NCBI RefSeq assembly: GCF_004101785.1
Contig: NZ_CP035130.1
Span: 496,001 to 560,000 of the forward strand
Direction of reading: 5' to 3'
Length of the DNA stretch: 64,000 bases
Source of the DNA: Gudongella oleilytica
GTDB lineage: Bacteria > Bacillota > Clostridia > Tissierellales > Tissierellaceae
The notes beneath the pieces were generated by a model, which did no database searches, was not told the origin of the DNA, and was given only the letters and a program-made list of their open reading frames with translations. Positions within the stretch are counted from its first letter, which is position 1. The number at the start of each line of letters is the position of its first letter. The position numbers and the translations under genes are program-made. This document shows positions 1 through 64,000 of the stretch, in pieces.

Positions 1-870
<870 letters not shown>

Positions 871-880
871 GGTGCTGTAA

Positions 881-1765
881 ATGATTGTAATTACAGTTAC
901 TAATTGCCCTAGATCATTAAGGGGGGATTTGACCTTATGGCTTCAAGAAATCGATACTGGAGTTTTTGTAGGTAGAGTAAGCGCCAGAGTTAGAGAAGAA
1001 CTGTGGGCAAGAGTAAATGAAAATATTATTAATGGATCAGCAACTTTAACATTTGGAACAAACAATGAACAAGGGTATACTTTTACAACCTTAAATACCA
1101 ATAGAAAGGTTTTGACACATGGAGGAGTTACTCTGGTACAAATACCAAGAGATGATGAAAGGGAAATTGTTTCAAAGAACAAAGGTTATTCTAAAGCATC
1201 TAAGATGATGAAGGCAAAAAATTCTTCAAAATATAAAAAAGGGGTTAACCTACCTGATGAATATGTAATCTTGGATATAGAAACCACAGGAACCAATAAA
1301 AACCAGGATGAAATAATCGAGATTGGTGCCTTGTTTGTTTCAAAAAATATTGTAATCGATACATTCAATGCTTATACAAAGATTAAGGGTAAAATCCCAG
1401 ATAAAATAAGTGAAATGACTGGAATCGACTATAGTGTCATTAAATCTAAGGGAGTGGATTTAGTAGTAGCCTTAAAAGATATAAAAGAATTTATTGGGAA
1501 TAAACCAATTGTTGGACATAAGATAATCTTTGATGTTGATTTTTTAAACAAAGCATTTACTGCAAATAATATGGGGACTATAAGTAATTTTTATATAGAC
1601 ACCTCTGCTTTGGTGAGAAAGATCGAACCAAAATTATCGTCATATACTTTGGAGTTTTTAGCTAGATATTATGAAATAAATGTTGAAAAATTTCATAGAG
1701 GGCTTTGTGATTGTTATACAACATTTGATCTAATCCAAAAGTTAAATGAAAAAGAACAAAATTAA
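881..1765 (+). CDS. cas2: Cas2-DnaQ fusion (type I-E Cas2 with DEDDh exonuclease domain)
   Basis: Residues 1 to about 95 are a Cas2e domain (MIVITVTNCPRSLRGDL, then WLQEIDTGVFVG), the dimeric core of the Cas1-Cas2 integrase. A Lys-rich linker of about 30 residues leads to a DnaQ-like 3'-5' exonuclease domain (about 127-290). All five DEDDh residues are visible: D132 and E134 in DIETTG, D218 in the GHKIIFDVDF block, and H272 and D277 in FHRGLCDC. Cas2-DnaQ fusions are known in some type I-E systems, where the exonuclease is thought to trim prespacer ends. The total of 294 residues, against about 95 for stand-alone Cas2e, shows a real fusion in one frame. The start at 881 follows a GAGG-containing site. 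The stop lies only 34 nt before the first repeat. Confidence 0.95.
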   Translation: MIVITVTNCPRSLRGDLTLWLQEIDTGVFVGRVSARVREELWARVNENIINGSATLTFGTNNEQGYTFTTLNTNRKVLTHGGVTLVQIPRDDEREIVSKNKGYSKASKMMKAKNSSKYKKGVNLPDEYVILDIETTGTNKNQDEIIEIGALFVSKNIVIDTFNAYTKIKGKIPDKISEMTGIDYSVIKSKGVDLVVALKDIKEFIGNKPIVGHKIIFDVDFLNKAFTANNMGTISNFYIDTSALVRKIEPKLSSYTLEFLARYYEINVEKFHRGLCDCYTTFDLIQKLNEKEQN

Positions 1766-1799
1766 TTTTAAAATGGCTTATTATGAGGATCTATTTACT
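1766..1799 (+). promoter_or_regulatory. Very short CRISPR leader segment
   Basis: Only 34 AT-rich bases separate the cas2 stop from the first repeat. In type I-E arrays the leader holds the crRNA promoter and the integration signals. Here it must either be very compact or extend back into the 3' end of cas2. Orientation rests on two points: the repeat reads like the E. coli sense repeat (GTGTTCCCCGC...), and the degenerate repeat is at the far end. I see no clear -35/-10 pair in this segment. Confidence 0.55.
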
Positions 1800-4700
1800 G
1801 TGTTCCCCGCACACGCGGGGGTGATCCCTCTAAAGTAGTCTCCTCAGCTGCTGGATCCACGTGTTCCCCGCACACGCGGGGGTGATCCTTCCTTATGTGC
1901 GTCTGGATCCTTCTTTACTTCGTGTTCCCCGCACACGCGGGGGTGATCCTATTACGAGATGGAGTAGTTATAGGGGAGGTCAGTGTTCCCCGCACACGCG
2001 GGGGTGATCCTGGGTAATGCATAGAGATCTTGAGAAGCAGCTTGTGTTCCCCGCACACGCGGGGGTGATCCTGCTCAATAATCAGAAATTCGACATGAAA
2101 AAGTGTGTTCCCCGCACACGCGGGGGTGATCCTATGCTTAAGAGACACAGCGCCTACAAGACGGTGTGTTCCCCGCACACGCGGGGGTGATCCTGGCAAA
2201 TGATGTTAAATTGTCAATCAAAAATGGTGTTCCCCGCACACGCGGGGGTGATCCTATCTGGTAAGTAAAGCTGAGTCTGATTCGGCTGTGTTCCCCGCAC
2301 ACGCGGGGGTGATCCTGTGCCGATAACCTCCATGCTAATCATTGGTTCGTGTTCCCCGCACACGCGGGGGTGATCCTAAGATTTTTCTATCCTCGTAATT
2401 AACAGTTAAGTGTTCCCCGCACACGCGGGGGTGATCCTAATGCTTCATTTGAGACTAATTCCTTATTACGGTGTTCCCCGCACACGCGGGGGTGATCCTG
2501 GATGATGGAATGGTTCAAATTATACTGGCGAGTGTTCCCCGCACACGCGGGGGTGATCCCGGACATAGCGTGTCCGGTCGGGTTGCAAAAACGTGTTCCC
2601 CGCACACGCGGGGGTGATCCATGGATATAATGATCTTTATACCGCCATTTGGGAGTGTTCCCCGCACACGCGGGGGTGATCCTTAAGTACGCCAATCTAT
2701 ATATCGGGTTTTAGGGTGTTCCCCGCACACGCGGGGGTGATCCTCGTGTACTGCAGGTGAGCAGCTCTCAGATCAGGTGTTCCCCGCACACGCGGGGGTG
2801 ATCCTATCCCAAGAGCGCAGCTTGTTATTGCAGACATGTGTTCCCCGCACACGCGGGGGTGATCCTTAAGAAAAGGGCTCGAGGCGGCAGGGGAAAAGGT
2901 GTTCCCCGCACACGCGGGGGTGATCCTGGACAATATCATATCAAGCCTTGCAAATGATGGTGTTCCCCGCACACGCGGGGGTGATCCTGCATTGGACGGA
3001 GCGTAGCCGTTCGAGTTCTCGTGTTCCCCGCACACGCGGGGGTGATCCTAGCCATTTATCGAGGTTATATCGACCTCTTGAGTGTTCCCCGCACACGCGG
3101 GGGTGATCCTATATCTTCCAGGATAATATTCATGCCTTTCAAGTGTTCCCCGCACACGCGGGGGTGATCCTGCGTTTGAAATGTGGTCCTCATGGGCTGA
3201 GAAGTGTTCCCCGCACACGCGGGGGTGATCCTGTTAATGCGCTACTGAGAGGCGACATATCCGCGTGTTCCCCGCACACGCGGGGGTGATCCTAATAATT
3301 CCTGGGATCCCTGTCGCAAAAGGCAGTGTTCCCCGCACACGCGGGGGTGATCCTGGGTTGGCTGTTATTATAGGGAAGAGAGTGTTGTGTTCCCCGCACA
3401 CGCGGGGGTGATCCTGAGATACTATGTAGCGTACATTGACGAAGAAGGTGTTCCCCGCACACGCGGGGGTGATCCTAATGCAAACATTGGGTTAGCTCCT
3501 GTTGTCAAGTGTTCCCCGCACACGCGGGGGTGATCCTAGGCTCTATCCTCAAACTGTGTGACTGCCATTGTGTTCCCCGCACACGCGGGGGTGATCCTTT
3601 AGTTTTATTGTCGTACTGACTATTCTTGCTGTGTTCCCCGCACACGCGGGGGTGATCCTATCTTGCAGATCCTTTTCATGTTCTTAATTCTGTGTTCCCC
3701 GCACACGCGGGGGTGATCCTGAGGAGTACATAAGCTATGAGTGCAAGAGCTGGTGTTCCCCGCACACGCGGGGGTGATCCTAAGTTGAGGTACACTCTTG
3801 TTTTTTTTCGTGAGTGTTCCCCGCACACGCGGGGGTGATCCTTTGTAGCTGACTATCTAAGTACAACAAACGAGGTGTTCCCCGCACACGCGGGGGTGAT
3901 CCTGATGATGAGGCTGAATGGCTGATTGACAAGGTGTGTTCCCCGCACACGCGGGGGTGATCCTCAGATTACCGCTTATTGGTCGAAAGGGGAGTGGTGT
4001 TCCCCGCACACGCGGGGGTGATCCTGATTCATCATCATATCTATCTTCGAGAATCCCGTGTTCCCCGCACACGCGGGGGTGATCCTGTAATCCTGTACCT
4101 GGCCTATAAATAAAAGTGGTGTTCCCCGCACACGCGGGGGTGATCCTGGGGCATATTTACTCTTAAAGAACGGGTTATCGTGTTCCCCGCACACGCGGGG
4201 GTGATCCCAAAGTACAAGTAAGATTTGGAAAAGGTGATGTGTGTTCCCCGCACACGCGGGGGTGATCCTAGTAGAATCAGTGATTATGGATTTCAAGAAA
4301 TGTGTTCCCCGCACACGCGGGGGTGATCCTCTTGTCCTGGCTTGTCCCATAGCCGGCGCCGCGTGTTCCCCGCACACGCGGGGGTGATCCTATAGGTTGC
4401 ATAAGGCATACCTATAGCATCTGGTGTTCCCCGCACACGCGGGGGTGATCCATGGACAATGAAAAGAAATCGCCTGGACAATATTGTGTTCCCCGCACAC
4501 GCGGGGGTGATCCTTTCAGATGAGCTTTGACACTTAAAACTGTAGCGTGTTCCCCGCACACGCGGGGGTGATCCTACCTGATATAATATAATTATTTAAT
4601 TTATATAGTGTTCCCCGCACACGCGGGGGTGATCCGGCGTCGAGCGCTGGAACAAATCTGATCAATGGGTGTTCCCCGCACACGCGGGGGTGATCCTGCG

Positions 4701-6709
4701 CGTCAGCGAAGCGAAGGAAGGGCTGTGACGTGTTCCCCGCACACGCGGGGGTGATCCTATCGTAATCCTGGCGACGCTGAACTTCTTCGAGTGTTCCCCG
4801 CACACGCGGGGGTGATCCTTATTCGCTGCTAAGCAATACAGCCTCGGTCGAGTGTTCCCCGCACACGCGGGGGTGATCCTGCTTATGGGATTTCCTTCTG
4901 CATTTTTAAGCAGTGTTCCCCGCACACGCGGGGGTGATCCTAGCCCTTTAGTAAATTATACAAAGATTTCACCGTGTTCCCCGCACACGCGGGGGTGATC
5001 CTGAGATTACTAAGAGCAGATGAAATTGAATGTAGTGTTCCCCGCACACGCGGGGGTGATCCTACTCGCAAATCCTATACTTTACTTCATCTCGCGTGTT
5101 CCCCGCACACGCGGGGGTGATCCGTAGTGAGCTGATGCCCCTCTGTGGACTGCCTTGTGTTCCCCGCACACGCGGGGGTGATCCTGATTAATGATATGAA
5201 CATACCAGAGATGCGAAGTGTTCCCCGCACACGCGGGGGTGATCCTCTCTTCCAAGGCGCTGTATACAGTCTTGTTTGGTGTTCCCCGCACACGCGGGGG
5301 TGATCCTCGTCCACGTCGATTTTGTCAAGGTCCAGAAGGGTGTTCCCCGCACACGCGGGGGTGATCCTGACGTTGATAGCAGATGTTAAACCAAGGATAG
5401 GTGTTCCCCGCACACGCGGGGGTGATCCTACAGCTAAGCCTTGCAAGTGTAGGGAGGTTAAGTGTTCCCCGCACACGCGGGGGTGATCCTGATGTTCTAG
5501 TCAAATGGTTGAAAGAGAACAAGTGTTCCCCGCACACGCGGGGGTGATCCTGGCAAATGCAGTAGAAGTACCATACACAAGAGGTGTTCCCCGCACACGC
5601 GGGGGTGATCCTGGACTTTACACCAATATAGGATATCAACTTAAGTGTTCCCCGCACACGCGGGGGTGATCCCACACGCTGCTGATATGCTATCAAGTAG
5701 AATGGGTGTTCCCCGCACACGCGGGGGTGATCCTGAGCACCCAGACAGACTCTTTCAAACTGTGCGGTGTTCCCCGCACACGCGGGGGTGATCCTTGGCC
5801 AGAGGTTTTAGGATTCGAGGTTTTTAGGTGTTCCCCGCACACGCGGGGGTGATCCGGATAAAGTTCAACACCTTCGCCGGTCGGTCGTGTGTTCCCCGCA
5901 CACGCGGGGGTGATCCTATCAAATCGGAAGAACCTACTTCAAGGAAAGAGTGTTCCCCGCACACGCGGGGGTGATCCTGAAGCTCCAATTTTCTGAATGT
6001 ACCTCTCCAAGTGTTCCCCGCACACGCGGGGGTGATCCGGAGTACATCATCAGACATATGCTCTGGGGTGGGTGTTCCCCGCACACGCGGGGGTGATCCT
6101 ATAATGTTGTTGTTGTCGAATATATCCAAAGAGTGTTCCCCGCACACGCGGGGGTGATCCTGGGAATGCAATGGACACCTGAAGAAGCAAAAAGTGTTCC
6201 CCGCACACGCGGGGGTGATCCTAATAGATATACTACTATCATTCTGTCACCTCTGTGTTCCCCGCACACGCGGGGGTGATCCTAATATATCCCACTCTTA
6301 CTCACCTTTTTTATAGTGTTCCCCGCACACGCGGGGGTGATCCTTGGGTATCTTTTTTTTTATCCATAAGTTTACTGTGTTCCCCGCACACGCGGGGGTG
6401 ATCCTACGATTGCCTTTGCTGCATTTCTTCTCTCTTTGTGTTCCCCGCACACGCGGGGGTGATCCTTGGGTATCTTTTTTTTTATCCATAAGTTTACTGT
6501 GTTCCCCGCACACGCGGGGGTGATCCTACGATTGCCTTTGCTGCATTTCTTCTCTCTTTGTGTTCCCCGCACACGCGGGGGTGATCCTAGGGGGCTTTGC
6601 CATGCTTTGAATTGTTTGGAGTGTTCCCCGCACACGCGGGGGTGATCCTATGATACCAGAACAAAACGCTAATCTAACCATGTGTTCCCCGCACACGCGG
6701 GGGTGATTT
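1800..6709 (+). CRISPR. Type I-E CRISPR array, about 81 repeats
   Basis: A 28-nt invariant repeat starting GTGTTCCCCGCACACG and ending GGGGGTGATCC, palindromic in CCCCGC/GCGGGG, recurs every 61 bp. The first copy is at 1800 and the last at 6682, which gives about 81 repeats and 80 spacers of mostly 33 nt (or a 29-nt repeat plus 32-nt spacers if the usual following T is counted). At least one spacer (2621-2654) is a base longer. Repeats appear identical except the last (6682-6709), which ends ATTT instead of ATCC and marks the leader-distal end. Two neighbouring spacers are duplicated as a block near that end. The repeat type matches the adjacent cas1e and cas2e genes. Confidence 0.99.
6344..6587 (+). 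repeat. Tandem duplication of a two-spacer block in the CRISPR array
   Basis: The spacer at 6344-6376 is identical to that at 6466-6498, and the spacer at 6405-6437 is identical to that at 6527-6559. With the intervening repeats this is a 122-bp unit (6344-6465) repeated as 6466-6587. The likely origin is recombination between repeats, not independent acquisition. Confidence 0.95.
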
Positions 6710-6770
6710 TGCACCTTCCAGTTCTTTGCTCTCCAATGGCAACGTACCCAAGGGTAGGAACAAAAAAGTA

Positions 6771-6803
6771 AAAACCGTGCAATCATTACGATTACACGGT
6801 TTT
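6771..6803 (-). terminator. Intrinsic terminator of tRNA-Pro
   Basis: AAAACCGTG and CACGGTTTT form a stem. Read on the minus strand it is followed by a U-run. It lies just downstream of the tRNA 3' end. Confidence 0.75.
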
Positions 6804-6807
6804 CTCT

Positions 6808-6884
6808 TGGTCGGGGTGAGAGGATTTGAACCCCCGGCCCCATGGTCCCAAACCACGTGCGCTACCAAGCTGCGCTACACCCCG
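6808..6884 (-). tRNA. tRNA-Pro (anticodon TGG)
   Basis: Read on the minus strand this is a full cloverleaf of 77 nt including an encoded CCA end. The acceptor stem is CGGGGTG with CACCCCG. The D arm contains AGCTTGGTAGC. The anticodon loop reads TTTGGGA with TGG as anticodon. The T arm has GGGTTCAAATCC. It lies about 100 bp past the last CRISPR repeat and points toward the array. Confidence 0.97.
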
Positions 6885-7048
6885 ACATTTTGTGTCAACT
6901 ACTTAATTATAAGCTGAGTCATGGAAAAAAGCAAGTGCTTTTTACAAACGAATTTTCATTATATCAATAAAAATCCATACAATTTTTATTGACTACTCCT
7001 ACTCATTATGATAGCATATCACTCAGTGAAAATTAAATATCTTGATTA
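6885..7048. other. Intergenic segment between tRNA-Pro and SAM riboswitch
   Basis: No gene is seen. The segment is AT-rich and carries the likely promoter of the SAM riboswitch and metK: a TTGACT element near 6989 followed by AT-rich -10 candidates. Confidence 0.5.
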
Positions 7049-7145
7049 CCTTATCAAGAGAGGTGGAGGGATAGGCCCGATGAAACCCGGCAACCTGGTA
7101 ATACAGGTGCTAATTCCTGCAGAATGAAGATTCTGAAAGATGAGG
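7049..7145 (+). promoter_or_regulatory. SAM-I (S-box) riboswitch
   Basis: The conserved S-box blocks are present in order: AGAGAGGTGGAGGGA, GGCCCGATGAAACCCGGCAACC, a variable P3 hairpin, GGTGCTAATTCC and GAAAGATGAG. CTTATC (7050) pairs with GATGAG (7139) as the P1 helix. Binding of S-adenosylmethionine should favour the downstream terminator and shut off metK, the SAM synthetase that follows, giving end-product control. Confidence 0.96.
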
Positions 7146-7190
7146 TGTAGTGAAAACTTACACCGTTCCTTTTGGAAGGGTTTTTTTATT
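7144..7190 (+). terminator. SAM riboswitch expression platform
   Basis: A GGTGTA/TACACC hairpin is followed by CCGTTCC-TTTT-GGAAGGG and a run of seven T at about 7181. This is the terminator that forms when the S-box binds SAM. Confidence 0.75.
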
Positions 7191-7213
7191 ATTTAGGAAA
7201 GAGGGGCGTACAA

Positions 7214-8395
7214 ATGAAGAAATGGTTATTTACATCAGAGTCCGTTACTGAAGGTCATCCAGACAAGATCTGCGATCAGATTTCTGATTCTATCCTTGAT
7301 GCGATACTTGAGCAGGACCCTGAGGCAAGAGTTGCATGTGAAACAATGGTTACCACAGGCATGATTATGGTGGCTGGAGAAATAACGACAAAATGCTATG
7401 TGGACATACCTAAGATTGCAAGAAAGACAGTAGAAGAAATAGGCTATGTAAGAGCCAAATTCGGTTTTGATGCAGACACCTGTGCGGTATTGACCTCAAT
7501 AAACGAGCAGTCACCTGATATTGCCCTGGGAGTTGACAAGGCTCTCGAGCAAAAGGAGCTTTCAGAAGACGAGCTGGACAAAATTGGGGCAGGAGACCAG
7601 GGCATGATGTTTGGCTTTGCATGCAATGAGACAGAGGAGCTAATGCCTCTCCCAATATCTCTTGCTCATAAGCTTGCAAGAAGACTTGCAGAGGTTAGAA
7701 AAAATGGAACACTGGAGTATCTTAGACCTGATGGTAAAACTCAGGTCACAGTCGAGTATCACGACAATACCCCGGTGAGAATAGAAAATGTTGTTGTTTC
7801 AACACAACACAGTCCTGTCATCGATCTTGTACAGCTTAAAGCGGAAATCATTGAGGAGGTAATCAAGGCAATAATACCTGCTCACATGGTAGACGAGAAC
7901 ACCAAGTTCTATGTAAATCCAACAGGCCGGTTTGTAATCGGTGGACCAATGGGAGATGCTGGTCTTACAGGAAGAAAGATCATAGTCGACACCTATGGCG
8001 GCTATGGCAGACATGGCGGCGGGGCTTTTTCAGGGAAGGACCCCACAAAGGTGGACAGATCAGCGGCTTACGCTGCAAGATATGTTGCCAAGAATATAGT
8101 TGCAGCAGGACTTGCGGACAAGTGCGAGGTAGGACTAGCCTATGCAATAGGTGTAGCCCATCCGCTTTCAGTGAATGTTGAGACCTTTGGAACAGGAAGG
8201 ATCAGCGATGAGGAGATAAGAAAGCTTGTTGAGAAAAACTTCGATCTTAGACCGGCAGCAATAATCAGAGATCTTGACCTGAGAAGGCCGATCTACAGAA
8301 AAATAGCAACCTACGGTCACTTCGGACGTACAGATGTGGATCTGACCTGGGAGAGAACCGATAAGGCTGAAGCCCTTAAAAAAGCTGTAAAATAG
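7214..8395 (+). CDS. metK: S-adenosylmethionine synthetase
   Basis: Makes S-adenosylmethionine from methionine and ATP. The 393-residue product starts [25 protein letters not shown], the standard MetK N-terminus, and carries [10 protein letters not shown] (ATP-binding) and [16 protein letters not shown] (phosphate-binding). I chose the ATG at 7214, preceded by GAAAGAGGGG; the longer frame from 7172 would begin inside the riboswitch terminator. It is a single-gene unit: S-box riboswitch upstream, terminator downstream at 8425. Confidence 0.98.
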
Positions 8396-8424
8396 TATGA
8401 AATGCCTGTATCTGGCTAATTTTG

Positions 8425-8446
8425 AATGCCTGATGCAGGCATTTTT
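8425..8446 (+). terminator. metK terminator
   Basis: AATGCCTG and CAGGCATT form a tight hairpin followed by a T-run, 30 nt after the metK stop. Confidence 0.85.
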
Positions 8447-8482
8447 ATGTTATAATCTTCCTATAGCAAAGGAGGTGGGGAT

Positions 8483-10702
8483 ATGGAGATACAGGGAATA
8501 GTCGAAGATATAATATTCAGAAATGAATCAAACGGATATACAGTCGGAAAGCTTTATACATCTGACGGAAGCATTACAATCGTCGGCATAGCACCTTTTC
8601 TGCACAAGGACGAGGCGGTGTCGCTTGAGGGGGAGTGGAGCTACCATAGCCGCTTTGGAGAGCAATTCCAGTTTGATACATTAAAATCCATCATGCCCAC
8701 TACAACCAAGGGAATAGAAAATTACCTTAGCTCCGGGCTTATACCCCACATAGGTCCTAAGACTGCTAAGAAGATAGTGGAGCACTTCGGACCTGAAGCT
8801 CTCGACATAATCCAGTATAATCCCCAAAGGCTTCTTGAGATTGAAGGGATTGGGGAAAAGAAGCTAAGAAGGATAATGGAATCCTACGACGATCAGAGGG
8901 AAATGCGGGATGTTATAGTTGCACTCCAGAACTATAGCTTAAGCATAAATCAAAGCATGAAGATATATAAACAATACGGGAAGGATGCTGTAAATGTAGT
9001 GAGAGAGAATCCCTACAGGCTTGCTGAAGATATATCAGGCATGGGCTTTAAGACTGCCGATGAGATCGCATCAAGACTTGGTATGGATAAAAGCTCCCCC
9101 TACAGGCTTGAGGCTGGCCTCAAATTCGTCATGATGAGTGCTGCAGGAGAGGGGCATTGCTACCTTCCCAAGGATGAGCTAATGAAAAAGACCATGCAGC
9201 TGCTTCAGGTGGGTGAGGAGGGCCTTGAAGGAGCATTGACCACACTGCTGCTTAGACAGAGCTTCCATAGCACTCCATCTGGAGATGAAACAAGAATTTA
9301 CTATATGCCGTACCACACAGCTGAGAACAATGTAGCCAAGGCATTGGCCGAGCTTAGTCTGGTCCAAAGGGAGGATATCCTGGAAGATATCGATCAATGG
9401 ATCGAGCAGCTTGAAAGGAAGCAAGGATTCCCATTTGGAGATAAACAGAAGCTTGCGATCAAGGGCGCAATTGAGGATGGTACGATCGTAATAACCGGCG
9501 GACCAGGTACCGGGAAGACGACCATAATAACCGCTATAATCGATCTTCTGGAAAGAGAAAACAAACGGGTTGTCCTGGCAGCTCCCACTGGTCGTGCCGC
9601 TAAGAGGATGACCGAAGCTACGGGGATGGAGGCAAAAACCCTTCATAGACTTCTTGAGATAAGCTATATGAATGAGAACCTGCAGTTCAGCAAGAATGAA
9701 GAAAGCCCTATAGACGCCGATGCAATCATTGTGGATGAGATGTCTATGGTGGATATACTCCTAATGAATAATCTTGTTAAGGCTATAAAGCCCGGAACAA
9801 GGCTTATAATGGTAGGGGATGTGGACCAGCTTCCATCAGTAGGAGCGGGTAATGTGTTGAGGGACATAATTGATTCCGGTGTAGTGCGTGTGGTAAGACT
9901 CGATGAGATATTTCGCCAGGAATCGGAAAGTATGATAATAGTTAATGCGCACTTGATAAACAAGGGAGAGACGCCAAGGCTTAATGAAAAGGGTAAGGAT
10001 TTTTTCTATATCCATAAGTCCACAGGTCAGGAGATAAGGGAGGAGATCGAAGAGCTCACTACTACAAGGCTGCCTTCCTTTTACGGCTATGACCCGATAA
10101 AGGATATACAGGTACTGACTCCCATGAGAAAAGGAGATGCTGGAGTAGCCGCACTGAATAAATCACTTCAGAAGGCGTTGAATCCACCTGCAAAAAATAA
10201 AGCTGAAAAGCTTATTGGAGATGAGATATACAGAGTTGGCGATAAGGTTATGCAGATAAGAAACAACTATCAGGCATTGTGGACCGTAGATGTGGATGGA
10301 AGGCCCTATGAAGAGGGAGAAGGTATATTCAACGGTGATTTTGGATTCATCAAATCAATAGATGAGGAAGAGGGAATCGTTACGGTTTTATTTGATGATG
10401 ACCGTGAGGTAGAGTTTGAAATGAGACAGATGGACGACCTTAAGCTTGCCTATGCGACTACCATCCACAAATCTCAGGGAAGTGAGTTCCCGGCAGTGAT
10501 AATCCCTGTTTACAGCGGGCCTCCGATGCTTCTTACAAGGAATCTCCTCTACACAGCTGTTACCAGAGCGAAGGATCTTGTTGTTCTTGTTGGAGATAAG
10601 AGATATATGCATATGATGATACGCAATAATCAAATCGCAAAGAGGTATTCCTCTCTGAATACAAAGCTGAGAGATTATTTTCATTTCATAATAAGTGACT
10701 GA
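8483..10702 (+). CDS. recD2: RecD2-type DNA helicase (SF1B, 5'-3')
   Basis: RecD2 helicases act in DNA repair and replication without RecBC. The 739-residue product has the family layout: an N-terminal OB-like domain (about 1-80), helix-hairpin-helix repeats (about 80-200, including GIGEKKLRRI and MGFKTADEIA), then the motor core. Walker A GGPGTGKTT lies near residue 340, Walker B IIVDEMSMVD near 413, and the helicase C-terminal motif ATTIHKSQGSEF followed by LLYTAVTRAK near the end. The start at 8483 has AAAGGAGGTG upstream. It is followed by the ComF-like gene after 14 nt, probably as one operon. Confidence 0.95.
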   Translation: MEIQGIVEDIIFRNESNGYTVGKLYTSDGSITIVGIAPFLHKDEAVSLEGEWSYHSRFGEQFQFDTLKSIMPTTTKGIENYLSSGLIPHIGPKTAKKIVEHFGPEALDIIQYNPQRLLEIEGIGEKKLRRIMESYDDQREMRDVIVALQNYSLSINQSMKIYKQYGKDAVNVVRENPYRLAEDISGMGFKTADEIASRLGMDKSSPYRLEAGLKFVMMSAAGEGHCYLPKDELMKKTMQLLQVGEEGLEGALTTLLLRQSFHSTPSGDETRIYYMPYHTAENNVAKALAELSLVQREDILEDIDQWIEQLERKQGFPFGDKQKLAIKGAIEDGTIVITGGPGTGKTTIITAIIDLLERENKRVVLAAPTGRAAKRMTEATGMEAKTLHRLLEISYMNENLQFSKNEESPIDADAIIVDEMSMVDILLMNNLVKAIKPGTRLIMVGDVDQLPSVGAGNVLRDIIDSGVVRVVRLDEIFRQESESMIIVNAHLINKGETPRLNEKGKDFFYIHKSTGQEIREEIEELTTTRLPSFYGYDPIKDIQVLTPMRKGDAGVAALNKSLQKALNPPAKNKAEKLIGDEIYRVGDKVMQIRNNYQALWTVDVDGRPYEEGEGIFNGDFGFIKSIDEEEGIVTVLFDDDREVEFEMRQMDDLKLAYATTIHKSQGSEFPAVIIPVYSGPPMLLTRNLLYTAVTRAKDLVVLVGDKRYMHMMIRNNQIAKRYSSLNTKLRDYFHFIISD

Positions 10703-10716
10703 GGGGAGCGAATATA

Positions 10717-11361
10717 ATGCTATTTAAGCTTCTTTTTCCTACTGAAAACTTTTGCTATTTCTGTAAAGATGATACACCCTATCTGGAGGGAAGACTTTGC
10801 AGGGATTGTAGGGATAATTATGAGCCTATGCACAGAGGATTTTTATTAAGAGATGATTCAATAGAAAGGGTATACGCATCTGTTTTCTACAATAGCTTTG
10901 CAAGGGAGCTGGTTCACCAGTTCAAATTTAATGATAAAAGCTATCTGTATGAACCGATAGCCCATATGATGCATATGACGATCATCGAGGAGTCGTTGAC
11001 AGACTTTGATCTTATAGTCCCAGTGCCGATACACTGGAGAAAGGAAGCTATAAGAGGCTATAATCAGTCACAGCTCCTGGCAGAGGAGCTTTCAAGACGG
11101 ACGGGGATACCGGTCGATAAGAAAAGCCTTGTAAAGTCTTCATGGACCAAGGAACAGAACAGGCTTACCAAGTACCAGAGAGAGGAAAATCTGAAAGGCT
11201 CTTTTTCCATAAAGGATGGAGCCAGCATGTCTGGGAGAAGGATACTTCTGATCGACGATATTTATACTACCGGAAATACACTGAAGTCTTGCGCAAGTCA
11301 GCTAAAGAAAGCTGGAGCAAAGGAAGTAACCGGACTGGTCTTCGCAACAATGAACGGATAA
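10717..11361 (+). CDS. comF: ComF-family phosphoribosyltransferase-like protein
   Basis: ComF proteins are linked to natural transformation, although the family is wider than competent bacteria. The 214-residue protein has an N-terminal zinc-ribbon-like pair (CYFCKDD, then CRDC) and a C-terminal PRTase fold with the PRPP loop RILLIDDIYTTGNT. VPIHWRKEAIRGYNQS is the typical ComF core. It follows recD2 by 14 nt. The next gene converges from the other strand only 5 nt away. The molecular role in this organism is inferred from family only. Confidence 0.9.
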   Translation: MLFKLLFPTENFCYFCKDDTPYLEGRLCRDCRDNYEPMHRGFLLRDDSIERVYASVFYNSFARELVHQFKFNDKSYLYEPIAHMMHMTIIEESLTDFDLIVPVPIHWRKEAIRGYNQSQLLAEELSRRTGIPVDKKSLVKSSWTKEQNRLTKYQREENLKGSFSIKDGASMSGRRILLIDDIYTTGNTLKSCASQLKKAGAKEVTGLVFATMNG

Positions 11362-11366
11362 GGCTG

Positions 11367-12275
11367 TTAGTCCTCATAAAAAGCACTTTTCTCAGGATTG
11401 ACCTTAAGTCCATTTTTTCTCATATCCTCAAGGGTTGCATTTATCTCTCCGCCAAGAACTATTACTATACTGCTGTAATACATCCAGATCAGGAGGACTA
11501 TTACTCCTCCAAGACTTCCATAGGTAATGGCATATTTACCAAAATTCGAAACGTAGTATGATAGAAGAAGCGAGAGAGATACCCAGGCAATTGTTGCAAA
11601 CACAGCTCCAGGAAGCACTTCTCTTATTGGTATTCTTAAATTTTTTCCAATATTTGGGCTAAGCTTATAAAGCAGCGCAAAAATTAGCATCATGTAGGCC
11701 AGAGGTATGATATATCTAAGGTAATTCCAAAGGAACATGAATGAATCCCCATACCCAATTCTTTCAAATAGCATTTTCCCTAACATCGGACCTAATATCA
11801 AAGATATCATTACCAGTGTGATCATAAGTAACAGCGCAATTGTAAAAAGTACTGAGAGGCCTCTTAACTTCAGGAAGTGCCTGTTTTCAGCATAGTCATA
11901 GGCCATATTTATTGCCTTTATTATCGCTTTTACTCCTGAGGATGCCGTCCACAGACCAATAAAGGCTGCAACAGACAACAGTCCCTGGCTGCTTGAGCTT
12001 GACAGGTCATTCAGAAAAACCTCGATTATTGCCTGGATATCCATCGGGAGGAAATGCAACATATCGAGTACAGCTCTCTCACGTACCAGCGATGTATAGC
12101 TCAGTATATTCAGAAGCACTATGAGGAAAGGGAAAAGGGATAATATCAGGAAATAAGTAAGTGAAGCCCCGGACCATACCACATTGTGCCTGGCAAACCT
12201 ATATAGCAGCTGATCGATAAAGATAACAAAAATTCTGTTTTTGATTTTTCCAAGAAAGTTTTTCATTAAGATCAC
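11367..12275 (-). CDS. YihY/BrkB-family inner membrane protein
   Basis: A 302-residue polytopic protein with about six hydrophobic segments and the family features: an N-terminal ASLTYFLILSLFPFLIVLLN segment, the central GLWTASSGVKAIIKAIN, and the C-terminal GGVIVLLIWMYYSSIVIVLGGEIN. The family was once called RNase BN in error; its transport or envelope role is unsettled. It ends 5 nt from comF in convergent orientation, and I see no terminator hairpin in the gap. Confidence 0.9.
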   Translation of the reverse strand: MILMKNFLGKIKNRIFVIFIDQLLYRFARHNVVWSGASLTYFLILSLFPFLIVLLNILSYTSLVRERAVLDMLHFLPMDIQAIIEVFLNDLSSSSSQGLLSVAAFIGLWTASSGVKAIIKAINMAYDYAENRHFLKLRGLSVLFTIALLLMITLVMISLILGPMLGKMLFERIGYGDSFMFLWNYLRYIIPLAYMMLIFALLYKLSPNIGKNLRIPIREVLPGAVFATIAWVSLSLLLSYYVSNFGKYAITYGSLGGVIVLLIWMYYSSIVIVLGGEINATLEDMRKNGLKVNPEKSAFYED

Positions 12276-12347
12276 CTGCTTATCTAATACCTCTAAACAG
12301 CTATTCTAAAACCATATGCATATACTTTTGAAAGGAGAGACGAGTAA

Positions 12348-13103
12348 ATGAAAATAAGGCTCATCAGAAATGCCACTACCTTAGTTGAGTATGCAGGGAA
12401 GAGGTTTCTAATAGATCCGGTACTTGGGGGTAAGGGATCCTTCAGAGCGTTTGGGGACTCCTTGAGAAAGGATATGAAAAACCCCATAGTTGACCTGCCC
12501 ATATCCGCAGAGGAGATAATAGATGTCGATGCCGTTGTAATAACTCACATGCATCTTGACCACTTTGATCCTGCTGCAAAGGATCTGATCCCAAAGGATA
12601 AAAAGATATATGTTGAGAACGAAGATGCTTTGAAAGTGCTGGAGGGATCAGGATTTTTGGATGTTGAGATACTGGGCAAGGGTTCAGAATTTCACGAGAT
12701 AAAACTTATTCGAACTCCAGGCCAGCATGGCAGAGGTGAAGTACTCCAGGTAATTGGAGATGTTTGTGGAGTAATATTCTCCCATCCCGCGGAGAAGACT
12801 TTATATGTCGTCGGGGATTCAGTCTGGTATGACGGAGTTCATGAGATCATAAAAACTCATCAACCGGAGGTTATTGTAGTGAACGGCGGAGGAAACGTCC
12901 TCATGGGCGAGATGCTTGTAATGGGTAAGGAGGATATACTCAAGGTCCATAAGTCAAAACCCGATGCAATGATAATTTCAGTTCACATGGAAGCTATGAA
13001 CCATTGGACGCTGTCCCGTGAGGAGTTAAGAAGCTTCGCTGAGGAAAATGGATTTATCGGGTCACTGCTCATCCCGGAGGATGGGGAGGAGATACAGATT
13101 TAG
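12348..13103 (+). CDS. MBL-fold (metallo-beta-lactamase superfamily) hydrolase
   Basis: The 251-residue product starts KIRLIRNATTLVEYAGKRFLIDPVL and contains the dinuclear-metal motif THMHLDHFDPAA, plus later VVGDSVWYDG and a C-terminal SVHMEAMNHW histidine. This fits the UlaG-like or L-ascorbate-lactonase-like branch of MBL hydrolases, but the substrate cannot be read from sequence. The start at 12348 has AAAGGAGAG upstream. It is flanked by genes on the opposite strand and stands alone. Confidence 0.88.
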   Translation: MKIRLIRNATTLVEYAGKRFLIDPVLGGKGSFRAFGDSLRKDMKNPIVDLPISAEEIIDVDAVVITHMHLDHFDPAAKDLIPKDKKIYVENEDALKVLEGSGFLDVEILGKGSEFHEIKLIRTPGQHGRGEVLQVIGDVCGVIFSHPAEKTLYVVGDSVWYDGVHEIIKTHQPEVIVVNGGGNVLMGEMLVMGKEDILKVHKSKPDAMIISVHMEAMNHWTLSREELRSFAEENGFIGSLLIPEDGEEIQI

Positions 13104-13241
13104 AATTGACAATGGACGATTGACAATTACAAGCAAGATCCTTCACTACGTTCAGGATGGCAGAAATGTTGTCATTCTGAGCTTTAGCGAAGGATCTTGT
13201 TCATCGTTCATTTGATCTAATTGTGCACTGTGAAATGTGAA
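13104..13241. repeat. Intergenic dispersed-repeat segment
   Basis: No gene. Holds tracts that recur, with variation, elsewhere in the window: AATTGACAATGGACGATTG, GATCCTTCACTACGTTCAG, and GTCATTCTGAGC...GCGAAGGATC. Related tracts lie near 20740, 28950, 37080, 42490 and 48230. Confidence 0.7.
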
Positions 13242-15230
13242 TTATCTAAGGTATCTCTCAAACCACTCGGTTATCTCTTTAAGTCTTCTCACTCTGTGTT
13301 TAGGCTTTCCGGATCTTGAAAGGTCGTGATTCTCTCCCTTAAACATTACAAGTCTTGAAACAACCCCATGATACTTTAGAGCTGTATACATCTGAATGCC
13401 CTCAACAAGCCAGCATCTGTAGTCCTCCTCTGAATGTATAAATAGAGTTGGCGTTTGAACTTGATCCGCATACTTCAAGGGCGAGTGTTCCCACAGCTTT
13501 CTGTGGTTATTCCAGGGAGTAGCAGTATTCTGGTCCTCGGTAAAATAGTATCCAATATCCGAAGTGCCAAAAAAGGAGGTCCAGTTTGCTATGCTTCTTT
13601 GAGAAACTGCAGCCTTGAATCTATTGGTATGACCGATTATCCAGTTGGTCATATAGCCTCCGTAGGATCCTCCAGTAACTCCAACCCTGAATCTGTCGAT
13701 ATTTGGATACGAGTCAAGTACCTTATCGGTAAAGACCATCAGATCATCATAATCGATGGTGCCGTATTTTCCTCTGATATCTGCAAATTTGTCTCCCTTT
13801 CCATCACTTCCTCTTGGATTCATAAAAAATACAAAGAAGCCCCTGTTAGCCCAGTATTGCATCTCATGGAAATAAACTGTACCATAGACGGTTTTCGGAC
13901 CCCCATGGATGTTTAGTATAGCAGGATAGTTCTTTTCATCATTAAATCCTGCCGGTTTCATAACCCACCCTGTGAGCTCGACGTCATCATTGTGGAACAC
14001 CATAGCCTCGGGCAATGAGAGAGTTTTATCCTTAAGAGAATCGGTGTTGAAGCTGGTAAGCTGATCCTCATCTCTGTTTTTCACTGAATACAGCTCCTGA
14101 AGCTTAAGCTGCCTGAGTGCGATTATAAAAACCGAGTCGCCTTTGACGTCAAAATCATCTACGGAGCCTTCCTCAGCCGTCATTCTTTCAAGTATACCGT
14201 CAAGCCCGATCCGATAGAGGTTTGAGGAGTGACCAAGCGTGCTTACAAAGTAAAGATAGTCATCATCCACCTTAAAGGATCTTCCTTCTCCATATCTGCA
14301 GTCCGAGCCAACGGAATTGTATACGTCGTGCTTGAGATCGTTGAGCTTGACATAGCTCAAGCCTTCATCCTCAGTAAGATAAATCTTGGGATTTTCATTT
14401 ATTCCGTAGTTTTTCTTCGATCTCCCGACAAAAACGATCATATCCTTTAGATACCCTGCGAAATCATATAGGAAATCCTCGATCGGCGATATTTTCTCAA
14501 GCCCCAAAGTGGAAAGATCAAGCTGATGTAAATCGTTGTTAAGACTCATCTTATCAATAAAGGATGATGTAATGAGAAGAGCCCTTCCCAGGGATGGATG
14601 GAGCTGGAGGCTCTCTACATTCGTGAATTCATCAGTTAAGGGTGTTATATCATTCCTGGTGCTGTCGAGCAGGAACAGTCTGGTTCGTCTCTTATTGGTA
14701 AAGCCCTCGCCGTTTCTCCAAAACGGAATTTCGTCCAGAACTTCGTAATTATTTTCTTCCTTAAGATCTTCAACCTTTTTCTCCAGTTCCTCCTTGGTGA
14801 TCCCCCATGTATCGCCCATCCTTTTATCGAAGGATGCAAGAAGAAGGTACCTTCCATCCCCCAATGCTTCTATCCTGCTGACGTCTAAGGGAACCTCAAA
14901 CTCTCTTGATACATCCATTGATTCGAGCTCAAGACGGTAGAAGCACGTTAATGGATGCTTTGCTTCCTTCCTGTCCTTAACGTCCTTGTCTCGGGACGAA
15001 GGAAATAACAGAGCACTCTCGTTTAACCATATTGAGGACTTTTCTTCGTTGGTATCAGTAAGCTGTTTGATCGTTCCAGAACTGTCGAGGAGGTATAGAT
15101 TCGAATGATATTTGTTGTTCTCATGATCCATAGTGTGAACTGTAAAGACAACTCTTGAACCGCCAGGTGAAGCACTTAAACCTGACAGGAATTTGAATTC
15201 TGTGAAATCCATCATTTCCAACCTGCTCAT
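13242..15230 (-). CDS. S9-family (prolyl oligopeptidase-like) serine peptidase
   Basis: Cleaves peptides through an alpha/beta-hydrolase catalytic triad gated by a beta-propeller. The 662-residue protein has a propeller-like N-terminal part with WD40-like motifs (SASPGGSRVVFTV) and a C-terminal hydrolase domain. The nucleophile is S522 in GGSYGGYM, with D603 in HSEEDYRC and H635 in GENHDLS completing the triad. No signal peptide is seen, so it is likely cytoplasmic, of the acylaminoacyl-peptidase or DPP type. It sits 15 nt downstream of the unrecognised 558-residue gene, on the same strand, probably co-transcribed. Confidence 0.93.
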   Translation of the reverse strand: MSRLEMMDFTEFKFLSGLSASPGGSRVVFTVHTMDHENNKYHSNLYLLDSSGTIKQLTDTNEEKSSIWLNESALLFPSSRDKDVKDRKEAKHPLTCFYRLELESMDVSREFEVPLDVSRIEALGDGRYLLLASFDKRMGDTWGITKEELEKKVEDLKEENNYEVLDEIPFWRNGEGFTNKRRTRLFLLDSTRNDITPLTDEFTNVESLQLHPSLGRALLITSSFIDKMSLNNDLHQLDLSTLGLEKISPIEDFLYDFAGYLKDMIVFVGRSKKNYGINENPKIYLTEDEGLSYVKLNDLKHDVYNSVGSDCRYGEGRSFKVDDDYLYFVSTLGHSSNLYRIGLDGILERMTAEEGSVDDFDVKGDSVFIIALRQLKLQELYSVKNRDEDQLTSFNTDSLKDKTLSLPEAMVFHNDDVELTGWVMKPAGFNDEKNYPAILNIHGGPKTVYGTVYFHEMQYWANRGFFVFFMNPRGSDGKGDKFADIRGKYGTIDYDDLMVFTDKVLDSYPNIDRFRVGVTGGSYGGYMTNWIIGHTNRFKAAVSQRSIANWTSFFGTSDIGYYFTEDQNTATPWNNHRKLWEHSPLKYADQVQTPTLFIHSEEDYRCWLVEGIQMYTALKYHGVVSRLVMFKGENHDLSRSGKPKHRVRRLKEITEWFERYLR

Positions 15231-15245
15231 TTTATCCCTCCGGCA

Positions 15246-16922
15246 CTATTTATTCGTTTTGTATTGCTTCAAGTGTATGACCTTATCCCGCGTTGGCCTG
15301 TCCCATTCCAGGAAATGGGCTCTGGCAAGTCTCCCTATCGGTGTCTGAACGAAATTCTCACCCCATCCTCTTTGATCCACGATTCCCATAAAGTTGAGAA
15401 GACGGACAAAATGAGCTGCATGGTCTTCTTCAGCCTCTGACAGCTCCAAAAGCTCGTACATTGACGATGTCGTGGTCCTGGTTATCTGAAGATATGCTTT
15501 TTTGATCCTCCTTGCATCTGCAAGACTTACGCCCAGCACTCCCCTGATGAACCCACTTTTCCAGAAACATTTTAGGTGCATGGTAAGTTTATCCTCGCGG
15601 GAGAGACCTAAGTACTCATCAGTCCTTGACGTAACAACAAGCTGGCCTTCTTTTACCCTGAGGAGCTTCAAATCAACACCCATCTTGCTGAAGAAGTCAA
15701 GAATTGTTACTCCGGTTGAACCCCTCCTTGAGGAAAGCATAGGGTATTCACCATCAAGAAATCTTGATAATCCGTTTAGGTCCTTTCTTTTGATAGTTCT
15801 CCTGTTTTCAGCCAATCCAACCGGAGTTTCGTAAACATACAGGAGGAACCTGTCGAAGTCGTCAAGGTAGGTGTTGGTGGGTTTATAATCAATTTCCCTT
15901 AATCTTATTGATAATAAAGGATCTCCCTGTGAAAGTCTGTTTTGTCTCAGGATCTCCTTGACATATCTAAATCTCTCCTGGCTTAGTGACTGTAGTTCAG
16001 CCAGTGATCGCCTGTATGTCTTGTCATTCTTTGCAAGAAATCCCAGATACTCTCGAAGTGTCGAAAAGTAGCTGCTTAGCATCAGCGGCGTCGTTATGAA
16101 TTTTTCACTGATCATATCCTGGAGCATTTCCTTGAGATTGACCTTATTTAGGTCCTTAAGGCTAGCACCATCATCTGCAAGCTCGTACTCGTATAGCTCG
16201 ATAAGATTTGAGAGATGTCTTTCTATTCCCTCCTGGGAGCTTTTTAGGGATAGGTATTCCTCAAATTCATCCATCTCGTCGTAAATCGGGAGCATGTCTC
16301 CTTCATCGGGTTCGTGGTTTTCATACGCAGTATGATAATAGGACTCATAAAGAAACAGCGAATTGGTCTTTAAAAAGCTTTTCATATCGCCTCTTGTCAT
16401 GTCTGTATCGTTGTAGCGTCTGATAACTTCCCTCAAAAGGTAAGGAAGCGCTGATCTTGGAATAAAGTTTACCTCACCAAGCATCCTAACAGAGCTCAAT
16501 ACTTTTCCAACCCTTGCAAGAAGATAATCCCCCTTTTTCAGTATTACTGATACCCTCGGCTCCAGCAGTCTGTACTCTGTATGATTTAGTACGTCAAATG
16601 CCACTGCATAGGGCTCATAAAAGTCTTTGATCTCGAGTATGGTGACAAAGCTTTCCGCTTTTCCAAGGAGGATTTCTCTTTGGATGGGAGAAATATTCCT
16701 GTCAGTCTCAATAAGCCTGTGGACGAAGCCTCTGCCGGATTGATCCCTGTAGTCACAGCAAAGCCAAAGATTGAAGGGGATATGAGATCTCTCCATATCA
16801 AGAAATTCATATTCCTCGTAGTTCTCCTGAAACAGCTTGCTTGCCCTTCCATCATTGTTTATATAGTCTATTAGTTTCTCAGTCGCCAGATTTTCCAGCT
16901 CCTGTAATTTATCATGATCCAT
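15246..16922 (-). CDS. Unrecognised 558-residue protein
   Basis: I do not recognise this family. The product is acidic and soluble, with no signal peptide or membrane segment. The N-terminal half (about 1-170) has the feel of an SEC-C-associated or plasmid-like domain (HIPFNLWLCCDYRD, LEPRVSVILKKGDYLLARVGKV, a small beta-rich barrel-like stretch). The middle is helical and charged. The C-terminal part (LGVSLADARRIKKAYLQITR, LLNFMGIVDQRGWGENF, TPIGRLARAHFLEW) looks like a winged-helix or helical bundle. It lies 15 nt upstream of the S9 peptidase gene and probably shares its mRNA. Function unknown. Confidence 0.85.
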   Translation of the reverse strand: MDHDKLQELENLATEKLIDYINNDGRASKLFQENYEEYEFLDMERSHIPFNLWLCCDYRDQSGRGFVHRLIETDRNISPIQREILLGKAESFVTILEIKDFYEPYAVAFDVLNHTEYRLLEPRVSVILKKGDYLLARVGKVLSSVRMLGEVNFIPRSALPYLLREVIRRYNDTDMTRGDMKSFLKTNSLFLYESYYHTAYENHEPDEGDMLPIYDEMDEFEEYLSLKSSQEGIERHLSNLIELYEYELADDGASLKDLNKVNLKEMLQDMISEKFITTPLMLSSYFSTLREYLGFLAKNDKTYRRSLAELQSLSQERFRYVKEILRQNRLSQGDPLLSIRLREIDYKPTNTYLDDFDRFLLYVYETPVGLAENRRTIKRKDLNGLSRFLDGEYPMLSSRRGSTGVTILDFFSKMGVDLKLLRVKEGQLVVTSRTDEYLGLSREDKLTMHLKCFWKSGFIRGVLGVSLADARRIKKAYLQITRTTTSSMYELLELSEAEEDHAAHFVRLLNFMGIVDQRGWGENFVQTPIGRLARAHFLEWDRPTRDKVIHLKQYKTNK

Positions 16923-17071
16923 TTCATTGCTCCTTGCTTTAGTCTTTGGATATATTATACAACAAGGGGGAATCCATTACAATTAAGGCGACAGAGACCG
17001 GTATCCAAAACAGATGTTGAAAAATGGGAAAAAGTAGTATAATGAAATAGTGACAAGAGAGGAGGGGTTTC

Positions 17072-18766
17072 GTGAAATTTAAAGATTATGAGTATATCAG
17101 GCCTGATTTGGACCAGATGGAAAAAAGTTTTATCGAACTTTTAGAGAAGTTCAGGAACGCAAAAAGTGCCTCAGAGCAAAGTATGGTGATCGATGAAGTA
17201 ACTTCTCTAAGGAATTACTTTGAAACTATGGTAACCTTGGCAAGTATAAGGCATTCGATCAATACTGAAGACAAGTTCTATGAGACAGAGCAGGATTTTA
17301 TGGACGAGAATGGACCCAGGTATGAGAAGCTGGTGACTGATTACTACAAAGAACTTATAAATTCTCCCTTCAGGGCTGAATTGGAAAATGAATGGGGAGA
17401 ACAGTTCTTTAAATTGGCAGAGCTTCAGATAAAGACCTTCAGCGAGGAGATAATGGAGGAATTGGTTAAGGAGAACAAGCTTTCCACAGAATACGACAAG
17501 CTTATTGCTTCAGCGCAGCTTGATTTTATGGGAGAGATCAGAAACCTAAGCCAGATGAGACCTTTTATGGAGTCCAGGGACAGAGAAGTAAGAAGATCTG
17601 CCGCTATGAAGGTGATGAGCTTCTTCGAGGAAAACGAGAAGGAGTTCGACAGGTTATATGACGAGCTGGTCAAGGTAAGGGACTCAATGGCGAAGAAGCT
17701 GGGGTATCCGAATTATGTACCAATGGGCTATGCCAGACTTTCCAGGACGGATTATGATGCAGAAATGGTAGCAAACTATAGAAGGCAAGTCTATGAGAGT
17801 CTGGTTCCCCTATCAGAGGAGCTTAAGGAGAGACAAAGAAAAAGGATAGGTGTGGAAAGACTTACCTATTACGATGAACCTTTAGAGTACGTCACTGGAA
17901 ATGCAAATCCCAAGGGAGATCCAGCCTGGATCATCGAAAACGGCAAAAAGATGTATCACGAGATGTCTCCTGAGACAGGAGCTTTTATAGACTTCATGAC
18001 AGAGAGAGAGCTAATGGATCTTGAAGCAAAGAAGGGCAAGAGAAGCGGCGGTTATTGTACTGTGATCGCTGATTACAAATCGCCATTTATATTCTCAAAC
18101 TTCAACGGAACCAGCGGAGACATCGATGTATTGACACATGAGGCAGGTCACGCTTTTCAAACCTTTATGAGTATGGATCACAAGCTGCCTGAGTACAAGT
18201 TCCCTACACTGGAGGCATGTGAGATCCATTCGATGAGCATGGAGTTTCTTGCATGGCCCTGGATGGAAAACTTCTTCAAGGATGAGGTTGAAAAGTATAA
18301 ATTCAGCCATTTGGCTGGTGCACTGACCTTTATACCTTATGGTGTGGCAGTTGATGAGTTCCAGCACTTTGTATTCGAAAATCCAAATGCTACTCCGGAT
18401 GAGAGGAAGTCTGCATGGAGAGAGATAGAAAAGAAGTACCTGCCATCAAAGGATTATGAAGACAACGATCTTTTGAACCGAGGCGGATATTGGTTCAGAC
18501 AGGGTCATATTTTCTCGTCGCCATTCTATTACATCGACTATACACTTGCTCAGGTCTGTGCATTCCAATTCTGGGTAAGGAGCAGAGAGGACAGAGAAAA
18601 GGCCTGGGAGGACTATCTAAGGCTATGCAAGGCTGGAGGAAGCATGTCATTCCTGAAGCTTGTTGAGCTGGCGGAGCTTGATAATCCATTTGTAGACGGG
18701 ACTATTGAAAGAGTTGTAGGGCCTATCAAGGAATATCTTGATTCTGTTGACGACTCGACGTTTTAG
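17072..18766 (+). CDS. M3-family oligoendopeptidase (PepF-like)
   Basis: Zinc metallopeptidase that degrades short peptides in the cytoplasm. The 564-residue length and the sequence FKDYEYIRPDLDQME match the M3 oligoendopeptidase F branch. The zinc site is THEAGHAFQTF, with H356, E357 and H360, and the third ligand Glu lies in EACEIHSMSMEFL. The GTG start at 17072 is preceded by AGAGGAGGGG at good spacing. It is followed by a hairpin-rich spacer and a convergent gene. Confidence 0.95.
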   Translation: MKFKDYEYIRPDLDQMEKSFIELLEKFRNAKSASEQSMVIDEVTSLRNYFETMVTLASIRHSINTEDKFYETEQDFMDENGPRYEKLVTDYYKELINSPFRAELENEWGEQFFKLAELQIKTFSEEIMEELVKENKLSTEYDKLIASAQLDFMGEIRNLSQMRPFMESRDREVRRSAAMKVMSFFEENEKEFDRLYDELVKVRDSMAKKLGYPNYVPMGYARLSRTDYDAEMVANYRRQVYESLVPLSEELKERQRKRIGVERLTYYDEPLEYVTGNANPKGDPAWIIENGKKMYHEMSPETGAFIDFMTERELMDLEAKKGKRSGGYCTVIADYKSPFIFSNFNGTSGDIDVLTHEAGHAFQTFMSMDHKLPEYKFPTLEACEIHSMSMEFLAWPWMENFFKDEVEKYKFSHLAGALTFIPYGVAVDEFQHFVFENPNATPDERKSAWREIEKKYLPSKDYEDNDLLNRGGYWFRQGHIFSSPFYYIDYTLAQVCAFQFWVRSREDREKAWEDYLRLCKAGGSMSFLKLVELAELDNPFVDGTIERVVGPIKEYLDSVDDSTF

Positions 18767-18980
18767 TCTTCTAATGGGTGTACTATGTTGTCCACCCTTA
18801 GTTATTTGGAGGATTTGATCCTAAGGTTATACAATTACCTTTAGAAGATTGAAGGTTGGTCGTTTTGAGGACATTTCCTGGCCAAGCGGCCGTGAGCGGT
18901 CCGACTAAACGAGCCAACTTTCATCTTATACTGAAATTTTAAAGGGTGGACATTCCAGTCCACCCTTAAAATATGTTCAT
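18767..18980. repeat. Dispersed structured repeat, copy 1, and flanking hairpins
   Basis: No gene. The hairpin at 18846-18926 has a 53-bp core (18860-18912) that is nearly the same as the core at 25429-25481 in inverted orientation (47 of 53 positions by eye). Its outer arms AGATTGAAGGTTGG and CCAACTTTCATCT pair with each other. On the left, GGGTGTAC/GTCCACCC (18776) and CTTAG/CTAAG hairpins are present. On the right, AAGGGTGGAC-ATTCCA-GTCCACCCTT (18941-18966) is a bidirectional terminator between the convergent genes. Confidence 0.75.
18941..18968. terminator. Bidirectional terminator
   Basis: A perfect 10-bp stem (AAGGGTGGAC/GTCCACCCTT) with a 6-nt loop is flanked by A/T runs. It separates the M3 peptidase gene from the convergent PH-domain gene. 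Confidence 0.8.
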
Positions 18981-19583
18981 TTAGCCCTTATACTCCGTAT
19001 TATACCCTGGGTTGCCCTCAGGTCTTAACTGATTGGGATAGCTGATATCGGACCTGATATCCAAAGCTGCCTTTTTAAGCTCCTTGTATACCTCGTATGG
19101 TCTGTCGATCCCATAAAGCCTTTTACCTGTTCTTACTGACCTTTTGCCTGTGTGTACATAGTCCTCATTGATCCTGATGGTGCCGACTCCGAGGCTATTC
19201 TCGATAGGGTTGACGTTGACTTCAATGGAAGCTATGGCATCAAAATCAATGGACTTATAGTCGATCCCCCATAATCCTCCCCTTATAATGACTCTTTTGT
19301 CTGTGTAGCAGAAGATGGTATTCCTGTAGTTAGCAAGAAGTGCTATCATACCTCCGACACCAATCCATAATGGTGCCATGTGGATAAGCATAAAGGGAAC
19401 CATGAAAAGCATCATGCCGGTCCCGCTGGCCATCATTATGAAAAAGAAATCGAAGACACCCCAAAGCAATCCAAAGATCAACATTGGAACTCCTTTAAGG
19501 AGGTGGACGGTCCTGTGAGGCTTGTCAGCCCAAAGAATTTGCTCCCCCTGATCCAATACGTCATAGAACTCTCTCTCATACAT
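18981..19583 (-). CDS. Membrane protein with bacterial PH domain
   Basis: 200 residues. Two hydrophobic segments (about 30-60 and 65-100) precede a bacterial pleckstrin-homology-like domain (YTDKRVIIRGGLWGIDYKSIDFDAIASIEV), which is typical of small YdbS/YdbT-like or SHOCT-linked membrane proteins. The role is unknown, with envelope association inferred from topology. It is 20 nt downstream of the FUSC-like gene on the same strand, so the two probably form an operon. Confidence 0.75.
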   Translation of the reverse strand: MYEREFYDVLDQGEQILWADKPHRTVHLLKGVPMLIFGLLWGVFDFFFIMMASGTGMMLFMVPFMLIHMAPLWIGVGGMIALLANYRNTIFCYTDKRVIIRGGLWGIDYKSIDFDAIASIEVNVNPIENSLGVGTIRINEDYVHTGKRSVRTGKRLYGIDRPYEVYKELKKAALDIRSDISYPNQLRPEGNPGYNTEYKG

Positions 19584-19603
19584 TCCTATTCCCCCTATGT
19601 TCT

Positions 19604-20470
19604 CTACATTGAGTACAAATTTTTAAGAAGCCTTTGGAGGTGATAGTTAAAGATGATATCCTCCTCGCTTATGATGCTTTTTTCATACCAGATCGGCGTG
19701 ATTTGAAAAACCTGTCCAGCAAGAATCAGGTTCTTTGAGCTTACGATTGCCATATAATCCATAGCAGTGATAGATGAAAGGTCGTTGAATATCTCCTCAA
19801 GGATGCGCAGGGTTTTAGCTGTATCCAGCTTTTGTCCTTTGTTGTCGTATAATATATTGCTGTCGCCTCTTACCAGATCCTGAAGCTTTTCGATATCGGA
19901 CAGCATACTCCTTAGATTTTCCAGATTCACGGTTTTCTTCCCGACTATAAGGCTGTAGGTGTACTCCTTTGCTACCTCTACAAAAGCATCCACTTCAGCG
20001 TAAAATTTCTTCTCGCTGTCAGGAGTTGCAACCAGGTAGTTAACAAGGACTCCCATAACTATCCCGATGAAGGTGTCGATGACTCTGTTTGTAGCGTATT
20101 CGATCATTCCCATTTCTCTGTTGAGATAGACCGCTGAGAAGACTATTGCCGATAGGGAAATTGACTTCCTCCACCCTAAAATGTTCAGTATCTGTATAAG
20201 CAGTATGATGCCCAAACCGAGGAAGATATTGCTGTACGGCAAGATTTCAGCTATCGCTACTGCCACAACAGCCCCCATTATTGTCCCGAGGATCCTGTTT
20301 TTCCCCATTACAAAGGATTCTGAAACCGAAGTCTGCATGGTGCTGATTGCACCTATTGCAACGAAAAGAGGGCTTCTTAGTCCAACCAATTCTGCAACGG
20401 TAACTCCAAGCATCACTGCAAGGCCGGTTTTTATGGTCCTCATACCGATTTTTACTTTATTCGATCCCAT
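19604..20470 (-). CDS. FUSC / aromatic acid exporter family membrane protein
   Basis: The 288-residue product has an N-terminal half with about five membrane segments (TIKTGLAVMLGVTVAELVGL, AIGAISTMQTSVSESF, GAVVAVAIAEILPYSNIFLG) and a cytoplasmic helical C-terminal half. This is the architecture of the ArAE_1 group of aromatic acid exporter-like proteins in Firmicutes. GGAAAGCTCCT precedes the ATG. The transported substrate is not known. Confidence 0.85.
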   Translation of the reverse strand: MGSNKVKIGMRTIKTGLAVMLGVTVAELVGLRSPLFVAIGAISTMQTSVSESFVMGKNRILGTIMGAVVAVAIAEILPYSNIFLGLGIILLIQILNILGWRKSISLSAIVFSAVYLNREMGMIEYATNRVIDTFIGIVMGVLVNYLVATPDSEKKFYAEVDAFVEVAKEYTYSLIVGKKTVNLENLRSMLSDIEKLQDLVRGDSNILYDNKGQKLDTAKTLRILEEIFNDLSSITAMDYMAIVSSKNLILAGQVFQITPIWYEKSIISEEDIIFNYHLQRLLKNLYSM

Positions 20471-20865
20471 AGGAGCTTTCCTTTCATACTATATTACCTT
20501 TATACTCTAACCTATTTGCGTATAATTATCAAGGTGGAAATCCACATGAAGAAGCTCATAAAGTGGTGTTTTCCACAGATTTGCCCACACTATCCACAGG
20601 CAAACATAAACTTATCCACAATATAACGATAAAATTATCCACAGGAGTAAGGATTGTGTCAGTTAATCAGCGTTAGAAAGAAGCCTCTAGTAGTCAGTAG
20701 TTAGTTGTTAGTAAAAAAGTGTTACCCATGTCCTGGTTAAATCTTTTAATCGTCAATCGTCCATTGTCAATTGGTTATTATCTTCCTGTTAATCCTAAAC
20801 CTTCGTGGGTATAATATGACAAACAGTATAAGTTTTACTAGACTTATATGAAAGGAGCTGGGTTT
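20471..20865. other. Intergenic region with DnaA-box-like cluster and hpf promoter
   Basis: 395 bp without a gene. 20538-20643 holds a row of DnaA-box-like sites. 20690-20780 is a dispersed-repeat tract (TAGTCAGTAGTTAGTTG; AATCGTCAATCGTCCATTGT). A TATAAT at about 20810 is a likely -10 element for hpf. Confidence 0.7.
20538..20643 (+). promoter_or_regulatory. Cluster of DnaA-box-like sites
   Basis: Two perfect consensus boxes TTATCCACA (20612-20620 and 20635-20643), with CTATCCACA (20590-20598) and TTTTCCACA (20569-20577), each one mismatch away. A weaker AAATCCACA is at 20538-20546. All point the same way. Start-to-start spacing of the last four is 21, 22 and 23 bp, about two helical turns each. 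AT-rich sequence lies between the two perfect boxes. No dnaA or dnaN gene is in the window. Confidence 0.7.
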
Positions 20866-21402
20866 ATGAAAATGAATTATACTGGAAAAAACATGGAGGT
20901 GACTGATGCTCTACGTGATGTAACTGAAAAGAAGCTTGGGAAGCTGGAGAAATACTTCCAGACTGACATCTCAGGCAATGTAACTTTCAGTACAGAGAAG
21001 AATCGTAAGATCATCGAGGTTACCATAAACCTTCCCGGCACAATCCTAAGAGCTGAAGAGTCAAGCGACGATATGTACGCATCTATCGACAAGACAGTGG
21101 ACGTGCTTGAAAGACAAATCAGGAAACACAAAACCAAGCTGCAGAAGAGATACCAAAACAACGATACCATAAGATTTGACAACGTACCGTCACTTTCTGC
21201 AGAAGAGGAGGAGGACAAGCCAAGACTTGTAAGAAGAAAGAAATTCGGACTTAAACCGATGTCGCCGGATGAGGCAATCCTTCAGATGGAGCTTTTGAGG
21301 CACAACTTCTTCGTTTTCATGGATTCAGAAACTGAGGATGTCTCGGTTGTCTACAAGAGGAAGGATGGAAACTACGGACTCATTGAACCGGAAATATTCT
21401 AA
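20866..21402 (+). CDS. hpf: Long-form ribosome hibernation promoting factor
   Basis: Dimerises idle 70S ribosomes into 100S particles in stationary phase. 178 residues: an N-terminal HPF/YfiA domain (MKMNYTGKNMEVTDALRDVTEKKLGKLEKY, about 1-95), a charged linker, and a C-terminal dimerisation domain (KPMSPDEAILQMELLRHNFFVF...YGLIEPE). The long form is typical of Firmicutes. I chose the ATG at 20866 because the alternative at 20848 overlaps the ribosome-binding sequence AAAGGAG. A terminator follows at 21415. Confidence 0.95.
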   Translation: MKMNYTGKNMEVTDALRDVTEKKLGKLEKYFQTDISGNVTFSTEKNRKIIEVTINLPGTILRAEESSDDMYASIDKTVDVLERQIRKHKTKLQKRYQNNDTIRFDNVPSLSAEEEEDKPRLVRRKKFGLKPMSPDEAILQMELLRHNFFVFMDSETEDVSVVYKRKDGNYGLIEPEIF

Positions 21403-21414
21403 TAACGAAAACTT

Positions 21415-21441
21415 AAGCAGGGCTGACCACCCTGCTTTTTT
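21415..21441 (+). terminator. hpf terminator
   Basis: AGCAGGG and CCCTGCT stem followed by six T, directly after hpf and before secA. Confidence 0.88.
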
Positions 21442-21503
21442 ATTGGCATGATTATGGATAAGTGGTATAATTAAATGATGTTATTTTGAAGGGGATGATT
21501 TAC

Positions 21504-24254
21504 ATGGGATTGTTTGACAAGGTCTTTGGCACCTATAGTGAAAGGGAGCTGAAGAAGCTGGATGGAACCGTACAAAAGGTTCTTTCCCTGGAAGGAACGA
21601 TAGCCTCGCTAACTGATGAACAGCTTAAGAATAAGACTATTGAATTCAAGAATAGATATAAAGACGGTGAATTGCTTGACGATCTTTTGCCTGAAGCCTT
21701 TGCTGTTGTGAGAGAGGCATCGTGGAGAGTGCTGGGGATGAAGCATTTCCCGGTACAGATCTACGGAGGCATAATATTGCACCAGGGTCGTATAGCGGAG
21801 ATGAAGACAGGAGAAGGTAAGACTCTGGTTGCCACGCTGCCTGCATACCTTAACGCACTTACGGGATTGGGAGTTCACATCGTTACAGTCAATGACTATC
21901 TGGCAAAGCGTGACAGGCAGTGGATGGGTAAGATATTTGAATTTCTGGGCTTGACTGTCGGCTGCATAGTACATGGACTTGACAACAAGGAGAGGAAAGA
22001 ACAATACTCTTCCGACATAACCTATGGTACCAATAACGAGTTCGGTTTTGACTACCTAAGGGACAACATGGTTATCCATAAAGTAGAGATGGTACAGAGA
22101 AAGCTGTATTACGCAATAGTTGACGAGGTGGACTCGATTCTTGTTGACGAAGCAAGAACTCCTCTTATCATATCAGGTCAGGGTGACAAATCGACAAAGC
22201 TGTATGAGCTTGCAGACGGGTTTGCCAGGACACTCACCTACAGGTATCTCGATCCGGACGAAACCAAGTCCGATCCATTTAACAGGGAGATCAAGGAAGA
22301 AACTGTTGACTACCTTATAGACGAAAAAGCAAGGAGTATTTCCCTTACTGAAAAGGGAACAGAAAAAGCTGAAAAGTTCTTCGGACTTGAGAACATGGCA
22401 GACCTTGAAAATATGGAGATAGCGCACCATATAAATCAGGCCATAAAAGCGAGAGCTATAATGAAAAGAGACATAGACTACGTTGTGAAGGATGGCGAGG
22501 TAATAATAGTCGACGAATTCACAGGAAGGCTTATGCTTGGCAGGCGATACAGCGACGGACTCCACCAGGCCATAGAGGCTAAGGAAGGTCTTGACGTAAG
22601 AAGCGAGTCAAAGACATTGGCAACCATAACCTTCCAGAACTATTTCAGAATGTACGACAAGCTTTCAGGTATGACCGGTACTGCGAAGACTGAAGAGGAA
22701 GAATTCAGGGAAATATACAACATGGACGTTGTTGAGATACCAACCAACAGGCCAGTTATAAGAGTAGATCATCCGGACAGCGTATACAGGAACGAGGATG
22801 GAAAGTTCAGGGCTGTAGTGAGAGAAATCAGGGAAAAGCATGCTGTCGGGCAACCGGTGCTGGTAGGTACTATAACGATTGAAAAATCAGAGATGTTGTC
22901 GAAGCTTCTCAAGAGAGAAGGCATAAAACACGAGGTCTTAAACGCCAAACAGCACGAGCGTGAGGCAGAGATAGTAGCTCAAGCCGGTAGGTTTGGATCA
23001 GTTACCATAGCCACCAACATGGCAGGCCGTGGTACAGATATAGTCCTTGGCGGTAATCCTGAGTACATGGCCAGGGAGGAAATGAAGAAAAAGAACCTGC
23101 CTGAAGAAATCCTTGCCATGGTGGACAGCTTCTTTGATACTGACGACGAGGAGATCCTTGCAGCACGACTTCAGTACAGTCAGCTCGTTGAGAAGTACAA
23201 AGCCCAAACCGCCGAGGAACACGAGAAAGTGGTACGGGCGGGCGGACTTCATATCATAGGAACTGAAAGGCATGAGTCGAGGCGTATCGACAATCAGCTT
23301 AGAGGTCGTTCAGGACGTCAGGGAGACCCTGGAAGCTCGAGGTTTTATATCTCGCTTGAGGATGATCTGATGAGATTGTTTGCCGGTGAGAGGATGAAGT
23401 CGATTATCGACGGCATCAATATGCCGGAGGATGAACCCCTTGAACACAGTCTGTTGACAAAAACCATCGAAGGAGCCCAAAAGAAGGTAGAGAGCAACAA
23501 CTTTGCAATACGTAAGCATGTTCTCCAATATGATGATGTAATGAACAAGCAAAGAGAAATCATATACGGAGAGAGAAGGAAGGTTCTGGAGGGCGAGGAC
23601 CTGAGCGAGCATATTGCTGAGATGATAAGGAATATAGTTGAATCTAATGTGGAGATGTACACGAGACAATCGAAGTTTGCTGAAGAGTGGGACTTTGAAG
23701 GTCTTGAAATGTACGTGGCGAAGATCTTTGGAATGAAGAAAGATGTTTTCTATGGCCTTGACAAGGAGACCTTGACCAAGGAGGGTCTTGTTGAGCATAT
23801 TCTTGAAAAGGCTCAAGATCTTTATAAGCAGAAGGAAAGCGAGTTTGGAACAGAGCAATTCAGAGAGATCGAGAGAGTTGTCCTTCTAAGGGTCGTAGAC
23901 AGCAAATGGATGGATCACATAGATGCAATGGATCAGCTGAGACAGGGTATAAACCTCAGAGCATATGGACAGCAGGACCCTGTAAGAGCTTATCAGGTTG
24001 AGGGCTTTGATATGTTTGACGATATGACCAGAAGCATCTGGGAGGACACCGTAGGTTTCCTGTTCCATGTGGCCAAAGCAGATAATGTCCAAAGACAGAG
24101 AGTGGCAACCCCTATTATGACAAATACCGACGGTCAGACTAAGAAGAAGCCCGTTGTGAACAAGGAAAAGAAGATAGGAAGAAACGACCCGTGTCCATGC
24201 GGCAGCGGTAAGAAATATAAGAAGTGCCATGGGGATCCAAACAGGGAAAACTGA
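21504..24254 (+). CDS. secA: Preprotein translocase ATPase SecA
   Basis: Motor of the Sec protein-export pathway at the membrane. 916 residues from the ATG at 21504 (MGLFDKVFG), preceded by GAAGGGGATG; a TTG at 21486 would overlap that site. Visible features: Walker [10 protein letters not shown], the [19 protein letters not shown] motor motif, [27 protein letters not shown], and a C-terminal SEC-C zinc finger ([14 protein letters not shown]). It precedes prfB by 19 nt, a common Firmicutes neighbourhood (hpf-secA-prfB). Confidence 0.98.
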
Positions 24255-24273
24255 TTGAGGGGATGATTTAGGA

Positions 24274-25381
24274 ATGGAAAGCATATATTTAGATCGGGAG
24301 CGCCTTGCAGAGATCAAGGAGATGGTCAGAGAGCTGGGTGTTTCACTTTGACCTTCCAGGGTTGAAGGAAAGGGTGAAGCAGCTTCAGGAGGACAGCTAC
24401 AGGGAGGACTTTTGGAGTGACGTGAAATCAGCGCAAAACACAATGCAGGAAATCAAGGCAATCAACAGTGAAATTGAGGGCTATGAAAGCCTGATGGCCG
24501 AGATTGAGGATACAGAGACTCTAATAGAGCTTATACTTGAGGACGAAGGCTTTGCGGACTACAGAGAGGTTGAAAAAGGCCTCAGGGAGATAGAAAAAAA
24601 AGCTGACGAATTTAAGATATCAACTTTGTTGAGTGGGGAATTCGATTCAAAAAGCGCCATATTGTCAATACATGCCGGAGCTGGTGGACTTGAAGCCCAG
24701 GATTGGGCAGAGATGCTCCTCAGAATGTACAGAAGATGGGCTGACAGAAAGGAATACAGGGTGGAGACACTTGATCTTCTTTCTGACACAGAGGGCGGCA
24801 TCAAATCAGTTACACTTCTGATAGAAGGCTTTAATGCCTATGGGTATCTGAAGGCTGAGAAGGGGGTCCACAGACTTGTCAGGATATCTCCTTTCGATGC
24901 ATCAGGCAAGAGGCATACATCATTTGCCAGTATAGACGTTTATCCTCAGTTAGATGACACTGTGGAGATCGATATAAACGAAAAGGACCTGAAGATAGAT
25001 ACCTACAGATCTTCAGGCGCTGGGGGACAGCACGTAAACACTACTGATTCAGCTATCCGGATAACCCATTTGCCTACAGGCATTGTAGTTACCTGTCAAT
25101 CCGAGAGGTCACAGCATTCCAACAAGGCTACGGCAATGAATATGCTTAAAGCCAAACTTATCCAGCTTAAGGAAGAGGAAAACAAGGAGAGGATCGAGGA
25201 TCTTCAGGGGTCCTACTCACAGATAGCGTGGGGTTCACAGATAAGATCCTATGTGTTCCACCCTTACAGCATGGTTAAGGACCACAGGACCAGTGCTGAG
25301 GTTGGGGATGTGTACAGGGTAATGGACGGGGATCTGGATTACTTTATCAATGAATACCTGAAGTATAAATCAATGTTGTAA
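24274..25381 (+). CDS. prfB: Peptide chain release factor 2 (programmed +1 frameshift)
   Basis: Terminates translation at UGA and UAA. Translation starts at the ATG at 24274, 19 nt after secA, and reads 25 codons (MESIYLDRERLAEIKEMV...GVSL) to an in-frame TGA at 24349. Moving +1 on CTT-TGA-C continues DLPGLKERVKQLQ to 25381, giving about 368 residues. The GGQ motif is SGAGGQHVN and the UGA-reading tripeptide SPF is in RISPFDASG, so it is RF2, not RF1. The frameshift is the known autoregulatory site: low RF2 lets the ribosome shift. Sequence before the site lacks the usual strong AGGGGG. Confidence 0.96.
24346..24352 (+). other. prfB programmed +1 frameshift site
   Basis: CTTTGAC: the ribosome stalls at TGA with CTT in the P site and slips one base to read GAC. 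The heptamer is the canonical one. The usual Shine-Dalgarno-like stimulator 3 nt before CTT is weak here; the nearest G-run is GCTGGG about 7-9 nt upstream. Confidence 0.9.
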
Positions 25382-25622
25382 TAGATCTTGAGAAAGCGCA
25401 TATACTTGAGAAGTTAATGGAGACTAAGTCGTTTCCCCGGACCGCTCACGGCCGCTTGGAAAAGAAATGTCCTCAAAACGATTAGCCTCCAATCATAATA
25501 GCTTTATTGTTACCTCAAGCTTTAGGATCAATCGAGTGTAGGGGCGGACAGCGCTGCCTGCCTAAGATATACAGCTCTTCTTATGAAGAGCTTTTCGTAC
25601 ATATAGGGAAGGATGATCAAAT
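25382..25622. repeat. Dispersed structured repeat, copy 2, with tex leader
   Basis: No gene. The hairpin at about 25417-25493 carries the conserved 53-bp core (25429-25481) in inverted orientation to copy 1. Its outer arms ATGGAGACTAAG and TTAGCCTCCAAT pair with each other but differ from those of copy 1. TTTAGGATCAA and a GGGGCGGACAGCGCTGCC segment follow. Copy 1, read on the other strand, has TTAGGATCAA and GGGTGGACA at matching order. Confidence 0.7.
25570..25596 (+). terminator. Terminator before tex
   Basis: AGCTCTTC-TTAT-GAAGAGCT stem followed by TTTCG. It probably ends transcription from prfB, although it is short of a long T-run. Confidence 0.6.
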
Positions 25623-27719
25623 ATGGATATTGCAGCAAGACTATCAAAGGAGCTGGGATTAAAGCCTGCTTACGTTAAAAACGTTATCGATATGCTGGAT
25701 GAAGGCAACACAATCCCTTTTATTGCCAGGTACAGGAAGGAACAAACCGGCGAAATGACGGACGTGACCTTGAGGGAGCTGTTTACAAGACTTAATTACC
25801 TGAGAAGCCTTGAGGCCAGAAAGGAAGAGGTCACAAGGCTGATTGCACAGCAGGATAAGCTTACTGATGATCTTAAGGCTGAGATAGATGTGGCAGAGAC
25901 CCTTCAAAGGCTTGAAGACCTTTACAGACCCTTCAGACCAAAGAGAAGGACGAGAGCCTCCATGGCTAAGGAGAAAGGCCTGGAGCCTCTTGCAGCTGAG
26001 CTCATGAGACTTGGGAAAAGTGAAGCAGAATTTACGTCATTTCTTAAGTCTTTTATCGACCCTGAAAAAGGCGTTGAAACTGTGGAGGATGCTCTTCAGG
26101 GTGCAATGGATATAATAGCTGAGGACATAGCAGATGATCCGGATTTCAGAGCTTTGGTCAAGAATATTTACTGGAAAAATGCAATGCTCGTCGTGGATGC
26201 GGCAGACAAGGAGACTAAATCTGTATATGAGATGTACTACAGTTATACAGAGCCTGTCTCTAAGGTGCCAAATCATCGTGTGCTTGCTATAAACAGGGGA
26301 GAGAAGGAAAAGCTTCTGAAGGTTAGCCTTGCCTTTGATGAAACACTTGCCACGGACAAAATCAAGGCAAAGACTGCAAAAGGACTGACATATACAGCAA
26401 ACTACGTGGAATCGGCAGTGGATGACGGCTGTAAAAGGCTATTATTTCCTTCAGTTGAAAGGGAGATCAGAAACGATCTTACCGAGAGAGCAGAAGAGGA
26501 GGCAATAAAGGTATTTGCATTGAACCTTGAGCCGCTTCTGATGCAGCCACCGATCAAGGGCAAGGTAGTCCTTGCAATAGATCCTGGCTTTAGGACAGGG
26601 TGCAAGGTCGCAGTTGTCGACGAGACAGGCAAGCTCCTTGACAATACTACTGTGTATCCAACTGAGCCTCAGAACAAGATAGATGAAACAAAGAAGACCC
26701 TTAAAAAGCTGATTGAGAAGTATAACGTAGGAATAATATCCATAGGAAATGGAACGGCATCTAGAGAGACTGAGGCAGTTGTAGCATCCCTTATAACGGA
26801 GCTGGACAGAAGGATCCCCTATGCGATCGTGAACGAGGCTGGAGCATCAGTTTACTCCGCTTCTGAGGTTGGACAGAAGGATTTTCCAAACCATGATGTA
26901 ACTGTAAGAGGCGCAGCCTCTATAGGGAGGCGACTGCAGGATCCGTTGGCTGAGCTCGTTAAGATCGATCCCAAGCATATAGGGGTAGGTCAGTATCAGC
27001 ATGACTTGAACCAAACCAAGCTGGATGAAGCTCTTAAAGGTGTTGTGGAGGATTCTGTAAACAGGGTTGGAGTAGATCTTAATACAGCAAGCCCTTCACT
27101 GCTTAGGTACGTTTCCGGGATTTCCGCCAAGGTTGCCAACGGTATAGTCTCTCACAGAGAGGAAAAGGGAAGCTTTAGGTCGAGGGAAGAGCTTTTAACG
27201 GTAAAGGGACTCGGTGATAAGACATTCAGGCAATGCGCGGGATTTCTGAGGATACCTGATGGGACCGATCCACTGGATAACACTGGGGTCCACCCTGAAT
27301 CCTATGAGGTTGCGAGAAAACTTGTAAAAATTGGGTATAATGACAGGGAATTGCCAAAGCTGGCTGAAGAACTGGGCGTTGGTCTTCCAACTCTGACCGA
27401 CATAGTTATGGAGCTTGAAAAGCCCGGGAGAGATCCAAGGGATGAAATGCCGAAGCCGATCCTTAGAGAGGATATCCTAAAGCTTGAGGATCTGTCCAGG
27501 GATATGGTTCTCAATGGCACGGTCAGAAATGTTGTGGATTTTGGAGCATTTATCGATATCGGAGTCAAGCAGGATGGACTTGTTCACGTGTCACAGCTTT
27601 CCAACAGGTTTATCAGGCATCCAAAAGAGGTTGCCAAGGTAGGGGACATAGTGAAGGTCAAGATTCTGGATGTAGACAAGGACAAGGGAAGGATATCCCT
27701 AAGCATGAAGGATATATAA
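25623..27719 (+). CDS. tex: Tex family transcription accessory / RNA-binding protein
   Basis: Tex proteins bind nucleic acid and are needed for expression of some genes. Their Firmicutes homologues are linked to ribosome and RNA-polymerase rescue. 698 residues with the full family order: N-terminal helical domain (LSKELGLKPAYVKNVIDMLDEGNTIPFIARYRKE), a YqgF-like RNase H-fold domain (VLAIDPGFRTGCKVAVVD), helix-hairpin-helix repeats (VNTASPSLLRYVSGI-type), and a C-terminal S1 domain (NGTVRNVVDFGAFIDIGV...GRISLSMKDI). Confidence 0.95.
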   Translation: MDIAARLSKELGLKPAYVKNVIDMLDEGNTIPFIARYRKEQTGEMTDVTLRELFTRLNYLRSLEARKEEVTRLIAQQDKLTDDLKAEIDVAETLQRLEDLYRPFRPKRRTRASMAKEKGLEPLAAELMRLGKSEAEFTSFLKSFIDPEKGVETVEDALQGAMDIIAEDIADDPDFRALVKNIYWKNAMLVVDAADKETKSVYEMYYSYTEPVSKVPNHRVLAINRGEKEKLLKVSLAFDETLATDKIKAKTAKGLTYTANYVESAVDDGCKRLLFPSVEREIRNDLTERAEEEAIKVFALNLEPLLMQPPIKGKVVLAIDPGFRTGCKVAVVDETGKLLDNTTVYPTEPQNKIDETKKTLKKLIEKYNVGIISIGNGTASRETEAVVASLITELDRRIPYAIVNEAGASVYSASEVGQKDFPNHDVTVRGAASIGRRLQDPLAELVKIDPKHIGVGQYQHDLNQTKLDEALKGVVEDSVNRVGVDLNTASPSLLRYVSGISAKVANGIVSHREEKGSFRSREELLTVKGLGDKTFRQCAGFLRIPDGTDPLDNTGVHPESYEVARKLVKIGYNDRELPKLAEELGVGLPTLTDIVMELEKPGRDPRDEMPKPILREDILKLEDLSRDMVLNGTVRNVVDFGAFIDIGVKQDGLVHVSQLSNRFIRHPKEVAKVGDIVKVKILDVDKDKGRISLSMKDI

Positions 27720-27740
27720 TTTTCTTAGGAGGGTGATCGA

Positions 27741-28850
27741 ATGAAGCTGGGAGTTATAGTCAACCCCATTGCAGGTATGGGCGGAAGAGTTGGACTGAAG
27801 GGCACAGACGGCCCAGAGATTCTAAGGCTTGCCAGAGAGATGGGGGCAGTCCCCGAGTCTCCAAAAAAGGCAATGAAAGCTCTGACTCAGCTTAAAGAGC
27901 TCGTTGACCTTGAAATATTGACATTCCCAGGAGAAATGGGAGAAAGAGAGCTCCTTGAGCTTGGATGGAGACCAACCGTCCTTGGAGATCCCAAAGAAGA
28001 GACCGGCCCTGAGGATACCGTTGAGGCATCGATAGGTATGCTCGATGAGGGAGTTGATCTGATAATTTTTGCCGGGGGAGACGGAACGGCAAGAAACGTC
28101 TATTCCGCTGTAGGTGATAAAATCCCTGTGATAGGGATCCCTGCCGGGGTAAAGATCCATTCAGGTGTTTTTGCAAATCATCCTGGGAGTGCCGGCGAGA
28201 TCGCATACACATATTTGACCAATATGGATATAGGGACGAAGGATGCTGAGGTAATGGATATAGATGAGGATGCATTCAGGGACGGAGTTGTATCCGCAAG
28301 ACTCTATGGCTATATGAAGATCCCGAATATGCCTGATCTTACCCAGACCCAGAAATCCAGTGGCTTTGCAGACGAATCAGAGGCTATTGCCGGAATTGCC
28401 GAAAAGGTGATCGAGGAGATGGAGGATGAGGTCTATTACATCATGGGCTCTGGAACTACAATAAGGCCGATCATGGAGGAGTTGGGTATCCCCAATACAC
28501 TTCTTGGGATCGATATAATCAGAAACAAGGAGCTTGTGGCCTCAGATGTCCACGAAAAACAGATCCTGGAAATTATTGGAGACAGTAAAGCAAAAATAAT
28601 AGTCACTGTAATAGGTGGTCAAGGCTACGTATTTGGAAGGGGAAATCAGCAGATAAGTGCCGAGGTCATCAAGAGAGTAGGCAAGAAAAATATCATTGTT
28701 GTGGCTCCCAGAAGCAAGATGTTATCGCTTGATGGAAGACCTCTCCTGGCGGATACAGGGGATGAAGAGGTCAACAGGAGTCTTGACGGCTATATCACTG
28801 TAATCATGGACTATTATACTGAAAGCCTTCAGCCGATAAAGGGTCTGTAA
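27741..28850 (+). CDS. ATP-NAD kinase-like protein (COG3199 type)
   Basis: The 369-residue product opens MKLGVIVNPIAGMGGRVGLKGTDG and has the diacylglycerol/NAD kinase nucleotide motif FAGGDGTARN, then IPVIGIPAGVKIHSGVFA. This matches the AcoX or ATP-NAD kinase-like family, whose substrate is often uncertain; NAD phosphorylation is a guess from the family name. It follows tex by 21 nt with AGGAGGGTG, so it is likely in the same operon. Confidence 0.87.
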   Translation: MKLGVIVNPIAGMGGRVGLKGTDGPEILRLAREMGAVPESPKKAMKALTQLKELVDLEILTFPGEMGERELLELGWRPTVLGDPKEETGPEDTVEASIGMLDEGVDLIIFAGGDGTARNVYSAVGDKIPVIGIPAGVKIHSGVFANHPGSAGEIAYTYLTNMDIGTKDAEVMDIDEDAFRDGVVSARLYGYMKIPNMPDLTQTQKSSGFADESEAIAGIAEKVIEEMEDEVYYIMGSGTTIRPIMEELGIPNTLLGIDIIRNKELVASDVHEKQILEIIGDSKAKIIVTVIGGQGYVFGRGNQQISAEVIKRVGKKNIIVVAPRSKMLSLDGRPLLADTGDEEVNRSLDGYITVIMDYYTESLQPIKGL

Positions 28851-29202
28851 TCAATTCACAATGCACAATGCACAATGCACAATGCACAATGCACAATGCA
28901 CAATGCACAATGCACAATGCACAATTGGAAACCAAGTAAGAGCTAAGAGCTAAGAACTAAGATTCTTCGCTGCGTTAAGAATGTCTCATTTCTGTCAATC
29001 TGAACGCAGTGAAGGGTCATTTCTTTCGGGCTGACAGGGTCGTCTGCCTCTACTAACGCTTACCGCCTATCGCTTAACGTCTATCTCCTAACTCCTAACC
29101 CCTAACCCCTAACTCCCATCGCCTAACACTTATCTTCACCCCTTCCAACAGTCCAACTTTCCAACTATAATAAATTTTTCACAATATTTATCGTTATCCC
29201 TA
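28851..29202. repeat. Repeat-rich intergenic segment
   Basis: No gene. 28858-28925 is a run of about nine 7-bp units CACAATG. It is followed by AGAGCTAAGAACTAAGATTC, the CATTTCTGTCAATCTGAACG tract, and at 29075-29135 a low-complexity stretch of CTAACCCCTAACCCC-like units. The tail is the FMN riboswitch promoter. Confidence 0.85.
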
Positions 29203-29231
29203 TTGACAAAATTGATGCGCTTCTATATTAT
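29203..29231 (+). promoter_or_regulatory. Promoter of FMN riboswitch-ribU
   Basis: TTGACA at 29203-29208 and TATTAT at 29226-29231 with a 17-bp spacer, just before the FMN aptamer. Confidence 0.7.
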
Positions 29232-29243
29232 AATGATAGATAT

Positions 29244-29350
29244 ATCTTCAGGGCGAGGTGCAAGTCCTCACCGGCGGTAAAGCCCGCGAACCGAAAGGTT
29301 GATCTGGTGTAATTCCAGGGCCGACAGTTAAAGTCTGGATGAAAGAAGAT
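29244..29350 (+). promoter_or_regulatory. FMN riboswitch (RFN element)
   Basis: The RFN blocks are in order: ATCTTCAGGGCGAGGTGCAA, TCACCGGCGGTAAAGCCCGC, GAACCGAAAGGTTGATC, TGGTGTAATTCCAGGGCCGA, CAGTTAAAGTCTGGATGAAAG. ATCTTC pairs with GAAGAT as P1. FMN binding should promote the terminator at 29371 and lower expression of the riboflavin transporter gene downstream. Confidence 0.97.
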
Positions 29351-29370
29351 GGTATAATCTGTTTTAAATG

Positions 29371-29396
29371 CCCCGAAGATTGCTTCGGGGTTTTTT
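29371..29396 (+). terminator. FMN riboswitch terminator
   Basis: CCCCGAAG-ATTG-CTTCGGGG followed by TTTTTT. Confidence 0.93.
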
Positions 29397-29433
29397 GATT
29401 CCCTGAGGTAATAAAAATTTTGGAGGGATCATT

Positions 29434-30042
29434 ATGTACACGTTAAGCAGAGATCAATGGACCACAAGGACCATGGTCAAGGTATCGATTATGGCAGTAA
29501 TTGCCTTTATCCTTATGTTTTTCGAATTTCCACTTTTGTGGATCGCACCACCGTTTATAAAAATCGACATATCGGACCTGCCAGCACTGTTAGGTGCATT
29601 TGCAATGGGACCAATGGTCGGCGTCATTATCCAGCTTCTGAAAAATGTTTTAAACGTAGTTCTTGAAGGATCTACTACAGGAGGAGTTGGAGAGTTTGCA
29701 AACTTTGTTGTGGGAAGTGCCTTTGCATACACAGCCGGAGCAATATATTTCAGGAAAAAGACATTTGGAAGAGCAGTTGCAGGGCTTCTCATTGGAACAG
29801 TAGTTATGACCGTAGTCATTACAATTGCAAACTACTATTTCATCTTCCCGTTCTATGCAAAGCTGTTTGGAATGCCGATACAGTCACTGGTAGATATGGG
29901 AGCGGGCATTAGCGACAAAATTACTGACCTTTGGTCACTTATGCTGTATTCAATTGTACCATTTAATTTACTGAAGGGTGTATTGCTTTCAGCTATTACA
30001 ATACTCCTTTACAAGAAGGTATCACCAATTCTCCACAGATAA
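29434..30042 (+). CDS. ribU: ECF transporter riboflavin-binding S component
   Basis: RibU binds riboflavin in the membrane and works with the shared ECF energising module (not in this window). 202 residues, about six membrane segments, with the RibU-like FPLLWIAPPFIKIDISDLPALLGAFAMGP and LLKNVLNVVLEGSTTGGVGEFANF signatures. The FMN riboswitch directly upstream supports the flavin substrate. GGAGGGATC precedes the ATG. A hairpin terminator follows. Confidence 0.95.
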   Translation: MYTLSRDQWTTRTMVKVSIMAVIAFILMFFEFPLLWIAPPFIKIDISDLPALLGAFAMGPMVGVIIQLLKNVLNVVLEGSTTGGVGEFANFVVGSAFAYTAGAIYFRKKTFGRAVAGLLIGTVVMTVVITIANYYFIFPFYAKLFGMPIQSLVDMGAGISDKITDLWSLMLYSIVPFNLLKGVLLSAITILLYKKVSPILHR

Positions 30043-30061
30043 TTCCCATTTGATATGTGTT

Positions 30062-30117
30062 AAAAAGAGTCCCCCGAAGACTTTGCTAAGAGCCTTCGCA
30101 GGACTCTTTTGTTTTAG
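30062..30117 (+). terminator. ribU terminator
   Basis: AAAAGAGTCC and GGACTCTTTT form the base of a long hairpin with inner CGAAGACTTTGC/GCCTTCG pairing, then TGTTTTAG. Confidence 0.8.
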
Positions 30118-30201
30118 GGTAATACTTTACTTGTGAAAACAAGCACTCTTTGGTATAATCAAAAGTTGACAATAGACGAGAACTATACCGGGAAGGTAAT
30201 T

Positions 30202-30657
30202 ATGATAATTGAGCTAAGAAACATAGAGCAAACTGAATTATTTGGACGAAAGCTGGGGAGGTTGCTTCAGAAGGGAGATGTTGTCTGCCTGAATGGAGAT
30301 CTTGGTGCGGGAAAGACCACTCTCAGCAAAGCCATTGGTGTAGGAATGGATGTTGAAGACTACATCACCAGTCCAACCTTTGCAATAATGAACCAATACA
30401 AAGGGAGACTACCTCTGTACCACTTCGATGTATACAGACTGGATGGCTGGCATCAGCTTGAGGACATAGGGGCAGAGGATTATTTTTACGGTGATGGAGT
30501 CTGCCTGATAGAATGGGCTGAAACCATAGAGGAATACCTTCCAAAGGAAAGGCTGGAGATATCCATGACCTTTGGAGTGCTCGATGGGTCGAGGATCCTC
30601 GAGCTGAAGGCCTTCGGGGATAGATTTGGGATATTGATGGAGGAATTGAAAATATGA
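30202..30657 (+). CDS. tsaE: tRNA t6A biosynthesis ATPase TsaE
   Basis: Regulatory ATPase of the TsaB-TsaD-TsaE complex, which adds threonylcarbamoyl to A37 of ANN-decoding tRNAs. 151 residues from the ATG at 30202 (MIIELRNIEQTELF), with Walker A GDLGAGKTTLSKAIG and YHFDVYRLDGWHQLEDIGAEDYF. GGGAAGG precedes this ATG; the longer frame from 30133 has no ribosome binding site. First gene of a tight operon; its end overlaps tsaB. Confidence 0.96.
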   Translation: MIIELRNIEQTELFGRKLGRLLQKGDVVCLNGDLGAGKTTLSKAIGVGMDVEDYITSPTFAIMNQYKGRLPLYHFDVYRLDGWHQLEDIGAEDYFYGDGVCLIEWAETIEEYLPKERLEISMTFGVLDGSRILELKAFGDRFGILMEELKI

Positions 30658-31346
30658 GAGTCCTTGGAATTGATACATCAACCTTGATGACTACCTGTGC
30701 TGTTATGGAGGATGATAACCTTCTTGGAGAATTCTCCCTTAGCCTTGATATGAGTCATTCAGAAGCACTTGTCCCAATGATCCGACAACTTATGGATAAC
30801 CTGAAGCTAAAAATAAACGACATCGATCTGTTTGCAGTGGCCTCGGGGCCAGGCTCCTTTACAGGCCTTAGAATTGGACTTGCAACTGCGAAATCCTTCG
30901 CCCATGTAACAGGGAAACCATTGGTTGGAGTCTCTTCTCTTGAGACATTATCCATGGCTGTTCCATATCAACCTTTGGTTGCAGCGATGATGGATGCAAG
31001 GAGAGACCGGGTTTTTACTGGAGTATATCGCTTGGAGGAATACCCAGAGGTGCTTTTGTCCCCGGATGCGATCCCGGTGGATGAGCTTATTGAATACCTA
31101 AAAGGCCTGGATGGGAATATTATACTTATAGGCGACGGAGCAGTCGCATACAGGGATAAATTCAGGTCCGCACTTGGTGATAAGGCAGTTTTTGCCCCAG
31201 GACATATTAACCTCAGCAGCGGCTCTGCTGTTTGCAGGTTGGGATCGAGGAAATACAGAGAAGGACACATTGAGGATATTTTTATAATGGCACCTGATTA
31301 TCTAAGAGATTCTCAGGCGCAAAGAACTCTTAAGGACAAGAGGTAG
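30654..31346 (+). CDS. tsaB: tRNA t6A biosynthesis protein TsaB
   Basis: Partner of TsaD in t6A synthesis. The 230-residue product starts MRVLGIDTSTLMTTCAVMED and has the ASKHA-fold ASGPGSFTGLRIGLATAKSFA motif. It overlaps tsaE by 4 nt (ATGA), which implies translational coupling. Confidence 0.97.
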   Translation: MRVLGIDTSTLMTTCAVMEDDNLLGEFSLSLDMSHSEALVPMIRQLMDNLKLKINDIDLFAVASGPGSFTGLRIGLATAKSFAHVTGKPLVGVSSLETLSMAVPYQPLVAAMMDARRDRVFTGVYRLEEYPEVLLSPDAIPVDELIEYLKGLDGNIILIGDGAVAYRDKFRSALGDKAVFAPGHINLSSGSAVCRLGSRKYREGHIEDIFIMAPDYLRDSQAQRTLKDKR

Positions 31347-31349
31347 AAT

Positions 31350-31802
31350 ATGGAGATCATAATCAGAGAAATGACAACTTCAGATATTGAGCAGGTTTTG
31401 GAGATAGAAAAGGAGTCGTTCACAACTCCATGGTCCGAGGAAGCCTTTAGGACTGAAATTGAGGAGAACGTCCTTGCTGTCTATATAGTCGCAGAATATG
31501 AGGGTAAGATAGCCGGTTACGGTGGATTCTGGCGGATACTCGATGAAGCGCACATAACCAATATAGCTGTAAAAGCCTCCATGAGAGGCAAGGGAATAGG
31601 AGATACTGTCCTTCTGGGGATGATTGACTATTGCAGGATAAACAGGGTACCGAATATGACTCTTGAGGTAAGGGTTTCAAACGAGCCTGCTATTAAATTA
31701 TACAGGAAGCATGGTTTCAAGGAGGAAGGCACAAGGCCCGGTTACTACACTGACAACCATGAGGATGCACTTATAATGTGGCGAAAGAATCAAGTGAGGT
31801 GA
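31350..31802 (+). CDS. rimI: Ribosomal protein S18 alanine N-acetyltransferase-like (GNAT)
   Basis: RimI acetylates the N-terminus of S18. 150 residues with the GNAT acetyl-CoA site [15 protein letters not shown] and the RimI-typical [14 protein letters not shown] and [19 protein letters not shown]. It sits between tsaB and tsaD, as in many Firmicutes. Confidence 0.95.
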
Positions 31803-31806
31803 AGAA

Positions 31807-32814
31807 ATGCTAACATTGGCTATAGAGACCTCCTGTGACGAGACCTCCTGCGGCGTCGTCAGGGACGGCAGAGAGGTGCTTTCAAATATTATATCCTCCC
31901 AAATCGAGATCCACAGAGTTTATGGAGGAGTTGTACCTGAAATAGCTTCGAGAAAACACATCGAAAACATAAATCTTATAATTCAGGAGGCCTTGGATGA
32001 GGCAAAGGTCGGCTTCAAGGATATCGACTTTATAAGCGTAACGCAAGGGCCTGGTCTTGTGGGGGCCTTATTGGTGGGACTCGCGTCAGCGAAGGCAATA
32101 GCCTATGGACTTGATATACCCCTGGTAGGAGTAAATCACATAGAGGGTCATATCTGTGCTAATTTCATCCAGCATAAGGATCTGGAGCCTCCATTTACCT
32201 GTCTTATAGTATCAGGGGGACACACCTATCTTATTGACGTTGAGGACTATGCTAAGTACAAGCTATTCGGCAGAACAAGAGACGATGCTGCAGGCGAAGC
32301 CTTTGACAAGGTCGCAAGAGCTATGGGGCTGCCATATCCGGGAGGTCCGGTAATAGACAAGCTGGCTTCTGAAGGTGATGGGAAGATTATTTTATTTCCA
32401 AGGGTATTCCTTGAGGAAAAAAGCTATGACTTTAGCTTCAGCGGACTTAAGACAGCCGTATTGAACCATTTGAACCAGCTGAAGCAAAGAGAAGAAGAGC
32501 CTGATATTAAGGACGTCGCCGCAAGCTTTCAGGAGGCCGTTCTTGAGGTTCTGGTAGAGAAGACCTTCAGGCTTTCAAGGGAAACAGGGAGAGATAAGAT
32601 CGTTATTGCCGGAGGGGTCGCTGCCAATAAAGGCCTGAGGAATTCGATGGAGGAGAGAGGAAAACTGGAAGGAGTAAAAATCTACTACCCATCACCTGTT
32701 CTTTGTACTGACAATGCAGCAATGATAGGATCAGCCGGGTATTATAATTTTATCAAGGGTGTAAGATCGCCGCTGGACCTTAAGGTAGATCCAAACCTTG
32801 GATTTCTGGAATAA
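31807..32814 (+). CDS. tsaD: tRNA N6-threonylcarbamoyladenosine transferase TsaD
   Basis: Catalytic subunit that transfers the threonylcarbamoyl group to tRNA A37. The 335-residue product starts [21 protein letters not shown] and carries the metal-binding [17 protein letters not shown], and [10 protein letters not shown] motifs. The start at 31807 has GAGGTGAAG. It is the last gene of the tsaE-tsaB-rimI-tsaD operon. Confidence 0.98.
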
Positions 32815-32859
32815 AAAACCAGCCCCATTTCCTTGTGGAAAACCAGGGGATGGTTTTAG
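32814..32859. terminator. Bidirectional terminator between tsaD and ABC-F gene
   Basis: AAAACCA and TGGTTTT with inner CCCC/GGGG pairing form a hairpin flanked by A- and T-runs. It serves both converging genes. Confidence 0.8.
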
Positions 32860-32873
32860 TTTTAATACATGGA

Positions 32874-34781
32874 TCAATCATTCAATTCCATCCATTTCTC
32901 ATAAATTGGATCCAGCCTTTTTTTAAGCTCCTCCCGTTCTTTTGAAAGCTTGAGAACCAAATTATGGTCATCATAGGTATCAGGACTTGAAAGCCTGTAG
33001 TCTATCTCGCCTATCTTTTCCTCAAGAGAGGTTATACTTGATTCCAGCTCCTTAAGCTCCTTTTTTTTGTCCCTTTCTCTCTGGAGAAGCTCCTTTTCTT
33101 TTTTCTTATCCAGTTTTATCTGGGTTTTTGTCCTGGTATCCTCTTCCTCATCAGCCTCAAAGGATAGTTCTCTTTTTTTCTCAAGGTAGTAATCATAGTT
33201 GCCTAAAAACTCCGCCAGACCAGTCTCGGTCAGCTCCAGGATTTTATTTGCAACCTGATTCAGGAAGTACCTGTCATGCGAAATAACCAGGACAGTGCCT
33301 TCGTAGCCCTTAAGAGCATCCTCCAGAATCTCCTTCGAATCGATGTCAAGATGATTCGTGGGCTCATCCATCAGCAAAAGGTTTGCACCTGAGAGCATAA
33401 GCTTGAGAAGCGCAACTCTTGCTTTTTCTCCACCGCTTAGCTCAGCTATTTCCTTGAAGATATCATCGCCAATAAAAAGGAAGCGGCTCAAATAAGTCCT
33501 TATTTCATAGTGATCCAGCTTTGGATAAGCGTCCCAAATCTCATCCACTATGGTTTTCTCAGGATTCAGATCCGACATTTCCTGATCGAAGTAACCGGGC
33601 TTTATGTTATGGCCAAAGCGGATCGTTCCCTCATCGGACTCGAGTTGCCCCAGCAGGATCTTAAAAAGAGTAGTCTTGCCAATGCCATTCGGTCCAATGA
33701 GGCCTGCTTTATCTCCCCTGTAGATCGTCAAGTCGATGCCCCTTAACAGCTCCATTTCGCCAAAGCTCTTTCTGATTCCCTCAGCAATGAGTACATCATT
33801 CCCTGATTTGATATCCGGAGAAAATCTGAAGCTTGCCTTCCTGGATTCCTGATGCTTAGGAAGAAGCTTGATCCTGTCCAGCATCTTTTGCCTGCTTCTG
33901 GCTTGCTTGATGTATCTCTCGCCACCATAACGGATATATCTTTGAATGATCTCCTCCTGCCTTGTGATCTCCTTCTGCTGGTCTTCGTATTGCTTCTTCA
34001 GGATTTCAAGGTCTCTCTTCCTTTGCACTATGAACCTTGAGTAATTTGTGTTGTACTGATGCAGTTTCCTATTTTCCATAAAAAATATCCTGCTTGCAAC
34101 ATTATCCAGGAAGTATCTGTCATGAGATATGATCAGGCTTGCACCTCTGTACTCCTTGAGATACCTTTCAAGCCAGCCTATCGCATCAATATCCAGATGG
34201 TTGGTGGGCTCGTCCATTAAAAGGATGTCAGGCTTCTGCAGTAATAGCTTCGCCAGTGAAAGTCTGGATTTCTGACCGCCGCTTAGTACCGAGACCTCCT
34301 TATCGAATTCCTCATCCTGGAATCCCAGTCCTTTGAGCACCCCTCGTGCTTCTGATCGAAACGCATAACCGTTCAGGTCAGTAAAAACCTCAAGCAAATG
34401 GCCGTAATCGAGCATTAATCGTGATAAGTCATCCGGATCCATTTCGCTTCTTGTCGCTATTTCATTTTCCATTTCTCTAAGACGTTTTTCCATTATTATG
34501 AGGTCTTCAAAAACAGTCAGACATTCATCGAAGAGCGTGAGGTCGCTTTCTATTCTCGTCTGCTGCTCAAGATACCCCATCTTTAATTCTTTCTGTAGTA
34601 TTACCTGGCCAGTGTCTTGAGCCAGTTTTCCGGATATTATCTGAAAAAGAGTGGTTTTTCCTGTTCCATTTAATCCTACGACACCAATTTTATCACCCTG
34701 TTCGACCATAAATGATATGTTCTCAATTATTGGATCGACAACATAGGATTTTGAAATATTTTGAACTGTCAATACAGGCAT
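32874..34781 (-). CDS. ABC-F family ATPase (ribosome-associated)
   Basis: Two fused ABC domains without membrane segments, 635 residues. Walker A copies are GLNGTGKTTLFQII and GPNGIGKTTLFKIL; signatures are LSGGQKSRLSLAKLLL and LSGGEKARVALLKLM; Walker B copies are DILLMDEPTNHLDI and NLLLMDEPTNHLDI. The P-site tRNA interaction linker between the domains (about 240-320) is charged and the C-terminal 70 residues are coiled-coil-like (ERDKKKELKELESSI). The domain order and tail resemble YdiF/Uup-type housekeeping ABC-F proteins more than a clear antibiotic-resistance type. I chose the start at 34781 (MPVLTVQ), preceded by GGAGGG, over the longer frame. Confidence 0.92.
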   Translation of the reverse strand: MPVLTVQNISKSYVVDPIIENISFMVEQGDKIGVVGLNGTGKTTLFQIISGKLAQDTGQVILQKELKMGYLEQQTRIESDLTLFDECLTVFEDLIIMEKRLREMENEIATRSEMDPDDLSRLMLDYGHLLEVFTDLNGYAFRSEARGVLKGLGFQDEEFDKEVSVLSGGQKSRLSLAKLLLQKPDILLMDEPTNHLDIDAIGWLERYLKEYRGASLIISHDRYFLDNVASRIFFMENRKLHQYNTNYSRFIVQRKRDLEILKKQYEDQQKEITRQEEIIQRYIRYGGERYIKQARSRQKMLDRIKLLPKHQESRKASFRFSPDIKSGNDVLIAEGIRKSFGEMELLRGIDLTIYRGDKAGLIGPNGIGKTTLFKILLGQLESDEGTIRFGHNIKPGYFDQEMSDLNPEKTIVDEIWDAYPKLDHYEIRTYLSRFLFIGDDIFKEIAELSGGEKARVALLKLMLSGANLLLMDEPTNHLDIDSKEILEDALKGYEGTVLVISHDRYFLNQVANKILELTETGLAEFLGNYDYYLEKKRELSFEADEEEDTRTKTQIKLDKKKEKELLQRERDKKKELKELESSITSLEEKIGEIDYRLSSPDTYDDHNLVLKLSKEREELKKRLDPIYEKWMELND

Positions 34782-34892
34782 ATTTATCCCTCCATAAGTC
34801 ATATGACCATTTTACCAGAACTTTCCTGCATAAAAAAGGGTAATAATATGAAGAAATACAACGAAAAGTAAATTTAATGAAATGTGAATAAA

Positions 34893-34921
34893 TTGACATG
34901 ATTTTTTTAGAATGATATAAT
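34893..34921 (+). promoter_or_regulatory. rex promoter
   Basis: TTGACA at 34893-34898 and TATAAT at 34916-34921 with a 17-bp spacer, a perfect sigma-A promoter. The start site is expected near 34928. TGTGAATAAATTGACA overlapping the -35 faintly resembles a Rex operator but is a poor match. Confidence 0.85.
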
Positions 34922-34949
34922 AACTTCACAAATGAAAATGGGTGGTGAA

Positions 34950-35594
34950 TTGACTTTGAACAAAGAAAATCAGGTATCAATTACGGTTATAAGGAGACTG
35001 CCTAAGTACCACAGATATCTTGCAGAGCTTATCGACAAGGGCATTAGCAGAATATCATCACAGGAATTAAGTGTGCTGACTGGATTTACCGCTTCTCAAA
35101 TAAGACAGGACTTAAACAACTTTGGGGGATTTGGACAGCAAGGATATGGCTATAATGTAGAAGACCTTCACAGGGAGCTAGGAAAAATTCTTGGTCTGGA
35201 CACAAAGTACAATGCTGTAGTTGTAGGTGCAGGAAACCTTGGCCAGGCAATAGCGAACTACAAGGGATTTGAGGATGCAGGATTTAAGGTCTTATCATTG
35301 TTTGACAGAAATCCAAAGGTAATTGGCCTTAGGATCAGAGATATCGAAATAAGGGACATGGATCATATCGAACAGTTTATTGAGGAGCATAATGTTGAGA
35401 TTGGGATCATCACCACTCCAAAAGAAAGTGCGCAGGCGATAGCTGATATCTATATCAAATCCGGGATCAAGGGGATTTGGAACTTTGCACCAACAGACCT
35501 GATAGTTCCGGGTAATGTAGTAGTGGAGAATGTAAGGCTTAATGAGAGCCTGTTTATCCTTTCATACTTCCTGAAAACAATTGAGGAGAAGTAA
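34950..35594 (+). CDS. rex: Redox-sensing transcriptional repressor Rex
   Basis: Rex represses fermentation and anaerobic genes and releases DNA when the NADH/NAD+ ratio rises. It has an N-terminal winged helix (VSITVIRRLPKYHRYLAEL...TGFTASQIRQDLNNFG) and a Rossmann domain with VVVGAGNLGQAIANY. The start is uncertain. ATG at 34932 is only about 4 nt from the predicted transcription start and lacks a ribosome binding site, whereas TTG at 34950 follows GGGTGGTG; I prefer the TTG. It is a single gene with a terminator after it. Confidence 0.94.
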   Translation: MTLNKENQVSITVIRRLPKYHRYLAELIDKGISRISSQELSVLTGFTASQIRQDLNNFGGFGQQGYGYNVEDLHRELGKILGLDTKYNAVVVGAGNLGQAIANYKGFEDAGFKVLSLFDRNPKVIGLRIRDIEIRDMDHIEQFIEEHNVEIGIITTPKESAQAIADIYIKSGIKGIWNFAPTDLIVPGNVVVENVRLNESLFILSYFLKTIEEK

Positions 35595-35617
35595 GCTTAA
35601 ACAAGACCATGACTTAA

Positions 35618-35652
35618 GTAGCAACTTCATTTTATGAGGTTGCTATTAATTT
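35618..35652 (+). terminator. rex terminator
   Basis: TAGCAACTTCAT-TT-TATGAGGTTGCTA stem followed by a T-rich tail. Confidence 0.8.
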
Positions 35653-35729
35653 TACCCTATGATATAATTTTGTCGAGATTAATAGTCTTTGTGGGGATTG
35701 CCCACAGCTAAATTAAAGGGGGTTAATTT

Positions 35730-36995
35730 ATGTCAAAGGAAATTCTAAATCCATTGGAGAATGCGCAGAAGCAAGTTAAAGACGCCTGCGATGCTCTCGG
35801 TCTGGAACCGGCTGTTTACGAGCTTCTTAAGGAGCCCAAGAGAATTATCGAGCTATCCATCCCTGTTAAAATGGATGACGGTTCTGTAAAGGTTTTTAAA
35901 GGCTTTAGATCTATGCACTCTGACGCTGTTGGACCAGGCAAAGGTGGAATACGTTTTCATCCCGGAGTAAATGCTGACGAGGTAAAGGCTCTTTCTATCT
36001 GGATGACCTTTAAGTGCTGCGTTACCGGTATCCCTTATGGCGGAGGAAAAGGTGGTATTATAGTTGATCCATCAACCCTGTCAAAAGGAGAATTGGAAAG
36101 ACTTTCAAGAGGATACATACAAGGCCTCTACAAGTATCTTGGCGAGAAAATAGACATCCCTGCACCAGACGTAAATACAAACGGCCAAATCATGGCTTGG
36201 ATGGTTGATGAATATTGCAAACTGACAGGCTCAATGAACACTGGCGTTATAACAGGCAAGCCAGTTGAGTGGGGCGGATCGCTTGGAAGAAATGAAGCAA
36301 CAGGCTTTGGAGTTGCTGTAGTAACAAGAGAAGCAGCCAAGAAACTTGGAATAGATATCAAACATGCAACAGTTGCAATCCAGGGCTTTGGAAACGTTGG
36401 AAGCTTTACAGTTAAGAACGTTCAAAAGCTTGGTGCCAGGATAGTCGCACTTGGTGAGTGGGCAAGAGAAGTTGGAACTTATGCGATCTACAATCCAGAC
36501 GGACTTGACTATGCGGATATGGCTGCCTGGGTAAAAGAGAACAAGAACCTTGTCAACTATCCAAAGGCAAAAATGATCTCCTTGGACGAGTTCTGGGCAC
36601 TTGATGTTGATATAATGATACCTGCAGCTCTTGAGAATGCCATCACAGTGGAAAATGCCGGTAAGATCAAGGCAAAATTAGTCGCTGAGGCAGCTAACGG
36701 ACCTATAACTCCTGAAGCTGATGAAATTCTTGAAAAGAACGGGATCCTTGTAACTCCAGACATCCTAACAAATGCCGGTGGAGTAACTGTTTCCTATTTC
36801 GAGTGGGTACAAAACCTCTATGGCTACTACTGGAGTGAGAAGGAAGTTGAAGAAAAAGAAGAGATCGCTATGGTCAATGCTTTCAACGACCTTTGGAAGA
36901 TCAAGGAAGAGTACAATGTTACAATGAGAAAATCAGCCTATATGCATTCAGTTAAGAAGGTTGCAACTGCGATGAAGCTTAGAGGATGGTATTAA
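35730..36995 (+). CDS. gdhA: Glutamate dehydrogenase (Glu/Leu/Phe/Val family)
   Basis: Interconverts glutamate and 2-oxoglutarate plus ammonia. The 421-residue length fits the hexameric family. The catalytic region is GIPYGGGKGGIIVDP, the substrate loop is GPGKGGIRFHP, and the dinucleotide site is VAIQGFGNVGSFTV. Coenzyme preference cannot be fixed here. AAAGGGGG precedes the ATG, and a TATAAT lies near 35661. In an amino-acid-fermenting anaerobe this enzyme would act catabolically, which is inference. Confidence 0.97.
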   Translation: MSKEILNPLENAQKQVKDACDALGLEPAVYELLKEPKRIIELSIPVKMDDGSVKVFKGFRSMHSDAVGPGKGGIRFHPGVNADEVKALSIWMTFKCCVTGIPYGGGKGGIIVDPSTLSKGELERLSRGYIQGLYKYLGEKIDIPAPDVNTNGQIMAWMVDEYCKLTGSMNTGVITGKPVEWGGSLGRNEATGFGVAVVTREAAKKLGIDIKHATVAIQGFGNVGSFTVKNVQKLGARIVALGEWAREVGTYAIYNPDGLDYADMAAWVKENKNLVNYPKAKMISLDEFWALDVDIMIPAALENAITVENAGKIKAKLVAEAANGPITPEADEILEKNGILVTPDILTNAGGVTVSYFEWVQNLYGYYWSEKEVEEKEEIAMVNAFNDLWKIKEEYNVTMRKSAYMHSVKKVATAMKLRGWY

Positions 36996-37373
36996 TTACC
37001 AGCTCAATAGGTTGACATAGAAAAATTCACAGTTCACGGTTCACAGATCACAATTAGATCAAATGAATAATGAACGATGAACAAGATCCTTCACTACCGT
37101 TCAGATGATTGAGAAATGATATGCTCCCTTTATGAAAGACAGTGAAAAAGTAAAACACTGTTGATCATGAAGGGAGTTTTTGTCGTTAATTTGCAATGAC
37201 GGGTTTCTGTCATCCCGACCAAAGTGGAGGGATCCCAATCTTTTATCTTTTGGCCTTTCATTGTCAACTGTCAATTGCCCATCGTCAATTGATTTGTTCC
37301 TTTAATTCTACTACCTACTAACCACTTGGTTTTTATAGTATAATATCCTTATCAAACGACCAAGGAGAAATTA
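36996..37373. repeat. Intergenic dispersed-repeat region with long hairpin
   Basis: No gene. 37020-37090 and 37195-37310 are dispersed-repeat tracts (CAAGATCCTTCACTACC; GTCATCCCGACCAAAGTGG; TTGTCAACTGTCAATTGCCC). Between them, 37124-37180 is a long hairpin with CTCCCTT/AAGGGAG, ATGA/TCAT and ACAGTG/CACTGT stems and a TTTTTG tail. A TATAAT near 37338 may serve the next gene. Confidence 0.75.
37124..37181 (+). terminator. Long terminator-like hairpin after gdhA
   Basis: The outer stem CTCCCTT-TATGA pairs with TCATG-AAGGGAG, and the inner stem ACAGTG pairs with CACTGT around an A-rich loop; TTTTT follows. It lies about 130 bp past gdhA, longer than the other terminators here. Confidence 0.65.
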
Positions 37374-38255
37374 ATGAACTATACATTGGAGCAATCGCAC
37401 GGCAAACTTATTGTAAAAGACCTCGAACATTTCAATATAAAGCATATTTTTGAATGCGGACAGTGCTTCAGGTGGTACCTGGAGGATGACAGAAGCTATA
37501 CAGCCATCGCAGGCGGTATGGTGGCAAACTTTCTTCAGGAAGGGACAATATTGTATGTAGACGGGGTAAATGAAAAGGAATGGAGAGGCTTTTGGCACAA
37601 CTACTTTGATCTTGACAGAGACTACGGGAAGATAAAGGAGGAGCTGTCACTGGATCCGGTACTAAAGGAAGCCATAACATTTGGATACGGGATGAGGATT
37701 CTTAATCAGGACCCCTACGAGACAATAATCTCCTTTATAATCTCAGCAAACAATCAGATACCAAGAATAAAGAAAGCAGTTGAAGCCATCGCGAACGATT
37801 TGGGGGGTTATATCCGCACCTATAGGGGAAGGGACCACTATAGCTTCCCTGAACCTGGAGCTCTTGCTGAAAAGACAGAGGAATACATCAGAGAAGCATA
37901 CAGGGTAGGCTTCAGGGCTGACAGACTGAGAGAGGTAAGCAAAAGGATTGCAGATGGAGAATTTGACACCTCCTGTATCTTCGATATTGAGCACAAGGAT
38001 GCCAAGGAGCTTTTGACAACATTACCCGGCGTGGGGCCCAAGGTAAGCGACTGTATTCTGCTATTCGCATTTGACAAGGGCGAGGCCTTCCCTGTAGATG
38101 TCTGGGTGAAGAGAGTAATGGAATATTTCTACTTCAAGCGGCCTGCAACAAAAAAAGAACTGGAGGACTCTGGAGAGAGGCTATTTGGGAGTCTGGCAGG
38201 CTATGCACAGCAGTACTTGTTCTATTACGCAAGGGAACTGGGCATTGGAAAGTGA
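37374..38255 (+). CDS. OGG1-like 8-oxoguanine DNA glycosylase/AP lyase
   Basis: Removes oxidised guanine from DNA. 293 residues with an N-terminal OGG_N domain (FNIKHIFECGQCFRWY) and a helix-hairpin-helix glycosylase core. The HhH-GPD motif is LPGVGPKVSDCILLFAF with the lyase Lys, and the catalytic Asp is in FPVDVWVKRVMEY. Family known from bacterial OGG1 homologues in Clostridia. Starts at 37374 after AAGGAGAAA. Confidence 0.93.
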   Translation: MNYTLEQSHGKLIVKDLEHFNIKHIFECGQCFRWYLEDDRSYTAIAGGMVANFLQEGTILYVDGVNEKEWRGFWHNYFDLDRDYGKIKEELSLDPVLKEAITFGYGMRILNQDPYETIISFIISANNQIPRIKKAVEAIANDLGGYIRTYRGRDHYSFPEPGALAEKTEEYIREAYRVGFRADRLREVSKRIADGEFDTSCIFDIEHKDAKELLTTLPGVGPKVSDCILLFAFDKGEAFPVDVWVKRVMEYFYFKRPATKKELEDSGERLFGSLAGYAQQYLFYYARELGIGK

Positions 38256-38328
38256 TATTGTCACCCAATCGTAACCAATCTGCCTGAAACAGTTGCTATA
38301 ATCAAATTGAATAGAAGGAGGGAGCGTT

Positions 38329-39009
38329 ATGTATAAGTGTTTTCAAGTGTTGAAGATTCTTGTGCTGATGCTCCTTTTTTTGTTTTTTGCGGGCTTCATT
38401 CTTGACAGCACCAAGGATCATGCCATAGGAACATTGACCGGAGGCGAGGATCAGTATCTGGTCGTACTTAAAGGAAGACGGTGGCAGGAATATGGGAACG
38501 AGGTAATAATCTATTCTCTGAAGGGTGGCAGAAAAGAGCTCTTCAGATGGAATGCCTCGGAGCTTAAGCCCTGGAAGATCATGACGGGAGATGTAGACGG
38601 CGATGGAATTGAAGAAATAGCCTTGGGTGTATATAAGAAGTCACTGTTACATCAGGTGATGGCAAAGCGTCCCTTTATTTACACCTTCGACGGTGAAAAG
38701 TTATTGCCCTTCTGGAGAGGATCGAGGCTTTCAAAACCGTTTGATGATTTCATTCTTTATGACCTTGATGGAGATGGGATATGTGAGATAGTGTCCTCTG
38801 AATACCTTGAGGAGGGGAGTATGGTCATTAACAGCTACAAGTGGAGGGGTTTCGGTTTTGAGGGATTCCTTCAAACCGCTGAGCTACAGACGATAAAAAA
38901 AATTTATGCAAGTGAAGGAGAGCTATCATTAACTGGATCTCTTAATAATAAGAGTATCAAGGCGGTAGTTAGGATAAGTGATGATGAACTTGAATGGAGG
39001 GAGTATTGA
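38329..39009 (+). CDS. Hypothetical secreted or membrane-anchored FG-GAP/VCBS-like protein
   Basis: 226 residues. An N-terminal hydrophobic segment (LKILVLMLLFLFFAGFILDS) suggests a signal anchor. Two DxDGDGIxEI-type repeats follow (TGDVDGDGIEEIALGVYKK, DLDGDGICEIVSSEYLE), as in FG-GAP or calcium-binding beta-propeller blades. It overlaps the start of the DUF3160 lipoprotein gene by one base (TGATG), so the pair is translationally coupled. Function unknown. Confidence 0.8.
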   Translation: MYKCFQVLKILVLMLLFLFFAGFILDSTKDHAIGTLTGGEDQYLVVLKGRRWQEYGNEVIIYSLKGGRKELFRWNASELKPWKIMTGDVDGDGIEEIALGVYKKSLLHQVMAKRPFIYTFDGEKLLPFWRGSRLSKPFDDFILYDLDGDGICEIVSSEYLEEGSMVINSYKWRGFGFEGFLQTAELQTIKKIYASEGELSLTGSLNNKSIKAVVRISDDELEWREY

Positions 39010-41096
39010 TGAGGCATAATAAAAGGCTAAGACTGATGATGCTGTTTATCGCTGTTTCAATCCTTATAACAGGCTGCGGCCTTGGTACTGGCGGAAAGGA
39101 ACCGTCAGAGACCTCCCCCGGTCCATCTGGGGACCCGGTGGAAGCTCCGGCTATTGAGGACGAACCAGCGGAGCTTGTTGTATCCAGTGATCTTTCCAAC
39201 ATAGTAAATCTGGATAAGTTTCCTGGACTTGGTGAGGAGCAAAAAAGGATGCTGGGAGAGAATGGATTCTTTGTAAATCCTTCCAGGGAAGAGCAGTTGT
39301 TCTTCATCTATGAGCACAATGAATATGAAGAGATACCATCATTTATTACTACGGATTCTGTCCTTCAGGTATATCATATTTTCTATGATTATACCCTAAG
39401 GACCCTGGAGGATAAGCATCTGATCCAGATCAATAAAAATATGACTAACAGGATGCTGGAGGAGTCAATTAAGCTTTATGGAGAGCTGAAAGATACTGAT
39501 CTGAAGACCATACAGGGTAGGAATATTGCTTTCTTTGGAGTGGCTCAAAGGCTGTTGAAGCAGGATCTGCCGGAAGGGATACCTTCAGAAGTGTTAAGCA
39601 TGATAGACTCTGAGTACGATAAGATCATTAGCAAGGCTGGATTTCAGGAATCCTCGATATTTCCGTTTGAGCTTGATTACAGCCAATACCAGGTCAGAGG
39701 ACATTACACCAGAAGCGATGACCTTGGCACCTATTTCCTGTCTATGATGTGGTACGGACAGGCACCTATGCCTTTATATAAGGACAAACAAACGAGATAC
39801 CTTGACCTGACGAAGCAGGCTATACTGATGGCTAAAATTGCAGATGACAATCCGGACATTATGGGCTCATGGGAAAAGATCTACTCACCAACCGCATTTT
39901 TTGTAGGCAATTCAGATGATTTGGGGATCAGAGATTATATAGGCATAGCGAATTTGGTCTATGGACAAGGCTTTGCTGCAGATGAAATTTCTAATGGGAC
40001 AAAGCTTGATACATTTTATTCTGAGGTTGAAAAATTGCCTGAGCCTAAAATTCAGGCAAGATATGCAGGCATTGATTACCCTGTCGGGCAGCAGTTCAGG
40101 TTCATGGGACAGAGATATGTAATGGATGCTCAGATGATCCAGGAGCTTGTTTATCCCGTTTTAAGACCTATCCCCTCAGGTCTGGACGTAATGGCTGTGC
40201 TTGGCTCGGACAGAGCCAAGGAACTACAGCTTCAAAATCCAATAAACCGGGAATGGACTGAGTACCCTAAGGAGCTGGAGAGACTTAGAGAGGAATTTTC
40301 GAAGTACGAGGAGAAGGATTGGAAGAACAATATGTATTCAGGCTGGATGTGGGTACTGAAGGCTTTGATCGAGCTGCCTAAGGAGGAGTATCCCTACTTT
40401 ATGAAGAACGATGCCTGGCTTGACAAAAGCTTGAATACAGCACTGGGATCATGGGCCGAGCTCAAGCATGACACCGTTCTTTATGGGAAGCAGTCAGGAG
40501 CTGAAATGGGAGGAGAGGAGTACGTCGAGGGCATTGGCTACATAGAGCCAAATCTTGAGGTTTATAAAAGGCTTTCCTGGTTGACCGAATTCTCAAGGGA
40601 ATCCCTTAAGACATGGAATATACCGGTGGACGAGATCGATATCAAGATGGAAAGATTCCAGTGGCTCCTTGATTTTCTTGTATCCGCAACTGAGAAGCAG
40701 CTGGCCGGAGAGCCTCTTACCCAGGAGGAGTACGACAGGATCAAGATATATGGAGGAATTCTTGAAGATTTGACCAGCTCCTTTGCTGGAGATGGGATGA
40801 GATGGTTTGAGATTACCTCTGAAGCTGATAAAAATATGGCAGTGATAGCTGATTACCATACAGTTGGACGTGACGGGATAATGCACTCAGGTGTAGGGCC
40901 GGCTTATGAGATATACGTAGCAGTCCCAATAAAGGGTCAGGTTTATCTTACAAGGGGAGCAGTATTCAGCTTCCACGAATTTATGCATCCAACAAGACTT
41001 ACTGATGAGGACTGGCAGGCTATGCTTAAGGATGGCACAAATCCACCTATGCCCGATTGGACTAATAGCTTTATAGTACCTCTCGGCAGTGAATAG
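39009..41096 (+). CDS. DUF3160-family lipoprotein
   Basis: 695 residues from the ATG at 39009 (MRHNKRLRLMMLFIAV), with lipobox LITGCG placing the lipidated Cys near residue 23. A low-complexity Pro/Ser/Glu linker follows, then a large domain with FITTDSVLQVYHIFYDYTLRTLE and LEVYKRLSWLTEF, which I recognise as DUF3160. The role is not known. GGAGGGAG lies upstream and the ATG overlaps the previous stop. Confidence 0.85.
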   Translation: MRHNKRLRLMMLFIAVSILITGCGLGTGGKEPSETSPGPSGDPVEAPAIEDEPAELVVSSDLSNIVNLDKFPGLGEEQKRMLGENGFFVNPSREEQLFFIYEHNEYEEIPSFITTDSVLQVYHIFYDYTLRTLEDKHLIQINKNMTNRMLEESIKLYGELKDTDLKTIQGRNIAFFGVAQRLLKQDLPEGIPSEVLSMIDSEYDKIISKAGFQESSIFPFELDYSQYQVRGHYTRSDDLGTYFLSMMWYGQAPMPLYKDKQTRYLDLTKQAILMAKIADDNPDIMGSWEKIYSPTAFFVGNSDDLGIRDYIGIANLVYGQGFAADEISNGTKLDTFYSEVEKLPEPKIQARYAGIDYPVGQQFRFMGQRYVMDAQMIQELVYPVLRPIPSGLDVMAVLGSDRAKELQLQNPINREWTEYPKELERLREEFSKYEEKDWKNNMYSGWMWVLKALIELPKEEYPYFMKNDAWLDKSLNTALGSWAELKHDTVLYGKQSGAEMGGEEYVEGIGYIEPNLEVYKRLSWLTEFSRESLKTWNIPVDEIDIKMERFQWLLDFLVSATEKQLAGEPLTQEEYDRIKIYGGILEDLTSSFAGDGMRWFEITSEADKNMAVIADYHTVGRDGIMHSGVGPAYEIYVAVPIKGQVYLTRGAVFSFHEFMHPTRLTDEDWQAMLKDGTNPPMPDWTNSFIVPLGSE

Positions 41097-41234
41097 TTTA
41101 TAGTGTATAGAGAACAGGTGAATTTAAAAACTATTCACTTTTCACTCTTACTTATTCACTGATTTCTCTGGCACATCGAAGCATTTTACTGTATCATTGT
41201 ATTAATAAACTATTAAGAATGGACAGGTGATAGA

Positions 41235-41918
41235 ATGCTTGGTGCGGTTGCTAACAGCCTCGGTATATTATTCGGGGCACTGATAGGGTTGGTTTTGAAG
41301 AAGGGGATCAAGGAGTGCTACACAAATACTATAATGGATGGAATATCAATTGCAGTTATAGTACTGGGTCTTATGAGTGCAATTGAGATGCAGAACGTGA
41401 TACTTGTGCTCGCAAGTCTTGTCATTGGGACTATTATTGGAGAATGGCTGAATATAGATTCCGGACTTGAAAATCTGGGGAAAAATCTGGAAAAAAGATT
41501 TGGTCAAAAGGATTCTACTTTCTCAAAGGGATTTGTTACTGCATCCCTTATGTATTGTATTGGTGCAATGGCGATACTGGGAGCTGTTGAATCCGGTTTG
41601 ACCGGAAATCATGAGACTCTATTCGCAAAAGCAGTACTGGACTTCATAGTCTCAATAATACTTGCATCAACCATGGGGATAGGAGTTGCATTTGCTGCAA
41701 TACCTGTATTGCTGTACGAAGGAGGAATAACTCTTTTGGCAGGAGGAGTAAAGAATTTTATGACGCCTGAGGTGATAAACGAAATGTCTGCAGTTGGAGG
41801 CATCCTTATAATGGCAATAGGGGTCAATGCACTGGGCCTTAAGAAGATCAAACTGGCCAACATGCTGCCTGCAGTATTTATACCAATTATTTACTATCTG
41901 GTAGCAGGTTTGTTTTAA
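41235..41918 (+). CDS. DUF554-family membrane protein
   Basis: 227 residues, about seven hydrophobic segments, glycine-rich. The family start LGAVANSLGILFGALIGLVLKKGI and the motif SKGFVTASLMYCIGAMAILGAVESGL match DUF554 (YdfK-like). It is proposed to be a transporter, but the substrate is unknown. AGGTGATAG precedes the ATG. Confidence 0.9.
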   Translation: MLGAVANSLGILFGALIGLVLKKGIKECYTNTIMDGISIAVIVLGLMSAIEMQNVILVLASLVIGTIIGEWLNIDSGLENLGKNLEKRFGQKDSTFSKGFVTASLMYCIGAMAILGAVESGLTGNHETLFAKAVLDFIVSIILASTMGIGVAFAAIPVLLYEGGITLLAGGVKNFMTPEVINEMSAVGGILIMAIGVNALGLKKIKLANMLPAVFIPIIYYLVAGLF

Positions 41919-41991
41919 AAATCGAGATATTGGAAGAAAAATCGAGTATTATACAGAAATAAGAAAATTAACCGAGATATTTTCAAAGATT

Positions 41992-42038
41992 AAAGCTAAT
42001 CAAGTTTTTTTAGTAAAAAAATATACTTGATTAGCTTT
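41992..42038 (+). terminator. DUF554 terminator overlapping the groES promoter
   Basis: AAAGCTAATCAAGT (41992-42005) and ACTTGATTAGCTTT (42025-42038) form a perfect 14-bp stem. The right arm contains the TTGATT -35 element of groES. Confidence 0.8.
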
Positions 42039-42055
42039 ATATTTTCGAGTATTAT
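42027..42055 (+). promoter_or_regulatory. groES promoter
   Basis: TTGATT (42027-42032) and TATTAT (42050-42055) with a 17-bp spacer, just upstream of CIRCE. Confidence 0.7.
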
Positions 42056-42067
42056 TATAGGTAGATG

Positions 42068-42094
42068 TTAGCACTCGATTTAAGTGAGTGCTAA
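42068..42094 (+). promoter_or_regulatory. CIRCE operator (HrcA binding site)
   Basis: TTAGCACTC-N9-GAGTGCTAA, the exact consensus inverted repeat. HrcA bound here represses groESL until heat shock. Confidence 0.98.
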
Positions 42095-42126
42095 CAATAA
42101 AAAGATAGCGATAAGGAGGAATATTG

Positions 42127-42408
42127 ATGAATCTAAGACCTTTAGGAGACAGAATCATAATCAAAAAGGTAGAGGCAGAAGAAAAGACCAAGAGCGGCAT
42201 CGTACTTCCCTCGACAGCAAAGGAACAGCCATTGATGGCTGAAATAGTGGCAATTGGGGATGAGATCCTTAACGATGAGAAGAAGAAAGAGCAGGTTAAG
42301 GTTGGAGACAAGGTTATATTCTCAAAATATGCCGGAACTGAGGTCAAGGTAGACGGAGTAGAGCTTACTATTCTTAAATTGGTGGATATCCTTGCGGTAG
42401 TTGAGTAA
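42127..42408 (+). CDS. groES: Co-chaperonin GroES
   Basis: Lid of the GroEL folding chamber. 93 residues, MNLRPLGDRIIIKKVEAEEKTKSGIVLP with the mobile loop and VGDKVIFSKYAGTEVKVDG. Start at 42127 after AAGGAGGAA; a TTG three bases upstream is less likely. A 170-bp gap with dispersed-repeat sequence separates it from groEL, longer than usual. Confidence 0.98.
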   Translation: MNLRPLGDRIIIKKVEAEEKTKSGIVLPSTAKEQPLMAEIVAIGDEILNDEKKKEQVKVGDKVIFSKYAGTEVKVDGVELTILKLVDILAVVE

Positions 42409-44207
<1,799 letters not shown>

Positions 44208-44227
44208 TAACAATAGAAGTCAGTTTT

Positions 44228-44273
44228 AAATCGAGGAGATCAACAGGCTTTGTCTGTTTGGTCTCCTCGATTT
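44228..44273 (+). terminator. groEL terminator
   Basis: AAATCGAGGAGA and TCTCCTCGATTT form a 12-bp stem with a small inner AACAG/CTGTT stem. Confidence 0.85.
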
Positions 44274-44410
44274 ATATTATTTAAAAAATTTTTCTGTGAG
44301 AAATTTTTCTGTCATTGCCTGATAAAAATATGATTAACTTTTTTCTTGCATGGATCATGGTAAAGAAGTAGAATTAGAAAATAGAATATTCAAAAGTTGA
44401 GGTGTTTAAG

Positions 44411-44968
44411 GTGGAGTCCAAAGCAACCGTTTACATACTTCTTTCCCATAGTGGATCCATGTTCTCGAAAGCAATAAATATATATACCAGACATCCTTTT
44501 ACCCATGTGTCAATAGCATTAGACCAGGACCTAAAAGAGCTTTACAGCTTTGGCAGGTTAAGACCCTATAACCCTCTATTGGCAGGGTTCGTCAGGGAGG
44601 ATATTGACAATGGAACTTTTAAAAGATTTCCAGATACAGTATGCGCCCTTTACTCACTTAAGGTCAGTCAGGAACAGTATGAATCTCTCGTTATGCAGCT
44701 GAACAAATTCAAGAGAGAGAGCAACAGATATGGCTATAACTTTCTTGGCCTTTTTAGTGCCATGTTCAACTATCCGCTCAGCAGACATTATAACTACTTC
44801 TGCTCTCAGTTCGTCTCTGAGGTCCTTATAAACAGCGGTGTCACCATAACTCAGAAAGACCCTGGCCTGACCTCCCCTATGGATATAATGGGGAACAGGG
44901 AGTTGGAGTTTGTGTATTCAGGCTATCTTAAGGATTATGCCAATGGAAATTATCGAGTAGCCCTGTGA
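44411..44968 (+). CDS. YiiX-like permuted papain-fold (NlpC/P60-type) protein
   Basis: 185 residues, no signal peptide. The order of motifs, His first in HPFTHVSIAL and Cys later in YFCSQFVSEVLINSG, is that of the permuted NlpC/P60 (YiiX/YebB) hydrolases, which may act on lipids or amide bonds. I chose the GTG at 44411 because TGAGGTG lies 6 nt upstream; GTG at 44402 overlaps it. Substrate unknown. A terminator follows directly. Confidence 0.75.
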   Translation: MESKATVYILLSHSGSMFSKAINIYTRHPFTHVSIALDQDLKELYSFGRLRPYNPLLAGFVREDIDNGTFKRFPDTVCALYSLKVSQEQYESLVMQLNKFKRESNRYGYNFLGLFSAMFNYPLSRHYNYFCSQFVSEVLINSGVTITQKDPGLTSPMDIMGNRELEFVYSGYLKDYANGNYRVAL

Positions 44969-44991
44969 TCTCAGATCACAGGTTTTTTATT
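44962..44991 (+). terminator. Terminator after YiiX-like gene
   Basis: CCTGTGATCT and AGATCACAGG stem with a short loop, then TTTTTT. It overlaps the end of the coding region. Confidence 0.88.
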
Positions 44992-45235
44992 TAATTGACA
45001 CAAACATATCTAAAAGTAACAGGAGGATATGGTTCACATCTCAAATTTAATTGCACGATCCAGGAGGAAATTATGTGTAATTTATAAGATTTCTTCAGTT
45101 CTTATTTCGTGCCGGTAAATATATTGACAAAATTGGGACAATTTTCCTCAAACACATTGACAAATTATGGACAATGATATACCATAATCACATAGATAGA
45201 TATTTATTGATTGATTCAAGGGGTGTGAGGATAAA
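44992..45235. other. Upstream region of the ArsR-CobW pair
   Basis: No gene. It contains two related segments, ATTGACAAAATTGGGACAAT (45123) and ATTGACAAATTATGGACAAT (45156), as imperfect direct repeats, each with a TTGACA -35. Weak inverted symmetry AATCA...TGATT (45187-45217) could be an ArsR-family operator, but it is not convincing by eye. Confidence 0.5.
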
Positions 45236-45547
45236 ATGGATCGAAGAGTTGAAGTTCTCAAAGCATTATCCGACAGGAACAGGCTTTTGATTCTCGACAT
45301 GCTTTCCTGTGGGGAAATGTGCGCTTGCGACATTATGGAAGGTTTAGAGCTTACACAGCCTACTATTTCTCACCATATGAAGATCCTGGTCAGAGCGGGG
45401 CTCGTAAAGTGCAAAAAGCAGGGTAAGTGGATGTGCTACTCCATCAACAAACCGGTGGTGGATGATTTGTTCGAATACATCAACTACATAGTTGGTCCCA
45501 AAAAAGATTGTATTTGCAATCGGAAACCTAAGGCAAGCAATCAATAA
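45236..45547 (+). CDS. ArsR-family metal-responsive repressor
   Basis: 103 residues, winged helix with DNA-recognition segment TQPTISHHMKILVRAGLV. CGEMCACDIMEG resembles the ELCVCDL metal-binding motif of the family, and a Cys pair (DCICNR) is at the C-terminus. It is followed after 95 bp by a CobW-type GTPase gene, so the pair may sense and handle a metal such as zinc or cobalt; this is inference. AGGGGTGTGAGG precedes the ATG. Confidence 0.9.
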   Translation: MDRRVEVLKALSDRNRLLILDMLSCGEMCACDIMEGLELTQPTISHHMKILVRAGLVKCKKQGKWMCYSINKPVVDDLFEYINYIVGPKKDCICNRKPKASNQ

Positions 45548-45642
45548 AGCTTAATGATCAAGCACTTGTATTTCAGGTTCATTTGCCGGAGGCGACTGAA
45601 CCTGTTTGCATTAGAATCATATATGATTTTGGAGGGAAAGAA

Positions 45643-46572
45643 TTGAATAAAAAAATCGACCTTTATCTACTTACTGGCTTCCTTGGAGCGGGTAAGACCA
45701 CACTATTGACCAATATACTAAATGATCTGTCAGAAAAGAAGCTGGGAGTAATAATGAATGAATTTGGCAGGATAAGTATCGATGGAGATATAATAAGAAA
45801 AGAAGGATTTGAGCTTATTGAGATAAACCAAGGTTCAATTTTCTGCTCCTGCCTAAAGCTGAACTTTGCACATGGTATGATGGAGATGGCTGAAAGGGAC
45901 TTAGACTACCTCTTTGTTGAATCATCCGGCTTAGCTGACCCGTCGAATATCGGGGACATCCTTGCAGGAGTTAGCGATTTCAAAGGCGATGTTTATAATT
46001 ATAAGGGAGCGATATGTGTAGTCGATGCTGAGAACTTTTTGGAACAGCTGGAAGATCTGGAAACAGTGGAGAGGCAGATAAGACATTGCCATCTTGTTGC
46101 TCTAAGTAAAACCGATCTTGTTGATGATGACAAGCTATCTGAGGTAATTAAAAGGATTCGGGAAATAAATCAGATCGTGCCAATCGAGACTACCAATTAT
46201 GGAAAACTTGATTATGGCTTCCTTGAGGAAGACCTTATGAAGTATCATTGGAATGAAAGCGAAGACACGACAAATACACCTGAGAATAAGCCAAAGACAA
46301 TAATGATAGAGTTTGACGAGGATATTACGATATCTGGTCTTGAGTCATTTGTTGATAGTGTAAAAAGAGACGCTTACAGGATAAAGGGCTTCGCAAGGGT
46401 AGATGGTGACTGGAGCCAGATCGACGTAGTGGGTAACAGGCTGCACATTAAGGAAACAGCTGTCGGAGAACGACCTAAGTTGGTGGTGATCTCAAAAATT
46501 GGGCCTCAAATAATAAGGCCGATTGCACACAACTGGGAAAACTTCATCAGGACCCCTATGAAAATGAAGTAA
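45643..46572 (+). CDS. CobW/COG0523-type metal-chaperone GTPase
   Basis: G3E GTPases of this group insert or traffic zinc, cobalt or nickel. 310 residues from the TTG at 45643, preceded by TTGGAGGGAAAG; the longer frame from 45583 has no ribosome binding site. Walker A is LTGFLGAGKTTLLTN; the usual CxCC motif appears as GSIFCSCLK (two Cys); ESSGLADPSNIGDIL and the base-specific SKTDLVDD follow. The C-terminal CobW_C-like domain is present. The downstream hairpin at 46597 is the terminator. Confidence 0.9.
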   Translation: MNKKIDLYLLTGFLGAGKTTLLTNILNDLSEKKLGVIMNEFGRISIDGDIIRKEGFELIEINQGSIFCSCLKLNFAHGMMEMAERDLDYLFVESSGLADPSNIGDILAGVSDFKGDVYNYKGAICVVDAENFLEQLEDLETVERQIRHCHLVALSKTDLVDDDKLSEVIKRIREINQIVPIETTNYGKLDYGFLEEDLMKYHWNESEDTTNTPENKPKTIMIEFDEDITISGLESFVDSVKRDAYRIKGFARVDGDWSQIDVVGNRLHIKETAVGERPKLVVISKIGPQIIRPIAHNWENFIRTPMKMK

Positions 46573-46596
46573 GTATATAAGTAAATCCAAGTAAAT

Positions 46597-46622
46597 CCTG
46601 GTTTTAAATCCAGGGTTTTTCT
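46597..46622 (+). terminator. Terminator of ArsR-CobW unit
   Basis: CCTGG-TTTTAAAT-CCAGG stem followed by GTTTTTC. Confidence 0.8.
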
Positions 46623-46694
46623 TTTCAAACATTCCTTGACATAAAACTCAAGGTTTGTTACATTATTAAGAAAATATCTTTGGACAGGAAATAA

Positions 46695-48159
<1,465 letters not shown>

Positions 48160-48161
<2 letters not shown>

Positions 48162-48182
48162 TGGCGACCGACGGTCGCCACT
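48160..48182. repeat. Palindrome at the guaB stop
   Basis: AGTGGCGACCG-A-CGGTCGCCACT, an 11-bp inverted repeat around one base, overlapping the TAG stop. There is no T-run, so a terminator is less certain than a small palindromic repeat. Similar GGCGGAC/GGTGGAC palindromes lie in other gaps. Confidence 0.75.
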
Positions 48183-48402
48183 AAGAACTAAGAGCCAAGA
48201 GCTAAGATTCTTCGCTAAAGCTCAGAATGACACATTTCTGTCATCCCGACCGAAGTGGAGGGATCCCAATGTCAATTGTCCATTGTCAATTGATTTAACC
48301 TCCAACTTTCAAGACACTCTTTAACCAGCTTTTAACGTATGTACTTTTGTAAATATTTGTTATAAGATAGAACTATAATATGAGGAATCAAGGTGATCAT
48401 AA
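48183..48402. repeat. Intergenic dispersed-repeat segment
   Basis: No gene. Contains AAGAGCCAAGAGCTAAGATT, GCTCAGAATGACACATTTCTG, GTCATCCCGACCGAAGTGG and CAATTGTCCATTGTC, all seen in variants elsewhere in the window. Confidence 0.75.
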
Positions 48403-51309
48403 ATGAGGATCGGTCTGGATGTAGGGTCAACAACACTCAAGTGTGTGGTGCTGGATTCGGATGAGAAGCTTGTCTTTCACTCTTATGAAAGGCATTATTC
48501 CCAGATAAGGGAAAAAACAGTCAAACTATTGGAGGATATAAGAGACAGGTTCCCCTACCTGAATGAGGCTTATCTGTCAATATCAGGCTCAGCAGGCATG
48601 GGTCTTGCCCAAAAATTTAATATACCCTTTGTACAAGAGGTTTATGCTACAAGACTTTCTGTCATGAAGCTGATAGAAGGGACAGACGTCGTTATCGAAC
48701 TGGGGGGAGAGGATGCAAAGATACTGTTTCTTTCCAACGGCATGGAGGTAAGGATGAATGGATCCTGTGCAGGTGGCACAGGAGCTTTTATCGACCAGAT
48801 GGCGACCCTTATGGGAGTTAGTTTGACAGATATGAACCAGCTTGCAGCGGAATATGACAAGACCTACACTATTGCATCACGGTGTGGGGTTTTTGCTAAG
48901 TCGGATATTCAACCCCTCCTTAACCAGGGTGCAAGTAAGAGCGACATGGCAGCAAGCATTTTCCGTGCAGTAGTAAATCAGACCATAGGCGGTCTTGCTC
49001 AAGGCAGACCGATCAAGGGGAAAATAGTGTACCTGGGCGGGCCCCTTACTTTTTTCTCCCAGCTGAGGGAGAGCTTCAACCATACCCTTGGAGTCAATGG
49101 AGTATGTCCTGAAAACTCCCTTTATTATGTAGCGATAGGAGCTGCCTACAGCTCAGATGAAAGAAAGCTGGATCTGGATGAGCTTATGGAGGATTTGATT
49201 AACACAGGCGAAGAGGGAAGCTTTAACGGCCTTGGAAAGCTTTTCGAAAACGAGGAGGACTACTTGATATTCAAAGAACGTCATGACAGGGAACAGGTAT
49301 CCTTTACAGATCCCAACACATATAAAGGGGATGCTTATCTTGGCATAGACGCGGGCTCTACTACAGTTAAGGCTGTGATAATGGCAGAGGACGATACGAT
49401 CCTCCATTCAATATACACCCAAAACCAAGGGAATCCTGTACCTCTCATAAAGGATTTTCTGATGAAGTTTTACGAGAACTATCCGGCTATTAAAATCAAA
49501 TCCTCTGCAGTGACTGGCTACGGCGAGGATCTGATGAGGAATGCATTCAAGCTTGATTTTGGTGTTGTGGAAACTATAGCTCATTATACAGCCGCAAAGA
49601 AGTACAAGCCCGATGTCGATTTCATTATCGACATAGGCGGCCAGGACATAAAGTGCTTCAAGATCAGGGATGGAGTAATCGACAGCATATTCCTAAATGA
49701 GGCATGCTCGTCTGGCTGTTGCTCATTTCTTCAGACCTTTGCAGAAGCTTTGGGCTATGATATAAAGGATTTTGCCCAGCTTGGCATATATTCCCGAAAT
49801 CCTGTAGATCTGGGCTCCAGGTGCACTGTTTTTATGAATTCATCTGTAAAGCAGGCGCAGAAGGATGGAGCAACCATTGCGGATATTTCCGCAGGTCTTT
49901 CCATAAGTGTTATCAAAAACGCATTGTACAAGGTAATCAGAGCATCCTCAGCCAAAGATCTGGGACATAATATTGTTGTCCAGGGAGGAACCTTCCACAA
50001 TGATTCTGTGCTCAAAGCTTTTGAGGATGAACTTCAGCATCAGGTAATAAGACCAAACATTGCAGGACTTATGGGAGCATATGGAGCAGCGCTATACTCC
50101 AAGGAAAGAAGAAGCTCCGAGACCACCAGTCTATTGTCCAGGGAGGACCTTCAGGGGTTTGACCATAAGGTAAAAGTGGTACTCTGTGGACTATGTGAGA
50201 ATAACTGCAGACTTACTGTGAACTCCTTTGGAGATGATCGAAAGTTCATAGGTGGAAACAGATGTGAGAGACCTATAAGACAGAAAGCTCCTGAGGAAAG
50301 GTTTAATATATATGAGTACAAGCTTGATCTCCTAAAAAACTATGTTCCGATAAAAGGAAGAAGAGGAAGGGTAGGCTTGCCGATGGCATTGAATATGTTT
50401 GAGCTTTTGCCATTCTGGCATACAGTATTTACTCTGCTCGACTTTGAGGTTGTTCCATCGTCTTTTTCGACCAGGGAGATGTTTATCAAAGGGCAGCACA
50501 CCATCCCTTCGGATACAGTCTGCTTCCCTGCCAAGGTAGTGCATGGTCATATTGAGTATCTGTTGGATCAGGGTGTTGATGCAATATTTTACCCGTGCCT
50601 GACTTATAATCTGGATGAAAAATCCGGAGACAACCATTTTAACTGCCCTGTCGTAGCCTATTATCCTGAGGTCATTGCAGCAAATGTCGATAGAATTGCA
50701 GGTACAAGATTTTTCTATGAATATCTGGGATTGAACAATAAGAGGATACTGGCGAAGAGACTTCACGAGATCCTCAGAGAATGGCACAAGGATATCAAGC
50801 TTAATGATGTTAAGCTGGCTGTCGACAGAGGTATCATCGAATACAAAGGGTACTTGAAGAGATTAAGGCAAAAAGGCGAGGAGTACTTAAAAATCGCAGA
50901 AGAAAAAAATAAGCTGGCGATCGTTCTGGCGGGCAGACCATACCATGTTGATCCGGAGGTCAATCATGGGATAGCAAAGATGATTTCAGAGTTTGATACT
51001 GTTGTATTATCAGAGGATTCAATAAGTCATCTTGGAGGAAAGACCCCAACCGACATACTTAACCAATGGACCTACCATGCAAGACTATATCAAGCTGCTG
51101 AATTGGTATCAAGGAGACCCAATATGGAGCTGGTCCAGCTGGTATCCTTCGGATGCGGTCTGGATGCAATCACCTCTGATGAAGTAAAGGCAATTCTGGA
51201 AGACAACGGGAAGATTTACACCCAATTGAAAATAGATGAGATAACGAACCTTGGAGCAGTAAAGATTCGTATCAGAAGTCTTTTGGCGGCTATTGAACAA
51301 AGGTCTTAA
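48403..51309 (+). CDS. Two-domain acyl-CoA dehydratase activase (BadF/BcrA/HgdC type)
   Basis: Archer-type ATPases of this group drive electron transfer to 2-hydroxyacyl-CoA dehydratases or benzoyl-CoA reductases, though many fused forms have unknown partners. 968 residues: two ASKHA ATPase domains (MRIGLDVGSTTLKCVVLD and YLGIDAGSTTVKAVIM). The cluster-binding Cys motifs are NGSCAGGTGAFI and ASRCGVFAKSDI in the first, NEACSSGCCSFL and GSRCTVFMNSS in the second. A C-terminal region (about 585-968) holds ENNCRLTV and resembles DUF2229. The next gene, 15 nt away, continues this pathway. Confidence 0.92.
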   Translation: MRIGLDVGSTTLKCVVLDSDEKLVFHSYERHYSQIREKTVKLLEDIRDRFPYLNEAYLSISGSAGMGLAQKFNIPFVQEVYATRLSVMKLIEGTDVVIELGGEDAKILFLSNGMEVRMNGSCAGGTGAFIDQMATLMGVSLTDMNQLAAEYDKTYTIASRCGVFAKSDIQPLLNQGASKSDMAASIFRAVVNQTIGGLAQGRPIKGKIVYLGGPLTFFSQLRESFNHTLGVNGVCPENSLYYVAIGAAYSSDERKLDLDELMEDLINTGEEGSFNGLGKLFENEEDYLIFKERHDREQVSFTDPNTYKGDAYLGIDAGSTTVKAVIMAEDDTILHSIYTQNQGNPVPLIKDFLMKFYENYPAIKIKSSAVTGYGEDLMRNAFKLDFGVVETIAHYTAAKKYKPDVDFIIDIGGQDIKCFKIRDGVIDSIFLNEACSSGCCSFLQTFAEALGYDIKDFAQLGIYSRNPVDLGSRCTVFMNSSVKQAQKDGATIADISAGLSISVIKNALYKVIRASSAKDLGHNIVVQGGTFHNDSVLKAFEDELQHQVIRPNIAGLMGAYGAALYSKERRSSETTSLLSREDLQGFDHKVKVVLCGLCENNCRLTVNSFGDDRKFIGGNRCERPIRQKAPEERFNIYEYKLDLLKNYVPIKGRRGRVGLPMALNMFELLPFWHTVFTLLDFEVVPSSFSTREMFIKGQHTIPSDTVCFPAKVVHGHIEYLLDQGVDAIFYPCLTYNLDEKSGDNHFNCPVVAYYPEVIAANVDRIAGTRFFYEYLGLNNKRILAKRLHEILREWHKDIKLNDVKLAVDRGIIEYKGYLKRLRQKGEEYLKIAEEKNKLAIVLAGRPYHVDPEVNHGIAKMISEFDTVVLSEDSISHLGGKTPTDILNQWTYHARLYQAAELVSRRPNMELVQLVSFGCGLDAITSDEVKAILEDNGKIYTQLKIDEITNLGAVKIRIRSLLAAIEQRS

Positions 51310-51324
51310 GGAGGCTTTTTAGAT

Positions 51325-52638
51325 ATGAGTACAAGAGTAAAGAGAGTGGAATTCACCAGAGATATGAGGGACTATACTATCCTTTGCCCCGACATGTTGC
51401 CGGTTCACTTCGCGCTACTTGAGAAAGTGTTTAGGAATTTTGGCTATAACCTAAAGGTACTTAAAAACCAGGGACGTTCAGTGGTGGAATCCGGTCTGAG
51501 AAATGTACATAACGACACGTGTTACCCGGCATTGCTGGTAATTGGTCAGCTGATTGATGCCTTGGAGTCAGGAGAGTATGACATCAACAGGGTAGCCCTT
51601 ATGATAACTCAGACAGGAGGAGGCTGCAGAGCATCCAACTATATACATCTCTTAAGAAAGGCTTTGATAAAGTCGGGGTATGGCCATGTCCCCGTAATAT
51701 CACTAAATGCAGGGGGGATGGAAAAAAACAGCGGCTTCAGGCTTTCGATACCAATGCTGAGACAATCTGTAGCGATAATCGTATATGGGGATCTTCTCAT
51801 GCTTTTGAAGAATCAGGTCAAGCCCTATGAGATCAACCAGGGTGAGACCGATGCCCTTGTGGATAAATGGGTTGATGAGTTGGCTCAGCAACTTGAAGTA
51901 ATGAGAGGTATCCATCTGGCGGAGCTGAAAAGCAATCTAAGGGATATAGTAACCAGCTTTGATAAAATTCAAAGACAGGATACGGAAAAAACCAAGGTAG
52001 GCATAGTGGGAGAAATCTATGTGAAGTACTCCAGTCTTGGGAACAATAACCTTGAGGATTTTCTGATGTCAGAGGGCTGTGAGGTTATGGTCCCTGGACT
52101 TCTGGGTTTTCTCATGTATTGTATGGAAAACGGAGTAATCGACTACCAGCTTTATGGAGGATCCTTCTTTAAGAGCTTCATTTTAGGTAAAGTGAATGAG
52201 TATCTGGGAAAAATGGAGGAATTGATGATAGATGCTGTTAAGACCTATAGCAGCTTCATCGCTCCCTCTCCATTTGTCCACATGAAGGAGCTTGTTAAGG
52301 ATATAATCGGACTTGGATGCAAAATGGGAGAGGGATGGTTACTTCCAGCTGAGATGGTCGAGCTAATAAAGAACGGCTATGGCAACATAGTAGTTACACA
52401 GCCATTTGGCTGTCTGCCAAACCATATAGTAGGCAAGGGAGTGGTTTCAAACATCAAGAGAAAATATCCTGAGGCCAACATAGTTCCCATAGATTACGAT
52501 CCCGGAGCTACAAGAGTCAATCAGGAAAACAGGATCAAGCTTATGCTTGCAGTGGCAAGAGAAAAAATATTGCCTGAGCTGCCAAATGAAGAAGAGGAAT
52601 TTCAGCTTGGATTTCAAAACTGGGTTCTTATGCTATAA
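51325..52638 (+). CDS. 2-hydroxyacyl-CoA dehydratase-like (HgdB/DUF2229) subunit
   Basis: 437 residues, 15 nt after the two-domain activase gene, with AGGAGGC. LPVHFALLEKVFRNFGYNLKVL, HNDTCYPALLVIGQLIDAL and TGGGCRASNYIHLLRKAL resemble the dehydratase subunit. In several Clostridia the same content is one protein of about 1,400 residues; here it is two genes. The physiological substrate is not clear. Confidence 0.87.
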   Translation: MSTRVKRVEFTRDMRDYTILCPDMLPVHFALLEKVFRNFGYNLKVLKNQGRSVVESGLRNVHNDTCYPALLVIGQLIDALESGEYDINRVALMITQTGGGCRASNYIHLLRKALIKSGYGHVPVISLNAGGMEKNSGFRLSIPMLRQSVAIIVYGDLLMLLKNQVKPYEINQGETDALVDKWVDELAQQLEVMRGIHLAELKSNLRDIVTSFDKIQRQDTEKTKVGIVGEIYVKYSSLGNNNLEDFLMSEGCEVMVPGLLGFLMYCMENGVIDYQLYGGSFFKSFILGKVNEYLGKMEELMIDAVKTYSSFIAPSPFVHMKELVKDIIGLGCKMGEGWLLPAEMVELIKNGYGNIVVTQPFGCLPNHIVGKGVVSNIKRKYPEANIVPIDYDPGATRVNQENRIKLMLAVAREKILPELPNEEEEFQLGFQNWVLML

Positions 52639-52699
52639 TAGCTCATTCTGTTGTTTTAGATTGGTAAAAGTGCTACAATGACAGGAAGAGGTGTTTAGT

Positions 52700-53491
52700 A
52701 TGTGGACAAGAAGAGATTTGAAAGAAGAGGCCAAAGAGTTTCTCAAGAGGAACTACTGGAAGGCTTTTGCGGTCTGTCTTATAGTAAGCCTGCTCACAGG
52801 AGGAAGCGGGAGTTCATCCCGTGAGACTGACTATAAGTCACCGGATTATGGCGAATACAACTTCGAAATCAATTTTGGACCTGGGAATGAATTTGGAACT
52901 ATGATAGAAGGTATAGGTCTGGACAATCCATTCCAGATTGCAGTGGGTGCAACTGCCTTTGCACTATTCATACTTTTCTCCGTAGTGTTAGCAATAATTA
53001 TTGGGAATGTACTCCAGGTAGGTGAAAAGAGATTCTTCATAAGGGGATTTAAGGGTGAGGCTTCCGTTGGAACACTTTTCTCAACTCTCAGAAAGGGCGA
53101 ATGGATCCCCCTTGCGACCAAGATGTTTATTATGGACCTCTTCATATTTCTTTGGGGACTTCTGTTGATAATCCCAGGGATAATAAAATACTACCAATAC
53201 CGAATGATACCATATATTTTAGCTGAGGATCCCGAGCTAAATTTCGCTGATGCCAAGGAACTAAGCACAATGATGACAAACGGACAGAAGGGGGAAATAT
53301 TTGTCCTTGACCTATCCTTCATCGGTTGGTATCTGCTCGGAAGTCTGTTCTTCGGAATAGGAGGCATATTTGTAAAACCATACCACGAAGCAACAGTGGC
53401 AAAGCTGTATCAGCATTACAGAAGCGGTATGGGGCTTCCATCAGAGGATCAGTCTGGACCAGAAAAGGATGATATGGATCAATTATATTAG
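52700..53491 (+). CDS. DUF975-family membrane protein
   Basis: 263 residues from ATG 52700 (MWTRRDLKEEAKEFLKRNYWKAF), with four or five hydrophobic segments and the FRGFKGEASVGTLF-like and IPGIIKYYQYRMIPYILAE motifs of DUF975. Function unknown. GGAAGAGG precedes this ATG. A bidirectional hairpin follows. Confidence 0.87.
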   Translation: MWTRRDLKEEAKEFLKRNYWKAFAVCLIVSLLTGGSGSSSRETDYKSPDYGEYNFEINFGPGNEFGTMIEGIGLDNPFQIAVGATAFALFILFSVVLAIIIGNVLQVGEKRFFIRGFKGEASVGTLFSTLRKGEWIPLATKMFIMDLFIFLWGLLLIIPGIIKYYQYRMIPYILAEDPELNFADAKELSTMMTNGQKGEIFVLDLSFIGWYLLGSLFFGIGGIFVKPYHEATVAKLYQHYRSGMGLPSEDQSGPEKDDMDQLY

Positions 53492-53498
53492 ATACAAC

Positions 53499-53527
53499 AA
53501 AAAACCTGTGCTGCCGCACAGGTTTTT
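53499..53527. terminator. Bidirectional terminator
   Basis: AAAAACCTGTGC-TGCC-GCACAGGTTTTT, shared by the DUF975 gene and the convergent lipoprotein gene. Confidence 0.92.
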
Positions 53528-53528
53528 C

Positions 53529-55121
53529 TTATGGGATGAGATTCCTGATCTCTTCCTTAGTTTTTTGATCGACCATTCCACTGGAGGTTACAGAAGGTGA
53601 TGTTAAAAGCTTGTTTATAACATCAGTGAAATAGCTCCCAGGGAACTCGATCGTCAATTCCTTAAGCTCCTGAATATGACCAGGTGCAACCTTACCGGTC
53701 GACGGATCCACACCATATCCATTCTTGTTTCTATAAAGAAGTGAGTCCATATATGACGCATAAAGCTCAAGCACCTTATCCAGTCTTTGGGAATAGCTAT
53801 AGGTGAGTCTGAATTTTTCGATTTCAATAAGTCTTTGGGCAAGCTCAGACCTGTCAAGCTTAAGGCTCCCCTCCACAATATGAGGATTGATGGATTCCTT
53901 CGACATGATCCTCAGATATCCTCTGAACTCATTTGTAAGAATATCTCCGAATTGCTCAGCAATACCGTTGTAATCTACCTTGTACTCATATCTTCCATCC
54001 TCAGCCTTAAGCAAATATCCAAGCTCGAGATTTTTTAACAGCAGATCCTTAAGCTCAGACTGATCGGATAGCACTCCTTTTCTTCCTATTACATCAGAAT
54101 TGTTTATATCCTCTACCCTTAAGGAATTAGAAGCCAGAAAAGCATCGAAGGAGGATCCATTTGCAAATCTGTTTATTAAAGCTGCTATATCAAGGCTCCT
54201 ATATAGGGAATTCATCTCCAGATTATCAATATGGGAAGACAGAAGAGACACTATCTCATCCTTGGGTGCTTTCTTTGCTAACTCCTTCAGGGCCGGTATA
54301 AAATCAACACTCCCGGGAACAGGCTGACCAGCCGCTGTGAAGCTCCTTGCTCCAGCAGAAGCATCGCTGTTTATTGATGACCTTTGAAGTGTCGTCCAAT
54401 CAGGCTGAAGTACCCTTGCACCGTCTTTGCCATCCCAGTTATACCATAGCAGGATCCTATCGGCTTCCTTGGAGTCACTTAGCTTTGTTTCCGGATCGAT
54501 GGTATATATACTGAAGTCGAGGATACCATCTCCATTCATATCCTCAATACTGTTGTTGGCAGTAACGCTTACCAGATTTATCTTTTTGGGATTCAGTATG
54601 CTTTTAAGCTTTCCATCCTCAAGAATAAATCCATAGGTAACGCTGGCCTGGGATCCCACCTGATTGCTTAAGAGAATACCTTGCTGAGTGTTGGACAAGA
54701 GGCCTGTTCTCAAAATATGGTTTGTATTGTCATAGTTCATAGGGACCTTATCAATAAGATAGTGCTCAAGCTCATTGAAACCGTAAACCTCAAGCATTCC
54801 ATGATCATTTACATCCTCTGGATTCCTTTCGACAAAGAGTACAAGCTCAGGTATCCCATCATTGGTTAAATCACCTATGGAATAATGGCCTTTTTCCAAC
54901 TTAACCTTTGGATTTATGTCTGATATATGATTTTCTATTTGGCTTCTCAGATAATCAGATTCAAGAGCTTCTTCAATTACAGCTGAGGAAGCCATCTCCA
55001 TTGGAGCTTGTTCCTCAGCAGCCGTCATTACCCTCATGTCCTTTTGAGAAGAACCACAGCCTGATAATGATAAAGCTGATGCGAGAATCGAAATCGTCAG
55101 AGCCGGATAAAATTTCCTCAT
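53529..55121 (-). CDS. Hypothetical lipoprotein
   Basis: 530 residues from the ATG at 55121, preceded on the minus strand by AAAGGAGCTCTGG. Signal peptide MRKFYPALTISILASALSLSGC with lipobox LSLSGC. The N-terminal part has beta-propeller-like repeats with calcium-type motifs (LTNDGIPELVLF, DMNGDGILDFSIY); the C-terminal half is helical (LGYLLKAEDGRYEY, FEDRSELAQRLI-like). Not recognised as a named family. Probably on the outer face of the membrane. Confidence 0.8.
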   Translation of the reverse strand: MRKFYPALTISILASALSLSGCGSSQKDMRVMTAAEEQAPMEMASSAVIEEALESDYLRSQIENHISDINPKVKLEKGHYSIGDLTNDGIPELVLFVERNPEDVNDHGMLEVYGFNELEHYLIDKVPMNYDNTNHILRTGLLSNTQQGILLSNQVGSQASVTYGFILEDGKLKSILNPKKINLVSVTANNSIEDMNGDGILDFSIYTIDPETKLSDSKEADRILLWYNWDGKDGARVLQPDWTTLQRSSINSDASAGARSFTAAGQPVPGSVDFIPALKELAKKAPKDEIVSLLSSHIDNLEMNSLYRSLDIAALINRFANGSSFDAFLASNSLRVEDINNSDVIGRKGVLSDQSELKDLLLKNLELGYLLKAEDGRYEYKVDYNGIAEQFGDILTNEFRGYLRIMSKESINPHIVEGSLKLDRSELAQRLIEIEKFRLTYSYSQRLDKVLELYASYMDSLLYRNKNGYGVDPSTGKVAPGHIQELKELTIEFPGSYFTDVINKLLTSPSVTSSGMVDQKTKEEIRNLIP

Positions 55122-55272
55122 AGCCAGAGCTCCTTTCATATGTAAATTATACATCAATATTTTACCCAGTGTGTGACAATCAGGTTACAAGAATCGCTGG
55201 AGCCTTGTTAAAAACTTAACTTGAGGCCTTTCACACATATGATCCTGTAAATAAGACCAATAAATAATATTA

Positions 55273-55301
55273 TTGAAATTCGAGTAGTGAGTGTGTATAA
55301 T
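55273..55301 (+). promoter_or_regulatory. cadC-cadA promoter
   Basis: TTGAAA (55273-55278) and TATAAT (55296-55301) with 17-bp spacing, just before the CadC-type operator. Confidence 0.85.
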
Positions 55302-55311
55302 ATACTTGAAT

Positions 55312-55331
55312 ATATGAACAAGTATTCATAT
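55312..55331 (+). promoter_or_regulatory. ArsR/CadC-type operator
   Basis: ATATGAA-CAAGTA-TTCATAT, a perfect 7-bp inverted repeat placed over the expected transcription start, as in cad operons. Metal binding to the repressor should release it. Confidence 0.8.
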
Positions 55332-55345
55332 GAGGAGGTCATAGT

Positions 55346-55735
55346 ATGGAAAACAGAAAGTCAGAATCAGCAACCTGCGACTGCAATGTAATACATCAGG
55401 ACAAAGTCGATAAGGTTATGGAAAAGATGCCAAGCGACAGGCTGGCATACAAAGCAGCTGATTTCTTCAAAATAATTGGGGATAAAACAAGGATGAAGAT
55501 TCTTTTGGCTCTCTTTGAATCGGAGCTTTGTGTTTGTGACATAGCTGTCCTCCTTGATATGAATCAGTCCGCTATTTCCCACCAGCTGAGGGTATTGAAG
55601 CAGGCTGAGCTTGTAAAGTACAGAAAGGATGGCAGGGTTGTTTATTATTCCTTGGATGACGATCACGTCAAAAATATCCTTGATCAGGGACTTGTCCATA
55701 TTTCACATGATCATCACAAGGAGGAGGCGAAATAA
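55346..55735 (+). CDS. cadC: ArsR/CadC-family metal-sensing repressor
   Basis: 129 residues with N-terminal Cys (TCDCNV), the alpha-3 metal motif ELCVCDIAVLL, recognition helix NQSAISHQLRVLKQAELV, and a His-rich C-terminus (HISHDHHK). These are sensing sites of Cd/Pb/Zn-type CadC proteins. GAGGAGGTC precedes the ATG. The TAA stop overlaps the ATG of the ATPase gene (TAATG), so both are translated together. Autoregulated by the palindrome at 55312. Confidence 0.94.
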   Translation: MENRKSESATCDCNVIHQDKVDKVMEKMPSDRLAYKAADFFKIIGDKTRMKILLALFESELCVCDIAVLLDMNQSAISHQLRVLKQAELVKYRKDGRVVYYSLDDDHVKNILDQGLVHISHDHHKEEAK

Positions 55736-57849
55736 TGATAATCAAGGAGTTTTACCTTGAGGGGATGGACTGAGCTAACTGTGCTTCTAGGATAGAAGCT
55801 AAGATAAATTCTATGGAAGGCGTAAACGAAGCCGCTCTTAATTTCACGAGCAGGACGCTTAGAGTAACCATTGAGGATAAGGAGATGGTATCATCCATAT
55901 CTGAAAGGGCGATTGAGATTGTAAACTTTTTTGAACCGCATGTAAAGGTACTGGATAAGGATCAAACGATCGAAAATGCAAAGCTTGACAATAAACACGG
56001 TCACGGAGGATTTTACTCTTCCAAGAGCATGAAATATGTAGCAGCAGGGGCTGTTCTCTTTATATTCGGCCTAATGCTTCCCATAGAAGGTATACCACGT
56101 CTTCTTTTATTTCTTGCTGCCTACGCTCTGGCAGGAGGAGAGGTCGTCCTGAGAGCTTTGAGGAATATATCCAGAGGTCAGATATTTGATGAAAACTTTC
56201 TTATGACAGTAGCTACAATAGGAGCCTTTGCTATTGGTGAATACCCGGAGGGTGTTGCCGTAATGCTGTTTTATCAGGTAGGCGAATATTTTCAGGACCT
56301 TGCCGTAAACAAGTCAAGAAGGTCAATAGCATCTCTTATGGACATCAGGCCTGATTATGCAAACCTAATTGAGGGAGAGGGAAGCAGAAGAGTCGAGCCT
56401 CAGACTATTTCTATTGGGGAGGACATACTTATAAAGCCAGGTGAAAGAGTTCCTCTTGATGGCATTATCACCAGTGGCTCCTCATCAATGGATACAGCAG
56501 CCCTCACCGGAGAATCGCTGCCAAGAGATGTGACTGTTGGCGACTCAGTGCTTGGAGGATTTGTAAACCGGCAAGGCCTCTTGAAGGTTAAGGTTTCGAA
56601 ACCCTATGGAGAATCGACGGTTTCAAGGATTTTACAGCTGGTAGAGGACGCCGGAGCAAGAAAAGCCCCGACAGAAAGCTTCATAACTCGATTTGCAAAA
56701 GTTTACACCCCTGCAGTTGTTTTTACGGCACTTTTTTTGGCTGTACTGCCACCTCTTTTTATAGAAGGGGCAAGCTTTTATGACTGGGTATACAGAGCCC
56801 TTATATTCCTCGTAGTATCCTGTCCATGTGCACTTGTGATCTCTATCCCTCTGGGATTTTTCGGAGGTATAGGTGGAGCATCCAGGAACGGGATCCTGGT
56901 TAAGGGAGGCAACTACCTTGAGGCTCTGAACTATATGGATACTATAGTTTTGGATAAAACAGGGACTCTGACTGAGGGCAAATTCAAGGTTTCGGAGATT
57001 TATACAAATGGCAGGCTCACTAAGGAAGAACTGCTCAGAGTTGCGGCTATCGCTGAAGCCCACTCATCTCACCCCATCGCCCTGTCAATCCTGGAGGCAT
57101 ATGGTAAGCCTGTAGAGAATGGAAGCGATCCAGGCCATAAAGAGCATGCAGGCCTGGGAATCGAGACAACCGTTGATGGTGCGAATGTTCTTATTGGGAA
57201 TGATGCACTTTTCAATAAAAGAGGGATTCTCATGGAGGGTGGCAATTCTGACAGCACTGTTGTAAATATCGCAGTAGATGGAAAATATGAAGGTCACATA
57301 ACAGTTGAAGACAGGATAAAGTCTAATGCAGGTAAGGCAATATCGGAGCTGAGATCGATGGGGGTAAGTCAGGTAATTATGCTTACTGGAGACAATAAAA
57401 ACACCACTGAAAGAGTTGCTGCAGAGCTTGGGATAGACAAGGTATACTATGAGCTGCTTCCTCAGGACAAGGTAGGTATAGTCGAAGAATTGATGGAGAA
57501 TAGCTCTAATGGGAAAAAACTTGCCTTTGCGGGAGACGGAATAAACGATGCTCCTGTTCTGGCAAGAGCAGATATCGGGATCGCAATGGGTGCCATGGGC
57601 TCAGATGCGGCAATCGAGGCTGCTGATGTTGTCCTGATGACCGATGATCTTGAGAAGCTTCCTCAGGCCTTGAGAATAGCGAGAAAAACCAGAAGGATCG
57701 TATGGCAGAACATAGCCTTTGCACTTGGCGTCAAGGGAATAGTGCTCCTGCTTGGAGCGGGAGGCCTGGCCACCATGTGGGAAGCTGTATTTGCTGATGT
57801 GGGTGTAGCTATAATTGCTGTACTCAATTCAACAAGAGCGATGAAGTAG
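55735..57849 (+). CDS. cadA: Heavy-metal P1B-type ATPase with in-frame TGA, probable selenoprotein
   Basis: Likely exports Zn/Cd/Pb. Frame from ATG 55735 is MIIKEFYLEGMD, TGA (55771-55773, codon 13), then ANCASRIEAKINSMEG, an HMA domain whose GMDCxxC motif has TGA for the first Cys and keeps Cys16. The rest is intact (704 codons): a His-rich linker, CPC at 363-365 in SCPCALVIS, phosphorylated D407 in DKTGTLTEG, HSSHP at 443-447 and GDGINDAP near 600. The TGA is followed by a SECIS-like hairpin (55783-55799). Restart at Met27 (55813) lacks a ribosome binding site and would lose the motif. The alternative is a TGC/TGT-to-TGA mutation. GAGGAGG precedes 55735, which overlaps the cadC stop. Confidence 0.85.
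55783..55799 (+). promoter_or_regulatory. Candidate bacterial SECIS hairpin
   Basis: GCTTCTA-GGA-TAGAAGC: a perfect 7-bp stem, loop GGA starting with G as in bacterial SECIS elements. The loop starts 16 nt after the TGA at 55771-55773, inside the usual window of about 16-37 nt. It codes for residues of the HMA domain, so it is part of the mRNA coding region. SelB would bind this loop to place Sec-tRNA at the UGA. Confidence 0.75.
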
Positions 57850-58012
57850 AAACAGTGAACAGTGAATAGTGAATAGTTAACAGTGAACAGTGAAACGAAC
57901 TATGAGTAAGGCAATGCCAAAAACGAAAATTACCTATACTTGTGTTATATCACTGATCGGACTTTTGTCTTGAACTATTCACTATTCACTTTTACTTATT
58001 CACTTTCTTCTC
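57850..58012. repeat. Repeat-bearing intergenic segment
   Basis: No gene. AACAGTGAACAGTGAATAGTG-like units near 57851, and AACTATTCACTATTCAC further on in the inverse sense (57973), so the segment has inverted ends. Similar TATTCACTTTTCAC tracts occur near 41135. Confidence 0.7.
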
Positions 58013-58041
58013 TTGACACTTTTTTAACACTGGATTATACT
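58013..58041 (+). promoter_or_regulatory. Promoter of permease-thioredoxin operon
   Basis: TTGACA (58013-58018) and TATACT (58036-58041) with 17-bp spacing. Confidence 0.85.
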
Positions 58042-58051
58042 GAATATATAG

Positions 58052-58067
58052 ATCGAAATAATTCGAT
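58052..58067 (+). promoter_or_regulatory. ArsR-type operator palindrome
   Basis: ATCGAA-ATAA-TTCGAT, a perfect 6-bp inverted repeat at about the expected start site. Different half-site from the cadC operator, so probably recognised by another ArsR-type repressor. Confidence 0.7.
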
Positions 58068-58093
58068 TTAACATCAACCACAGGAGGAATAAA

Positions 58094-59098
58094 ATGTCTG
58101 CTTTTAGCTGGCTAAACTCTCAGCTCCTTAAAATGGAGTGGCTTTACGATTTGATCCAACGGCTCGTCGAGGATGTATTCGGGCTGAGTATGACAACCCG
58201 GTTCGGGAATAGTCTTCATTTTTTTATCTACGATACCATTAAGATATTCTTGCTGCTATCATTCCTTATATTTGGTATTTCATATATCCAAAGCTTCTTT
58301 CCGCCTGAAAGGACCAGAAAGATCATCGGTCGGTTTAAAGGAGTTACAGCGAATCTGTTGGCTGCGCTTCTTGGAACAATAACACCTTTTTGCGCATGCT
58401 CGTCTATACCTCTTTTTATTGGCTTTACAAGCGCAGGACTCCCTATAGGTGTTACCTTCTCATTTCTTATATCCTCACCATTGGTTGACCTGGCATCCGT
58501 GCTCCTTCTTGCCAGCATATTCAACTGGAGGATAGCAATAGCATATGTTGTCGTCGGGGTAATACTTGCAGTCATCAGCGGCACCATAATAAGCAAAGCA
58601 AAGCTTGAAAAATATGTGGAATCATATGTGTTTAATAACCCTTTGATAGACCTGGACCAGGACGAGCTAACAACCGGCCAGAGGCTCAGGTTTGCCAAGC
58701 TCCAGGTGGATGACATAATCAAAAAGGTTTGGATATATATTCTGGTGGGAGTTGGAATAGGAGCAATGATCCACAATTATATCCCCGAAAACATTATCAC
58801 TGCGGTTTTAGGACAGGACAAGTGGTATTCAGTGCCTGTAGCCACTTTTGTGGGAATACCTATGTATGCAGATATATTCGGGACTCTGCCCATAGCAGAG
58901 GCATTGGTAACTAAAGGTGTGGGAATTGGAACCGTAATGTCCTTTATGATGGCAGTAACTGCTTTATCGCTTCCTTCAATGATAATGCTTTCAAAGGTTG
59001 TCAAGCCAAAGCTTTTAGGAGTTTTCGCAGGAGTAGTATCAGTGGGTATACTTATTATAGGGTTTGCATTTAATGGCTTCAGCCATTTGTTTATATGA
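58094..59098 (+). CDS. Permease (ArsP/DUF318-like), metalloid or thiol-metal exporter
   Basis: 334 residues, about eight hydrophobic segments. The motif TPFCACSSIPLFIGFTSAG is the CxCSxxP signature of the ArsP/DUF318 permease family, some members of which export organoarsenicals; the substrate here is not shown. SSPLVDLASVLLLASIF and GIPMYADIFGTLPIAEAL follow. AGGAGGAAT precedes the ATG. It is followed at 17 nt by a small thioredoxin-like protein, a common pair. Confidence 0.9.
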   Translation: MSAFSWLNSQLLKMEWLYDLIQRLVEDVFGLSMTTRFGNSLHFFIYDTIKIFLLLSFLIFGISYIQSFFPPERTRKIIGRFKGVTANLLAALLGTITPFCACSSIPLFIGFTSAGLPIGVTFSFLISSPLVDLASVLLLASIFNWRIAIAYVVVGVILAVISGTIISKAKLEKYVESYVFNNPLIDLDQDELTTGQRLRFAKLQVDDIIKKVWIYILVGVGIGAMIHNYIPENIITAVLGQDKWYSVPVATFVGIPMYADIFGTLPIAEALVTKGVGIGTVMSFMMAVTALSLPSMIMLSKVVKPKLLGVFAGVVSVGILIIGFAFNGFSHLFI

Positions 59099-59115
59099 TA
59101 AAGGGAGGAATTAAT

Positions 59116-59355
59116 ATGGAACTTAAGATTCTTGGAACAGGTTGTAAGAAATGCGAAGAATTGACAAAGAATGCAGAAACCGCAATTAAAGAGGATGGAA
59201 TAGAGGCTACGGTCGTAAAGGAAACTGACTTCAGAAAGATCATGGGATACGGAGTTATGTCCACCCCTGCGTTAGTTATCAATGAAAAGGTAGTCTCGGC
59301 TGGAAAGGTGCTCAAAACGTCAGAAATCAAAGATTTATTAAAGAAATTTGTTTAA
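59116..59355 (+). CDS. Small thioredoxin-fold protein (GCKKC)
   Basis: 79 residues, MELKILGTGCKKCEELTKNAE with a CxxC redox pair and the cis-proline strand MSTPALVIN. This is the MTH895/TM0996-like thioredoxin family often placed next to ArsP-type permeases. I chose the ATG at 59116 after AGGGAGGAA. It may reduce the permease or its substrate; this is inference. No selenocysteine TGA in its CxxC. Confidence 0.9.
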   Translation: MELKILGTGCKKCEELTKNAETAIKEDGIEATVVKETDFRKIMGYGVMSTPALVINEKVVSAGKVLKTSEIKDLLKKFV

Positions 59356-59416
59356 TTTAAAATCAAGTTGACATATCCTTTTAATATTGCTACACTCAGT
59401 ATGTGAAGAGAATATG

Positions 59417-59485
59417 GCTCATATAGTTCCCAAAATATGGTTGGGATGTATCTAGGACGTGACCGAGAATCACATCACTATGAGC
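59417..59485 (+). promoter_or_regulatory. Guanine (purine-class) riboswitch aptamer
   Basis: P1 is GCTCATA/TATGAGC. P2 CCCAA-AATATGG-TTGGG and P3 GTGA-CCGAGAA-TCAC carry the loops that kiss in purine riboswitches. J2/3 reads ATGTATCTA and J3/1 reads ACTATGAG with C at the ligand-pairing position, which indicates guanine, not adenine. It runs directly into the PRPP aptamer. Confidence 0.93.
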
Positions 59486-59580
59486 GAAAGTGTACCTAGG
59501 GTTCCGTGGGATTTTCCCAGCAGGTCCGAGCGGTACAGGTGCTCACCGCACTACACCGGAGGGATAAAAGCCCAGGCGGG
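59485..59580 (+). promoter_or_regulatory. PRPP riboswitch (ykkC subtype 2 class) aptamer
   Basis: ykkC-class blocks are in order: GCGAAAGTGTACCTAGGGTT, GGTCCGAGCGG, ACCGGAGGGATAAAAGCCC. Position before a purine permease and purC, in tandem with a guanine aptamer, points to the PRPP-sensing subtype rather than guanidine or ppGpp. PRPP should favour the aptamer over the terminator that begins at 59569, turning the genes on. Confidence 0.9.
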
Positions 59581-59620
59581 TAGGTTTCGCTAGACCTACC
59601 CGCCTGGGCTATATTTTTTT
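59569..59620 (+). terminator. Expression-platform terminator of guanine-PRPP riboswitch 1
   Basis: AGCCCAGGCGGGTAGGT pairs with ACCTACCCGCCTGGGCT around TTCGCTAG, then a T-run. Its left arm overlaps the end of the PRPP aptamer (AAAAGCCC), so the two structures exclude each other. Confidence 0.92.
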
Positions 59621-59650
59621 CCAAAATAAAATTTGGAGGAGGATCAATAA

Positions 59651-60952
59651 GTGGAGAGTTTCTTTAGATTGAAGGAGCACAACACAACAGTAAAGACTGA
59701 GGTTCTTGCAGGTATCACAACGTTCATGACTATGGCATACATACTTGCAGTCAATCCGGGTATGCTATCAGCTACAGGAATGGATGCAGGCGGTGTTTTT
59801 ACCGCAACAGTAGTTTCTTCAATGATAGCAACCCTTATAATGGCTCTTTACGCCAAGTATCCATTTGCACTTGCACCAGGAATGGGCTTGAATGCGTTCT
59901 TTGCATTTACCGTAGTTCTTGGACCTATGGGCAAAAGCTGGCAGTTTGCGCTTACAGCAGTATTAATTGAAGGTATAATCTTTATTCTTTTATCATTCGT
60001 CAAGGCTCGTGAGGCAATATTCGACTCGATACCAATGAATCTCAAGCATGCAGTGTCAGTCGGCATTGGTCTTTTCATAGCAATAATCGGACTTAGCGGA
60101 GCAGGGATCGTGGTTCCAGGGAATGGCACAGTCCTTGCACTTGGGGATCTTACATCAGGTCCAGTGGCTGTTGCTCTTTTTGGTATACTGGTAACAGGTG
60201 TACTACTGGCTAAAAATGTCAGCGGAGCTATCCTAATAGGTATAATCGCTTCAACCCTTATAGGTATCCCATTAGGAGTTACAATGATCCCTGAGGGCTT
60301 CAGCATATTAAGCCTTCCTCCATCGTTGGCACCTGTGGCATTCAAGTTTGTGGGTATGGAAGAGATACTATCCATGGAAATGCTTGTAGTAGTATTTACC
60401 TTCCTGTTTGTAGACATATTCGATACAGTTGGTACACTTGCAGGTGTATCTTCTAAAGCGGGCTTCCTTGATAAGGACGGAAAGCTTCCCAGGGTAGGCA
60501 AGGCTTTGATGGCTGATGCTGTTGGAACGGTTGCAGGAGCGTGTCTGGGTACAAGCACTGTTACAACATACGTGGAAAGCGCCGCAGGAGTAGCTGGAGG
60601 CGGAAGAACAGGTCTGACTTCTCTTGCGACTGCAGGGATGTTTGCACTGGCATTGTTCTTCGCACCGCTGTTTACCATGATACCTGCAGCGGCAACAGGA
60701 CCCGCTCTTGTAATAGTAGGCTTATTTATGATGAGCCCGATCAAGAAGATCGACTTTGAGGATTTCACCGAAGCCATACCGGCATTCCTCACAATCGTAA
60801 TGATGCCATTTGCATACAGTATCGCTGATGGTATCGTATTTGGTATGGTATCCTATGTAATACTTAAAGCCCTGACAGGAAGAACCAAAGAGATATCAAA
60901 GGTCATGTGGCTTCTTGCAGTATTGTTCGTTTTGAAATTCGTTTTGATGTAG
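59651..60952 (+). CDS. NCS2-family guanine/hypoxanthine permease (PbuG/AzgA-like)
   Basis: Imports purine bases. 433 residues, about 12 membrane segments, starting VESFFRLKEHNTTVKTEVLAGITTFMTMAYIL and with ALAPGMGLNAFFAF and DIFDTVGTLAGVS motifs of this family. The GTG start at 59651 follows GGAGGAGGATC. Control by guanine and PRPP supports a purine substrate. It is followed by purC after 12 nt. Confidence 0.95.
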   Translation: MESFFRLKEHNTTVKTEVLAGITTFMTMAYILAVNPGMLSATGMDAGGVFTATVVSSMIATLIMALYAKYPFALAPGMGLNAFFAFTVVLGPMGKSWQFALTAVLIEGIIFILLSFVKAREAIFDSIPMNLKHAVSVGIGLFIAIIGLSGAGIVVPGNGTVLALGDLTSGPVAVALFGILVTGVLLAKNVSGAILIGIIASTLIGIPLGVTMIPEGFSILSLPPSLAPVAFKFVGMEEILSMEMLVVVFTFLFVDIFDTVGTLAGVSSKAGFLDKDGKLPRVGKALMADAVGTVAGACLGTSTVTTYVESAAGVAGGGRTGLTSLATAGMFALALFFAPLFTMIPAAATGPALVIVGLFMMSPIKKIDFEDFTEAIPAFLTIVMMPFAYSIADGIVFGMVSYVILKALTGRTKEISKVMWLLAVLFVLKFVLM

Positions 60953-60964
60953 GGGGAGAAAAAC

Positions 60965-61651
60965 ATGGAATTAGTCTACACCGGCAAAACAAAAAATGTC
61001 TATAAGCTTGAAGACGGGAATTATCTTCTCAAGTTCAAGGACGACGTTACTGGAGAGAATGGGGTGTTTGACCCAGGTGCCAACACAGTTGGACTTAGCA
61101 TTGAAGGAGCTGGAAAGGCCGGATTGAGACTGACAACATTCTTCTTTGAGAAAATAAACGAGAAGGGTATACCGACACACTTTGTATCGGCTGATATAGA
61201 TAACAACACAATGACCGTGCTGCCTGCAACTCTGTTCGGGCAGGGTGTCGAGGTTATCTGCAGATACAGGGCGGTAGGAAGCTTCCTAAAAAGATACGGA
61301 AGGTACGTGACTGAAGGTCAGGAGCTTGACGCATATGTGGAGGTAACCCTTAAGGACGACGACAGAAATGATCCTCTGATAACAGATGACGGTCTGGCGA
61401 TGCTTGGTATAATGACCTTGGAGGAGTATAAAACTCTAACCGAATTGACTAAGAAGATTGGCGCAGTTGTAAAGGAAGAACTGGCTAAGAAGGGTCTTGA
61501 GCTCTACGATATCAAGTTTGAGTTCGGGAGAGTTGGGGAGGATAAACACATCGCTCTGATCGATGAGATTTCCGGAGGGAACATGAGGGCTTTCAAGGGT
61601 CCAGAGTACATCGAGCCGCTTAAGCTGGAACAATTGATGCTCAACGAATAA
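60965..61651 (+). CDS. purC: SAICAR synthetase
   Basis: Joins aspartate to CAIR in de novo purine synthesis. 228 residues, MELVYTGKTKNVYKLEDGNYLLKF, ATP region VICRYRAVGSFLKRYG, and the substrate motif GLELYDIKFEFGRVGE...LIDEISGGNMRAF. Follows the permease by 12 nt after GGGGGAG. The stop is only 6 nt before the second guanine-PRPP riboswitch. Confidence 0.98.
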   Translation: MELVYTGKTKNVYKLEDGNYLLKFKDDVTGENGVFDPGANTVGLSIEGAGKAGLRLTTFFFEKINEKGIPTHFVSADIDNNTMTVLPATLFGQGVEVICRYRAVGSFLKRYGRYVTEGQELDAYVEVTLKDDDRNDPLITDDGLAMLGIMTLEEYKTLTELTKKIGAVVKEELAKKGLELYDIKFEFGRVGEDKHIALIDEISGGNMRAFKGPEYIEPLKLEQLMLNE

Positions 61652-61657
61652 AAAAAT

Positions 61658-61726
61658 GCTCATATAAGTCTCTTAATAGGGGGGAGACGTCTCTACTAAA
61701 TGACCGTAAATCATTTGTCTATGAGC
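61658..61726 (+). promoter_or_regulatory. Second guanine riboswitch aptamer
   Basis: P1 GCTCATA/TATGAGC is again perfect. P2 is CTCTT/GGGAG with loop AATAGGG; P3 is AAATGA-CCGTAAA-TCATTT, where L3 matches the classic CCGTAAA. J3/1 reads GTCTATGAG: C is at the ligand position (guanine), although the base before it is T, not the usual A. It lies 6 nt after purC, with no separate promoter seen. Confidence 0.9.
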
Positions 61727-61825
61727 GAAAGTGTGTCTAGGGTTCCGGGAGGGTTTCTCCGCTGGCCCAAGCGACACAGATACAACGAGTTGTATTACAC
61801 CGAAGGGAGAAAAGCCCAGGCGGGT
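61726..61825 (+). promoter_or_regulatory. Second PRPP riboswitch aptamer
   Basis: GCGAAAGTGTGTCTAGGGTT, GGCCCAAGCGA and ACCGAAGGGAGAAAAGCCC are diverged copies of the first aptamer's blocks. Expected to turn purL on when PRPP is high. Confidence 0.88.
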
Positions 61826-61862
61826 AGGTTTCGCTTTTAAACCTACCCGCCTGGGCTTTTCA
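61812..61862 (+). terminator. Expression-platform terminator of guanine-PRPP riboswitch 2
   Basis: AAGCCCAGGCGGGTAGGTTT pairs with AAACCTACCCGCCTGGGCTT around a short T-rich loop, followed by TTTCATTTT. The arm sequence is the same as in riboswitch 1. Confidence 0.92.
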
Positions 61863-61879
61863 TTTTAAAGGAGGATAAA

Positions 61880-64000
61880 ATGGAACATCAAAGAATCATA
61901 ATCGAGAAAAAACCTCAACACAATATCGAAGGCAAAAAGCTACTTAAGGATGCTGTGGACTATCTGGGGCTAAAGGGCATAGAAAGACTTTCGGTCGCAA
62001 CAATCTATGATCTGGTGTATGCAACTCGTGAGCAAGCAAAGGATATAACGGACAAGCTTCTGTTCGACCCTGCAATGGACATGAATCCTGTATCAAAGGT
62101 TGAGCTGGAGGATGGAGAGCTTGCCTTCAGAGTTGAATACCATAAGGGCCAGTATGATCAGAGACAACATTCAACAGAGGCGATCATAAGGAATTACCTG
62201 GGCTTCGATGAAATCAGAGTCAAGACCTCAAGACTTGTAAAGGCTAAAGGACTGGATGAAGAAGGTATTAAAAAGCTCAAGTCGTACTTTATTAATCCCA
62301 TCGAGGCAAAGGAGGTCCCCCTGGATAAATTCCTATGGCAGGAGGAAAAGGAGAATGAGTCGGCTATCCCTGTTGTTGAGGGATTCATAGCATCCGATGA
62401 GGAACAGCTTAAAAAGCTGAAGAGGGAGATCGGCTTTGCGATGGATATTGATGACCTCGCCCATTGCAGAGACTACTTCAGGAGCAAGGACAGAAACCCG
62501 ACAATAGCAGAGCTGAAGATGCTTGACACCTACTGGTCCGATCACTGCAGGCACACTACCTTCATGACTGAGCTTACTGAGGTAAAGGTCGATGCAGGCA
62601 AATACCAGGGGCTCTTTCAAAGTGCATTGGACAGCTATATGGAGTCCAGACAGTTCGCCCATGGAAACAGCAAGGTGATTTCTCTTATGGACCTTGCAAC
62701 TATAAACATGAGAGAGATAACAAAGAAGGGACTTCTCGATGACAAGGAAGTATCGGATGAGATAAATGCGGCAAGCATAGAAATCGATGTCGATGTAGAT
62801 GGGAAAACTGAAAGATGGCTGTTGATGTTTAAAAATGAGACACACAACCATCCAACTGAGATCGAGCCATTTGGCGGCGCATCCACATGCCTTGGAGGAG
62901 GTATCCGTGACCCGCTTTCAGGCAGGAGCTACGTCTACCAGGCTATGAGGATAACCGGTGCGGCAGATCCGAGAAGAGCCTTTGAGGAGACGAGAAAAGG
63001 CAAGCTCCCGCAGAGGAAGATAACAAGGACGGCGATGGACGGCTACAGCTCCTATGGATATCAGATCGGTGGGACATCAGGCTATATCCACGAGGTCTAC
63101 GATGACGGCTTCATGGCAAAAAGAATGGAGCTTGGCGCTTTGGTTTCTGCAGTTCCTAAGGATTGGGTGCAAAGAGGGAAGCCGGAGCCTACGGATCTGG
63201 TGCTTCTTATAGGAGGAGAAACAGGCAGAGACGGTCTTGGAGCAGCGGTAGGGTCATCTGTGGAGCAAAAAAGCGATGCATTGGTAACGGCAGGGGCAGA
63301 GGTACAGAAAGGGAATCCACCTCTGGAGAGAAAAATAGTAAGGCTTTTCAGAAATCCCAAGGCGACAAGGCTGATAAAGAAATGCAACGACTTTGGCGCT
63401 GGCGGAGTGGCAGTGGCAGTCGGTGAGCTTGCAGACGGTTTATACATTGACCTGGATAAGGTTCCGGTCAAATACCCAGGTATGGATGGAGGAGAGATTG
63501 CGCTTTCAGAATCTCAGGAGAGAATGGCCTTAGTAATAGCTGAAAAAGACCTGGAGGTCTTCAGGGGTCTCTGCTTGGACGAGGATCTTGATGTAGCAGT
63601 GATCGCCAAGGTAACTGATGAGAATAGAGTCCAGATGGTGTGGAAGGGCAGCACCATAATCGACATAGACAGAGAGTTCATTGAAACCAGCGGGATAAGA
63701 AAGAAGAGCAGAGTTCACGTTGCCGGGCCAGAGGGATCGGCATACCTTACAAGGCTCCCGGAGTGGATAAAGGGAGAAAATACGAAGGAGGATTTCCTCG
63801 CAAATATATCTCAGCTCAATACCTGCTCACAAAAGGGACTGGTTGAGAGATTTGACAATACGATTGGGTCAGGAAGTGTATTCTTACAGCTTGGAGGCAA
63901 GCACCAGCTTACACCTCAGGAGGGTATGGCGGCAAAGCTGCCAGTACTGAATGGAAACACTAAGACATGCTCCTTAATGACCTATGGGTACGATCCTGAA
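61880..64000 (+). CDS. purL: Phosphoribosylformylglycinamidine synthase (3' end beyond window)
   Basis: Converts FGAR to FGAM using glutamine and ATP. The frame is open from ATG 61880 (after AAAGGAGGAT) to the window end, 707 codons. It contains MLDTYWSDHCRHTTF, FKNETHNHPTEIEPFGGASTCLGGGIRDPL, RITGAADPRR, GGETGRDGLGAA and NDFGAGGVAVAVGELADG. Residue 1 is unlike the small PurQ/PurS-dependent type; the length suggests the large single-chain form of Clostridia and Proteobacteria. The last part and any glutaminase domain lie outside the window. Confidence 0.97.
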   Translation, partial: MEHQRIIIEKKPQHNIEGKKLLKDAVDYLGLKGIERLSVATIYDLVYATREQAKDITDKLLFDPAMDMNPVSKVELEDGELAFRVEYHKGQYDQRQHSTEAIIRNYLGFDEIRVKTSRLVKAKGLDEEGIKKLKSYFINPIEAKEVPLDKFLWQEEKENESAIPVVEGFIASDEEQLKKLKREIGFAMDIDDLAHCRDYFRSKDRNPTIAELKMLDTYWSDHCRHTTFMTELTEVKVDAGKYQGLFQSALDSYMESRQFAHGNSKVISLMDLATINMREITKKGLLDDKEVSDEINAASIEIDVDVDGKTERWLLMFKNETHNHPTEIEPFGGASTCLGGGIRDPLSGRSYVYQAMRITGAADPRRAFEETRKGKLPQRKITRTAMDGYSSYGYQIGGTSGYIHEVYDDGFMAKRMELGALVSAVPKDWVQRGKPEPTDLVLLIGGETGRDGLGAAVGSSVEQKSDALVTAGAEVQKGNPPLERKIVRLFRNPKATRLIKKCNDFGAGGVAVAVGELADGLYIDLDKVPVKYPGMDGGEIALSESQERMALVIAEKDLEVFRGLCLDEDLDVAVIAKVTDENRVQMVWKGSTIIDIDREFIETSGIRKKSRVHVAGPEGSAYLTRLPEWIKGENTKEDFLANISQLNTCSQKGLVERFDNTIGSGSVFLQLGGKHQLTPQEGMAAKLPVLNGNTKTCSLMTYGYDPE

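Follow-up and report, generated by a model that had tools for sequence, protein, structure and literature searches.

The window, by which we mean the whole stretch of 64,000 nucleotides of Gudongella oleilytica DNA that was analysed, ends within a purine operon whose features all lie on the forward strand. A first regulatory RNA (gate 1) is followed by a predicted purine permease of the NCS2 type (59651–60952; 433 aa, GTG start; PF00860, 163.6 bits), for which a search of NCBIfam gave no match, by purC (60965–61651; PF01259, 131.6 bits), by a second regulatory RNA of the same kind (gate 2) and by purL, which starts at 61880 and continues beyond the window end at 64000 (TIGR01857, 918 bits on the partial frame). 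With the open reading frames of locus L205 beyond purL, the order becomes gate 1–permease–purC–gate 2–purLEFMNHD, where the genes after purL are presumably purE, purF, purM, purN, purH and purD, names that we assigned on inspection of the sequences and not by a family search. Upstream of gate 1, a promoter-like site (59368–59396; TTGACA-17-TACACT, with TG ahead of the second hexamer), identified as a consensus match only (10 of 12 positions), ends 21 bases before the first aptamer. An ArsP-like permease and a small thioredoxin-fold protein (58094–59355), just 5′ of the purine operon, form a separate unit by content, and elsewhere the window contains an FMN riboswitch (29240–29354, 115.5 bits) and a SAM riboswitch (7048–7146, 89.7 bits).

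The guanine aptamer of gate 1 (59417–59485) is closed by a P1 stem reading exactly GCTCATA (59417–59423) and TATGAGC (59479–59485), the stem named in the original prediction, and lies within an Rfam Purine match with the three-helix purine fold (59399–59500; 64.2 bits, E 2e-10, gathering score 37). The ligand-pairing position, C59478 by the xpt aptamer numbering (C74), is of the guanine type and not the U of adenine aptamers; a G stands in place of the consensus C just 5′ of P3, and the score is below that of gate 2. GAAAG, the start of the PRPP (ykkC 2b) aptamer (GAAAG...GUUUC, 59486–59588), abuts the guanine P1 with zero spacer, and the two P1 stems are thus 5 nt apart, at the lower end of the 5–7 nt used to define tandems. 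In this second aptamer, with P1 at 59491–59496/59532–59537 and P3 at 59561–59563/59571–59573, every modelled pair is standard. Its tails are complementary in the manner of a PRPP riboswitch, GAAA/UUUC being prolonged by AGC/GCU into an extended P0 (AGCGAAA 59483–59489/UUUCGCU 59585–59591) that is present in the minimum free energy fold of the terminator-less RNA and is backed by covariation in relatives; AGC at 59483–59485 belongs to both this P0 and the end of the guanine P1. The terminator call and the fold agree on one intrinsic terminator with its U tract (59569–59620), consisting of the hairpin AGCCCAGGCGGGTAGG...CCTACCCGCCTGGGCT (59569–59610) and then ATATTTTTTT. Its 5′ arm overlaps P3 and conserved nucleotides of the PRPP aptamer, and its loop contains most of the P0 3′ strand; between the two aptamers of gate 1, no terminator was found. 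The spacer-free junction and the single shared terminator are therefore as the original prediction had described them. Two instances of the pattern GAAAGTGN..CTAGGGNTC are present in the window, and 100 dinucleotide shuffles yielded none.

The covariance search proposed at the outset confirmed the first aptamer and, for the second, returned Guanidine-I as the closest model: RF00442 matched 59485–59580 with 61.7 bits (E 5e-10), just below its gathering score of 63, and no PRPP-switch family came up in the Rfam search of this segment and its relatives. That nearest model is what speaks for another ykkC ligand (ppGpp, guanidine or a nucleoside diphosphate), a reading that we consider very improbable. 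According to PMC6031431, subtype 2 is told from guanidine-I by a pyrimidine where the latter has A46, and PRPP from ppGpp switches by G96, which ppGpp switches do not conserve. By alignment to the consensus, in our own mapping of the published numbering, the A46 equivalent in gate 1 is the pyrimidine C59531 and the G96 equivalent is G59575. The subthreshold score and the C instead of A46 led us to reject a guanidine-I identity of the match, and the tails able to form P0, the purine-synthesis genes downstream and the adjoining guanine aptamer on the 5′ side, an order known from published PRPP tandems, likewise argue against another ligand. Among the matches listed, the A46 equivalent is C or T in 149 of 152 relatives (G in one, two not parsed), and the C74 equivalent is C in 79 of 81 tandems; G96 is G in all relatives, a largely circular count that proves nothing beyond the window copies because the fetching pattern fixed G96 for most loci. 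By fold, residues and tails, the second aptamer is of the PRPP type, as originally predicted, with PRPP as its predicted ligand. Two relatives, L126 (69.2 bits) and L073 (68.4 bits), exceed the guanidine-I cut-off, and PRPP relatives such as these would be mislabelled as guanidine riboswitches via that cut-off. A further set (L191, L193, L195–L198 and L200) is PRPP-like, scores 52–67 bits and has a long outer P0 (GAA...TTC), with GGCGGCAGG replacing GGCGGGUAGG.

The original prediction described a single element at this locus; it is in fact one of two copies. A second complete tandem device lies between purC and purL (61658–61858), comprising a guanine aptamer (61658–61726; P1 61658–61664/61720–61726; Purine 76.5 bits, cut-off 37), a PRPP aptamer (61727–61832; RF00442 58.8 bits, E 6e-10, cut-off 63), an extended P0 recognised by complementarity (AGCGAAA/UUUCGCU, 61724–61730/61829–61835) and an intrinsic terminator (61812–61858). 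With our own model R1, the PRPP aptamers of gates 1 and 2 score 107.3 and 109.3 bits, both sequences having been in the training set of that model. Over the whole genome (2.36 Mb), there are two purine and two ykkC matches, all at the two gates. We dropped a reading of the near-identical terminator arms as a sign of recent duplication: conserved PRPP-aptamer sequence makes up the 5′ arm, and the 3′ arm is constrained to be complementary to it. Gate 2 might alternatively have its own promoter within purC, making the gates parallel instead of serial, and a site there (ATGACG-16-TATAAT, 61386–61413, 10 of 12 positions) could make gate 2 partly independent. Yet the scan gave 11 promoter-like sites against 4.7 in shuffled sequence, so that a single match carries little weight, and the 6 bases separating the end of purC from gate 2 are too few to accommodate a promoter; we regard parallel gates as rather doubtful and keep to two gates in series.

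The arrangement recurs in the genus, with gate 1–permease–purC–gate 2 followed by purE in three more genomes (L214, L215 and L142). At family level, matches are present in 27 of the 28 genomes; 11 of the 28 contain two strong ones, separated by 0.9–2.3 kb, as counted from the table of matches. In these 11 genomes, which are related and not independent, the guanine aptamer judged by eye is intact in all 11 first gates and in five of the second ones, one of the five carrying U74; the other six second gates have lost theirs. The placing of an importer under the gate, a point stressed in the original prediction, holds insofar as the permease is the first gene, but it is not special to this locus: among the matches listed, the same permease comes first in 33 of the 151 PRPP matches with a readable gene (154 unique matches), made up in part of 20 of 82 tandems and 11 of 54 PRPP singlets. 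This tally ruled out the importer association as an unusual feature. Our counts rest on direct matches for permease, purC and purL only, as single-linkage clustering of the genes fused purE with purL (53 of 88 without a direct purL match). Salvage by phosphoribosyltransferases uses up PRPP, as does de novo synthesis, and a PRPP gate on an importer is therefore physiologically sensible. The word "permease" is absent from the main text of PMC5912903, and a literature search covering titles and the starts of abstracts gave no report of a tandem–permease association.

We think it quite probable that the operon carries a tandem guanine–PRPP riboswitch working as an IMPLY gate twice over, with crosstalk between the aptamers by strand sharing. 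Such a gate would be off only with guanine present and PRPP absent. Guanine would stabilise P1 of the first aptamer, and PRPP would stabilise P0 and P3 of the second, concealing the terminator's 5′ arm. The final AGC of the guanine P1 would double as the outer part of P0 (AGCGAAA/UUUCGCU), such that a complete P1 would leave a short P0 and a weakened PRPP aptamer and favour the terminator, and a complete P0 would leave a frayed P1 and allow read-through. The permease and purC would be under gate 1, with gate 2, further into the operon, acting as a second check ahead of purL–purD. The sequences show the anatomy, conservation and covariation, whereas binding of the two ligands, switching and action in series are what we infer; on this account, the gates should weigh the finished purine (guanine) against the raw material (PRPP).

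The comparative sample includes at least 119 loci collected with a pattern fixing UUUC and the G96 position, and conservation of G96 and of the inner UUUC is consequently built into these loci. Model R1 spans GAAAG...GUUUC only, and the flanks on which the following comparisons are made are therefore outside its fit. The split into tandems and singlets is partly hand-made, the script's classes having been revised by eye (L076 and L101 out of the tandems; L153, L031 and L055 into them), and eight short or odd-core and eight degenerate matches were left out of both tests, the degenerate ones being scored apart. Among the matches listed, 72 of 80 tandems have a P1 3′ strand of exactly 7 nt that directly abuts GAAAG. 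At positions 1, 2 and 3 upstream of GAAAG, in the 65 dereplicated tandems among the matches listed, the nucleotides pair with their P1 partners in 57, 61 and 63 cases, with their P0 partners in 49, 62 and 62, and with both in 47, 60 and 61. Pairing in P0 averages 3.45 of 4 per sequence versus 3.14 after shuffling (sd 0.047), and none of 5000 shuffles, which retain the relatedness of the sequences, reached as high; sliding the P0 partners by −1, +1 and +2 gives 1.26, 2.12 and 1.72, the first over three positions only. In an earlier cut of the data, position 1 was paired in 46 of 56 unique flank pairs versus 32.9 expected. The triplets G-C-G, A-U-A, G-U-A and A-U-G (P1 5′, shared and P0 3′ nucleotide) show that both sides change. 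Seven tandems fetched later obey the same rule by eye, with one mismatch in L213 (L209 was not parsed).

The covariation is mostly at position 1, the outer P0 positions 2 and 3 being near-invariant and the inner P0 (GAAA/UUUC) hardly variable; in 16 of the 65 tandems, position 1 has no P0 pair, so that some share only two useful nucleotides. With the PRPP P1 and P3 imposed, the P1 and P0 states have predicted energies of −54.2 and −54.9 kcal/mol in gate 1 and of −53.5 and −51.7 kcal/mol in gate 2, within about 2 kcal/mol of each other in both, in a model without ligands or tertiary contacts. The same aptamers could also communicate sterically, the folded domains 5 nt apart being mutually exclusive and the outer P0 pairs incidental. 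PMC5912903 names a steric clash as an alternative, and the zero spacing fixed in 72 of the 80 listed tandems would also be expected under steric exclusion. However, the complementarity of the outer P0 tracks changes in the guanine P1, as in the triplets above, beyond every shuffle, and one relative (L012) has kept both P0 halves without a PRPP aptamer between them. We hold the steric account to be unlikely, and the comparative data support strand sharing as the route of guanine/PRPP crosstalk.

Natural variants bear on which parts of the device are kept. L012, before purL in genome G070, retains its guanine aptamer intact (62.4 bits) as well as both P0 halves, from between which the PRPP aptamer has been lost; in its sister L021, before purC, the guanine core is eroded and P1 kept. 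One operon (G070, contig C89) thus holds two decayed gates. In Peptoniphilus, Anaerococcus and relatives, a short stem-loop, GCUCA-loop-UGAGC or UGGGC, replaces the guanine aptamer (L048, L101, L036, L070, L078, L014, L186, L187 and L188, some with mismatches), and the four of these loci that were searched with Rfam (L048, L101, L036 and L186) gave no purine aptamer, nor did the singlet or degenerate loci L080, L043, L052, L123, L077, L174 and L073. We had considered an opposing hairpin in all PRPP singlets, a claim now weakened to a tendency: among the 51 dereplicated singlets in the matches listed, pairing at −1 to −6 reaches a mean probability of 0.5 or more in 27, versus 28% of shuffles, and several singlets, L092 and L149 among them, are clearly without. 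In a Tissierella sp. metagenome-assembled genome (NZ_JARIEF010000048.1), the gate before purL (L065:2756–2945) has a purine aptamer of 67.3 bits with U at the C74 position; in its sister gate, which precedes purC, this residue is C. This is possibly an adenine–PRPP gate, a candidate known from one such genome, the record of which appears identical to our G308.

Stub hairpins in the PRPP-only relatives, together with the natural deletions, give a hint of which part of the device evolution has kept. A tentative generalisation, for which we would claim somewhat less than even chances, is that the unit of control is a strand contest between the PRPP P0 and an upstream helix, whose tenant may be a guanine aptamer, a ligand-free P1 stub to which it shrinks once guanine sensing is lost and which still opposes P0 and sets the PRPP threshold, or, in one case, a U74 aptamer, and that in operons like the present one two such contests stand in series, the second tending to lose its guanine sensor first.

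By sequence and structure, the locus is a genuine guanine–PRPP tandem riboswitch, of a kind that, as the original prediction stated, is already known: 127 and later 192 have been reported. What we add is the comparative support for crosstalk, the doubly gated operon and the PRPP-only relatives with a ligand-free hairpin at the site of the guanine P1. PMC5912903 (2018) and PMC9481103 (2022) describe communication between the guanine and PRPP aptamers as not established, and the former reports that conserved nucleotides on the 5′ side of the PRPP aptamer respond in opposite ways to guanine and PRPP. The Bacillus megaterium codA tandem described there (Sherlock et al. 2018, PMC5912903) also has its guanine aptamer directly 5′ of the PRPP aptamer and one common terminator overlapping the latter, but it precedes codA, whereas the tandems here precede a permease and the IMP pathway and occur twice in one operon. 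In the Thermoanaerobacter mathranii tandem (Knappenberger et al. 2018, PMC6031431), P0 is likewise formed from the PRPP tails, and its exclusion of the guanine P1 was proposed from folding predictions on one sequence; here, the comparison extends over the 65 dereplicated tandems among the matches listed and makes the proposal specific enough to name the compensatory mutants concerned. The singlet PRPP riboswitches of Facklamia ignava purC and Heliobacterium modesticaldum purB (PMC5912903) share the overlap of P3 with the terminator and, as described there, are without a guanine aptamer, whereas many of the singlet relatives seen here have a hairpin in its place.

Follow-up and report, generated by a model that had tools for sequence, protein, structure and literature searches.

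The tandem guanine-PRPP riboswitch has been described as an RNA IMPLY gate (Sherlock et al. 2018, PMC5912903), and 192 examples of the tandem are given in PMC9481103. In these gates, 5 to 7 nt lie between the two P1 stems (PMC5912903). PRPP aptamers are separated from ppGpp aptamers by G96, which the ppGpp type does not have, and PRPP has been proposed to stabilise helix P0 at the expense of the guanine P1 (PMC6031431). More than one riboswitch on the same operon or region is also on record: an operon of Vreelandella boliviensis pairs a Gd-I guanidine riboswitch in its 5' UTR with a Gd-II guanidine riboswitch in an intergenic position (PMC12508155), and Desulfobacca acetoxidans has seven riboswitches in series within 7 kb (PMC9481103). 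In the freely readable main texts of the main PRPP-riboswitch literature, we found no description of serial use of the guanine-PRPP gate. Here, we report two such gates in one purine operon of Gudongella oleilytica, within a 64,000-nt window (the whole stretch of DNA analysed). We consider it likely that the downstream copy, gate 2, is an intact IMPLY-type attenuation switch that stands in series with gate 1 and is fed mainly by read-through.

Two gates in one purine operon

The operon is ordered promoter, gate 1, permease, purC, gate 2 and purL-E-F-M-N-H-D, with all features that follow on the forward strand. A consensus scan places the promoter at 59368-59396 (TTGACA-17-TACACT with a TG extended -10). 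Gate 1 (59416-59619) is composed of a guanine aptamer at 59416-59485 (specificity C at 59478; 64.2 bits with RF00167 and 79.6 bits with our R2 model), a PRPP aptamer at 59482-59593 (61.7 bits with RF00442, 115.8 bits with our R1 model) whose P0 helix pairs 59483-59489 with 59585-59591 and whose G96-equivalent is 59575, and an intrinsic terminator at 59569-59619 (-38.9 kcal/mol). It is followed by a purine permease (Xan_ur_permease, NCS2; 59651-60952; PF00860, E 7.5e-48) and by purC (SAICAR synthase; 60965-61651; PF01259, E 5e-38; TIGR00081, E 4e-30 and below its cut-off), with the stop codon at 61649-61651. Gate 2 (61657-61866) has the same parts: a guanine aptamer at 61657-61726 (specificity C at 61719; R2 90.0 bits), a PRPP aptamer at 61723-61837 (R1 119.3 bits) with P0 formed by 61724-61730 and 61829-61835 and the G96-equivalent at 61819, and an intrinsic terminator at 61809-61866 (-44.0 kcal/mol), i.e., a 53-nt hairpin (61809-61861) and a U-rich tail, the 5' arm and loop of which hold the P0 3' strand. 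The first guanine P1 pair, at 61658, is 7 nt past the purC stop. The ATG of purL (single-chain FGAM synthase; TIGR01857, 1433 bits on the full gene) is at 61880, and the gene (61880-64000) extends past the window; from purL to purD, the genes, identified after purL from annotation, overlap or are separated by gaps of 0-15 nt.

Two further observations concern the surroundings. Upstream of the operon, on the same strand (55813-59410), lie genes for a metal P-type ATPase, an SaoE-like permease and a thioredoxin-like protein; no strong terminator separates them from the purine operon, so gate 1 may also block their read-through. Elsewhere in the window, SAM (S box) and FMN riboswitches score above gathering (7048-7146 and 29240-29354).

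The identity of both halves is supported by several features. The Rfam Purine model RF00167 matches gate 2 at 61640-61741 with 76.5 bits (E 7.5e-12), and both gates exceed its gathering cut-off (37 bits). The Guanidine-I model RF00442 finds the ykkC core fold in gate 2 (E 5e-10) and gate 1 (E 1e-10), with scores (58.8 and 61.7 bits) below its gathering cut-off of 63 bits; such slight shortfalls are expected of ykkC subtype 2b, the PRPP type. The guanine-specifying C, rather than the U that would specify adenine, is present in both gates and invariant across 32 aligned guanine aptamers, and the G96-equivalent, a position we inferred via the contacts named in PMC6031431, is G in both gates and in 35/35 aligned PRPP aptamers. 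Helix P0 is 97% paired over the 35 aptamers with compensatory changes at five of its seven pairs, a covariation that none of 500 shuffles reached for the counted structure. The three helices of the guanine aptamer are 98% paired in the set of 32, and 12 of their 19 pairs are compensated. In the alignments, both gates have 5 nt from P1 stem to P1 stem and one terminator each. Judged by these sequence features, 61657-61866 is a complete tandem guanine and PRPP (ykkC 2b) riboswitch with one common terminator. Guanine and PRPP binding, and in vivo action of both gates, would carry over from the studied homologues.

The two copies are 71% identical across 134 nt of aptamer and 95% identical in a 40-nt stretch that surrounds the terminator 5' arm, and gate 2 outscores gate 1 on both halves with the R1 and R2 models. 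The near-identity of the arm does not set these two copies apart, since the arm belongs to the conserved PRPP aptamer. As this holds in all relatives, we rejected the idea that gene conversion had homogenised the two terminators. A differing P1/P0 balance between the gates was also dropped: with equal segments, P1 and P0 are nearly equal in strength in both gates, and the two gates are effectively the same (-7.8/-7.8 and -7.8/-7.2 kcal/mol). A preliminary description of this DNA had placed a second complete gate 6 nt past the purC end at 61651, and had described its aptamers as diverged with the gate logic kept; both points are borne out, as the aptamer starts at 61657 with matches to both halves, and both aptamers and the single terminator are retained despite the 71% aptamer identity. 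It had also assigned the gate to purL, which gate 2 does directly precede, but seven genes (purL-E-F-M-N-H-D) follow it, not purL alone.

The proposed mechanism follows from strands that are used twice. In gate 2, AGCGAAA (61724-61730) pairs with TTTCGCT (61829-61835) as P0; the first bases of AGCGAAA double as the 3' strand of the guanine P1, and TTTCGCT lies inside the terminator hairpin region, so the sequence agrees with the proposal of PMC6031431. In each gate, the 3' side of the guanine P1 and the PRPP P0 helix use one strand: guanine would favour P1, freeing the P0 3' strand for the terminator to form, and PRPP would favour P0, blocking the terminator. Most RNA polymerase arriving at gate 2 would have read through gate 1, and guanine and PRPP would be checked again about 2.2 kb after gate 1. 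If so, distal output would be roughly what multiplying the two read-through probabilities gives, and the logic would stay IMPLY, probably steeper for purL-D than for permease-purC. Please note that two IMPLY gates with the same inputs in series equal one IMPLY, and the expected effect is quantitative and temporal rather than a new logic. A sharper response of purL than of purC to guanine and PRPP is plausible; it requires that both gates are active and that there is no internal start.

Gate 2 in related genomes

A serial pair flanking purC, with or without the permease, was found in 19 genomes from nine genera and four families of the same order; these genomes are related, and the numbers should not be taken as independent events. 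All 38 gates have an intact PRPP aptamer (97-126 bits). The guanine aptamer is intact in both gates of nine pairs, in gate 1 only in eight, in neither gate in two and never in gate 2 only; gate 2 of the window has it intact. Where gate 2 alone has lost it, weak remnants (22-25 bits) are left in three pairs and none was detected in five. These eight pairs fall in four genera, and perhaps four independent losses occurred. In the two pairs with neither guanine aptamer (L021, L022), a short hairpin (GCTCAT...GGGC) stands before the PRPP aptamer at the expected place of the gate-1 guanine aptamer, perhaps a collapsed P1.

Gate 2 itself is absent from some relatives: at L024, L038 and L066, purL comes directly after purC without an intervening gate. 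Together with the guanine losses in 8/19 pairs, this indicates that the order as a whole does not require guanine to be checked twice and that gate 2 may be under weak selection. Three congeners (L005-L007) have purE, not purL, after gate 2, suggesting that the gate travels with the purC 3' end. Among 80 named relatives retrieved by PurC, one (L066) has a PRPP gate. A gate tree intended to date the duplication is poorly resolved because the sequences are too short; in it, the two gates of a genus cluster together for several genera, and same-position copies group across species in genus g8 and, for gate 1, in genus g1.

A few sites in relatives are recorded as separate observations. Just past the gate-2 terminator and before purE, there are extended -10-like sites in L005 (TGGTATAAT) and L006 (GGGTATAAT), which could start transcription of purE onward, bypassing gate 2. 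In L003, a formate-tetrahydrofolate ligase gene lies after purD, preceded by a 181-nt gap (12889-13071) with a promoter-like TTGAAA-16-TATACT with TG, and ends at a terminator-like hairpin.

How polymerase reaches gate 2

Whether gate 2 is entered serially depends on promoters. In 17/19 serial pairs, gate 1 is preceded by an extended -10 promoter, which lies 97-113 nt ahead of its PRPP core; for gate 2, no comparable promoter was found at a fixed place within 340 nt upstream in the 19 pairs. The promoter score of gate 1 is above that of gate 2 in 18/19 pairs (Wilcoxon p 1e-4), the test covering sigma-A-type sites and its matrices being approximate. A narrower test gave p ≤ 0.05 in 88% of 51 gates that are gate 1 or the only gate, a group into which two gate-2 copies (L008, L009) had been mislabelled, versus 0/14 gate-2 copies. 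In the window, neither a strong terminator between the two gates nor a promoter directly upstream of gate 2 was found. Two species of genus g8 (L013, L014) have a promoter-like TTGACA-18-AATAAT at the purC end (score 12.2; p 0.07 and 0.03), within 60 nt of the core and therefore outside the 340-nt test. Genome G725, which belongs to a different family of the phylum, has two PRPP gates 4.8 kb apart, each, by eye, apparently with its own promoter.

The preliminary description had seen no promoter between purC and purL and had proposed serial wiring. None adjoins gate 2, as it stated, but a promoter-like site lies within purC, outside the interval it inspected; the serial proposal gains from the conserved layout and from the contrast of a strong gate 1 promoter with none recognisable at gate 2, and it is qualified by the same site. 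Overall, serial wiring is well supported by the comparison of genomes, and most transcripts would probably pass both gates.

The purC-internal site (61386-61413, forward strand; ATGACG-16-TGgTATAAT, i.e., a weak -35 followed by a TATAAT that TG precedes) is the basis of one rival account, namely that a promoter there, or elsewhere past gate 1, feeds gate 2 only. Its score of 12.2 stands out from synonymous-codon shuffles of purC (z 2.7, p 0.03), and it could feed gate 2 alone. In that case, part of purL-D transcription would pass no other gate than gate 2, and the regulation of purL would be weaker than that of purC. By eye, however, TATAAT is absent at the homologous site in two congeners (L006, L007), and the gate-2 copies of the other 18 pairs show nothing comparable at a constant position; we regard this parallel entry as unlikely. 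Another possibility is that gate 2, as a redundant duplicate, is being lost and has been retained by chance, with a small serial effect. The absent or degenerate guanine half in 8/19 gate-2 copies and the missing gate past purC in L024, L038 and L066 speak for it, yet none of the 19 copies has a damaged PRPP half, the window's gate 2 beats gate 1 in score for both halves, and the gate-2 copies of the genus vary in P2 while remaining paired; we regard such decay as unlikely.

The position of the guanine aptamer invites a further reading, that the 5' strand of the guanine P1 is masked by the ribosome as it completes purC, and that guanine acts at gate 2 only when translation lags behind the polymerase; this would also explain the loss of guanine sensing in gate 2. 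Indeed, the first P1 pair is 1-8 nt past the purC stop in seven of the nine gate-2 copies with a guanine aptamer. The remaining two intact copies, however, sit 19 and 33 nt from the stop, and most gaps in the operon are 0-15 nt regardless; short gaps being usual, the closeness of P1 to the stop needs no special cause, and we give this translational coupling a small chance. It is similarly doubtful that the operon has a two-stage checkpoint whose middle gate evolves from guanine-PRPP to PRPP-only because the ribosome terminating at purC hides the guanine P1 strand; if true, transcription, translation and two metabolites would be read jointly at one spot. We favour serial attenuation by two intact gates over these accounts.

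Comparison with described systems

If the serial reading is right, an RNA logic gate has been reused serially on one transcript, an arrangement that recurs in nine genera and four families, and of the two inputs, guanine is by far the more often lost from the downstream copies. The comparison of purC with purL within one strain would then be a built-in test of response sharpening by cascaded attenuators, for which sister genera with a full, a PRPP-only or a missing second gate would serve as natural controls.

Each gate resembles that of PMC5912903 in having the guanine aptamer directly before a ykkC 2b PRPP aptamer with 5 nt between P1 stems, one common terminator overlapping the PRPP aptamer, and purine genes downstream. 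Unlike that gate, the whole unit occurs here twice in series within one operon, and the second copy starts a few nt past a stop codon and has no dedicated promoter that we could recognise. In the Desulfobacca acetoxidans region (PMC9481103), several riboswitches likewise lie along one stretch with ORFs between them, but they respond to other ligands (c-di-GMP, AdoCbl, c-AMP-GMP) and are described as three independent logic devices. The Vreelandella boliviensis guanidine operon (PMC12508155) is a precedent for the serial layout, as a second riboswitch for a related ligand sits inside an operon already headed by one; there, two riboswitch classes presumably act on transcription and translation, whereas here one two-input terminator gate is used twice. 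The switch type is thus known, and the new part, with none described in the literature searched, is its serial arrangement, recurring in related genera.
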